Positions 1-45,817 of a DNA stretch of 45,817 bases are shown here, one piece after another. Source of the DNA: Bacteroidales bacterium. GTDB lineage: Bacteria > Bacteroidota > Bacteroidia > Bacteroidales > WCHB1-69. The DNA lies in NCBI GenBank assembly GCA_016281255.1, contig JAEEIG010000209.1, positions 1-45,817 on the forward strand, written 5' to 3'. Position 1 is the first letter of the stretch. The number at the start of each line of letters is the position of its first letter. The notes below the pieces were generated by a model. The model ran no database searches, was not told the DNA's origin, and was given only the letters and a program-made list of their open reading frames with translations. Both the position numbers and the translations under genes were made by a program.

Positions 1-484
1 ATCTCAATATGTAACAATCAAATTCGCCAGATTAACGGAATATGCTTTTCCTCCATCAATATGTGACCTGAAAAAGGTATGTAACGCAGTTATAAACCTT
101 TCCTAAGAATGTTACCTATTTGTTACTAATAATCATGCAAAATCATTATATATTATTGTACTACAGTAATATACATATATACTATGGGATAATAGCCTAA
201 TACGCACTTTTCTGTGAAGTGCCACAAAAAGATGCTTGTCTGCTTTCTGGTGAGCAAAGACAAGACTTTTTGCCAGTCAAAAGAGAGAAGAAAAAGCATC
301 AAAATTGGGTCAGTTGTACCGTCATTGTATCTCGGATGCACTAAGTATCTGGGATTCAACGACGGTTAATAATTCAATGTCGAACTTTGGCTATTTCAGT
401 GCGTATTTTATGGGAAACGTGCTAAAATGCTTACAAATTCACGTTAAACTCTCCAAATCTTATCGTTAATTGAAGTAAAAGTTG

Positions 485-655
485 TACCTTTGCAGCCGTA
501 AGGCTGCGAAACTGCTAATGCTCGGCAATTGATGCATTGCAACGCCACACTCTGCACCTTCAGGTCAGAGAAGTATCATTGCTCTTGCTTAACCGCAGTT
601 GTGCGGCGTAAACGCCGCTAAAGCGATAAAACAGTCAAGCAAAACAATCGCAACT
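485..655 (+). promoter_or_regulatory. Promoter-like -7 box (TACCTTTG, 485-492) and hairpin-rich leader upstream of the MATE gene
   Basis: TACCTTTG matches TAnnTTTG, but no well-spaced -33 TTG was seen. Hairpins by eye: GCAGCC-GTAA-GGCTGC (492-507), GCAAT-N6-ATTGC (525-540), CTCTGcACC-TTCA-GGTCAGAG (550-570), GCGGCG-TAAA-CGCCGC (603-618). Confidence 0.4.
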
Positions 656-2386
656 ATGAATATTAGCAATTTTCGTAACAGCTATCTTATCGACAAGGCT
701 TACCGGCTAACACTGGTGAGCGTTACGCTTACAGCATTGGCACCGCTCATAGCGACGCTGGTAGATGGGCTCTTTTCGAGCAATCTGTTGGGCAACGATG
801 CTTTCATCGCAGTGAGTGTAGCGCTACCTATAGTCAATGCAGTGAGCGTGCTGACGATGATATGTGAACGCGGCGGCGCAGTGCTTGCAGCAGGTCAGCT
901 GGCCAAGGGCAACCGCGACAAGGCCAACCGTATATACACGGCGGCTTTGGCCTCGGCGGTGATGGTGGCGGTATTAGCGGCGTTAGGCATCTGGTTAAAC
1001 CTCGACAGTATCTCTTCGGGGCTGACCGGCAGACCCGAGAGCGCAGCGTATGCCCGCGAGTACCTACAGGTGATCGTCATTTACCTGCTCATCCTGCCGC
1101 TAAACAACACGTTCAACGACTTTGCCACGCAGGAGGGTTTTCCGCAGTTAGCCACCCGGGCCGTGGCTACGGGCAGTGCGGCCAATGTGGTGCTCGACAT
1201 CCTTTTCATCGGTGTGCTCGGCATGGGCATCAGCGGTGCGGCATGGGGCACGGTCATTTCGGGTCTCATCAATCTCGCGCTCATATCTCCCTATTTCCTT
1301 AAGGGCAAGAGCCAGTTCAGATTGGCGCGACCGCAGGGCGACCTGGGTGCCATCATCGGCGAGAACCTCAAGCATGGCTTCGGTTTCAACGTGTACTTTA
1401 TCGTGGTAAATACCTTTATGCTGCTGGGCAACGCATTGGTACTGAAAGTGGCAGGACACGGCGGGTTGACGCTCTTTGATGTGTGTCTGCAGATACAGTC
1501 GGCCACGTTCTCGGTTGCTATGGGACTCACTATGGCCGGCGTCTCGCTCGTCACCTACATGCGTGCCAGCGGCGACAGCGACGGACTGCAGCGCATCATG
1601 CATAATACTGCCAGCATTGTGGTGGGATTCTACGGTGTGCTACTGCTGTTACTGGTGGCTGTGCCGCAGTTTTTCCTGTGGTGCTTTGGTCTCGACGGCA
1701 TCGACCTCGCCATGGCCCGCAGGGTATTCACCTGCTTTGGCATCTACTACTTCTGCTTCTGTGTGGTAGCGGTGTATGTCACCGTTGTACTACAACTGGC
1801 AGGTCACATAGCGGCCAAGATCGTGCTGGTATTCGCCATGGGTATCATAGCCTATCTGAGTATGCTTGGCCTTTCGAAGGTTAGTGCCGATGCCATGTGG
1901 CTGGGATTGATTGTGGGTGGTGTGCCTATCCTTGTGGCCAGTCTGGCCTACGGCTACTGGGAACACCGCAAGCACCCGTCCTATACTATGTTTTCGATGG
2001 TTGACAAGATGCCGTCGTATATTAAGTTCGAATGCTCAATAGATTATGATCAACATAATTTTGACGAGATGAAAAAGAAGATGAAGCTATTTGCCGACAC
2101 CTGCGAGATGAGTGACGAGATGAGCTCTAAGATGTACTCTACTATCCAGACGCTCTTTAACAATGCTCAGGAGCGCAGAAGCAGTCAGCTTAAATATCTC
2201 GACATCTCGCTCTGCGAGTTAGACGACGGAATACAGATGACCATCAAAGACTGCGGCCGTCCCTACGACCCGGTACACAATGGCATGAATGCCGCATCCG
2301 TAGGCGCCCGCTCTGCCACCTACCGCTACATGTTCACCATGAATGTAACAACTATAGTATGGGATAAAACCCTGAATCAAACATAA
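656..2386 (+). CDS. MATE-family efflux transporter with C-terminal RsbW/HATPase-like domain
   Basis: Hydrophobic MATE-like region. C-terminal ~130 aa carries a partial N-box (TLFNNAQER) and a G1-like DxGxPxDP motif (DCGRPYDP). ATG at 656 (MNISNFRNSYLIDKAYR) preferred over the upstream TTG at 599. Confidence 0.8.
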   Translation: MNISNFRNSYLIDKAYRLTLVSVTLTALAPLIATLVDGLFSSNLLGNDAFIAVSVALPIVNAVSVLTMICERGGAVLAAGQLAKGNRDKANRIYTAALASAVMVAVLAALGIWLNLDSISSGLTGRPESAAYAREYLQVIVIYLLILPLNNTFNDFATQEGFPQLATRAVATGSAANVVLDILFIGVLGMGISGAAWGTVISGLINLALISPYFLKGKSQFRLARPQGDLGAIIGENLKHGFGFNVYFIVVNTFMLLGNALVLKVAGHGGLTLFDVCLQIQSATFSVAMGLTMAGVSLVTYMRASGDSDGLQRIMHNTASIVVGFYGVLLLLLVAVPQFFLWCFGLDGIDLAMARRVFTCFGIYYFCFCVVAVYVTVVLQLAGHIAAKIVLVFAMGIIAYLSMLGLSKVSADAMWLGLIVGGVPILVASLAYGYWEHRKHPSYTMFSMVDKMPSYIKFECSIDYDQHNFDEMKKKMKLFADTCEMSDEMSSKMYSTIQTLFNNAQERRSSQLKYLDISLCELDDGIQMTIKDCGRPYDPVHNGMNAASVGARSATYRYMFTMNVTTIVWDKTLNQT

Positions 2387-2975
2387 AAAGGAGAAGAATA
2401 AAGCGTGAGCAAGAAGAGTCTGATCTGGAAAATACCCTGCATTGTTTGGGGTGTCGTTATGGGAATCGTATTGTTACTGTTGATTACGGTGACGGTTATT
2501 ATGGTGACACCCAAGCCCGCACGGCTGTCTTGCAGAAATGCGTGGAGGTCGTCAATGATCGGACCGCCTGGGATGTGGATCTGGGACAACTCTATCTGTC
2601 GCCGTTCCATCATTCCCCGATGATTCTCTACCGCGCCTACAAAGGCAAAGAAGATCTGCCGCTGCACATCGAAATAGACAGCCTTTATGTCGGTCATCGC
2701 GGTCAGGACACGCTGATTTACGTGCATGCCATGCGTCTGCATGGCAATGTGCAGAAAGTTGAGAATGGGAAGTCGAGCAAGGATTTCACAGCCCGTACTA
2801 TCGTGGTGGATCAACTGCTGTTGGAGCAAACGACTTTCCATTCCGACACTATGATAGACGCTGATGGTGTTGATGTTATCTTGAGGCATCTGAATGTGAA
2901 GAGTCCGGGACTCAATATCGCGAAAGGTGATTACCCGCTACACGGTTTGAAGATGGGCGCGGATTCATTTGTCTT
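2371..2975 (+). pseudogene. Truncated, frameshifted duplicate of the 5' end of the TamB-like gene at 4821, including about 34 nt upstream
   Basis: cctgaatcaaaca...ggag...GTGAGCAA(G/A)AA(G/A)AGTCTG matches 4789 onward. One-nt deletion near 2510 (gtgacacccaagcccgc versus gtgtcgccaaaagcccgc) shifts the frame. Protein similarity continues in the 2446..2994 frame (LYLSPFHHSPMILYRAYKGKEDLPLHIEIDSLYVGHRGQDTLIYVH) and ends around GLKMGADSF. Confidence 0.9.
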
Positions 2976-3240
2976 TATGCGTAAAGTCAGCTGATGAACC
3001 TCGTCATTCCAACCGCCAACATCTTTATCGCCAGCATTATTTATCCACTAACCCCTCTTCAACAAAACAATGACCGAAACAAAAATATACGTAGGGCTGA
3101 ACGATGCCGCAAGTAAGCAGCAAGAACATCACACGGACAGGAAAGTGTTATGATAACGGAGAGTACGGTCAGGGCATATTTTGTCCAGGAAAATCTTAAG
3201 CCAAATAACAAACAACTATGATGAAAAAACAGTTTATCCC

Positions 3241-3271
3241 TTGGTAATTACACGAAAAAATTATATTTTTG
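3241..3271 (+). promoter_or_regulatory. Bacteroidota-type promoter for the cation:proton antiporter
   Basis: TTG (3241-3243), 20 nt spacer, TATTTTTG (3264-3271): matches TTG-N19-21-TAnnTTTG. Confidence 0.65.
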
Positions 3272-3407
3272 CCGACATCTTTATAATGTAGTTTACATGG
3301 AGGTAAAGGCATGTATGTACTCCACCTGTTAAGGGTTGCCTGTACTGCCTGAAGTGATTGCATTTTGAACAAATAAGATAAAAAATAATTAATAAATTAT
3401 TTTCAAT

Positions 3408-4769
3408 ATGGTACATGATTTATACATTTTGATGATTACGGCCGGTGTGGTCAGTCTTTTGTTTAAATTATTAAAACAGCCTGTGGTGCTGGGTTATATC
3501 GTTGCCGGTGTTTTGGTAGGTCCCTATCTGTTTGGCGAGACCTTTGTGGATGCGGAAAATGTAGAGGCATGGGGTAATATCGGTGTGCTGTTCGTGTTGT
3601 TCTGCATCGGTCTGGAGTTCCGCCTCAAGAACCTCATCAGCAGCGGCAAAGTGGCGGCAATAGGCGCACTGACAATTATTCTGGGCATGATGGTCTTGGG
3701 CTTCGGCGTGGGACAGTATGCCGAATTGGACATGATCAACTCCCTTTTCCTGGCAGGCATGCTCTGCATGTCAAGCACGACTATCGTGATGAAGGCGATT
3801 GACGAGGCAGGCTTGACCAAGGAACGTTTCGTCAAAGGTGCAACCAGTATTCTTATCGTGGAGGATGTGGTGGCTGTGGTGCTGATGGTACTGCTGTCCA
3901 GTATAGCTATCAAGCATCAGTTTGAAGGTGCCGAACTAATCAGAAAAGTGGGCGTTTTGGCAATCACACTCGCAGCTTGGTTCATTTGCGGAATACTGAT
4001 TATCCCGACGCTACTGCGCAAAGTCAGACCCTATCTGAATGACGAGACACTTATCATCCTTGCCTTGGGTCTGTGCTTAGGCATGGTGCTGACGGCAGAG
4101 GAAGCAGGGTTCAGCAGTGCACTCGGCGCTTTTGTTATGGGTTCTATCCTTGCCGAGACAGTGGAGTCGCATCGTATCGAAAAGCTGATGACACCGCTGA
4201 AGAATGTCTTTGCCGCTATCTTTTTCGTCTCTGTGGGCATGCTGATCAACCCATCCACATTGGCGGAATATTGGTCAAGTATCTTGTTAGTCTGCATGGT
4301 GATTATCATCGGCATGATTCTATTTGGCACTTTGGGCTGCTGGTGGGGTGGCGAAACGATGCGCGACGCCATGTTAACCAGCTTCTCGTTCGTGCAAATA
4401 GGCGAGTTTTCGTTCATTATCGCTTCTTTGGGCACCAGCTTAGGCGTTCTTCACCCGGCTATCTACCCTATCATCGTGGCATCCAGTGTGGTCACCACCT
4501 TCCTCACCCCCTATATCATGAAAGCAACTGTGCCATGCTATAATTTCTTCTACAACCACGCATCAGCGAAATTGCGCGCCAAAATCGACCGACGTGAACA
4601 GCTGGTGGCAGAAGCAGAGACAGTTACCCAATCCGAAGAGTCACATGCTTTTGCAGACAAGGCACGCCATGCCGTCCGGAACACCTTCCTCACAAAGCGT
4701 CTCGTCGAATTGTTTATCAAGAATATGAGCGCTAAAGACGAAAACAAATCTGAAACAAACGATAACTAA
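3408..4769 (+). CDS. CPA2-family (Kef/YbaL-type) cation:proton antiporter without a recognisable RCK domain
   Basis: QPVVLGYIVAGVLVGP, FCIGLEF, SSTTIVMKAI, EEAGFSSALGAFVMG, FFVSVGM; short charged cytoplasmic tail instead of TrkA_N. Confidence 0.88.
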   Translation: MVHDLYILMITAGVVSLLFKLLKQPVVLGYIVAGVLVGPYLFGETFVDAENVEAWGNIGVLFVLFCIGLEFRLKNLISSGKVAAIGALTIILGMMVLGFGVGQYAELDMINSLFLAGMLCMSSTTIVMKAIDEAGLTKERFVKGATSILIVEDVVAVVLMVLLSSIAIKHQFEGAELIRKVGVLAITLAAWFICGILIIPTLLRKVRPYLNDETLIILALGLCLGMVLTAEEAGFSSALGAFVMGSILAETVESHRIEKLMTPLKNVFAAIFFVSVGMLINPSTLAEYWSSILLVCMVIIIGMILFGTLGCWWGGETMRDAMLTSFSFVQIGEFSFIIASLGTSLGVLHPAIYPIIVASSVVTTFLTPYIMKATVPCYNFFYNHASAKLRAKIDRREQLVAEAETVTQSEESHAFADKARHAVRNTFLTKRLVELFIKNMSAKDENKSETNDN

Positions 4770-4820
4770 ACCCCAAGACTTCTTGTTTCCTGAATCAAAC
4801 AATAAAGGAGAAAATAAGGC

Positions 4821-7800
4821 GTGAGCAAAAAAAGTCTGCTCTGGAAAATACCGTGCATCCTTTTAGGTGTCATCCTGGGACTGGTACTGTTACTGCTGAT
4901 TACCGTAACGGTTATTCTGGTGTCGCCAAAAGCCCGCACGGCTGTCCTGCAAAAATGCGTGGAGATGGTCAATGAGCGGACCGACCTGAATGTGGACCTG
5001 GGACGGCTCTATCTGTCGCCTTTCCATCACTCTCCGATGATTCTCTATCGTGCCTACAAAGGCGAAGAAGACCTGCCGCTACACATAGAAATAGACAGTC
5101 TCTATGTCGGTCATCGCGGTCAGGACACGCTGATTTATGTGCATGGTCTGCGTCTGCAAGGTTGTATGAAGAAACCCGGGGCTGGGGTGTCGAAAGACGA
5201 TTTCCTGGCCCGTACTATCGTGGTGGACCAACTGCTGTTGGACCAAACAACGCTCCATTCCGACACTTTGATTGAAGCGGTGGGCATCGACGCTATCGTG
5301 AAACATCTGCATATAAAGAGTCCGGGACTCAACATCGCCAAAGGAGACTACCCGCTGCACGGCTTGAAGCTGTCGGATGCGTTTGTGGGCATTGCGCTGC
5401 GAGACACCGAGAGCGACACCGAGGACACCACCTCCACCCCGATGGCTTTCGAAATACCCGATGGCGAGTTGCGCAACGTGAGGTTCGTGCTCAACCCTAT
5501 GGGGCTGGATTTGCGTGCCGGCTCTCTCACCACGAATGTGCTGGCGGACGTAGGGGGCAACCTCTACGATGCACGTCGCCTGAATATCGGGAACGCCTCT
5601 CTTACACTCGGGACACTGCACCTGCCTTTTGACACGATCTATGGGGACGCCCGGGTGGATCTGAACACCGATCTGATTAACTCGAATCGTTTATTCGTCC
5701 AATCCGATGCTTTCGGGGCAAAAGCGGACCTGACGGCCACGACGCTGGATTTGGAGACGATGCGGGTGGATTTGGCAGGCAATGCCGATTATCAAGGCAA
5801 CAAGGCAAACTTGAGAGGATTCTATGATATTGATGATGAGCTGTATGACATGCTGGTGAACGTTGAACAAGTGAACCTGAACCCGTTCCTCCAAGACAAA
5901 GCCCTCGTGCTGTTGGCAGGCGAAATACACGCTCAGGGAAAAGGCATAGATCCACATTCCCCCGCGATGAAGTGCAAAGTGGCCATGAACCTGACCCGTT
6001 GCATCTACAATCAAATTGATGTTTCCGGTCTGGCCCTTGACGCCGAACTGGCCAATAAAACCGTGGCCGGAAACCTGCATTTGCCGGTGACGATGACGGA
6101 CCGTGACCTGCAACTGAAGGCAGAGACGGAGCATCAGTTCCGCGTATCTGACTTTTTCACCCCAAAGCGGATGAGCGTGGACTACCATACGCAAATGAAG
6201 GATGTGGTGGCGCACATAGCGGGCGATGATTTTGATATCGACACCCTGAACCTTGATTTCACAACGGACACCACCACATCGCTGTATCTGGCCACGCAAG
6301 GACTTGTCATCGATGCCCAAAGCCCCATGCATGCACTCCGGCTGGTGGATGAAGTGCAACCGCTGCTTGGAGTCGTTGCCGACACCGCGTTTGTGAATCC
6401 CATTGTCTCGTTGCAAGACCTGACACTGCTGGATACACTCCAGAGGCTTATTCCAAACCTGCAGGCGGCCATAACGCTGACGGAAGGAAGTCCCGTCCAG
6501 GCTATCATCGAGCGGGCTGGATTGGACATCAATGAGTTGACGATGCTGTTGAAGTCCGATTCTCTCCAATCAGACTTGGCACTGGACGTGTCCATTCCGA
6601 ACATTGAGCCTGCGGACGACAGTACGGGCTTGCACCTTCCCCCCACAGCGGCAACGTTGCTGGTCAACATGGCGGAAGGCAAGACCACCGCCTCGCTCAC
6701 GGTCAATGCCAACATCACCGATGGCGTGATGAGTGTGAACAGCCTCTGCACCGACGCCACGCTGCAACTTGATCTGGAACGAAACGGACGCAAGCTGAGT
6801 GGAACAGGGCACCTTACGCTGGACAGCCTCGAATACGACAATATGAATCTCGAAAACCGGACGGCGGACATCTGGATTATGCCCTCTGAGCAATATGAAA
6901 ACGCCATCCGGGCAGATATTCGGTTGGACGACATCCCCCTTGAGCTGGTGAACAGCATCCTGGACAGGGAGGACATCGACCTGTACGGTGCAGCCCGGGC
7001 CAGGGCTACTGCCGACGGCTTGCCTGCACAATTGGATCTCTCCGCCGAAGTGCTGCCACTGGATGTAAGCGCCCATTACAAGCCTTACGATGTACAGTTA
7101 AACTTAGGCGAGACACCTATCACCATGGAGCATAACCATGTGAAATTAAAAGATGTGCGCATATACAGTGTCAACGGTTCCTATCTGGCGCTGAACGGTG
7201 GATTGGACTTGAACACCATGCTCCTGGATGTAGATTTGACCGCCGATAATTTCGCCCCGCTGGAACTGCTGCCAGATGGACCTGTCCCTGTTTATGGCAA
7301 CCTGGAAACCGATGTCCGCGGACGGGTGACCGGACCCTTAGATAGCATTCATGCCGACGTGGATGTCACAGTCCTGCCCACCACAGACCTCACCTATCCG
7401 ATAGACGAGAAGAATCTGGCGCAATTCAAACCGCACGGCACGGTCAACATACAGTACAACACCACTGACGGGGAGCTCAACTACGGCGGAACCATCCATG
7501 TGGACGAAGGGCTGGTCCGCTTTTCACCCAAGCTATATCCCATGATTCCCTTCCATGTGGATTCGGGAAGCCATGTCACTCTCAATGGTTCCTTAGGCCA
7601 GACCATTCTGGACCTTTCCGCATCGCAACAGGTGAAAGCGGATGTGCAATCGGCGGGTGAAGAGACACGCCGGGTGACCTTCAACACAGGCGTGCGCGTA
7701 AACGGCATTCTCGATTCGGTAGGTCTCAATGCCATCGGCTTCTTCCTTGAAGCACCGGGTGACGAAACCATCACGCGCGAACTTGCCTCCATGGACGAGG

Positions 7801-9623
7801 AAACTCGCGAAGGCATAGCGGCGGCATTGCTGGCTACCGGAATGTATATGGGCGAAAGCAATGTGGCGGCGCAAAAGGACGGATATGCCCTGTCCAGCAT
7901 CATCAACAGCCGTATCAATGCCGCCATGGCGAATTCCAATGTCGGAAAAATCGTCGATATTGATATCAGTAGCGGACAAACCGAACATGCGTCCGGCAAG
8001 ACCAATGACATGAATATCGCCATCAGCAAGTCCCTGTTCAATGACAAACTGCGCATTACGGTCGGCTCCACTATCTCCGACAACCCGGAGGTCAATAAAG
8101 CCAACGGTTTGCTCAGTCGTATTTCGGCAGACTATAAGCTGACCCAGTCGGGCAACGTCTATCTGCGTTTGTTCTCACAGCGCGATTATGACAATATCTT
8201 TGAAGGCGAACTCAACAAGTCCGGTATAGGCGCTGCGTTTACCAAGCAATGGAAACATTACCGATTCATGCCTTCTTTGGGCGATTCCGTCCTGCGCACA
8301 TACAATCTCACAGCGGATGCGGACGTCGCTTATCGTTCCAACAACAGCATCGGTCCCAACCTCACCCTCGCCCATTCGATGCGGAACCTCCTGGGGCGCG
8401 GCGAGACTTTCGCGTTCAAGGGCTATGGGGCGTACTATTGGTCGCTGCGCGAACGGCATCCGGGAGACCCGAAAACAACCAACACCTACAAATTCGGCAT
8501 CGATGTCGCGCTCATCTTCCCGTATCTGCACTGGGTAGGCGACCATAATCCCGACGGCGACACGCGCTACCGAGTAGGTTACAAGTATGAGAACATAGCA
8601 GGTGGTTACGGTGTTCACAAGTTCTCCGGCGCCTTTTCGTATTTCATCCGCAAGTCCGGTTATGTCACGCATGTCTTCACCCCTGCCTCGCTCTCCGTGG
8701 TCAGAGTGAAGGCCGAGTCGCCTGATCTGATTAATGTTGCGGCAAACCGTCCGGAACTCCTCAAACTGCTTTACGGAAACGAGTTCATCCCCTCCATCGG
8801 CTATGGAATCACCTATAGTGATTACCGCTCCAAACGGAAAGTCAACACCATGATTGACTTTGAAGTCAAAGAAGCGGGTAATCTGACTAACGCCATCTAC
8901 TGCATCTTTGGTCACAAATGGAGCGAGCATGACAAAGAAATCGCCCATATCCCCTACGACCAGTTTGTCAGGGTGACAGCCGAACTGTGGAACAAGTTCA
9001 ACCTGACGGATCGAATATGCATCGCAACGCGTCTTTTCGCAGGTGCCAATATACCGATGGGTAACTCCTTCGAATCCGCCCCGCTTTCCGAAGCCTTCTA
9101 TGCCGGTGGCCCCAACAGTTTGCGAGCCTCCGAACCATACGCTTACGGACCGGGAAATTTCCATAGCACCAAATATAACCAGAACTTTTTCCATGCCGGG
9201 GATATAAAACTCGAAGCCAACTTCGAGCTGCGCTTCCCTCTCGTATGGAAAATCAACGGCGCCGTCTTCGTCGATGCCGGCAACGTATGGAACTGGTATA
9301 ACATCTCCGACGTCCTCAACAGCGAAGAATATGAGTTGTTTGTCGAAAGAATGGGGATAACGGAAGAATTGCAAAACGGAATCATCGGGAATCCGAATAT
9401 CGCGAAGCAGATAGCCTTAGGTACAGGCGCAGGACTCCGACTCGACATCGACGGACTCGTTATTCGCTTGGACTTGGGCATTGGCATCCACGCGCCTTAC
9501 CAGACATACAAATACACCAAAGAGGGCACGCCTGACCTCACACGACCGATCAACACCTACTACAACATGCCTTCTGTTCTGGATGGCCTGCGCTTCAACT
9601 TCAGCATAGGCTACCCGTTCTAA
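4821..9623 (+). CDS. TamB-like protein fused to a C-terminal Omp85/TamA-type outer-membrane beta-barrel (1600 aa)
   Basis: N-terminal basic/TM anchor (MSKKSLLWKIPCILLGVILGLVLLLLITVTVILV), long AsmA/TamB-like beta-rich region, TamB_C-like segment (ISKSLFNDKLRITVGSTIS...ISADYKLTQSGNVYLRLFSQRDYDNIFEGELNKSGIGAAFTKQW), then an Omp85-like barrel (FYAGGPNSLRASEPYAYGPG, GAVFVDAGNVWNW, LRLDIDGLVIRLDLGIG) ending in ...LRFNFSIGYPF with terminal Phe. GTG start. Confidence 0.88.
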   Translation: MSKKSLLWKIPCILLGVILGLVLLLLITVTVILVSPKARTAVLQKCVEMVNERTDLNVDLGRLYLSPFHHSPMILYRAYKGEEDLPLHIEIDSLYVGHRGQDTLIYVHGLRLQGCMKKPGAGVSKDDFLARTIVVDQLLLDQTTLHSDTLIEAVGIDAIVKHLHIKSPGLNIAKGDYPLHGLKLSDAFVGIALRDTESDTEDTTSTPMAFEIPDGELRNVRFVLNPMGLDLRAGSLTTNVLADVGGNLYDARRLNIGNASLTLGTLHLPFDTIYGDARVDLNTDLINSNRLFVQSDAFGAKADLTATTLDLETMRVDLAGNADYQGNKANLRGFYDIDDELYDMLVNVEQVNLNPFLQDKALVLLAGEIHAQGKGIDPHSPAMKCKVAMNLTRCIYNQIDVSGLALDAELANKTVAGNLHLPVTMTDRDLQLKAETEHQFRVSDFFTPKRMSVDYHTQMKDVVAHIAGDDFDIDTLNLDFTTDTTTSLYLATQGLVIDAQSPMHALRLVDEVQPLLGVVADTAFVNPIVSLQDLTLLDTLQRLIPNLQAAITLTEGSPVQAIIERAGLDINELTMLLKSDSLQSDLALDVSIPNIEPADDSTGLHLPPTAATLLVNMAEGKTTASLTVNANITDGVMSVNSLCTDATLQLDLERNGRKLSGTGHLTLDSLEYDNMNLENRTADIWIMPSEQYENAIRADIRLDDIPLELVNSILDREDIDLYGAARARATADGLPAQLDLSAEVLPLDVSAHYKPYDVQLNLGETPITMEHNHVKLKDVRIYSVNGSYLALNGGLDLNTMLLDVDLTADNFAPLELLPDGPVPVYGNLETDVRGRVTGPLDSIHADVDVTVLPTTDLTYPIDEKNLAQFKPHGTVNIQYNTTDGELNYGGTIHVDEGLVRFSPKLYPMIPFHVDSGSHVTLNGSLGQTILDLSASQQVKADVQSAGEETRRVTFNTGVRVNGILDSVGLNAIGFFLEAPGDETITRELASMDEETREGIAAALLATGMYMGESNVAAQKDGYALSSIINSRINAAMANSNVGKIVDIDISSGQTEHASGKTNDMNIAISKSLFNDKLRITVGSTISDNPEVNKANGLLSRISADYKLTQSGNVYLRLFSQRDYDNIFEGELNKSGIGAAFTKQWKHYRFMPSLGDSVLRTYNLTADADVAYRSNNSIGPNLTLAHSMRNLLGRGETFAFKGYGAYYWSLRERHPGDPKTTNTYKFGIDVALIFPYLHWVGDHNPDGDTRYRVGYKYENIAGGYGVHKFSGAFSYFIRKSGYVTHVFTPASLSVVRVKAESPDLINVAANRPELLKLLYGNEFIPSIGYGITYSDYRSKRKVNTMIDFEVKEAGNLTNAIYCIFGHKWSEHDKEIAHIPYDQFVRVTAELWNKFNLTDRICIATRLFAGANIPMGNSFESAPLSEAFYAGGPNSLRASEPYAYGPGNFHSTKYNQNFFHAGDIKLEANFELRFPLVWKINGAVFVDAGNVWNWYNISDVLNSEEYELFVERMGITEELQNGIIGNPNIAKQIALGTGAGLRLDIDGLVIRLDLGIGIHAPYQTYKYTKEGTPDLTRPINTYYNMPSVLDGLRFNFSIGYPF

Positions 9624-9646
9624 TGGAAAAAATCAGAAGTCGCCGG

Positions 9647-10303
9647 CTACAATTGTTTTAATTTCTGGATTGTCTCTTCGGGATTCTCAGATTTGAAAAC
9701 CGCGTTGCCAGCCACCACCGCGTCGGCACCGGCAGCAATGATGTCCGCGATATTGTCCGCGTTTACGCCGCCATCCACTTCGATGAGGGCGTTGGACTTG
9801 TTGCGCGAAATCATCTTGCGCAGCTCCGTGATGCGATGCAGCGACCGCTGGATGAACTTTTGACCGCCAAAGCCGGGATTCACCGACATAATCAACACCA
9901 AATCAAGGTCTTGAATAATGTCCTCAAGTCCTGAAACGGGGGTGTGAGGGTTCAGAGCGACACCCGCCAGCATGTCGTGCTCCTTGATTTGCGCAATTGT
10001 GCGATGCAAATGCGTGCAAGCTTCCCAATGGACGGTCAGCATGTCGCAACCTATCTCCTTGAAAATCTGTATGTAACGTTCAGGTTGGACAATCATCAAA
10101 TGGGTATCCAACGGTTTCTCCGCCAACTTGCGCACAGACTTGATGACCGGCATCCCGAAGGAGATATTCGGCACGAAAACACCGTCCATCACGTCCAAAT
10201 GGATCCAATCGGCATCGGAACGGTTCAGCATCTGTATCTCTTCGCCCAAGCGGTTAAAGTCCGCTGACAACAATGAAGGGGCTATAATTGGTTTTATACT
10301 CAT
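9647..10303 (-). CDS. rpe: Ribulose-phosphate 3-epimerase
   Basis: IAPSLLSADF, HLDVMDGVFVPNISFG, MSVNPGFGGQKFI, VDGGVN. Confidence 0.97.
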   Translation of the reverse strand: MSIKPIIAPSLLSADFNRLGEEIQMLNRSDADWIHLDVMDGVFVPNISFGMPVIKSVRKLAEKPLDTHLMIVQPERYIQIFKEIGCDMLTVHWEACTHLHRTIAQIKEHDMLAGVALNPHTPVSGLEDIIQDLDLVLIMSVNPGFGGQKFIQRSLHRITELRKMISRNKSNALIEVDGGVNADNIADIIAAGADAVVAGNAVFKSENPEETIQKLKQL

Positions 10304-10351
10304 AATCGATTTTTTCAGGCCGCAAAAATACGAAATGTTCAGGTATCATGT

Positions 10352-12481
10352 TCAGAATTTTACTTCCAGCACTTTGTCTGCATATTGAAACACGAAAGGC
10401 CCGGAAGAACGTTCAAATTGTTGTCTGTTTTCTGAAAACATTTTGAAGAAATCGTCATCAATATTAAATGTAACCCAAACAGACTGGCCCGCAGGGATAC
10501 CGACACGCTCGAAGCCCACCAAGGTTTTTACAGGCCCCCGGGTATCTCCTTTATTGGTCAGGTAGAGTTGCGCCACCTCCTCGCCATCGCGATCGCCGAC
10601 ATTATCTATCCGGTAGGTGAATGTTCTGGCATCGGGGTCGAATTTGCCGTCCGAATACTTGAAATCGGTGTAACTCAGTCCATACCCGAAAGGATAGAGC
10701 GGATCTTCCGCGATATAGCGATAGGTACGGCCTGTCATTTCATAATCCTCGAAAGGAGGAAGAATATTCTCCGAACTATAGAACGTCACGGGCAGCTTTC
10801 CGCTGGGATTCACATCGCCGAAAAGCACCTCTGCCATGGCTGTGCCCGCCGCCTGACCGCCGTACCACGCAGCCAATACCGCCTCGGCATTTTGGTCTTC
10901 CCAGTCCAAAGCTACGGCGCCACCGGAGCACAGCACAAACACGAGAGGTTTACCCATTTTTTTGATTCTTTTCATCATATCTTCCTGAACACGAGGCAAT
11001 TCGATAGAAGTTCTATCGCCACCGTGGAAACCTTCCAGTTCCACCTTCAACTCCTCGCCCTCCAACTCCGGGGAGAGACCGCCGACAAAAATCACCAAAT
11101 CGCACGAAGCAATCTGCTCATCGAAATCGTCTGGCACACGGTAATTCCTGTCCACATGGTGGCAGGCGGTATCAAAGTATAATACCGGACGCTGATTGTC
11201 AGGAAACTGGTCTAAATAGCGCATGATGCCTTCGTAGTAGGTGACAGCGTGACGCGGAGTACCGTTATAGTTGCCGCACAACATCACCGAATCTGCCGCA
11301 TTGGGCCCGATAATCGCGATTTTTTGGTACTTTTGAGGTCTTAACGGCAAAAAATGATCGTTGTTGTGCAACAACACGATGCTTCTTTGGGCCATTTGGA
11401 GTGCCATTTGGTCAAATCGGGTCGTATTGGGGTTGGCGCGATAGGGTTGTTCCGGGTCGAACATTCCCAACTCCAGCCGGGCTTTCAACACTTTCAGCAC
11501 GTGGGCATCGATAACATCTATTGATATAAGTCCCTGTTCCACAGCCTCTTTCAGTGCATTGAGGCCACTACCGCACTCCAAATCGACGACAGAGCCGAAA
11601 GCGGCAGCAGCGGCATCTGCAGCAGTGGCATGCGTCTTGTGCCGCGGTATCACCGTGTCGCGCTCCCAACAGTCGTTCAAAGCCCAGCAGTCTGTGACAA
11701 ACAGCCGGTCATAGCCCCATTGTTCGCGCAATATGTTCACCAAAAGATTCTTGTTGGTGCAACAAGGGGCACCGTTCAGCCGGTTGTATCCGCACATGAC
11801 CATGCCCACCTCCGTGTTTTTCACAATATACTGAAAAGCAGGCAAATAGGTGGTCCACATATCCCGATTGCTCACCTTGGCATCGAAAGAATGACGATCT
11901 GCCTCCGGACCGCTATGGACCGCAAAATGCTTGATACATGCCAGTGCCTTATAGCGACCGTTCGTTTTCTGTTGCAATCCGTTCACACAGGCCGCGCCCA
12001 TGCGAGCGGTCAAATAGGGGTCTTCGCCATAGGTCTCCATCCCCCTTCCCCAGCGCGGGTCGCGGAAAATGTTGATATTGGGGGCAAAGAAGGTAAGCCC
12101 GGTATAGTCGTCATACTCGCCGGCCTTCTGAGACTGATAATACTTCATCCGCGCCTCGTCGGCCACCATACCAAACATCTTTCCCACCATCCTGTCGTCG
12201 AAAGTCGCCGCCAGCGCCGTGGGCATCGGATAGACAGTCGCATATCCGTTGCGCGCCACACCATGCAACGCCTCATTCCACCAGCTGTATGCCGGAATCC
12301 CCAAACGCTCAACCGCGGGATTGTGATGCTCCATCATTCCCAACTTCTCGTCCAAGGTGAGCTGTTTCAGAAGCAGTTGCGCACGCTCGTCTATGGAAAG
12401 GTCCGGATTGCGGAAATCCTGCTGCGCAAAACTGAAAAGAAAACCGAAAAATAGGATAACGCCTATAAAATATCTCTTCAT
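10352..12481 (-). CDS. Glycoside hydrolase family 3 (beta-xylosidase/beta-glucosidase-like), secreted
   Basis: Signal peptide; WWNEALHGVARNG, FAPNINIFRDPRWGRGMETYGEDPYL, KHFAVHSGPEADRH, LFVTDCWALND; C-terminal fibronectin-III-like region. Confidence 0.92.
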   Translation of the reverse strand: MKRYFIGVILFFGFLFSFAQQDFRNPDLSIDERAQLLLKQLTLDEKLGMMEHHNPAVERLGIPAYSWWNEALHGVARNGYATVYPMPTALAATFDDRMVGKMFGMVADEARMKYYQSQKAGEYDDYTGLTFFAPNINIFRDPRWGRGMETYGEDPYLTARMGAACVNGLQQKTNGRYKALACIKHFAVHSGPEADRHSFDAKVSNRDMWTTYLPAFQYIVKNTEVGMVMCGYNRLNGAPCCTNKNLLVNILREQWGYDRLFVTDCWALNDCWERDTVIPRHKTHATAADAAAAAFGSVVDLECGSGLNALKEAVEQGLISIDVIDAHVLKVLKARLELGMFDPEQPYRANPNTTRFDQMALQMAQRSIVLLHNNDHFLPLRPQKYQKIAIIGPNAADSVMLCGNYNGTPRHAVTYYEGIMRYLDQFPDNQRPVLYFDTACHHVDRNYRVPDDFDEQIASCDLVIFVGGLSPELEGEELKVELEGFHGGDRTSIELPRVQEDMMKRIKKMGKPLVFVLCSGGAVALDWEDQNAEAVLAAWYGGQAAGTAMAEVLFGDVNPSGKLPVTFYSSENILPPFEDYEMTGRTYRYIAEDPLYPFGYGLSYTDFKYSDGKFDPDARTFTYRIDNVGDRDGEEVAQLYLTNKGDTRGPVKTLVGFERVGIPAGQSVWVTFNIDDDFFKMFSENRQQFERSSGPFVFQYADKVLEVKF

Positions 12482-12482
12482 C

Positions 12483-14240
12483 TTATTGAATGATCAACTT
12501 TTTTGTCAAAAACTGTTTTTTATATTGAAATGTGATTATATAAATCCCTTTTTGAAGATGATTGGTGTTGATGTTCTGAATTCCAGGGGTGACCATGCCG
12601 TTCATCACCGTTTTTCCGTCAGTAGTAAGCATTGTCCAAGCAAATTCCTCGTCTGTCGGATTGTCTATCGTGAAATAGCCTTGCGTAACCGGATTCGGAG
12701 TCAGGTTAATTTTCGTTAATTCGTTCTCGGGAACATCACCTCCAATAATGACATGTACCACGTAAGTGCGGGTAGATTGATGGGGTGTAGCAGCTGTATA
12801 GAGCACATTATAATTAATATAATCACCCAAAAAGTCCTGAGCTTCAGCCTCGTCAGGTGTGACAGTCACATACAAAGGTTTGGTAATGGTCGGATAAATA
12901 TGCCTCAAATCAGGAATCACGCATCCCACATAAAAGAATATAGAATCATCATCCGTGATTTCGCCAAACATGTCCCCATAGGTAAAAAGTGCCTCTGGAT
13001 TGTTTTCCATAAGAAAGTCAAAACCCATAATTTCGGGCTCTATCACATATATTGGCTGAAAACTGACTAATCCGTACGACGGGTTGTCCACCTGATGGAA
13101 AATCACCGCTTCGGCAGCCGCTTCATTGTCGCAACCCCAATAATTGCCCACGGCATCCATATTGCTGTTGGCATTGTTATACAACTCGTATTCAACCCCA
13201 TTGTTTCCGTTGTTATACAGTACGTTATAACCTGGATCTTCAACCGTACCCATATCCACATGATGATAATAAATAGCCGTAACCCCCCAAAGGTTGCCCG
13301 TGATGAGGTTGTGACGAAGTTTGGCAGCACATGTCGTGTCGGAACCATAAATGCTAATTCCGCTGCCTCCATTGTTCGGTGTTACCTCTAAGTTGTTGTC
13401 AATGAATTGATTATTGACAATATCTGCGGAAATGCGAGTTCCGTTCTGCGTGTAACCGTAGCGATTGTTTATAATCACATTGTCCTTTAACAGCACCTTC
13501 GTGACGTTTTGATTGCTCATGTTCATAATGCCGATACCTCCTGACATATTGCTGGCCACGCCCTCAATACGGTTGCCAATGATACGTATGGTGTCGGTCG
13601 TGCCAGGGCCAATATTGATTTGAGGCGTATTGGCATTTCCTAAAACATTGTTATAGAATACGTTATTGGAAATTGTCGGACATCCGTCCGCGTTCACAGC
13701 CGACTGGAGAGCGCACGCCTGATTGTCATGGAAATAGCTGTTTTGAATCACGGGATGGCAATTCATGTAGCTGATCACATGATTGGAAAAGTGGTCGAAT
13801 TCGCAGGAATCTATTAGCACAGGAGTATTAATCAACGTGATACGTTGACAATATTGGACATGAATCTTCGAAAGGGTGCTGAAACCCGCATCCTCGATGA
13901 ACATGTCAAAGTAATTGCTTTGCGTGGCATCCCCCTGAATGAGCAACGGCTGGGTCCGTTCTTGCGTTTGCAAAGAGCCTAAAATGGTGATTGACACCCC
14001 GTTGTCCACCAAAATATATTCATCGTCAGCCTCCAACAACAACGTATCATTCGGTTCAAGCGTTACATTCTGCATGATTCTGAAATGGTGCGGAGTTGTT
14101 ATTTGGATGGCGCCAGGCAGAATATTGGAAAGCGAAGTCAAGGTGTACAAGCCACCGCTTCTATAGCCCGAAGGCTGTGCAACTGTTTGAAAAACAAGCA
14201 CTATCAGCAAACAAATGGATAAAAATCTTTTCATAATCAC
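12483..14240 (-). CDS. Right-handed beta-helix protein with C-terminal T9SS type-A sorting domain
   Basis: Signal peptide, parallel beta-helix-like repeats (IQNSYFHDNQACALQ, ISNNVFYNNVLGN, IRIIGNRIEG, LLKDNVIINNRYG). C-terminus LTPNPVTQGYFTI...LQKGIYIITFQYKKQFLTKKLIIQ. Confidence 0.88.
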   Translation of the reverse strand: MIMKRFLSICLLIVLVFQTVAQPSGYRSGGLYTLTSLSNILPGAIQITTPHHFRIMQNVTLEPNDTLLLEADDEYILVDNGVSITILGSLQTQERTQPLLIQGDATQSNYFDMFIEDAGFSTLSKIHVQYCQRITLINTPVLIDSCEFDHFSNHVISYMNCHPVIQNSYFHDNQACALQSAVNADGCPTISNNVFYNNVLGNANTPQINIGPGTTDTIRIIGNRIEGVASNMSGGIGIMNMSNQNVTKVLLKDNVIINNRYGYTQNGTRISADIVNNQFIDNNLEVTPNNGGSGISIYGSDTTCAAKLRHNLITGNLWGVTAIYYHHVDMGTVEDPGYNVLYNNGNNGVEYELYNNANSNMDAVGNYWGCDNEAAAEAVIFHQVDNPSYGLVSFQPIYVIEPEIMGFDFLMENNPEALFTYGDMFGEITDDDSIFFYVGCVIPDLRHIYPTITKPLYVTVTPDEAEAQDFLGDYINYNVLYTAATPHQSTRTYVVHVIIGGDVPENELTKINLTPNPVTQGYFTIDNPTDEEFAWTMLTTDGKTVMNGMVTPGIQNINTNHLQKGIYIITFQYKKQFLTKKLIIQ

Positions 14241-14257
14241 TCTATTTTTTCAACGGG

Positions 14258-14265
14258 CAAAGGTA
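14258..14265 (-). promoter_or_regulatory. -7 box upstream of the T9SS beta-helix gene
   Basis: CAAAGGTA on + (TACCTTTG on -), ~18 nt upstream of the ATG. Confidence 0.5.
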
Positions 14266-14303
14266 CTAAAAATGAGAAATCTCTTTTTCGAGCAGGTGCA
14301 AAA

Positions 14304-14340
14304 AAGAATGGCCGGGCAGTATTGACCCCCGGCCATTCTT
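14304..14340 (-). terminator. Intrinsic terminator of the LytTR gene
   Basis: AAGAATGGCCGGG...CCCGGCCATTCTT 13-bp inverted repeat followed on the minus strand by TTTT. Confidence 0.85.
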
Positions 14341-14365
14341 CCTTCCGATAAGGATGCGTTCTTCT

Positions 14366-15124
14366 TCATTGTTTGAAAAACTCCATAATCGGCTTTTTGA
14401 ACGACCTCGAAATCTCAAAATGAGTCTCTTTGTCAATGATTATCCGATTATTTTCTATCCCCATGACCTTGTCCAGATTAACCACCACTGATTTGTTGAT
14501 TTTTTGGAACGTTGACTGGGGAAACTTTGTGTGAAACACTTTCAGATTGCTTCGGAAAAATCTGTTTGAACCGTCTTCAAAATGCACGGAAATATGATTT
14601 CCCACCTTTTTCATAAAAAGGACATGTTCGAACACGATTCTCACTGACTCTTCTTTTCGCGAACCCATGATAAAGATGGATTTCGCAGCAGACTCATTGA
14701 CCGCATATTTCGCGTTCTCCTCCTCCACCCGACGGATGATTTTATGATTCATCTTGCTGTATGCGCCGTAGATGTTCAAAATCTTTCCCATTATGCTATT
14801 CATCTCACGCTCTGTAAAAGGGTTGTGAAAAATATCAAAAAAACCTATTTTCAGATAATGTTTGATTCGTTTTGTGTTCATTTTGTCACACAATCCGACG
14901 ATAAAAGGCGGTTTTCTGATATCGTGCAACACCTCCGCATACGACAAATCCAAGAAAAAAATCATGGGACGATGATGATTCAGACACTCAATCGCTTCAG
15001 CCGCACTGCGGCATACAAAAGCTATATTTATTGAGTAATACCTTGATAATAAGTCCTTTAATTGGGTTACTCTGGTTTCGTTTTCACTGAGAATAATAAC
15101 TTCGTAATATTTATTTGATACCAT
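14366..15124 (-). CDS. LytTR-domain DNA-binding regulator with degenerate receiver-like N-terminus
   Basis: LytTR-like C-terminus (VRIVFEHVLFMKKVGNHISVHFEDG...FQKINKSVVVNLDKVMGIENNRIII...ISRSFKKPIMEFF). Receiver-like N-terminus (MIFFLDLS...GFFDIFHNPFT). Confidence 0.85.
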   Translation of the reverse strand: MVSNKYYEVIILSENETRVTQLKDLLSRYYSINIAFVCRSAAEAIECLNHHRPMIFFLDLSYAEVLHDIRKPPFIVGLCDKMNTKRIKHYLKIGFFDIFHNPFTEREMNSIMGKILNIYGAYSKMNHKIIRRVEEENAKYAVNESAAKSIFIMGSRKEESVRIVFEHVLFMKKVGNHISVHFEDGSNRFFRSNLKVFHTKFPQSTFQKINKSVVVNLDKVMGIENNRIIIDKETHFEISRSFKKPIMEFFKQ

Positions 15125-15229
15125 ATCTTATTTTTTTTATTGTAAAAATACATAATTTATGCATACGAAAATGATTTTCCGCAACAAAAGTGACCAACTG
15201 CTATTTAAGGTCCCTTTTTTTGCCATAAA

Positions 15230-15248
15230 AAAGGTAAAAATTACCTTT
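15230..15248 (-). terminator. AU-rich hairpin, possible terminator of the GT2 gene
   Basis: Perfect inverted repeat AAAGGTAA-AAA-TTACCTTT followed on the minus strand by a T-run. Confidence 0.45.
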
Positions 15249-15388
15249 ATATGAATAAAAACAGCATTTTGCCATTTTCACTGTACAATCGGCAATGATT
15301 GGTGTGGAAGATCCATTTTTGTATCATATCCGACAAAAAAACATGTATATCGTGCATTATTATACTCATGACGTTCTTATTCGTTGTG

Positions 15389-16618
15389 TTAATCTGTTTT
15401 GTTTTCATCATGTTTCACGCGTAATCTCCGCTCTTCCTCGAACAGCAGATTTCTCAAACAATCCAACTGCGAAAGGGAGAGTTGTGCTAAAGGGGTCTGC
15501 GGGGAGAAACCCGGCGGAAGCTGGTCAGGAATCCATTCCTGCATATTGCCATAGAGTGCATCTTCCTCAGGGACTGGATTTTGATGATACTTTGTCCTCA
15601 AGAATTGTAAAATCCGGAGACCATCCGCTTTTTGATGGAAGGCCTTCACAAAATGCGGGAAATCGGACACATTGTCGAGAATGCCAGCCCACACGTTGTC
15701 GTTTTTGTTGATATCTTGCAGAAAAGCGAGGAATTCGTTCTCCTTTTCATAGAAATTGCGGTCATACAAATCTTTCAGATGACGATACGCCTCCCGAATC
15801 GGTTCAAAACAGTCATGCGGGTATATCGGATAGCTGTCCCATTCCCCGCTTGCGCCGGCTTGCATGGCCGGCCCGGTTCCGAACGGCACGCGATCGGAAT
15901 AGCGTCCGGCTGGATAGACACATTCCGCGTTAAAAAGACTTAATCCACCCATCTTGCAGAATTTCTGCACCAGATAGAAGTCCTCGCCGCTTTGCAACGG
16001 GGTGATCCCTCCGATTTTCCGGAGCGCACAAGCCCGCATCGCAATGGCGGACCCTAATGCGGTAAAACCATAAGGACTTCTGATTCTCAATAAGTTAATA
16101 GCATAATTGCGCATATACAGCTCATACCTCAGCAGTGCCCGGCCTCTCTTCTCATCCTCCGGTTGAATCGGATGATAATAGGGTACAGCCACCGCATTCA
16201 TCTCGGGATGGGCTGCGAAATGATCAACCAATGATTGCAGATAATGCGGCCTCACATAGGTGTCGGCATCCAAACTGACCATGATATCGTCAGCATCGGA
16301 ATCGGATAATATTTTGTCAAACAGTTCTTTACGCGCACAACCAACTCCCTGCCTTTTTCCAGTCCATCCCAATCCGGGGGAGGAGCGATCCATGACATGA
16401 AGTGTTAAAAAAGCATAATTATGCAAAAAAGCGAGCAATTGTTGATTATGCTGGCATATAGACAAACGAGCCGAATCGTTCCAGTAGCGATCCGGCTGAT
16501 TTACACATACATATACCTCGAAAGGGGAAGAAACGTCCTGATTGGCAAGTGCATCCAACGTGGCCGGAAGAAAATCCAGCTCGTCCATCGCAGGTATGGC
16601 AATCCGGACTATCGCCAT
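15389..16618 (-). CDS. Glycosyltransferase family 2
   Basis: IAIPAMDELDFLPATLDALANQD, DDIMVSLDADTYVRPHYLQSLVDHF, GEDFYLVQKF. Confidence 0.85.
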   Translation of the reverse strand: MAIVRIAIPAMDELDFLPATLDALANQDVSSPFEVYVCVNQPDRYWNDSARLSICQHNQQLLAFLHNYAFLTLHVMDRSSPGLGWTGKRQGVGCARKELFDKILSDSDADDIMVSLDADTYVRPHYLQSLVDHFAAHPEMNAVAVPYYHPIQPEDEKRGRALLRYELYMRNYAINLLRIRSPYGFTALGSAIAMRACALRKIGGITPLQSGEDFYLVQKFCKMGGLSLFNAECVYPAGRYSDRVPFGTGPAMQAGASGEWDSYPIYPHDCFEPIREAYRHLKDLYDRNFYEKENEFLAFLQDINKNDNVWAGILDNVSDFPHFVKAFHQKADGLRILQFLRTKYHQNPVPEEDALYGNMQEWIPDQLPPGFSPQTPLAQLSLSQLDCLRNLLFEEERRLRVKHDENKTD

Positions 16619-16996
16619 CTACTTGACAGTAATGGTTACATCTCTGGTGCGTACAGGCTCGTTGACATTATCCCTTGCATATACAAAATGGAGTGTCTGT
16701 GTCCCTTTCTCGACAGCCTCGAACTTCCAGAAACGATGGCTTGACGCACCAACCATACCCTTCGGGGCGTTGCTGGTGTAGCGGTCGCCTACACTTTTCA
16801 CCACATTGATCTCGTCTTCATTCACCAGCTGCCACCAGAATCCGGTTGAAGCATTGGTGATGAACTCAATCTCACACGACTGACCCTTTTTGAGCACAAT
16901 TTCGTTCGTCTCCTTGTCCACGGAAAGCAACTTCTTTTGTGCCTGGCAACCCATGAACAAGCATATTACTGCGCTTACATAGAGGATTTTCTTCAT
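16619..16996 (-). CDS. Chagasin-like (MEROPS I42) cysteine protease inhibitor, predicted lipoprotein
   Basis: Lipobox-like ICLFMGCQ; chagasin-type loops NASTGFWW, GMVGASS and a late RDVTI strand. Start set at MKKILYVSAV. Confidence 0.75.
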   Translation of the reverse strand: MKKILYVSAVICLFMGCQAQKKLLSVDKETNEIVLKKGQSCEIEFITNASTGFWWQLVNEDEINVVKSVGDRYTSNAPKGMVGASSHRFWKFEAVEKGTQTLHFVYARDNVNEPVRTRDVTITVK

Positions 16997-17015
16997 TTTT
17001 TTACATTTTAATGTG

Positions 17016-17023
17016 CAAAGATA
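17016..17023 (-). promoter_or_regulatory. -7 box upstream of the chagasin-like gene
   Basis: CAAAGATA on + (TATCTTTG on -), ~20 nt upstream of the predicted ATG. Confidence 0.5.
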
Positions 17024-17067
17024 CAATTTTTTTTAATAGACTTCCCTTGTTAAGAAAAATTTAAGTC

Positions 17068-17856
17068 TCAAACAAACTTCTTTTTGACCAAATTGATGAC
17101 AAAACCAGGCAGCAAGAAGCATAAAAAAAGGAAGAAATAGTTGATCGGACCCGGGATTTTGACCTTTCGGCCGTTCAAAGTGGCGCGGACACCTTTTTTG
17201 GCAATCTGCTCCGGAGACATCATCACCCCGATGGCACGCAACCGTTTTCGCATTTTCACCGGCAGGTTGTATAAATCCGTGTCCACTGCACCCGGACAGA
17301 CACAACAGACTTTCACTCCATAATGACTTAATTCATAGTGGATTCCTTTGGAAAACTTCAGCAAATAAGATTTGGAAGCTTGATAAGCGGCAATTGTCGG
17401 GAAGCTCATAAACGCGGTGATGGAAGAAGCGTTGAGGATGTATCCGCGCCCGCGGTCTTTCATCGCTTTGCCGAACAACACGCACAAATCTGCAGGCGCA
17501 GTGCAATGCAGCATTGTCATCTTGTGACTCAGCGCCATAGGTTTCTCCACCGCCGCCCCGAAATAGAACATGCCGGCGTTGTTGACCAGCACTTCGACCT
17601 CATAATGCCCGTCGTTACAGTAGTCGAAGAGCGCCTGTGCGGCATCCGACAAGGTCAAATCTTGATAATGCGCCACAATTCGAAGATGCGGAAACTGCGC
17701 CTGCAGCTTTTCTTGAGCCTGCGCATTCAAGTCTTCGCGATTGCTGACAATCAGAATGTTATATCCTTTCCGCGCCCATTCCTCCGCATAGGCGTACCCA
17801 ATACCGGAACTGCCTCCCGTGACCAGGGCGAAAGTATTCTTGTTCAAATTATCCAT
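17068..17856 (-). CDS. SDR-family oxidoreductase
   Basis: ALVTGGSSGIGYAYA, NNAGMFYFG, YILNASSITAFMSFPTIAAYQASKSYLLKFS. Confidence 0.93.
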   Translation of the reverse strand: MDNLNKNTFALVTGGSSGIGYAYAEEWARKGYNILIVSNREDLNAQAQEKLQAQFPHLRIVAHYQDLTLSDAAQALFDYCNDGHYEVEVLVNNAGMFYFGAAVEKPMALSHKMTMLHCTAPADLCVLFGKAMKDRGRGYILNASSITAFMSFPTIAAYQASKSYLLKFSKGIHYELSHYGVKVCCVCPGAVDTDLYNLPVKMRKRLRAIGVMMSPEQIAKKGVRATLNGRKVKIPGPINYFFLFLCFLLPGFVINLVKKKFV

Positions 17857-17873
17857 AGTTTTGGTGTTGACTG

Positions 17874-19076
17874 TTATGACAACATGGTTTTGGCTTTCAT
17901 GACGGCATTGACCAGTGCATCGGCCTCCTCGAAGGTGTTATAGAGCGCGAACGAAGCGCGGACAGTGCCGGGGATGCCGAAATGGGTCATGACGGGTTGC
18001 GTGCAATGATGTCCTGTGCGAACTGCAACTCCTTGATGATCAAGTAAAACACCCATATCATAGGGATGGATATTACCCACTAAGAAGGAGATGACGCCCG
18101 TTTTGTGCGCCGCCTCGCCAATGAAACGCATTCCGTCTATTTTGGCCAATTTTTCAGTAGTATAGGTCAGCAACTCCTGCTCGTAAGCGGCAATCTTTTC
18201 CAATCCTATACCTTCGATGTATTCGATGGCTTTGCGCAACCCGATGACATCGCCGACAGAGGGAGTGCCTGCCTCGAATTTGAAGGGCAAATCGTTGTAG
18301 GTAGTCTTCTCGAACGTCACGTCCCTGATCATCTCCCCACCGCCTTGGTATGGTTGCATCTCATTGAGCCACTTGTTTTTACCGTACATCACACCGATGC
18401 CCATCGGGGCATACATCTTATGTCCGGAAAAGCAGTAGAAGTCGCAATCGAGGGCCTGTACATCCACGGGGCTGTGGGCAACTGCCTGCGCTCCGTCGAT
18501 GAGCACCGGCACGTTGTGGTCGTGCGCGATGCGGATGACCTCCTCTATCGGGTTAACCGTACCCAACGAATTGGAAACATGCGCCACTGCCACGATACGG
18601 GTTCTGTCGGTGACAAGTTCTTGCAACTTGCTGATCATCAGCTCACCACGTCCGTCAAAGGGAAGCACTTTAAGCTTCGCCCCGCGCTCCTCGCAGACCA
18701 ACTGCCACGGGACAATGTTGGAGTGGTGCTCCATTTCGGAGACGACCACCTCGTCACCCTCCCGCAGGTAGGTGCGCCCAAACGAAGCCGCCACAAGGTT
18801 AATGGATTCCGTGGCACCACGTGTGAAGATGACCTCCTGGGTGGTCGCCGCGTTGATGTAGCGCCGCACTGCCTCGCGCGCCTGCTCGAACTCGTTGGTG
18901 GCCAACTGACTGAGACAATGCACGCCACGGTGGATGTTACTGTTGATGCGAAGGTAGTAATCGTTCAACGCATCTATCACTACCTGAGGCTTTTGCGTGG
19001 TCGCGGCATTGTCTAAATAGACTAACGGTTTGCCGTAAACCTTTTCGTTCAATATGGGGAAATCTGCTCTATTCAT
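17874..19076 (-). CDS. sufS: SufS-type cysteine desulfurase
   Basis: VYLDNAATTQKPQVVIDAL, RGATESINLVA, FSGHKMYAPMGIGVMYGK, RTGHHCTQPVM. Confidence 0.95.
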   Translation of the reverse strand: MNRADFPILNEKVYGKPLVYLDNAATTQKPQVVIDALNDYYLRINSNIHRGVHCLSQLATNEFEQAREAVRRYINAATTQEVIFTRGATESINLVAASFGRTYLREGDEVVVSEMEHHSNIVPWQLVCEERGAKLKVLPFDGRGELMISKLQELVTDRTRIVAVAHVSNSLGTVNPIEEVIRIAHDHNVPVLIDGAQAVAHSPVDVQALDCDFYCFSGHKMYAPMGIGVMYGKNKWLNEMQPYQGGGEMIRDVTFEKTTYNDLPFKFEAGTPSVGDVIGLRKAIEYIEGIGLEKIAAYEQELLTYTTEKLAKIDGMRFIGEAAHKTGVISFLVGNIHPYDMGVLLDHQGVAVRTGHHCTQPVMTHFGIPGTVRASFALYNTFEEADALVNAVMKAKTMLS

Positions 19077-19584
19077 GAGATTGCAAATTATCGTTATCTT
19101 CTGGATTTATAGGTTGTTGTATGTTGTTATCGTCTTGATTGTCAGATGGATTCATAAATCGCAACTGGGTGGCATACATCAATACCCACAACACTGAGGT
19201 GATGATGCCGTTCACACCCATGGCCACCATTCCGCCAATGACGAAATTCAGCACGCAGAATTCCAGGATTTTCCCAATTGTATAGACGTGAAAACCCGCC
19301 TTATTCAGCTTCACCAGCATCAGAAACGCACCAGTGAACAACATCGCCTCTATCACGGTGAGCATCAGATATTGCCAACTGGCGATGGAGGTGTACAAAT
19401 TGAGGATCTGCTCTGCCTGATCTGCCGGAAAAAGGTTCATCTCCTTGATCATTTCCATGGATTTCAGCATATAATCGGGTGAAATCGCCCAACAAATGTA
19501 GGCAATGGCGGAAAACACGGCATCTACCATCGTGATGATGCCCAAAATCCATAAAATCGGCGTTCTTTGCGGTTTATTCTCCAT
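19069..19584 (-). CDS. Hypothetical multi-pass membrane protein
   Basis: Four or so hydrophobic segments, polar acidic C-tail; overlaps the sufS start by 8 nt on the same strand. Confidence 0.7.
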   Translation of the reverse strand: MENKPQRTPILWILGIITMVDAVFSAIAYICWAISPDYMLKSMEMIKEMNLFPADQAEQILNLYTSIASWQYLMLTVIEAMLFTGAFLMLVKLNKAGFHVYTIGKILEFCVLNFVIGGMVAMGVNGIITSVLWVLMYATQLRFMNPSDNQDDNNIQQPINPEDNDNLQSHE

Positions 19585-19615
19585 ATTTATTCATTAAGTT
19601 CAAAAATGATGACCA

Positions 19616-20923
19616 TTATATCGTTTTCAAGAGATAAATTCCTCCCGGCTTTTGGACTTTAAACCGTTCGTCAGACCGCCAACCGACAATCCAGATGATT
19701 TGGTTGCCAGCGCACAGGAGGCGGATTTTCTCCTTCGTGAAGCGGTCGATTTTGTGGTCGGTGAAGAAATCGCTGAGCTTCTGCCGTCCCTTGGCGCCAA
19801 GAGGGTAAAAGTAATCGCCCGGCCGCCATGAACGAATCTGCAGCGGAAAAGTCAACTTCTCTTTCGGGACATACAAGATATCCGGATTCTTTTCGAATGC
19901 CATATTTTTCTGTGTTTCAAATTCTTCCACAACAAAATAGCGGCGTAGCGCTTCGACAGAATCGATTTCCACGACTGGATTGTTTTCTCCATTCCGAGAC
20001 TGGATAATCAAATAATCACGATCCACCAATAAGACGTGAGAGTCCGAGAAAAACTGTTTCCCCGGTTGAAGAACCGGGTCTCTCGACAATCTTTCACTCA
20101 CATCTGCAGAAAAGCCGAATCGTGCAAGAATCTCATACAAAATCAGTTCTTTGTCTTCATTAGCATTCAAAAGGTCGCGATTCACTCGCCATCGCCCTTC
20201 TTTTTCAGAAACGATTTTTTCTATATCCGATTCTATATGTTTCTGGAAATAAGCATATTGTCGTTGCAGAAGAGTACGTGTGCGCGCATTTGTCTGCAGG
20301 AACTGTGGATTCAGCTTCTCCAGCTGCGGGATAACAGAGTGGCGGATACGGTTTCGCGCAATCTGCTCATCGCGATTCGTAGAGTCCTCTACGTATTCAA
20401 TACTGTGATTGTCAGCATATTGACGGATTTCCTGTGCGGTAAACACCATCATGGGCCGGATGATTTTGCCATTCACGGGGGGAATGCCACGCAACCCTTT
20501 GAGACCGGTGCCGCGGGTCAGGTTCAACAGCATCGTCTCGGCAGCATCGGTGCCATGGTGGGCGATCACAAGATGGTCATAATCAGAGGAAATCTCCGAA
20601 AACCAGGTGTAGCGAAGCTCCCGTGCGACCATCTCCACCGATTTCCCGGAGTCTTTCTGGATTCTCAGGGTGTCGAATTCGCGAAGGAACAACGGAATTC
20701 GCCACTGGTCGGCGGTTTGTCGCACGAATTGCATGTCCCGGTCGGAATCCGCACCACGAAGATGGAAATTGCAGTGCGCCATGGCGAAATCCAGCCCCGC
20801 CTCGTGAAACATCGTGGCCGCGACCATCGAGTCCACGCCACCGCTCACCGCCAAGAGGTATCTTTTCCGCAGTGCGTCAGCCCCCGCCAAAACATGTAAC
20901 TCCTGTAAAAACCGTGATAGCAT
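19616..20923 (-). CDS. tilS: tRNA(Ile)-lysidine synthetase
   Basis: YLLAVSGGVDSMVAATMF PP-loop, AHCNFHLRGADSDRD, HHGTDAAETMLLNLTRGTGLKGLRGI. Confidence 0.96.
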   Translation of the reverse strand: MLSRFLQELHVLAGADALRKRYLLAVSGGVDSMVAATMFHEAGLDFAMAHCNFHLRGADSDRDMQFVRQTADQWRIPLFLREFDTLRIQKDSGKSVEMVARELRYTWFSEISSDYDHLVIAHHGTDAAETMLLNLTRGTGLKGLRGIPPVNGKIIRPMMVFTAQEIRQYADNHSIEYVEDSTNRDEQIARNRIRHSVIPQLEKLNPQFLQTNARTRTLLQRQYAYFQKHIESDIEKIVSEKEGRWRVNRDLLNANEDKELILYEILARFGFSADVSERLSRDPVLQPGKQFFSDSHVLLVDRDYLIIQSRNGENNPVVEIDSVEALRRYFVVEEFETQKNMAFEKNPDILYVPKEKLTFPLQIRSWRPGDYFYPLGAKGRQKLSDFFTDHKIDRFTKEKIRLLCAGNQIIWIVGWRSDERFKVQKPGGIYLLKTI

Positions 20924-20926
20924 CGT

Positions 20927-21901
20927 CTATGATTCCAGATCCGAACGGACTTTGAAGTAGCGACGGATTTCCATCTGCATATACTCGAACGATCCGAAAT
21001 TGACCGTTTTGGGAACTTCGTTCTTGCGCATCATCACCATGCCGGAGCTGACCCCCTCGATATAAGGCGTGATGTCGGTCTCCATCGCGAAGGTAAGCTC
21101 GAAATTTCTGATTGTCACGCGGTTGTAATTTCCGCTCACCTCTTCATACAGAATGCCGTTTTCCTCACAGAAGGCCTGCAGCTGCGGGATTGTGGCATCC
21201 CACATCTCGGGCTTGTCGGCGGGATTGAAATAGAAAACCACCGCATTGTAGTCGGGCAACGTATCAACAATTTCCGACTTCTCGAAACAGCCTTGGTCGT
21301 TGATGAAGAACTGCTCCACAAGTTTCGTTTTGCGGTGGAATTTCTCGGGATCGCGGATGAAATCCTGCTTGGTAGCCTTCGAAACAGAATGTATCCATTC
21401 GTACTCTTTCGTCGTGCGGAACTGCCCGTCGGCAAGCCGTAGGGTTTGCCAGCTTTCCGTTTCCAGCTCATCACCGCGCTGGTTGGCGACGCTGATAGCC
21501 ACGGGCAATACATCGAGGATGCGCTGAGTTCCGAATCCGGAGGTCGTGACCAAATAGCGCCATTCATGGTTTTCCGAATGCAACAGCCAAAGCTCGCGCC
21601 CGTCCGGCAGCCGCTCCACACACTCCACGCCCCACTCTTGGGGAAAATCACAACGCAGTGTCCATTTCCTGCCTTGAAAATCGGCGGCTTTCTCCAAAAA
21701 AGCGGCCAGCACCTCCTCTTGGAGCGGATAAAGCGTAGCCTGGCTATGGACATCGGCAACCAAAGTGTCACGGATGACCTCCATAGGATAAATGACCGTT
21801 TCTTCTATGTTTTCTTTATCTTTACTTCTTGACAAACAATTAGTTAGAAGAAAAGTCAATATTAAACACAAACAGATGGTTAAATGGTTTTTCTTCATCT
21901 T
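20927..21901 (-). CDS. Hypothetical lipoprotein
   Basis: Lipobox-like FLLTNC after MKKNHLTICLCLILT; -7 box TACCTTTG (21912-21919) upstream. MKKNHL start near 21898-21901. Confidence 0.7.
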   Translation of the reverse strand, partial: KMKKNHLTICLCLILTFLLTNCLSRSKDKENIEETVIYPMEVIRDTLVADVHSQATLYPLQEEVLAAFLEKAADFQGRKWTLRCDFPQEWGVECVERLPDGRELWLLHSENHEWRYLVTTSGFGTQRILDVLPVAISVANQRGDELETESWQTLRLADGQFRTTKEYEWIHSVSKATKQDFIRDPEKFHRKTKLVEQFFINDQGCFEKSEIVDTLPDYNAVVFYFNPADKPEMWDATIPQLQAFCEENGILYEEVSGNYNRVTIRNFELTFAMETDITPYIEGVSSGMVMMRKNEVPKTVNFGSFEYMQMEIRRYFKVRSDLES

Positions 21902-21965
21902 AAATTTTTTGCAAAGGTACAAAATTTCATAATCAGAGACCTATTGCTGCTTGAAGATTATTTCC

Positions 21966-21995
21966 TTGTGTATATTTTTAATTTATGTACATTTG
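21966..21995 (+). promoter_or_regulatory. Promoter of pepT
   Basis: TTG (21966-21968), 19 nt spacer, TACATTTG (21988-21995); divergent from a minus-strand -7 box at 21912-21919. Confidence 0.7.
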
Positions 21996-22056
21996 CCTTG
22001 GAACTTTGACAAAGAATTGTTTAGCAAAAATCATTAATAATCAAATCATTACAGAA

Positions 22057-23268
22057 ATGAAAGAGCTCTTATTAAAACGTTTCAGCAAGTATATTTCGTA
22101 TGCGACCACCGCGGATCCGGAATCCGAAACCTATCCGAGCACACAAGCTTTGCTTGACTTTGCCGATATGATGGTGGAAGAATTAAAAAATATTGGTTTA
22201 CAGAACGTTACAAAAGACCAACATGGTTATGTGACCGCTTTGCTGCCTTCCAATACGACCGAAAAACAGCCTGTTATCGGCTTCATGGCGCATCTGGACA
22301 CGGCACCCGACATGCCCGGCATCGCCGCTCCCGTGATTGTGCCCGAATACGACGGCGGCACCATCGTCCTTGACAAGGAATCCAACACAGTGCTCTCCCC
22401 CGAAGAGTTTCCTGAAATGCTGGATTACAAGGGGTTAACCATTCTCACCACCGACGGCAAGCATCTGCTCGGCGCCGACGACAAAGCCGGTGTGGCGGAG
22501 ATTGTCTGCGCAATGGAATACCTCATCCAACACCCCGAAATCAAGCACGGCGACATCAAGGTGGCCTTTTCGCACGACGAAGAGGTAGGCAACGGTGTGA
22601 AATTCTTTGACGTCGAGGCATTTGGCTGCGACTTCGCCTACACGATGGACGGCGGTGCCATCGGTGAGTTAGAGTTCGAGAACTTCAACGCCGCCGGCGC
22701 CAGCATCCACATCCAAGGCAAGAACATCCATCCGGGTTACGCCAAGAACAAAATGGTGAATTCCCAGCTTATCGCTATGGAACTCAACAACTTACTACCT
22801 GCCGCACAACGTCCCGAGCACACGCAGGACTACGAAGGTTTCTACCTGCTCACCAGCATCAATGGCACTGTGGAGGAGACGAAGATGTCGTACATCATCC
22901 GCAATCACGACAGAGCGCTCTTCGAATCGCAGAAAAAGTTCATGCAAGAGATTGTCAACTTCCTGAATGTCAAGTACAACAATTGCATCACTTGCGAAAT
23001 CAAGGACCAATACTACAACATGCGCGAAAAGGTGGAACCGGTCTATTATGTGGTGGAACGTGCCGTGAAGGCGATGAAGGAAGCGGACGTGGAACCGGTC
23101 ATCGTGCCCATCCGCGGCGGCACCGACGGCGCCAACCTTTCCTTCCGCAACCTGCCGTGTCCCAATATCTTCGCTGGCGGTCACAACTTCCACGGCAAAT
23201 ACGAATATGTGCCGTTGGAGTCGATGGTGAAAGCCACAGAGGTGATCATCAATATCGCAAAGTGCTAA
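22057..23268 (+). CDS. pepT: Peptidase T
   Basis: GFMAHLDTAPDMPG, LLGADDKAGVAEIV, FSHDEEVGNG, PIRGGTDGANLSFRNLPCPNIFAGGHNFHGKYEYVPLESM. Confidence 0.96.
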   Translation: MKELLLKRFSKYISYATTADPESETYPSTQALLDFADMMVEELKNIGLQNVTKDQHGYVTALLPSNTTEKQPVIGFMAHLDTAPDMPGIAAPVIVPEYDGGTIVLDKESNTVLSPEEFPEMLDYKGLTILTTDGKHLLGADDKAGVAEIVCAMEYLIQHPEIKHGDIKVAFSHDEEVGNGVKFFDVEAFGCDFAYTMDGGAIGELEFENFNAAGASIHIQGKNIHPGYAKNKMVNSQLIAMELNNLLPAAQRPEHTQDYEGFYLLTSINGTVEETKMSYIIRNHDRALFESQKKFMQEIVNFLNVKYNNCITCEIKDQYYNMREKVEPVYYVVERAVKAMKEADVEPVIVPIRGGTDGANLSFRNLPCPNIFAGGHNFHGKYEYVPLESMVKATEVIINIAKC

Positions 23269-23286
23269 CCACCGGAACAAGAAAAA

Positions 23287-23314
23287 GGCACGGATAAACA
23301 CCGTGCCTTTTTTT
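23287..23314 (+). terminator. Intrinsic terminator of pepT
   Basis: GGCACGG-ATAAACA-CCGTGCC followed by TTTTTTT. Confidence 0.9.
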
Positions 23315-23362
23315 AGATTACAAAAGCGAAAAAGTTGTATTTTTGCGCGCTTTTTCGCAGCA

Positions 23363-23434
23363 GGTCCTGTAGTTCAATGGATAGAACGAAAGTTTCCTAA
23401 ACTTTAAATTTGGGTTCGATTCCCAGCGGGACTA
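23363..23434 (+). tRNA. tRNA-Arg (anticodon CCT)
   Basis: Cloverleaf by eye: D-arm GTTC...GAAC, anticodon arm AAAGT-TTCCTAA-ACTTT (CCT), T-arm TTGGG-TTCGATT-CCCAG; CCA not encoded. Preceded by TATTTTTG (23338-23345). Confidence 0.9.
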
Positions 23435-23440
23435 CTTCTT

Positions 23441-24004
23441 TTAGAAATCATATCCCACCATCTCGCCGTGCGGGTGGATGATGGTGTAGCGGGTGAACCG
23501 CTCGTCAGCATCGAAACCGTCTCCATAATTCACTGATCCGTCACCTTTTACCTGTTTCACCTGCTTGGTGGAGTAGATGACGCGCCGCCGTTGGTCCCAA
23601 ATCACTTCGTCGGTAATGACGGAATCGTGGTTGACCAAGTCATAGATGACCACATTGTCGGTGGCCTTGAAGAGGTTGTTGTTGATCTGGCAGGCATAAT
23701 TGGCCGTGATGACAGCCTGCTTCCGCCCGAAATCATTGAACGAGGTGATGGTGATCCCCTTAGGACAATCCACGTAGGAGGTGTCGCCATTGTAGCGGTT
23801 GAGCATCGGGGTGTTCACAATAAAGCTGGTGCGGCCGGAATCGCTCACCGTAATGGTCATGTTCTCCGCAGATTCGTCCGGATACTTTCCTTCATACTCC
23901 AGCAACTGCGTTTTGCTACCGGAGGATTTACAAGCAGCAAAAAGCATCATAATGCACGAGGCGATTATGATGCTTTTGTTAACGTATTTAAGTCTGAACG
24001 ACAT
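23441..24004 (-). CDS. lptC: LptC-like LPS export periplasmic protein
   Basis: Lipobox MLFAAC; LptC-like beta-jellyroll pattern (ITANYACQINNNLFKATDNVVIYDLVNHDSVITDEVIWDQRRRVIYS); position in the coaX-OMP-TPR-lptC cluster. Confidence 0.8.
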   Translation of the reverse strand: MSFRLKYVNKSIIIASCIMMLFAACKSSGSKTQLLEYEGKYPDESAENMTITVSDSGRTSFIVNTPMLNRYNGDTSYVDCPKGITITSFNDFGRKQAVITANYACQINNNLFKATDNVVIYDLVNHDSVITDEVIWDQRRRVIYSTKQVKQVKGDGSVNYGDGFDADERFTRYTIIHPHGEMVGYDF

Positions 24005-24010
24005 TCAGGA

Positions 24011-25456
24011 TTATCTCACAGTCGTGTTCTCTTGGATCCAGCAACCCACGTGAACCGAGTCACCGCTCTTCAAACCGCGTTTGAACAGTTCGTCCTTGCT
24101 GGGGTATCTCAGTTTTGCACGATGGCTGTTGGCTTCGTTGGCGCAAGAGGGATCAACAGCGGCAGCCTTGGCGTATTTATCGGCGGCAGCCCATGCGTAA
24201 GCACCAGGAATTTCGTTGTCGCCGGAGCATCCACGAGAATAGAGGTCGCCGATCAGGATGTAAGCCCTGCCCATGTTGGGTTTCGCCTTAAGAGCTTCGT
24301 AAGCGGCGGCACGAGCCTCTGAGAGAGAACCTTTCAGTTGGTAAGCAAGAGCCAGCATGTAGTTGGCATCTGCAGCCTGCTCGTGCGTTTCACTCAGCTT
24401 CACAGCCTCTTTGAAGTAGCTGACCGTGGCGGAGAAGTCTTCGTCGTTTTTGTCCGTGGCATATTTCTTCAAGGTAAGGTTACCCATCATGTAGGCCGTG
24501 TTGCGGTTGGGGCTGGCTTTGTGGAGAATCGAAAGACCTTCAAGGAACACCGGACTGCTGGTGCATTCGCCCTTGAACATCGTGTTCACCATCTTGCTGA
24601 CAGCGCCCAGGTCGTTCTTGATCTCATCGAATTTCTTGGTGTAGAGCATATCCATCACTTCGCAAGAAGCATAAGGAGTCACAGCGTTGTTGACCTTGGC
24701 GAGGGTTTTGCGATAGTTCACGATAAGTTTCTGTTGGCGGGTGGTGTCGTTGATGAACTTTTTAGCCTGTTTGTCGAAAGCTATGCGATCCAACTCACCA
24801 TTGTCGAATTTCGCCTGCAGATCCTCCAAAGCGTCAACACTCTGTTCGTAGGATTTCGTGGCATTCAAGATGGAAAGGTCGATATAGTCCGTGGCACGCT
24901 CGTAAGCCTCAATCACGATGGAGGTGTCGCGTTTCGCCTTGGTCAAATTCTCTGCCAGCTGGAAATATGCGTCCCAAACGGCGGGTTGGGTGTTCTCCTT
25001 CTCCATTTCCACAGACTGGACAAACCATTCGAAAGCCTTTTCATACTCGCTTTTTCTGTAACGAATGGTATTGTAAGCCTTCAAGCCCAGACCGGAACCG
25101 GGGGTGAACTTGTCCGGGAAATAGGTGTTGCGGACATCAAACGTGTACATCAGGGAGTCGATAAGCATCTCGCGACGTGCGGAATCCTTCTCGTCTTTGA
25201 TCAGGTTCTGGAACAACGTCTGGGCATTGGTGTAGATGCCATCCCAAGAGCACGGGCTGTGTTGGATAACATACTGCCAGGCTTCGTAAGCATCCGAGTA
25301 AGCTTTGGCATTGTAGTAGGTACGGAAATTGGTGATCTGCTCAAGGCATTTCAAAGAATCGGCTTCATTGGCTCCGTATTTGAAGGAGCAAGGGGATTGC
25401 GCGAAGATGAAACTTCCGCTGAAAACCAATGCGATGATTGCTAAAATCTTTTTCAT
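24011..25456 (-). CDS. Secreted tetratricopeptide-repeat protein
   Basis: Signal peptide MKKILAIIALVFSGSFIFAQ; TPR-like helices (ADANYMLALAYQLKGSLSEARAAAYEALKAKPNMGRAYILIGDLY). Confidence 0.8.
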   Translation of the reverse strand: MKKILAIIALVFSGSFIFAQSPCSFKYGANEADSLKCLEQITNFRTYYNAKAYSDAYEAWQYVIQHSPCSWDGIYTNAQTLFQNLIKDEKDSARREMLIDSLMYTFDVRNTYFPDKFTPGSGLGLKAYNTIRYRKSEYEKAFEWFVQSVEMEKENTQPAVWDAYFQLAENLTKAKRDTSIVIEAYERATDYIDLSILNATKSYEQSVDALEDLQAKFDNGELDRIAFDKQAKKFINDTTRQQKLIVNYRKTLAKVNNAVTPYASCEVMDMLYTKKFDEIKNDLGAVSKMVNTMFKGECTSSPVFLEGLSILHKASPNRNTAYMMGNLTLKKYATDKNDEDFSATVSYFKEAVKLSETHEQAADANYMLALAYQLKGSLSEARAAAYEALKAKPNMGRAYILIGDLYSRGCSGDNEIPGAYAWAAADKYAKAAAVDPSCANEANSHRAKLRYPSKDELFKRGLKSGDSVHVGCWIQENTTVR

Positions 25457-25487
25457 TTTTTCGTTTTTTATAGGGTTATTACTTATA

Positions 25488-26768
25488 TTAATCCAATTTG
25501 ACTCTTTGGTACCAGCGTTCTTGCAGGATGAAGCACAGGGAGAATCTGAAGTAGCGTTGGAGGACCAGATCGTTGGCAAGGGTTCCTGCTTTTCCGTATT
25601 CGAACATCAAGTTGATCGACGAGTGAGTATTGAAGGTATTGAGTGGTATTCCTACGCCTATACAGACTCCTAATTCGTCGATAGGTTTATCGCGCAGTGT
25701 CAAATCTCCGGTAGAGTATTTTCCGCCCATTCGGAAATTCAGCTTTTTCATGAACTTATTGGAAAACGGATCCGGGATAAACTGGACCCCGATGGAGGTC
25801 GAGATGGAGTTCTGCATCAAGTCGGACGGTTTCATAAACTGGAATTTCGCCCAGTTCTGCCAAGTCACATCCCCCGCAATGGTCAGCTTGTGCTTGTAGG
25901 TGTAGCTCAATCCGGCACCCACCTTCTGCGGGATAATCAACCTGCCCGACATGCCTTCATTGATGTAGAGGGTGTCATAGGCAGCCGTGGAGACGTAAAT
26001 CCCCGAATAAGAGTTTATCAACAAATTTTCTTTCGTCCAGATGTAGGCCGTGTTGCCGTAAACAGCACCCAACCCTATCCTATGGTTCTCCCCGATGTTG
26101 AACATGTACTGGATACCGGCATCAAGGTAGATGCCCTTCACCTGATAGGCGTCTGCGATGAAAATATTGGTGTAATTGCTGCCCTCGAAAGAGGTGTTTT
26201 GGCGCGAATAGATGGTGCCGAAGAGGTAGCTGGCGTTCAGACCGATGCTCAAGCCCTTGCAAATCTTGAAAGCATTGCCCCAATAGAGTTGATTGATACC
26301 GCCAGAACCGCTGTATATGTAGTTGGTCTTGCCGATACCCTCGATATCCTTTGTCGTTTCAATCTCATATCCCACCGAGCTGAACGGCATGATGCCAAGA
26401 CTGGTGCGCCAGTGTCGCGTGACCGGCAGACCTATGGACAGATAACCCGGTTGCGCGTATGTGTTCTGTTGGGATTTAGTGCGTTGGAACAGCTTGGAAA
26501 CATATACGGAAGCCCCCACATCGGCAATGAACGAGAGGGAATCGAACGCCGCGTAGGACGCAGGGTTCCGGAAATTGATGTAATAGGGATTCTGCATGGC
26601 GTATGAGGTCCCGCCCATGGCATCCAAGACACCGTTGGACGAGTTGTTGACAACGCCTATGCCATAACTGGAATAGGGCGAATTGATTTCGTTCTGTCCC
26701 TGTACTGACATGAGAGTCAGGCAACAAAACAAAAACATCCACACTATATGGTTAATCTTCTGAAGCAT
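25488..26768 (-). CDS. Outer-membrane beta-barrel-like protein of the coaX-linked cluster
   Basis: Signal peptide, NSPYSSYGIGVV, alternating beta pattern; overlaps the coaX 3' end by 17 nt. Confidence 0.75.
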   Translation of the reverse strand: MLQKINHIVWMFLFCCLTLMSVQGQNEINSPYSSYGIGVVNNSSNGVLDAMGGTSYAMQNPYYINFRNPASYAAFDSLSFIADVGASVYVSKLFQRTKSQQNTYAQPGYLSIGLPVTRHWRTSLGIMPFSSVGYEIETTKDIEGIGKTNYIYSGSGGINQLYWGNAFKICKGLSIGLNASYLFGTIYSRQNTSFEGSNYTNIFIADAYQVKGIYLDAGIQYMFNIGENHRIGLGAVYGNTAYIWTKENLLINSYSGIYVSTAAYDTLYINEGMSGRLIIPQKVGAGLSYTYKHKLTIAGDVTWQNWAKFQFMKPSDLMQNSISTSIGVQFIPDPFSNKFMKKLNFRMGGKYSTGDLTLRDKPIDELGVCIGVGIPLNTFNTHSSINLMFEYGKAGTLANDLVLQRYFRFSLCFILQERWYQRVKLD

Positions 26769-27483
26769 TCAGTTCTAATATTTTATGCAATCCGAGCAGA
26801 ATCGGATTTGGGGCGGCAAATATACGTTTTTTTATGAAATTACGAAGCAGGTCCGAATCACCTCCCGAAAAAATCACTTTCAAAGGCGAAAAACTCTCTT
26901 TATAGTCGGCAATCAAGCCGTCGATTTCGTAGGCCATGCCAAGGACAACGCCCGCCAGGATGGACTTTTGTGTCGTGTCGCCAATCAAAGGGACGATCTC
27001 TTCGGGCTCCACAAGAGGCAAACGGGCGGTGTAATGCTGCAGGGCCTGGAAACGCATCCGCAATCCCGGGGATATGCTGCCTCCCGAATACTCTCCATCG
27101 GCATTCACAAAATCGGCCACCAGACAGGTGCCTGCCATGATGGAAAGCACGTTGTGACGGGGATACAACGCATGGGCGCCCACCGCGTTGGCGATTCTGT
27201 CGGTGCCCAGGGTCTCCGGAGTGGCATAATCCAGCTCGATAGGCAGACGGCAACGGTGCGTAAACCGAACCAATCGCACCCTCGCCTCGATCCATGCCAG
27301 CGCCTCCGCCTCCTCGTCCCCCACCGACGACACGATAGCCCGACAGATGGTGTACTCATCGAAAAGAGACTCCAGAAATTCCACCCTCAACCGTTTCTCT
27401 TGAAAAAGCCGTATCAGTTTGCCCCTCTCGGAAAAAACCGCCACCTTTTTCAGCGTGTTCCCGATATCAATCACCAAATCCAT
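26752..27483 (-). CDS. coaX: Type III pantothenate kinase
   Basis: MDLVIDIGNTLKKVAVF, TLGTDRIANAVGA, AGTCLVADFVNADGEYSGGSISPGLRMR, FSGGDSDLL. Confidence 0.95.
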   Translation of the reverse strand: MDLVIDIGNTLKKVAVFSERGKLIRLFQEKRLRVEFLESLFDEYTICRAIVSSVGDEEAEALAWIEARVRLVRFTHRCRLPIELDYATPETLGTDRIANAVGAHALYPRHNVLSIMAGTCLVADFVNADGEYSGGSISPGLRMRFQALQHYTARLPLVEPEEIVPLIGDTTQKSILAGVVLGMAYEIDGLIADYKESFSPLKVIFSGGDSDLLRNFIKKRIFAAPNPILLGLHKILELNASED

Positions 27484-27539
27484 AACAGTTGGCAGTTAGC
27501 AGTTTCGTGGCGACCACACTCTCCCCTTAAACCTTAAAC
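27484..27539. repeat. Heptamer-register intergenic repeat, pdxA-coaX junction
   Basis: Minus strand: GGTTTAA GGTTTAA GGGGAGA GTGTGGT CGCCACG AAACTGC TAACTGC CAACTGT TATG; the pdxA TAA stop lies inside the first heptamer. Confidence 0.7.
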
Positions 27540-28556
27540 CAAATTCATCGCCCTGTTTTTCAAAATATCCACCGCCAGATAAATAGCGTTGCGCATGGAC
27601 TGCGGATCGGCGATGTTCTTGCCGGCGATGTCGTAGGCGGTACCATGGGCGGGAGCCGTGCGCACAATGGGCAGTCCGGCGGTGAAGTTCACTCCGCTCT
27701 TGCCCAGCAACTTGAAGGGAAGCATACCCTGGTCGTAATACATGGCTAACACCGCGTCAAAGCGGGTGTAGGCACCGGAGGCGAAAAATCCTTCGGCGGA
27801 AAACGGCCCGATAGCGTTGATACCGTTGTGGAAAGCTTGGTTCACCGCGGGTTGGATGACCTCTTTCTCCTCCGCTCCCAACACACCTTCGTCACCGCAA
27901 TGCGGATTGAGCGCCAGCACGGCGATGGTCGGGTTGCTCAGGGCAAAATCCTGCTTCAACGAGTGGTTCAGAATCCCCAACTTCTGGAGAATCAGCTCTG
28001 TAGTGATGTTTTCCGACACTTTCTGTATCGGCATGTGGTTGGTGACAAACCCCACGCGCAGGTTCTCGGCCACCATCAAGGTCATGGCAGGATGCTCCTT
28101 GCCGCCGAAATAGTGCTCGAAGAACTCCGTATGCCCCGGGAACACGAACTTATCGGATTGGATATTGCTCTTGTTGACAGGCGCCGTCACCACAGCGTCG
28201 ATCAATTTGTTCTTCAAATCCCGACCGGCGGCATACAAAGCCCGTTCCGCCATCTGTCCGGCGATTTTGGTGGAAGTGCCCAAATCCAGCTTCACCTCCT
28301 CTTCGTACAAATTGATGAGATTAGGACGTTTTGTGGAGAGTTGTTCGACGGATTTGGTGAATTGGAACGAGAAATCAGGCAATTCCATATATTTTTTGTG
28401 ATAGGAGGCCACCTTCGAAAGCCCATATACCACTGGAGTGCACATCTCCATTATCCTATTGTCACTCAGGGATTTGATAATAACCTCATAGCCGATACCG
28501 TTGATATCGCCTTGCGTAATGCCAATTGTGAAATTCTTATTTTCAGCCATATCCAT
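27534..28556 (-). CDS. pdxA: 4-hydroxythreonine-4-phosphate dehydrogenase
   Basis: IGITQGDINGIGYEVI, VTAPVNKSNI, FPGHTEFFEHYF, ALNPHCGDEGVLG, YYDQGMLPFKLL, RTAPAHGTAYDIAGK. Confidence 0.95.
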   Translation of the reverse strand: MDMAENKNFTIGITQGDINGIGYEVIIKSLSDNRIMEMCTPVVYGLSKVASYHKKYMELPDFSFQFTKSVEQLSTKRPNLINLYEEEVKLDLGTSTKIAGQMAERALYAAGRDLKNKLIDAVVTAPVNKSNIQSDKFVFPGHTEFFEHYFGGKEHPAMTLMVAENLRVGFVTNHMPIQKVSENITTELILQKLGILNHSLKQDFALSNPTIAVLALNPHCGDEGVLGAEEKEVIQPAVNQAFHNGINAIGPFSAEGFFASGAYTRFDAVLAMYYDQGMLPFKLLGKSGVNFTAGLPIVRTAPAHGTAYDIAGKNIADPQSMRNAIYLAVDILKNRAMNLV

Positions 28557-28624
28557 TGTTTTTTTCAGACGGCAAAAATATCAATTTTTTCGCATTTATG
28601 GAATATGGTGGAAATTCACTTTTT

Positions 28625-30427
28625 TTAACCCAACATGATGTAGAGGTCAGGATACTGGTGCGGGGATTCTTTTTTGTGACGAGTGAGCGCAAATGCCAAC
28701 GTCAGCGTGCCGATACGACCGCAATACATGTTGACGGTCAAGATCAGTTTCGCCATCCAGTTCCAGTTGGCGCATTCGCCGGTGGAGAGACCGCAGGTGG
28801 TGAACGCCGAGGAGGTCTCGAACAACGCGTGAAGCAACTGCACGTCAGGCTCCACCACCGTGAGCAAGAAACAGGAAACCAGGATAAAAGCAGCCGACAT
28901 CATCATGATGGTGGTCGCCTTCTCCACCATGGAGGGTGAAATGGACTTATGGTCGAATTCGATCTCCTTTTTGCCCTTCACCGTGGCAATCACAGACTTG
29001 ATGACGATGAAGAGTGTGGTCGTTTTGATGCCGCCGCCCGTGGAACTGGGCGATCCGCCGATGAAAATCGCCACCAAAATCAGAATAATCGTGGAAACAT
29101 GCATCATGTTGATATCCAATACATTGAATCCTGATGTTCGACAAGTGACAATCTGGAAGACGGAGGTGAAAACCTTGTTGCCGAAGCCATCTACATCTTT
29201 CAGAACACCGTTGTACTCTATCAGGAAAAAGAGGATGGTGCCGATAATGATGATGGCGAATGTGACATATAACACGATTTTAGTCTGCGGCATCAGCGTC
29301 TTCCAATGATATTTGTTGCGTTCGCGGATGTAGCGATAGCTGAAGAAGTCGCGGATAGTGACAAAACCGATGCCGCCGAGGAAGACCAGCATCATGATAA
29401 CCACCTGCGGGAAATAGCTACCGGGGACGCCCAAATTTAGCAAACTGTCGTCAATGAGCACAAAACCGCCGTTATTGAAGGCCGAAACCGTATAAAATAT
29501 CGAGAAAAAAAGGTTTTGCTTGTCGGAAAGGAAAAAACCCGTCGATTTCCAATAGGTGAATAGAAACGCCGCGCCCGCCACCTCGATAATGATGGTGGTG
29601 AGCACAATGCTGCGCAAAAGTCCCACGGAATCGGAAAGACGGTCGGCGGACATCATGTCGCGGATCATGTACTGGTAGCGCAAACCGACCAACGAACGGG
29701 AAAGGAAGGTGGAGAAGAACGTTGCAAAAGAGAGGATGCTCATACCGCCCAACTGGATCAGCATCATAATCACCACCTGTCCTTTGAACGTGAAACATTC
29801 GGGCGTGCTCAAAACGGAAAGTCCGGTGATGCAACTGGCGCTGGTGGCGGTGAAAAGCGCGTCGATGAACGAAATCCCATGGGTGGTCATGCGCGGCATC
29901 TTCAGCAAAATGGTGCCCATCGCAATGAGAAACAGGAACGACGCCACCATCAAAATCGGAGGACTGAGATGGTATTTGCCCAACGAACTGCTGGCCTTGG
30001 CCAATTCGACCAATACCATGATAAGAAAATAGAACTGAATGAAAATCAGGTAGATATTCTCAAAATTCTGCGCATCAACGATGTCAAAATGGAAAAAATG
30101 AATCGAGATGAACTGTAGAATGAGCAACAAAATGATTAGAAATTCGACCCACGATTGCCTGAGATATTCCGACCGGTGAAGAGAGTAAAACAGCAGTATA
30201 AAATATTTGAAAACGTAGAAAAAAAGACTGCCGTGAATGACCAAGCGGATGGCGTTTTTGGCAAAAGAGGTGATGTACAAGCCGTGATAACAGAAAATGC
30301 ACGCGATGGTCACGATGGAGATCACCAAACTGCAAATCTGCAAAGCCCACTGGATGCGGTCCTTGTGATTGACAATGTGGACTCTCACCTTGCCATTATA
30401 CTCGTCGTGATTTCCGAAGAAAAACAT
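28625..30427 (-). CDS. ktrB: KtrB/TrkH-family potassium uptake protein
   Basis: SASCITGLSV, FNNGGFVLID, TCRTSGFN, SPSSTGGGIKTTT, ETSSAFTTCGLS; partner KtrA gene immediately upstream. Confidence 0.9.
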   Translation of the reverse strand: MFFFGNHDEYNGKVRVHIVNHKDRIQWALQICSLVISIVTIACIFCYHGLYITSFAKNAIRLVIHGSLFFYVFKYFILLFYSLHRSEYLRQSWVEFLIILLLILQFISIHFFHFDIVDAQNFENIYLIFIQFYFLIMVLVELAKASSSLGKYHLSPPILMVASFLFLIAMGTILLKMPRMTTHGISFIDALFTATSASCITGLSVLSTPECFTFKGQVVIMMLIQLGGMSILSFATFFSTFLSRSLVGLRYQYMIRDMMSADRLSDSVGLLRSIVLTTIIIEVAGAAFLFTYWKSTGFFLSDKQNLFFSIFYTVSAFNNGGFVLIDDSLLNLGVPGSYFPQVVIMMLVFLGGIGFVTIRDFFSYRYIRERNKYHWKTLMPQTKIVLYVTFAIIIIGTILFFLIEYNGVLKDVDGFGNKVFTSVFQIVTCRTSGFNVLDINMMHVSTIILILVAIFIGGSPSSTGGGIKTTTLFIVIKSVIATVKGKKEIEFDHKSISPSMVEKATTIMMMSAAFILVSCFLLTVVEPDVQLLHALFETSSAFTTCGLSTGECANWNWMAKLILTVNMYCGRIGTLTLAFALTRHKKESPHQYPDLYIMLG

Positions 30428-31122
30428 TACAGGTTGATTTTGATGAAGTTGTCGATGTCGCGGTCTTTGCCGAACAACACGAAGACATCGCCTTTGCGAA
30501 TGACCATGGAGTTGTCAGGCACACCGATAATATGCTGTTTCATAGTCAGTTCCTTGTTCTCGATCTCTTCAAAATTGCGGCGGATGGTGACTAAACTGAG
30601 GTGGTGGTTGTCGCGAAAGTTGACATCGCCGAGGGTAAGACCCTCCAGACGGTCGGGAGTGATGATAGAGGCGATACGGAAATCATCGGGCATCTGCAAG
30701 TAAGAGAGAATGTTAGGGTTACTCAGCCGCTCTGCCAACAGGGTGGCCAACTCCTCTTCGGGGGAGAGGAATTCCGTGATGCCCATCTTCTCCAAAATGG
30801 TCTGCTGGTGCGCGCCTTTGGTACGACAGTATATCTTTTCGATGCCCAGGTCGATGAGATTGGAGATGCAGAGCAACCGCTCCACAAAATCGTCACCGAT
30901 GGCCACAATCACGGCATCGAAATCCTTGATGTTCTCGTTGAGCAGGGCGCGTTTGTCGGTGGCATCCGTGCAGACGGCATACGCCACATCATCGCTGATG
31001 CTCTGCACTTTCTTCATGTCCTTGTCAATGACCAACACCTCGAAACCCTTTTCCGAAAGTGCCAGACTGATGGCCTGACCGAACTGTCCCGCGCCGATGA
31101 CGGCAAATTTTTTCTGTGCCAT
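30427..31122 (-). CDS. ktrA: KtrA/TrkA-type RCK regulatory subunit
   Basis: FAVIGAGQFGQAISLALSEKGFEVLVID Rossmann fold, TrkA_C-like tail; TAATG overlap with ktrB. Confidence 0.92.
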   Translation of the reverse strand: MAQKKFAVIGAGQFGQAISLALSEKGFEVLVIDKDMKKVQSISDDVAYAVCTDATDKRALLNENIKDFDAVIVAIGDDFVERLLCISNLIDLGIEKIYCRTKGAHQQTILEKMGITEFLSPEEELATLLAERLSNPNILSYLQMPDDFRIASIITPDRLEGLTLGDVNFRDNHHLSLVTIRRNFEEIENKELTMKQHIIGVPDNSMVIRKGDVFVLFGKDRDIDNFIKINL

Positions 31123-31165
31123 AATATCTTTTTTTAAGAAGGCGGCGAAAATAAAAAATTTTCGG

Positions 31166-33640
31166 CTACTTTTTCATTTTGATAACCGTTATGCCAGCGC
31201 CTCCTAATTCCAACATTTCGTCATGAAATTCCGCAACTGTTTGTCTTTTAGCAAGATATTGCCTTACCACACTGCGTAAAATGCCGTTTCCTTTTCCATG
31301 CAGAATGCGCAAATTCTGGAGGCCTAACATTTCCGCCTCATCCAAATATTCTTCCAGATTGTGCACCATCTCTTCCGCACGCTGTCCGCGAACATCCAGC
31401 GTGGTGTTGAAATCGGAAAGTTTTTTGTTGAGCGCGTCGGCAATGGAACCGGCATTGAATTGCGAGACATTGCCGCGCTCCACGTTCCGCGCCTCCCGCT
31501 TGCTGATTTTGATCAACTTGTCCAGTTTGGTACGGAAGTTCACCGAATGGAAGGAGATGGTGGCATCGTTGCCGTCAATCTGCGTCACTTCGCCCGCAAT
31601 CTGGGAATCAGGCATATAGACCGAGTCGCCCACCCGGATGGTCTTGTCCATCACCTCTTCCGGGGTCGGCTTGCGCTCCACCGGTTTGCGTTTGTGGATG
31701 GGGACAATGGGCTTCACCGCCTCGGCTTCCGCCTTCTCCACATTTTCGATCTCCTTCTGCAGCTCTTTCTTGAAGGATTTCACCTCCTCGCGAGCCTGTT
31801 TCGTCTTTTGGGTGTCGGCCTTCGACTCCTTGATCTCGCGAATGGTGTTCTCGATAATCTTGTTCGCGCTATCTACGATGCTGTTAGCCTGATTCTTGGC
31901 TTTCGTCAGAATCTCTTTGCGCTGCTTGTCAAGCTGCGAGAATTTCTCCGCATACTCGTCAATCATCACCGCCAACTGCTCGTCAGCGGCCCGCACCATC
32001 TTGAGCTTCTGCTCGGTCTCGATTTGGGTAATCTCAATCTCCTCCAGTTTCCGTTCATAGTCGATTTGAGCCGTGCCCGATTTCTGGATGGCATTGTCGA
32101 TAATCTGCGGATTCAACCCGATATGGCGGGCGATTTCGTAGGTGAACGAGCTGCCCGGCTTGCCGATTTTCAAAACATACAAAGGAATCAAAGCGTTAGT
32201 ATCGAACAACATAGCACCGTTTTCCGCTTCGGGATGCGTGTCGGAAAACATCTTCAGATTCCCGTAGTGGGTGGTGATGATGCCGAAAGCTTTCGTATCG
32301 TAATAGTGCTCCAGGATAGACTCCGCCAAAGCACCCCCCAATGTCGGCTCAGTGCCGCTGCCGAACTCGTCAATCAGGAACAACGACTTGTGGTTCAGCT
32401 GCTCGTCCATTACCTTAAGGTTCTGCAAATGAGAACTATAGGTGCTCAAATCGTTGTCTATGGACTGCTCGTCGCCGATATCGATGAAAATGCTGTCGAA
32501 AATGCCCATGTCGGAAGTGCTCAGCATGGGGACCGGCAGTCCGCACTGCATCATATATTGCAGTAATCCAACACTTTTCAAACACACAGATTTACCACCG
32601 GCGTTAGGTCCGGAAATGATGAGGATGCGTTTTTCGGGAGTCAGCTTGATGTCCAAAGGCACCACTTCTTTGTGGCTCTTTTTGTAGTTGAGATAGAGCA
32701 GCGGATGTTTTGCTTGATACCACTGTACCAGCGTTTTAGGGTGAATATGCGGCACCGCGGCGTCAATGTCGATGGCAAAAAGGGCCTTGGCACGAAGGAA
32801 ATCGTACCGCCCCATCAGCTTCTGCGCGTCCAAAAGGTCGTCGATGAGGGGACGGATAGTGTCGGAAATTTCCGTCAGGATGCGGATAATCTCGCGCTGT
32901 TCGGCGTTTTGCAGCTCCTTGAGCTCGTTGTTGGCATCGAAAACCTCGGCAGGCTCGATGAAGACAGTCTGCCCGGTGGCGGACTCGTCGTGCACGAAGC
33001 CGCGCAACCGGCGTTTGAACTGCGCCGAAACGGGGATACAGAGTCGTCCGTTGCGGACGGTCATCTCGGCATCCTCCTTCACGATGCCATCTTGCTTGGC
33101 GGCGGAGAGAATTTTGCGGATTTGGCGGTCGGCATCGCGCGAAATACGGTTGATGGCCCCTTTGATGCGGGCCAACTCGTCAGAGGCGTTGTCGCGCATC
33201 TGCCCTTTGTCGTCCATGATGCGGTTGATGGCGGACATGAGTTCGCGCTGCAACGGCATCTCCGAACACATCGACCAGAGCCGCGGATAGCGGTTCTCCT
33301 CATGGCGCACCTTGAAATAGACGAAAATCTGGGTCATTGACTGCACAAAACCGCGCATACAGGCCAGTTCATCCAATTCGATGTAGGTACCGTCGATGCG
33401 GAGACGTTTCAGCACCTCGCGCAGATCGTAGAAATCCTGTGCAGGGAAGGGCTCGTCGAAAAGCAGCAGCTGGCGGAACTCCTCCACCGACTCCAATGCC
33501 GGCATGATCTGCAACATGTCGGTCATAAACTGCATACCATCCACCGCTTCCGCACCCTGCGGGCTCAGACAATGCGCTAAAATGAGCCGCCGCACGATGT
33601 CGAATCCTATCTTCTCTTCAAAATTCTCCGGGTAGAGCAT
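31166..33640 (-). CDS. mutS2: Endonuclease MutS2
   Basis: ISGPNAGGKSVCLKSVGLLQYMMQCGL Walker A, LFLIDEFGSGTEPTLGGALAE Walker B, C-terminal Smr domain (LDVRGQRAEEMV...ILHGKGNGILRSVVRQYL). Confidence 0.96.
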   Translation of the reverse strand: MLYPENFEEKIGFDIVRRLILAHCLSPQGAEAVDGMQFMTDMLQIMPALESVEEFRQLLLFDEPFPAQDFYDLREVLKRLRIDGTYIELDELACMRGFVQSMTQIFVYFKVRHEENRYPRLWSMCSEMPLQRELMSAINRIMDDKGQMRDNASDELARIKGAINRISRDADRQIRKILSAAKQDGIVKEDAEMTVRNGRLCIPVSAQFKRRLRGFVHDESATGQTVFIEPAEVFDANNELKELQNAEQREIIRILTEISDTIRPLIDDLLDAQKLMGRYDFLRAKALFAIDIDAAVPHIHPKTLVQWYQAKHPLLYLNYKKSHKEVVPLDIKLTPEKRILIISGPNAGGKSVCLKSVGLLQYMMQCGLPVPMLSTSDMGIFDSIFIDIGDEQSIDNDLSTYSSHLQNLKVMDEQLNHKSLFLIDEFGSGTEPTLGGALAESILEHYYDTKAFGIITTHYGNLKMFSDTHPEAENGAMLFDTNALIPLYVLKIGKPGSSFTYEIARHIGLNPQIIDNAIQKSGTAQIDYERKLEEIEITQIETEQKLKMVRAADEQLAVMIDEYAEKFSQLDKQRKEILTKAKNQANSIVDSANKIIENTIREIKESKADTQKTKQAREEVKSFKKELQKEIENVEKAEAEAVKPIVPIHKRKPVERKPTPEEVMDKTIRVGDSVYMPDSQIAGEVTQIDGNDATISFHSVNFRTKLDKLIKISKREARNVERGNVSQFNAGSIADALNKKLSDFNTTLDVRGQRAEEMVHNLEEYLDEAEMLGLQNLRILHGKGNGILRSVVRQYLAKRQTVAEFHDEMLELGGAGITVIKMKK

Positions 33641-33646
33641 ACTGGA

Positions 33647-34975
33647 TTAGCAATACATGTTCACAATCATCTCATACAGCTCCTGACGACCGCTGATTTG
33701 CTGAGGTTCAGGAAGTTGCAGAGCAATATTGCGCATATCTTCCAAGGTGAGCCTGCCCTCTTCGAAAGCCTTGCCCTGACCTTCGTCGAAGGAGGCGTAG
33801 CGTTGAGCGCGCATCTTCACAAGGTCGGAGTTTTCGATGATGGCGGCGGCGGTGAGCAGGGCACGGGCGAAGGCGTCCATGCCGCTGATGTGCGCGTAGA
33901 AGAGATCCTCCAAATCGGTGGAGTTGCGGCGGGTTTTGGCATCGAAGTTGGTGCCGCCCGTCGTGAAACCGCCTCCCTGCAGAATCACCAACCAGGCCAT
34001 CGTCAGCTCGTAGATGTCAATCGGGAACTGGTCGGTGTCCCAGCCGTTCTGATAGTCGCCGCGGTTGATGTCGATGCTGCACAACATGCCCGCATCAGCG
34101 GCGCACTGCAACTCGTGCTCGAAGGTGTGTCCGGCTAATGTGGCATGGTTCACCTCGATGTTCAGCGCGAAGTCCTTGTCCAAACCGTAGTGACGCAGGA
34201 ATCCGATGACCGTTTCCGCATCCACATCATACTGATGCTTGGTAGGTTCCATAGGCTTCGGCTCAATCAGGAAGGTACCCTTGAAGCCCTGCTTGCGACC
34301 ATAGTCGCGGGCCATCGTCAGCATCATGGCGAGATGCTCCTTTTCGCGTTTCATGTCGGTGTTCAGCAGCGACATATAACCCTCTCTGCCGCCCCAGAAA
34401 ACATAATTCCGACCTCCTAATGCAATACATGCGTCAATGGCGTTCTTGATCTGGGTGGCCGCGAATGTGGTGACGTGGAAGTCGGGATTCGTGGCCGCGC
34501 CATTCATGTAGCGCTTGTGACCGAACACGTTGGCCGTTGACCACAGAAGTTGCTTGCCTGTAGCTTGTTGCAGATCTTTGGCGTGGTCCACCATCAAAGC
34601 AAGACGCTTCTCGAACTCCGCCAACGAATCGCCGGGCTCCACCACATCCACATCGTGGAAGCAGTAGTAGGGGATCGAGCATTTGGTCATGAACTCGAAA
34701 GCAGCATCCATCTTGAGTTTCGCGCGGGAAATCGGATCAGAGGCGTTGTTCCACGGAAAAGTCTTCGTGGGACCGCCAAACTGGTCCACGCCGTCGGCGC
34801 AAAGCGTGTGCCAATAGGCCATGGCAAACTTGAGGTGCTCCTTCATGGTCTTGCCCATCACCACGCGGTTTTCGTCATAATAGTGGAAAGCCATCGGATT
34901 TTTCGAATCCTTGCCTTCAAACTTGATTTTCCCCACAGTGGGGAAGAAAGCGGTTGTACCTTGATAGTATTCCAT
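33647..34975 (-). CDS. xylA: Xylose isomerase
   Basis: [82 protein letters not shown]. Confidence 0.97.
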
Positions 34976-35012
34976 ATTGTTAGGTTTAAGGTTTACGATT
35001 TAAGGTTTAAGG
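34976..35012. repeat. Heptamer array filling the glycosyltransferase-xylA intergenic gap
   Basis: Minus strand after the TAA stop: CCTTAAA CCTTAAA TCGTAAA CCTTAAA CCTAACA AT, then the xylA ATG. Confidence 0.8.
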
Positions 35013-36127
35013 TTAGAAGAAAGGGTGATAAACCTGTTCCAAGACCTTCTCTTCGTTTTCCCAGGTGAGTTCTTGGGCGGCGAGTTTGCAGTTCTCGCGA
35101 CAGCTTGCCAGCAGGGAAGGTTCTGCCAACTGCTTGACAGCCTGTGCGATGGCCTCCGGGGTGACTGAATCCGCCACCACTCCGACGTGATACTGCCGCA
35201 CGATTCGGGCGCGTTCCACCAAGTTGGAGACCACCATCGGCGTACCGGCCTTGATATACTCGAAAATCTTGTTCGGCAGACTGAAACGCAAATTGGCACT
35301 GATGTCTGTGTCGATGGCCATACCGATGTCGGCCAACGAAGTGTAATTGAACAGCTTTTCGGGGGTTTGGCGAGGCACAAACGTGATGCGGTCTTGCAGC
35401 TTCATCTCCGCTGTCATCTGTTTCAATTGCGGCACAACAGTTCCTTCGCCCACTATAAACAAGTGGTAATCAGGAAGATATTGCATCGCCTGCACAATTT
35501 CCTCCCCGCCGCGCCCTTCATTGATGCCGGCACCTTGCAACAACAACACCGGCTTTCCCTCTGGCATACCCAACGACTGCCGGGTGGCCGTGACGGTAAA
35601 CCGGGTGGCCGCTGGCGGGATGTTCCGCACCAGATAAGGACGGATGCCGTACTCTTTTTCGTACTGATCCACAATGGATTGGCTCACCGTAATGACGGTT
35701 TTCAGCTTCGGGAAACAGCGTTTCTCAATACCGTGCCACACCTTGTAGGAGATCGGTTTGCTGACCACCGAGAGCTCTCCGCAGAAATATTCGTGACTGT
35801 CATAAACCAACGGTTTCCGGCGCCACTTACTGACTAAATAGTTGGGCAGAAGAGTGTCTAAATCATTGGCTACCAATAAGTCACATTTTTGAAACAGAAG
35901 ATAGAGCAACAATCGGAACTGATACTCTGCGTAAAAAAGGACACCGCGTCTGAAAAGCAACCGCAGACGTTTGGTTTTGTACGGACGCTTTCCCAACGCG
36001 GGAGAATCCCCATAACAGCGACCTACGAGTGTGACATCAAAGCCCTTTTTGTGCAGAAAAAGGGACATTTTGTCCATTCGCTGGTCCGTATAAAGGTCTT
36101 CAGTTACCGAAAGGATGACGCGTTTCA

Positions 36128-36128
<1 letters not shown>
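35013..36128 (-). CDS. Group 1 (GT4-type) glycosyltransferase
   Basis: DLLVANDLDTLLPNYLVSKW, YDSHEYFCGE, VLLLQGAGINEGRGGEEIVQAMQ, FEYIKAGTPMVVSNL. Confidence 0.88.
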
Positions 36129-39427
<3,299 letters not shown>

Positions 39428-39461
39428 ATTGTCTATTATATAAGATTCAAAAACAAAGTGG

Positions 39462-39469
39462 CAAAGATA
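39462..39469 (-). promoter_or_regulatory. -7 box of the secA promoter
   Basis: CAAAGATA on + (TATCTTTG on -), ~35 nt upstream of the secA ATG. Confidence 0.55.
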
Positions 39470-39491
39470 CAAAAATCTTGCCAAAAAAAAC

Positions 39492-39515
39492 AGAGACGCG
39501 CCATGGCACGTCTCT
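39492..39515. repeat. REP-like palindrome with AGAGACG/CGTCTCT arms
   Basis: AGAGACG c GCCATGGC a CGTCTCT: 24 nt, palindromic except one mismatched pair. Confidence 0.75.
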
Positions 39516-39542
39516 ACACGGAAACAGCGTCTTTAAAAAAAC

Positions 39543-39569
39543 GCAGGGGCGAACCATACTCGCCCCTGC
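39543..39569 (-). terminator. Hairpin terminator of the C1 peptidase gene, REP-like palindrome
   Basis: GCAGGGGCGA-ACCATAC-TCGCCCCTGC perfect 10-bp arms; minus-strand continuation GTTTTTTT. Confidence 0.75.
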
Positions 39570-39594
39570 AATGGTTTGCAAGAAATATCAGGAA

Positions 39595-40818
39595 TTATTT
39601 GATACCTAATTTCTTCTTGATATCCTTCGGAATGGCGTCCTTGTGAACAACAATGTTCATCGTTTTGTAGCGGACAAATGCCTTGGAAGCGTAGAACATG
39701 CCGTCATACTTGCCGTATTTGCCCCAAGAGTTCTTCACCATGTAGTACTCGTTGCCCATCTGGTCGGTAGCCTTGCCGTAGATCAGCATACCGTGGTCGT
39801 CGGTGGTCTCCCAGTTGTCGAAAGCGATTTGACGCTCTTCCTGGGTCACCCAGCGTTGCGGGGTGGGTTTGGTTTGAGACTCTTTGTTACGCTCGGTGGT
39901 GGACAAGCCTGTCCAGTGAGCCATGTCGCTGCCAACCTGAGCCTTGGCTTCGAGGTCGGGAAGCACGCAGAAACCGTTCTTGATGTTGCTGCGGAAGCCG
40001 GGTTCGGAAACGTCGGAACCCCAAGCGATGGTGTAGCCATTGTCGATGGCGTAGTCGAAAATCTGCATGAACTCATCCAACGGGACATTCCAGCATTGGC
40101 TCCAACGCCAGTTGTCCTGGATTTCCAACACGAACTTCTCGTAGAAAGGATGGTGCGTGTAAGAGGTGATGGAGACATAATCGTCGGGGTTGAGACCGAG
40201 GGACTGATAGAAAGATTGCGGGGTGTAGCTCACACCGTTGTAGGTGAACGTGGTCGGGCATTTGCCGAGGTAAATTTCGTGAGCGGCTTCCATCGCTTTG
40301 AGCCACAGAGGGTTGCCGTTGGCATCGGTTTGCAGTTTCTTATGCTCTTTCTTGGCGATGGCATCGATGATGGCATCGGTGATGGCGGAAAGCTCGCCGT
40401 GGTCGGAAAGGGTGTCGCCATATTGGGCGCCGGGACGCATTTCAGACTCGGGAACCAAACCGAAGGTCTTCATACCGTAGATCACATCGTAGAAAGAACC
40501 GCCTTGGGAGAAGGAGACATCGCCGTGCATACGGACGGCAGCCTTGGCGCGGTCGTTGTAGGTGTTGGCCACGATGAACATCTCGGAAAGATCGTATTCG
40601 CCCTTGCCCATACGAAGCAGTTCAGCTTCGATGAAGCCCAGACCGGAATAGCACCAGCATGTGCCCGCGCGGTTTTGGTCCTTCACAGAAGTGATGGGAA
40701 TCTCTTTCTTAATGGTGAAGATGTAGCCTTCCTCTTCCGTTTTCTCTTTGTCCTGGGCAAAAGAGACATTGCTGACCAGCAATGCCGCAGTTACCAATAG
40801 TAAGGATAATTTTTTCAT
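39595..40818 (-). CDS. Secreted C1-family (bleomycin hydrolase/PepC-like) cysteine peptidase
   Basis: Signal peptide MKKLSLLLVTAALLVSNVSFAQ; KDQNRAGTCWCYSGLGFIEAELLR catalytic Cys, DDHGMLIYGKA His, MVKNSWGKYG Asn. Confidence 0.9.
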   Translation of the reverse strand: MKKLSLLLVTAALLVSNVSFAQDKEKTEEEGYIFTIKKEIPITSVKDQNRAGTCWCYSGLGFIEAELLRMGKGEYDLSEMFIVANTYNDRAKAAVRMHGDVSFSQGGSFYDVIYGMKTFGLVPESEMRPGAQYGDTLSDHGELSAITDAIIDAIAKKEHKKLQTDANGNPLWLKAMEAAHEIYLGKCPTTFTYNGVSYTPQSFYQSLGLNPDDYVSITSYTHHPFYEKFVLEIQDNWRWSQCWNVPLDEFMQIFDYAIDNGYTIAWGSDVSEPGFRSNIKNGFCVLPDLEAKAQVGSDMAHWTGLSTTERNKESQTKPTPQRWVTQEERQIAFDNWETTDDHGMLIYGKATDQMGNEYYMVKNSWGKYGKYDGMFYASKAFVRYKTMNIVVHKDAIPKDIKKKLGIK

Positions 40819-40851
40819 TGGAATATTAAAATTTAAGTGATAAATAAAGTG

Positions 40852-40859
40852 CAAAAATA
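40852..40859 (-). promoter_or_regulatory. -7 box upstream of the C1 peptidase gene
   Basis: CAAAAATA on + (TATTTTTG on -), ~34 nt upstream of the ATG. Confidence 0.5.
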
Positions 40860-40864
40860 CAAAA

Positions 40865-41359
40865 TTAGTTGAAATGGCAATCTTCCATCCACTTTTCAAC
40901 CAGTTTTTCCTGTTTTTCGCGGTCGGTCAGCTCTTCCGCGATCAATTTCTGGGCAATGTCGATGGAGAAGTTGGCGATAGCGTTTTTGGCATCCGTGATA
41001 GCCTTCATTTTCTCGAAGTAGATGGATTTCTTGGCATCTTCAATCATGGCCTGCGTCTCAGCGGAGGCTTTGAGCTTGGCTTTCTCGTACATCTCATCGC
41101 TCACCTTGCGCGCTTCGGAGAGAAGGGCGTCGCGCTCGGCCTTGGCCTGCACCATCATCTCCTCGTGTTTCTTGTTCAGAGACGCCATCTCCTCATGGAT
41201 TTTGGCAGCCTCCTCCAGTTGGTCGGCAATCTTCTTGTTGCGGGCGGCAATACCGTTGGTGATAATCGGCCATGCGAACTTCGCCAGGATGAAGAAGAGG
41301 ATGCCGAATCCGATAAGCATCCAGAATATGAGTCCGAATGAGGGTTTAATTAATTCCAT
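40865..41359 (-). CDS. atpF: F0F1 ATP synthase subunit b
   Basis: N-terminal TM (GLIFWMLIGFGILFFILAKFAWPII) then long charged helix. Confidence 0.92.
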   Translation of the reverse strand: MELIKPSFGLIFWMLIGFGILFFILAKFAWPIITNGIAARNKKIADQLEEAAKIHEEMASLNKKHEEMMVQAKAERDALLSEARKVSDEMYEKAKLKASAETQAMIEDAKKSIYFEKMKAITDAKNAIANFSIDIAQKLIAEELTDREKQEKLVEKWMEDCHFN

Positions 41360-41432
41360 ATATGTTTCAATTTTTGATTGTCAAATAAAAAGGAAAGTTT
41401 CCCGACCAACCGTCAGGAAACTTTTCCATTCG

Positions 41433-41726
<294 letters not shown>

Positions 41727-41748
41727 TTATTAAAAAGGGTTACTCTAT

Positions 41749-41818
41749 GGTTTAAGGTTTAAGGTTTAAGGTTTCAAGCTCCAAGTCTTAAGTCTCAAGT
41801 CTTAAGTCTCAAGTCTTA
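41749..41818. repeat. 70-nt array of ten in-register heptamers between atpB and atpE
   Basis: + strand: GGTTTAA x3, GGTTTCA, AGCTCCA, AGTCTTA, AGTCTCA, AGTCTTA, AGTCTCA, AGTCTTA; abuts the atpB stop codon (41819-41821). Confidence 0.92.
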
Positions 41819-42958
41819 CTATGCTTCTACCATTGCTGCTTCCTCCTCGTGGAGTTCCTCCTCGCCGATGGCCATGCCAATATACATGGCGCTCAGCAAC
41901 GTGAAGACGAATGCCTGGATGAAGGCCACCAGGAGCTCCATCAGACCCATGAAAATGTAGAAGAAAATGGAAACCGGGGAGACTGCCAGACCGATGGCCG
42001 GGTTCATCTGCCCGAAAATGAAAATCAAGGAAACGAAGGCCAACGTGATGATGTGGCCGGCGGTGATGTTGGCGAAAAGTCGCACCATCAGCACGAACGG
42101 CTTGGTGAAGATACCGATGGTCTCCACCAACGGCATGATCGGCAGCGGGAACTTCAGCCACCACGGCACACCAGGGGTGTTGAAAATGTCTTTCCAATAC
42201 TCCTTGCCAGAGGAGAGGGTGGTCACGACGAAGGTGATGAGTGCCAAAATGCCGGTCACGGCGATGTTACCGGTGAGGTTTGCACCGCCCGGGAAAATCG
42301 GAACAATGCCCAGCATGTTGTTCAGGAAAATGAAGAAGAAGAGCGTGAGCAAGTAAGGCGCGTATTTATTTGATTTACAGCCTAAAGAAGGTGTGATAAC
42401 CTCATCTTGGATAAACACGATGACGGGTTCCAACAACGCTTGCAAACCGCTCGGCACCTCGTCGGGATGCTCTTTGTAGCGTTTCGCCACCGACAGGAAA
42501 ATGCAACTAATCAGAATCAACGAGATGAACAGGGCACACACGTTTTTGGTGATGGAGATGTCCCACTTGCAGACGTGGGCATCATATTCTTGTCCCTCTT
42601 CAAGGTGACCGGTGTAGTCGGCATAGTCGCCGTCCAGTTTCACGATGCTGCCCTGGTTGTCGCCCCAACCCATGGCATAACCGTTGTAGGCGGCCTCGCC
42701 ATGATGGAGTTTGCTGGACATGAAGACCACAGGATGCCCGCCGTCGAAAAGGATGATGGGCAAGGGGATGGTGACGCTCTTGTCGCCGTCGCCGCAAATA
42801 TGCCAGCCGTAGCTGTCAATGACGTGTTCGATGATGAACGGACCGGCATCGAATTCTTCAGTTTCTTCCGCAGCAGCCCAGGTGAATTTGCACGAAAACA
42901 CCAGCATCAACGTACACAACACCACGGCCAACTTTCTTTCAAAACTTTTATAACTCAT
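41819..42958 (-). CDS. atpB: F0F1 ATP synthase subunit a with N-terminal extracytoplasmic extension
   Basis: ETIGIFTKPFVLMVRLFANITAGHIITL, LMELLVAFIQAFVFTLLSAMYIGMAI. Confidence 0.93.
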   Translation of the reverse strand: MSYKSFERKLAVVLCTLMLVFSCKFTWAAAEETEEFDAGPFIIEHVIDSYGWHICGDGDKSVTIPLPIILFDGGHPVVFMSSKLHHGEAAYNGYAMGWGDNQGSIVKLDGDYADYTGHLEEGQEYDAHVCKWDISITKNVCALFISLILISCIFLSVAKRYKEHPDEVPSGLQALLEPVIVFIQDEVITPSLGCKSNKYAPYLLTLFFFIFLNNMLGIVPIFPGGANLTGNIAVTGILALITFVVTTLSSGKEYWKDIFNTPGVPWWLKFPLPIMPLVETIGIFTKPFVLMVRLFANITAGHIITLAFVSLIFIFGQMNPAIGLAVSPVSIFFYIFMGLMELLVAFIQAFVFTLLSAMYIGMAIGEEELHEEEAAMVEA

Positions 42959-43078
42959 ACGTTTATAATTAGTTATACTATTTTACAAAACCTTTCTTCA
43001 CTTATTACAAAAAGCCGCGCAATATACGATTTTTTTCATTTCTTATGCTTCATTCCACAATCGCGACGGTTTAAAATA

Positions 43079-43110
43079 GGCAGAGACGATGTGCGCACAT
43101 CGTCTCTGCC
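43079..43110. repeat. Perfect 32-bp palindrome, AGAGACG/CGTCTCT arms; may terminate the araC-family gene
   Basis: GGCAGAGACGATGTGC|GCACATCGTCTCTGCC; minus-strand continuation TATTTT. Confidence 0.85.
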
Positions 43111-43133
43111 ATATTTTCTCTCCAGTGCCGGGG

Positions 43134-44000
43134 TCAACGGCGGCGGTTCCGGTATTGCATCGGGGTCATCCCGGTCTCTCTCTTGAAAAAGCGCGAGAAA
43201 GCGGATTGTTCGCCAAAACCAAGAATACTGCAGATCTGCTGGACAGTGTGATCCTCCCGTGAATCGAGCAGCACTTTGGCACGGGCGATGAGGAAGTTGG
43301 TGATCCAACCTTTGGGACTGATGCCGGTGTCTCTTTTGATAATCTCGGAGAAGTGTTTCGGTGAAAGGCAGCAAATGCGGGCGTAGAAAGCCATATCGTG
43401 CGACTCTCTGTGATGCTGGATGATGGCCTCGTAGAAACGGTTGAACAGCTGCTCGTTGGGCGAAAGGCTGAACGTGTCGCTGGTTTGGCTGTTGACATGA
43501 CACTCTCCTACCATGTTGAGTATGATGGACAACAGATGGATAAGCATTTCACTACGGTCAACACTTTTCGACTGCGTGATGGTTCGCAGCAGTTCGAACG
43601 CATGGCACATGCTTTGGTATTGCTCGTCTGTGAGATGGGTGACCGGATGGCGACGGTAACGGGGCGCATAGCGGGTGTAGGGATAGGAGTGTTGCAGACG
43701 GTCATGGAACTTTCTGGAGATGGCAATCTGGGTGGTGCGATAATCGGCTGAATTCCGCTGGGCGAATCCGATCTGATCGGGAAGCAGAATAGCTATGTCG
43801 TGAGCTTTGAACGTTCGTTCGGGCACGTCATATATCCACAATGTCCCTTCATGACAGAGTATAATCAACATGTCAGGGGCAATGTATGATTCTCCGTAAA
43901 TGGGAAGTCCTTTCTTTCCATCTATCACCACTACCTCCTTTTCCGCGACAGTACTCAACAATTGGTTGTACGGGGGTCGATTGCTCAGATTTGATTCCAT
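43134..44000 (-). CDS. AraC-family transcriptional regulator
   Basis: C-terminal HTH_18 (FYARICCLSPKHFSEIIKRDTGISPKGWITNFLIARAKVLL...TVQQICSILGFGEQSAFSRFFKRETGMTPMQYR). -7 box TACCTTTG at 44036-44043 supports the MESNLS start at 44000. Confidence 0.92.
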   Translation of the reverse strand: MESNLSNRPPYNQLLSTVAEKEVVVIDGKKGLPIYGESYIAPDMLIILCHEGTLWIYDVPERTFKAHDIAILLPDQIGFAQRNSADYRTTQIAISRKFHDRLQHSYPYTRYAPRYRRHPVTHLTDEQYQSMCHAFELLRTITQSKSVDRSEMLIHLLSIILNMVGECHVNSQTSDTFSLSPNEQLFNRFYEAIIQHHRESHDMAFYARICCLSPKHFSEIIKRDTGISPKGWITNFLIARAKVLLDSREDHTVQQICSILGFGEQSAFSRFFKRETGMTPMQYRNRRR

Positions 44001-44104
44001 TTTGCTTTTATCAAAAACTATTCTGCAAAGGTAGTAATTATTTGCCATACTGGATTCCAATCCGACAAAATGTCAAATATTCCCCCTTTCGGGTTAAAAC
44101 GAAA

Positions 44105-44131
44105 AAGCCCCGCCGGTTCGTGGCGGGGCTT
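44105..44131 (-). terminator. Terminator of hpf
   Basis: AAGCCCCGCC-GGTTCGT-GGCGGGGCTT; minus-strand continuation TTTC. Confidence 0.88.
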
Positions 44132-44155
44132 GCGGTTATCGTGACCTCCAGAAGG

Positions 44156-44491
44156 TTACTCCTTCTCTTCAAAGGAAATTTCGGTGGAAGGTCTCTTGTT
44201 CTGCTCTTTCTCCTTGCTTTTCTGGAGCTGCTTCTTCAGGGCGTCAATGGCCTGGTCGGTGGCCTCCTCGAAAGATTTGGCCGTCTTGCTGGCGCGGGCA
44301 TCGTAGCCACGGATGTTCATGCGGATATCCGCCGTCTTGTTCTCCGGCGCTTCGGTGTTCTCCAATTTCAGCGCGACATCGGCACCCATGATGCCGTCGT
44401 GCAGCTTGTTCAGTTTCTCCACCTTTTCGGTGATGAAATTCTCCAGTTTCTGATCCGCTTTGAAGTGTACGGAATTGATGTTGATTTTCAT
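44156..44491 (-). CDS. hpf: Ribosome hibernation-promoting factor / RaiA family
   Basis: MKININSVHFKADQKLENFITEKVEKLNKLHDGIMGADVALKLEN; rpsU-xer-hpf context. Confidence 0.93.
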   Translation of the reverse strand: MKININSVHFKADQKLENFITEKVEKLNKLHDGIMGADVALKLENTEAPENKTADIRMNIRGYDARASKTAKSFEEATDQAIDALKKQLQKSKEKEQNKRPSTEISFEEKE

Positions 44492-44515
44492 AAAAACCTC
44501 CTTTTTGTTTATGAA

Positions 44516-45406
44516 TTATGCTCTTGGATGAGCTTGATTGTAGATAGATTTAAGTTGCTCGATGGAACTGTGCGTATATACCTGGGTGGACGCCAGACTG
44601 CTGTGGCCCAGTATGGTCTTGATCGCGTTCAGGTCAGCCCCGTTGTTGAGCATGTGCGTGGCGAACGTGTGACGGATCACGTGAGGACTGCGTTTGTCGA
44701 TTGTGGTTACCATATCCAAGTATTTTCTTACTATTCGATAGACTGCTTTCGGATAAAGTTGTTCTCCGTTTGCGGTGACAAAGATATAATTATTTTTCGT
44801 TCCCTCAACAAATTTTTTTTCCAAGTATCCCAAGTAGATTGTCAATAACTCAGAGAGCCTGTTACCAAACGGAATGAGCCGCTCTTTATTGCGTTTTCCC
44901 AAAACTTTGACGGTATTGTCTTGCAAATGAATGTCTTGCGTTTTGATGTTCAGCAGTTCCGACAGTCGCATTCCCGTGGCATAGAAGAGTTCGAGGACGG
45001 TGCGGTCGCGGAGCCCCTCGAAAGTGTCCTCGAACGGAATGTCGGAGAAAAGATGCTCCATATCCTTGGCATCCACATACTGCGGCAACTTTTTGGGTAT
45101 CTTGGGTGCATGGACAGAGAGGGTCGGATTAGTGGTTAATTCCTTGATTTTTAATTTGTAACGATAAAATGCCCGCACCGCGCTGATCTTCCGGTTCACC
45201 GACTTTGCCTGCAACGATTCGTCCTCCAACAGGGAGATAATCCACGCCCGAATATCCTCTGTATGAACATCCGGCAGTTGATTAATCTCCAATTTTTCCT
45301 GTAAGAAGCTGAAAAACTGGGACAAATCGCGTTCGTATGCGGTCACCGTGTGCGGCGACACCCGTTTCTCGTACCTGAGATAATCAATAAAATCCGTATA
45401 ATCCAT
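44516..45406 (-). CDS. XerC/XerD-type tyrosine recombinase
   Basis: MDYTDFIDYLRYEKRVSPHTVTAYERDLSQF, LELFYATGMRLSELLNI, SPHVIRHTFATHMLNNGADLNAIKTILGHSSLASTQVYTH. Start at MDYTDF; the extended ORF reads into the tandem repeats. Confidence 0.92.
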   Translation of the reverse strand: MDYTDFIDYLRYEKRVSPHTVTAYERDLSQFFSFLQEKLEINQLPDVHTEDIRAWIISLLEDESLQAKSVNRKISAVRAFYRYKLKIKELTTNPTLSVHAPKIPKKLPQYVDAKDMEHLFSDIPFEDTFEGLRDRTVLELFYATGMRLSELLNIKTQDIHLQDNTVKVLGKRNKERLIPFGNRLSELLTIYLGYLEKKFVEGTKNNYIFVTANGEQLYPKAVYRIVRKYLDMVTTIDKRSPHVIRHTFATHMLNNGADLNAIKTILGHSSLASTQVYTHSSIEQLKSIYNQAHPRA

Positions 45407-45425
45407 ATCGCCAAATATTGTTGGG

Positions 45426-45520
45426 ACGTATCGCATACGTCCGTTGAAAAAACGTATCGCATACGTCCGTTGAAATAACGTATCGCATACGTCCGTTGAA
45501 AAAACGTATCGCATACGTCC
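45426..45520. repeat. 26-bp tandem repeat, ~3.7 copies, each with an ACGTAT-CGC-ATACGT hairpin
   Basis: acgtatcgcatacgtccgttgaaaaa at 45426, 45452 (one mismatch), 45478, and a partial copy at 45504-45520. Confidence 0.95.
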
Positions 45521-45532
45521 ATGATGGACAAA

Positions 45533-45560
45533 AAAAAACAGGGATGCGTCCCTGTTTCTT
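45533..45560 (-). terminator. Terminator of rpsU
   Basis: AAACAGGGA-TGCG-TCCCTGTTT; minus-strand continuation TTTTT. Confidence 0.85.
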
Positions 45561-45580
45561 GTGATTGGCAAAACCGTTGA

Positions 45581-45775
45581 CTATTCGTTTTCAGCGGCGC
45601 GAAGCTGCTGAACGTAGATGGCCTTGCGCAATTGCTCCCGTCTGATGACGCTCTTCTTGGTGAATTCTTGTCTGGCACGAATCTCTTTCTTCACACCAAT
45701 CTTGTCGAATTTCTTTTTCAGTTTCTTGAGCGCTTTGTCGATGGACTCGCCTTCTTTAATGGGAACAATAATCAT
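45581..45775 (-). CDS. rpsU: 30S ribosomal protein S21
   Basis: MIIVPIKEGESIDKALKKLKKKFDKIGVKKEIRARQEFTKKSVIRREQLRKAIY. Confidence 0.96.
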   Translation of the reverse strand: MIIVPIKEGESIDKALKKLKKKFDKIGVKKEIRARQEFTKKSVIRREQLRKAIYVQQLRAAENE

Positions 45776-45817
45776 AAAAAATACCTCTTTCTTTAAATTG
45801 TTAATAAATAAATTTAG

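Follow-up and report, generated by a model that had tools for sequence, protein, structure and literature searches.

The gene at positions 4821..9623 of the forward strand of the window (the whole 45,817-nucleotide stretch of Bacteroidales DNA analyzed here) almost certainly encodes a fusion protein of TamB2-TamL2 architecture and TamB2-TamL2 origin. A preliminary description of this DNA had claimed an uninterrupted ORF of 1600 amino acids in which TamB is covalently joined to an Omp85 barrel of the TamA/TamL type, and both statements were borne out: the entire gene is read from a GTG start without internal stops to a final Phe residue and is a single ORF also in about 38 homologous loci, and the union of the two parts is upheld by profiles, alignment and phylogeny as well as by these loci. 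From the N- to the C-terminus the chain comprises a signal-anchor helix, a TamB-type arm, a set of pseudosubstrate strands, a link of about 10-20 residues and a TamL-type Omp85 barrel. The protein is best called a TamB2-TamL2 fusion; the features that define TamL (lipid anchor, POTRA domains and a score above the curated cut-off) are missing from it.

The predicted signal-anchor or inner-membrane helix (residues 9-34; 4845..4922, + strand) coincides with the hydropathy maximum of the protein (3.1 at residue 16) and was modelled as a helix by AlphaFold2, with low local confidence, in agreement with the N-terminal transmembrane helix proposed previously. It is followed by a beta-rich, putatively periplasmic arm of the TamB type (residues 35-1045; 4923..7955, +). 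In a profile-profile comparison performed with hhalign, residues 22-1146 were aligned to positions 28-1525 of TamB2 with a probability of 100% (E 5e-67). The Pfam family TamB (PF04357) produced no match in the window protein, where Omp85 (PF01103) was the sole Pfam match; in a relative that is 85% identical to it (L035), both families scored above cut-off on one chain, TamB at residues 865-1121 (51.2 bits, cut-off 22.4) and Omp85 at residues 1381-1601. PF04357 was above cut-off also in fusions of the genomes G246, G323 and G332. The coexistence of both domains on one chain, which had been suggested as a check, was thus observed in the relative, the window protein itself showing the Omp85 half of the pair; based on the matches of L035 and the three genomes, the region equivalent to PF04357 corresponds to residues 865-1121 of the window protein (7413..8183, +). 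The AlphaFold2 model of residues 1-1000 is beta-rich (mean pLDDT 72). By structure comparison its top PDB matches were LptD and apolipoprotein B, and TamB of the TamAB complex (9xdd_B) appeared lower, as a weak match (probability 0.98, TM-score 0.32); the model lends weak support to a taco fold of the arm.

A passenger-barrel order would also be expected of an autotransporter-like protein (type V, of the patatin-like Omp85 kind) in which the N-terminal part is carried to the surface as the passenger, and Omp85 barrels such as that of PlpD do bear other domains (PMC4104836). This interpretation is very improbable, considering that profiles identify the N-terminal part as TamB, that this part starts with a long hydrophobic helix, and that its TamB counterpart adjoins TamL2 in other genomes.

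The TamL-type Omp85 barrel domain (residues 1163-1600; 8307..9620, +) was recognized by the lipo_TamL and PF01103 profiles and by phylogeny. The C-terminal part of the window protein matches lipo_TamL (NCBIfam NF052279) up to model position 747 with 327.6 bits (E 1.8e-97), under the curated cut-off of 400, and residues 1381-1600 match PF01103 with 57.7 bits (E 1.8e-15, cut-off 24). Among the fusions, the lipo_TamL match mostly starts at model position 331-335 and runs to the end of the model, covering the barrel only, whereas separate TamL proteins match from position 1-3; this difference indicates that, as judged from the sequence, the fusions have a complete barrel, with neither the lipoprotein signal nor POTRA domains. 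The match of the window protein itself starts at 224-231, in a stretch that covers residues aligning with TamB. Profile matches and alignment disclosed no TamL lipoprotein signal with its lipidated Cys in the fusion, the TamL N-terminus being gone. Also, no Pfam match to a POTRA domain was obtained in the window protein, whereas TamL2 and TamL1 do yield POTRA matches, and together with the barrel-only match of the fusions this result supports the lack of POTRA domains noted at the outset.

The loop-6 motif FYAGGPNSLRASEPYAYGPG (9096..9155, +) contains Arg1435 and the barrel motif GAVFVDAGNVWNW (9258..9296, +) contains Asp1485 (the Asp of VDAGN), both residues being invariant in 39 fusions, and the C-terminal beta-signal FNFSIGYPF (9594..9620, +) ends in Phe1600, which is found in 38 of the 39 (the remaining row is without its end). 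These residues and PF01103 substantiate the Omp85 signatures that had been attributed to the C-terminal ~450 amino acids. The replacement of RG by RA at loop 6, described as part of these signatures, is indeed present but not peculiar to the fusion, as L072 and L073 have separate TamL proteins that read NSIRA and NSMRA, respectively. The AlphaFold2 model of residues 401-1600 (mean pLDDT 60.6, with much of the barrel below 50) is too weak for a strand count or for displaying a closed 16-strand barrel or the hybrid gate; its comparison with the PDB gave no meaningful matches, and searches of the PDB by sequence returned weak BamA matches alone.

The pseudosubstrate strands typical of the TamB C-terminus (residues 1046-1146, last strand EGELNKSGIGAAFTKQW; 7956..8258, +), defined by alignment with 13 separate TamB2 C-termini, are present in the fusion at an internal position and not at the chain end. 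They are followed by the junction link (residues 1147-1162; 8259..8306, +), assigned by alignment, the end of which (GDSVLRTYN) aligns to the final segment preceding the TamL2 barrel. In the junction alignment, about 10-20 residues separate the last strand of TamB2 from the point where the TamL2 barrel begins. All 39 fusions have the Gly of SGIG, and the spacing between SGIG and YRSN varies from 27 to 47 amino acids (37 in 27 of the 39). Sequence conservation holds across the junction with no collapse, and dN/dS at residues 1051-1180, which span it, was 0.04-0.20 in comparisons with six relatives; by this measure, purifying selection spans the junction. With the same relatives, the TamB part gave dN/dS values of 0.15-0.18 and the barrel values of 0.075-0.13, evidencing slower evolution of the barrel than of the arm.

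Scanning species genomes yielded 41 loci with titles of Bacteroidales or other Bacteroidota; the records are mostly uncultured or metagenome-assembled and most titles name a ruminant host or a rumen series. When loci from the scan and from the genome search are taken together, a full-length single ORF occurs at 38 of them, with 54-85% identity. An assembly artefact, a missed stop or a decaying gene could be suspected from the draft condition of the genome and from one locus (L044) where the fusion gene is split by a frameshift, but the conservation of the ORF in about 38 loci, several of them on contigs >200 kb, and dN/dS values well below 1 rule out this explanation for the family and render it practically negligible.

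The same genome encodes, on different contigs, a separate TamB of 1542 amino acids (L047, G000:C38) and a separate lipoprotein TamL of 798 amino acids (L048, G000:C83), which were detected by the genome search for separate tamA/tamL recommended in the preliminary description. Separate TamB and TamL proteins were present in each of the other fusion genomes checked. The fusion is an extra copy beside canonical TamB and TamL; the idea that it replaces the canonical TAM was rejected, as both proteins are present. Two more Omp85-family proteins of about 480-505 amino acids (L050, G000:C196; L049, G000:C56), too short for a full POTRA set, and another Omp85 of about 900 amino acids, BamA-like in appearance, are encoded in this genome.

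In many other Bacteroidales, tamB and tamL are adjacent genes, arranged in the same order as in the fusion and commonly overlapping by 4 bp. These pairs are taken to correspond to tamB2-tamL2 of Flavobacterium johnsoniae, overlapping and non-essential genes of an operon present in 20 of 30 species, which was described in 2025 with no known function (PMC12045153). In the barrel tree, all of the fusions included (18/18) form one clade (100/100), and they group, away from TamL1, with 13 of the 14 rows that carry the label TamL2 (100/100); the remaining row (L073), for which no TamB neighbour was confirmed, lies with TamL1, on a long branch. The TamL1 of the window's family shows a very long branch in this tree (2.3 changes per column), suggesting fast change in that lineage. 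The simplest history compatible with the alignments would be a deletion that began just past the final strand of TamB2 and stopped where the last TamL2 POTRA domain ends. No separate TamB2-TamL2 pair was seen in the fusion-bearing genomes examined. No independent TamB-Omp85 fusion was present among the top matches from 398 genomes of the phylum and 295 of the order, a search that fusions with other barrels would escape.

Within the window's family, the fusion was found in 24 of 105 genomes, distributed in four genera, and several genomes that are 98-99% complete and belong to the same genus as fusion carriers are devoid of it. Fusions also occur in two other families (f100 and f41); in the barrel tree these nest among the remaining fusions, and the TamL1 proteins of f100 and f41 group with their own families. 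The genes upstream of the fusion loci fall into many families, with no conserved neighbours. This patchy spread, the presence in two other families, the nesting and the differing upstream genes fit, and suggest, horizontal transfer of a stand-alone gene accompanied by losses. Some genomes contain two full-length fusion copies (contigs C4 and C27 of G332; L030 and L035 in one MAG). The titles of L006-L046 correspond mostly to ruminant samples (yak, goat, sheep, deer, buffalo and the RUG series), and this dominance of ruminants among the fusion records may reflect a rumen-specific role or sampling.

In the TamAB hybrid barrel of Escherichia coli, TamA beta-1 is paired with the final strand of TamB, the hairpin loop before this strand touches extracellular loop 1 and POTRA 1-3 hold TamB (PMC12800296). 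Lipid-like density was observed in the TamB groove, to which phospholipid transport was assigned, and a semi-closed state of TamAB was proposed to insert OMPs (PMC12800296). According to the TamAB topology, the final TamB strand would end on the periplasmic side, where beta-1 would also begin; since in the fusion these two points are joined by about 10-20 residues, it can be hypothesized that the TamB last strand/beta-1 contact is tied covalently, that the hybrid contact is thereby fixed and that POTRA domains are no longer needed to recruit TamB. Based on this analogy, fusion of the adjacent and often overlapping tamB2 and tamL2 genes would have generated a single-chain, POTRA-less TAM in which the N-terminal helix remains in the inner membrane, the beta-taco arm spans the periplasm and the barrel is inserted in the outer membrane. 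Such a protein would act as an inner-to-outer membrane lipid-transfer bridge, the barrel serving as docking site and exit gate and not as a general OMP insertase.

The probability that the fusion functions as a lipid bridge is estimated at roughly 0.55-0.6. This function is favoured over that of a general OMP insertase in view of the missing POTRA domains, the probable occupation of the gate strand by TamB, and the assignment of phospholipid transport to the TamB groove, with OMP insertion proposed for the semi-closed state (PMC12800296). Confidence in the lipid bridge is lowered by the argument that lipid transport is probably not the role of F. johnsoniae TamL, and by an AlphaFold model from this organism in which TamB pairs with the last, not the first, strand of the TamL barrel (PMC12045153). 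POTRA 2 is required for the function of E. coli TamA (PMC12800296), and in view of this requirement the loss of POTRA domains could mean a changed role. Moreover, the short link need not impose the pairing of TamB with beta-1 at all times.

Alternatively, the protein could be a fused OMP-assembly factor in which unfolded OMPs are delivered by TamB to the barrel and inserted by its gate, a mechanism that has been put forward for TAM and autotransporters. TamA and TamB take part in OMP insertion (PMC12800296), and the fusion retains conserved barrel motifs including the loop-6 Arg; however, every POTRA domain has been lost, the gate strand is tied to the last strand of its own TamB and the genome retains the canonical TamL as well as the BamA-like Omp85 of about 900 amino acids, making this role rather unlikely. 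The barrel might also be a structural tether only, anchoring the TamB end in the outer membrane as YnbE does for YdbH, with no gate activity. Although the loss of POTRA domains and a gate that is probably occupied agree with a tether, and relative L079 has a weak YdbH-like match (E 5.9e-6, just under cut-off), the slower change of the barrel relative to the arm (dN/dS 0.075-0.13 vs 0.15-0.18) and the conservation of the invariant loop-6 and other barrel motifs suggest more than anchoring, and this alternative is considered improbable. Anchoring in both membranes, a 1:1 stoichiometry and the transfer of lipids or OMPs, anticipated in the preliminary description, are a reasonable inference. The more complete picture, in which one polypeptide connects the inner membrane, by way of a beta-taco groove, with a barrel locked in the hybrid state and constitutes a lipid conduit free of POTRA domains, passed on from species to species as one gene, is offered tentatively, with somewhat less than an even chance of being correct.

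TAM, TamB, TamL and the TamB2-TamL2 operon are already known. By barrel phylogeny and TamB profile, the nearest system is the TamB2-TamL2 operon (Fjoh_1899-Fjoh_1900, PMC12045153), which is similar to the fusion in the families of TamB and barrel and in their order; it encodes two proteins, TamL2 with a lipoprotein signal and POTRA domains, whereas the fusion is one chain that has lost both, and the TamB arm of the latter is about 380 residues shorter than that of TamB2. Canonical Bacteroidota TamB and TamL also have a TamB-type arm and a TamL-type barrel, but they are encoded by separate genes at other loci of the same genome and their barrel belongs to a different clade. In E. coli TamAB (PMC12800296; PDB 9xdc/9xdd) the last strand of TamB meets TamA beta-1, a contact that is linked covalently in the fusion; unlike the latter, TamAB consists of two proteins, with three POTRA domains and reversible hybrid/non-hybrid states. 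YdbH-YnbE, YhdP and other AsmA-like bridges have beta-taco arms anchored in the inner membrane and implicated in lipid transport, as predicted for the arm of the fusion. To our knowledge, none of these bridges carries an Omp85 barrel on the chain. In the PlpD patatin and WD40 fusions of Omp85, the added part is not TamB and is not known to have an inner-membrane anchor. These proteins share with the fusion an Omp85 barrel bearing an extra N-terminal domain (PMC4104836). No description of a TamB-Omp85 fusion was found in the literature searched, which left out most subscription papers and preprints, and novelty is thus not proven.

The two activities of TAM, lipid transport and OMP insertion, have been ascribed to different states of the TamA-TamB contact, which is reversible, and the holding and moving of TamB to the POTRA domains. 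The fusion can be regarded as a natural experiment in which, by evolution, the POTRA domains were removed and the contact was tied covalently, and it allows testing whether it is in the hybrid state that lipid is transported and whether POTRA domains serve recruitment only. It also makes testable how a barrel is inserted into the outer membrane when its own chain is anchored in the inner membrane, and provides gene-fusion evidence for TamB2 and TamL2 as partners.

Upstream of the gene, at 2371-2972 (+), the window contains a decayed and frameshifted partial copy of the fusion 5' end of about 600 bp, with 82% DNA identity to about 4789-5386 and 76% identity over residues 37-192. A related locus (L083/L035) displays the same neighbourhood without this decayed copy. 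Elsewhere in the window (9647-39484), the genes checked by Pfam look ordinary and include those for SecA, a MutS domain V protein with Smr, TrkH, TilS, a class-V aminotransferase, GH3, a protein with a secretion-system C-terminal sorting domain and a LytTR regulator.
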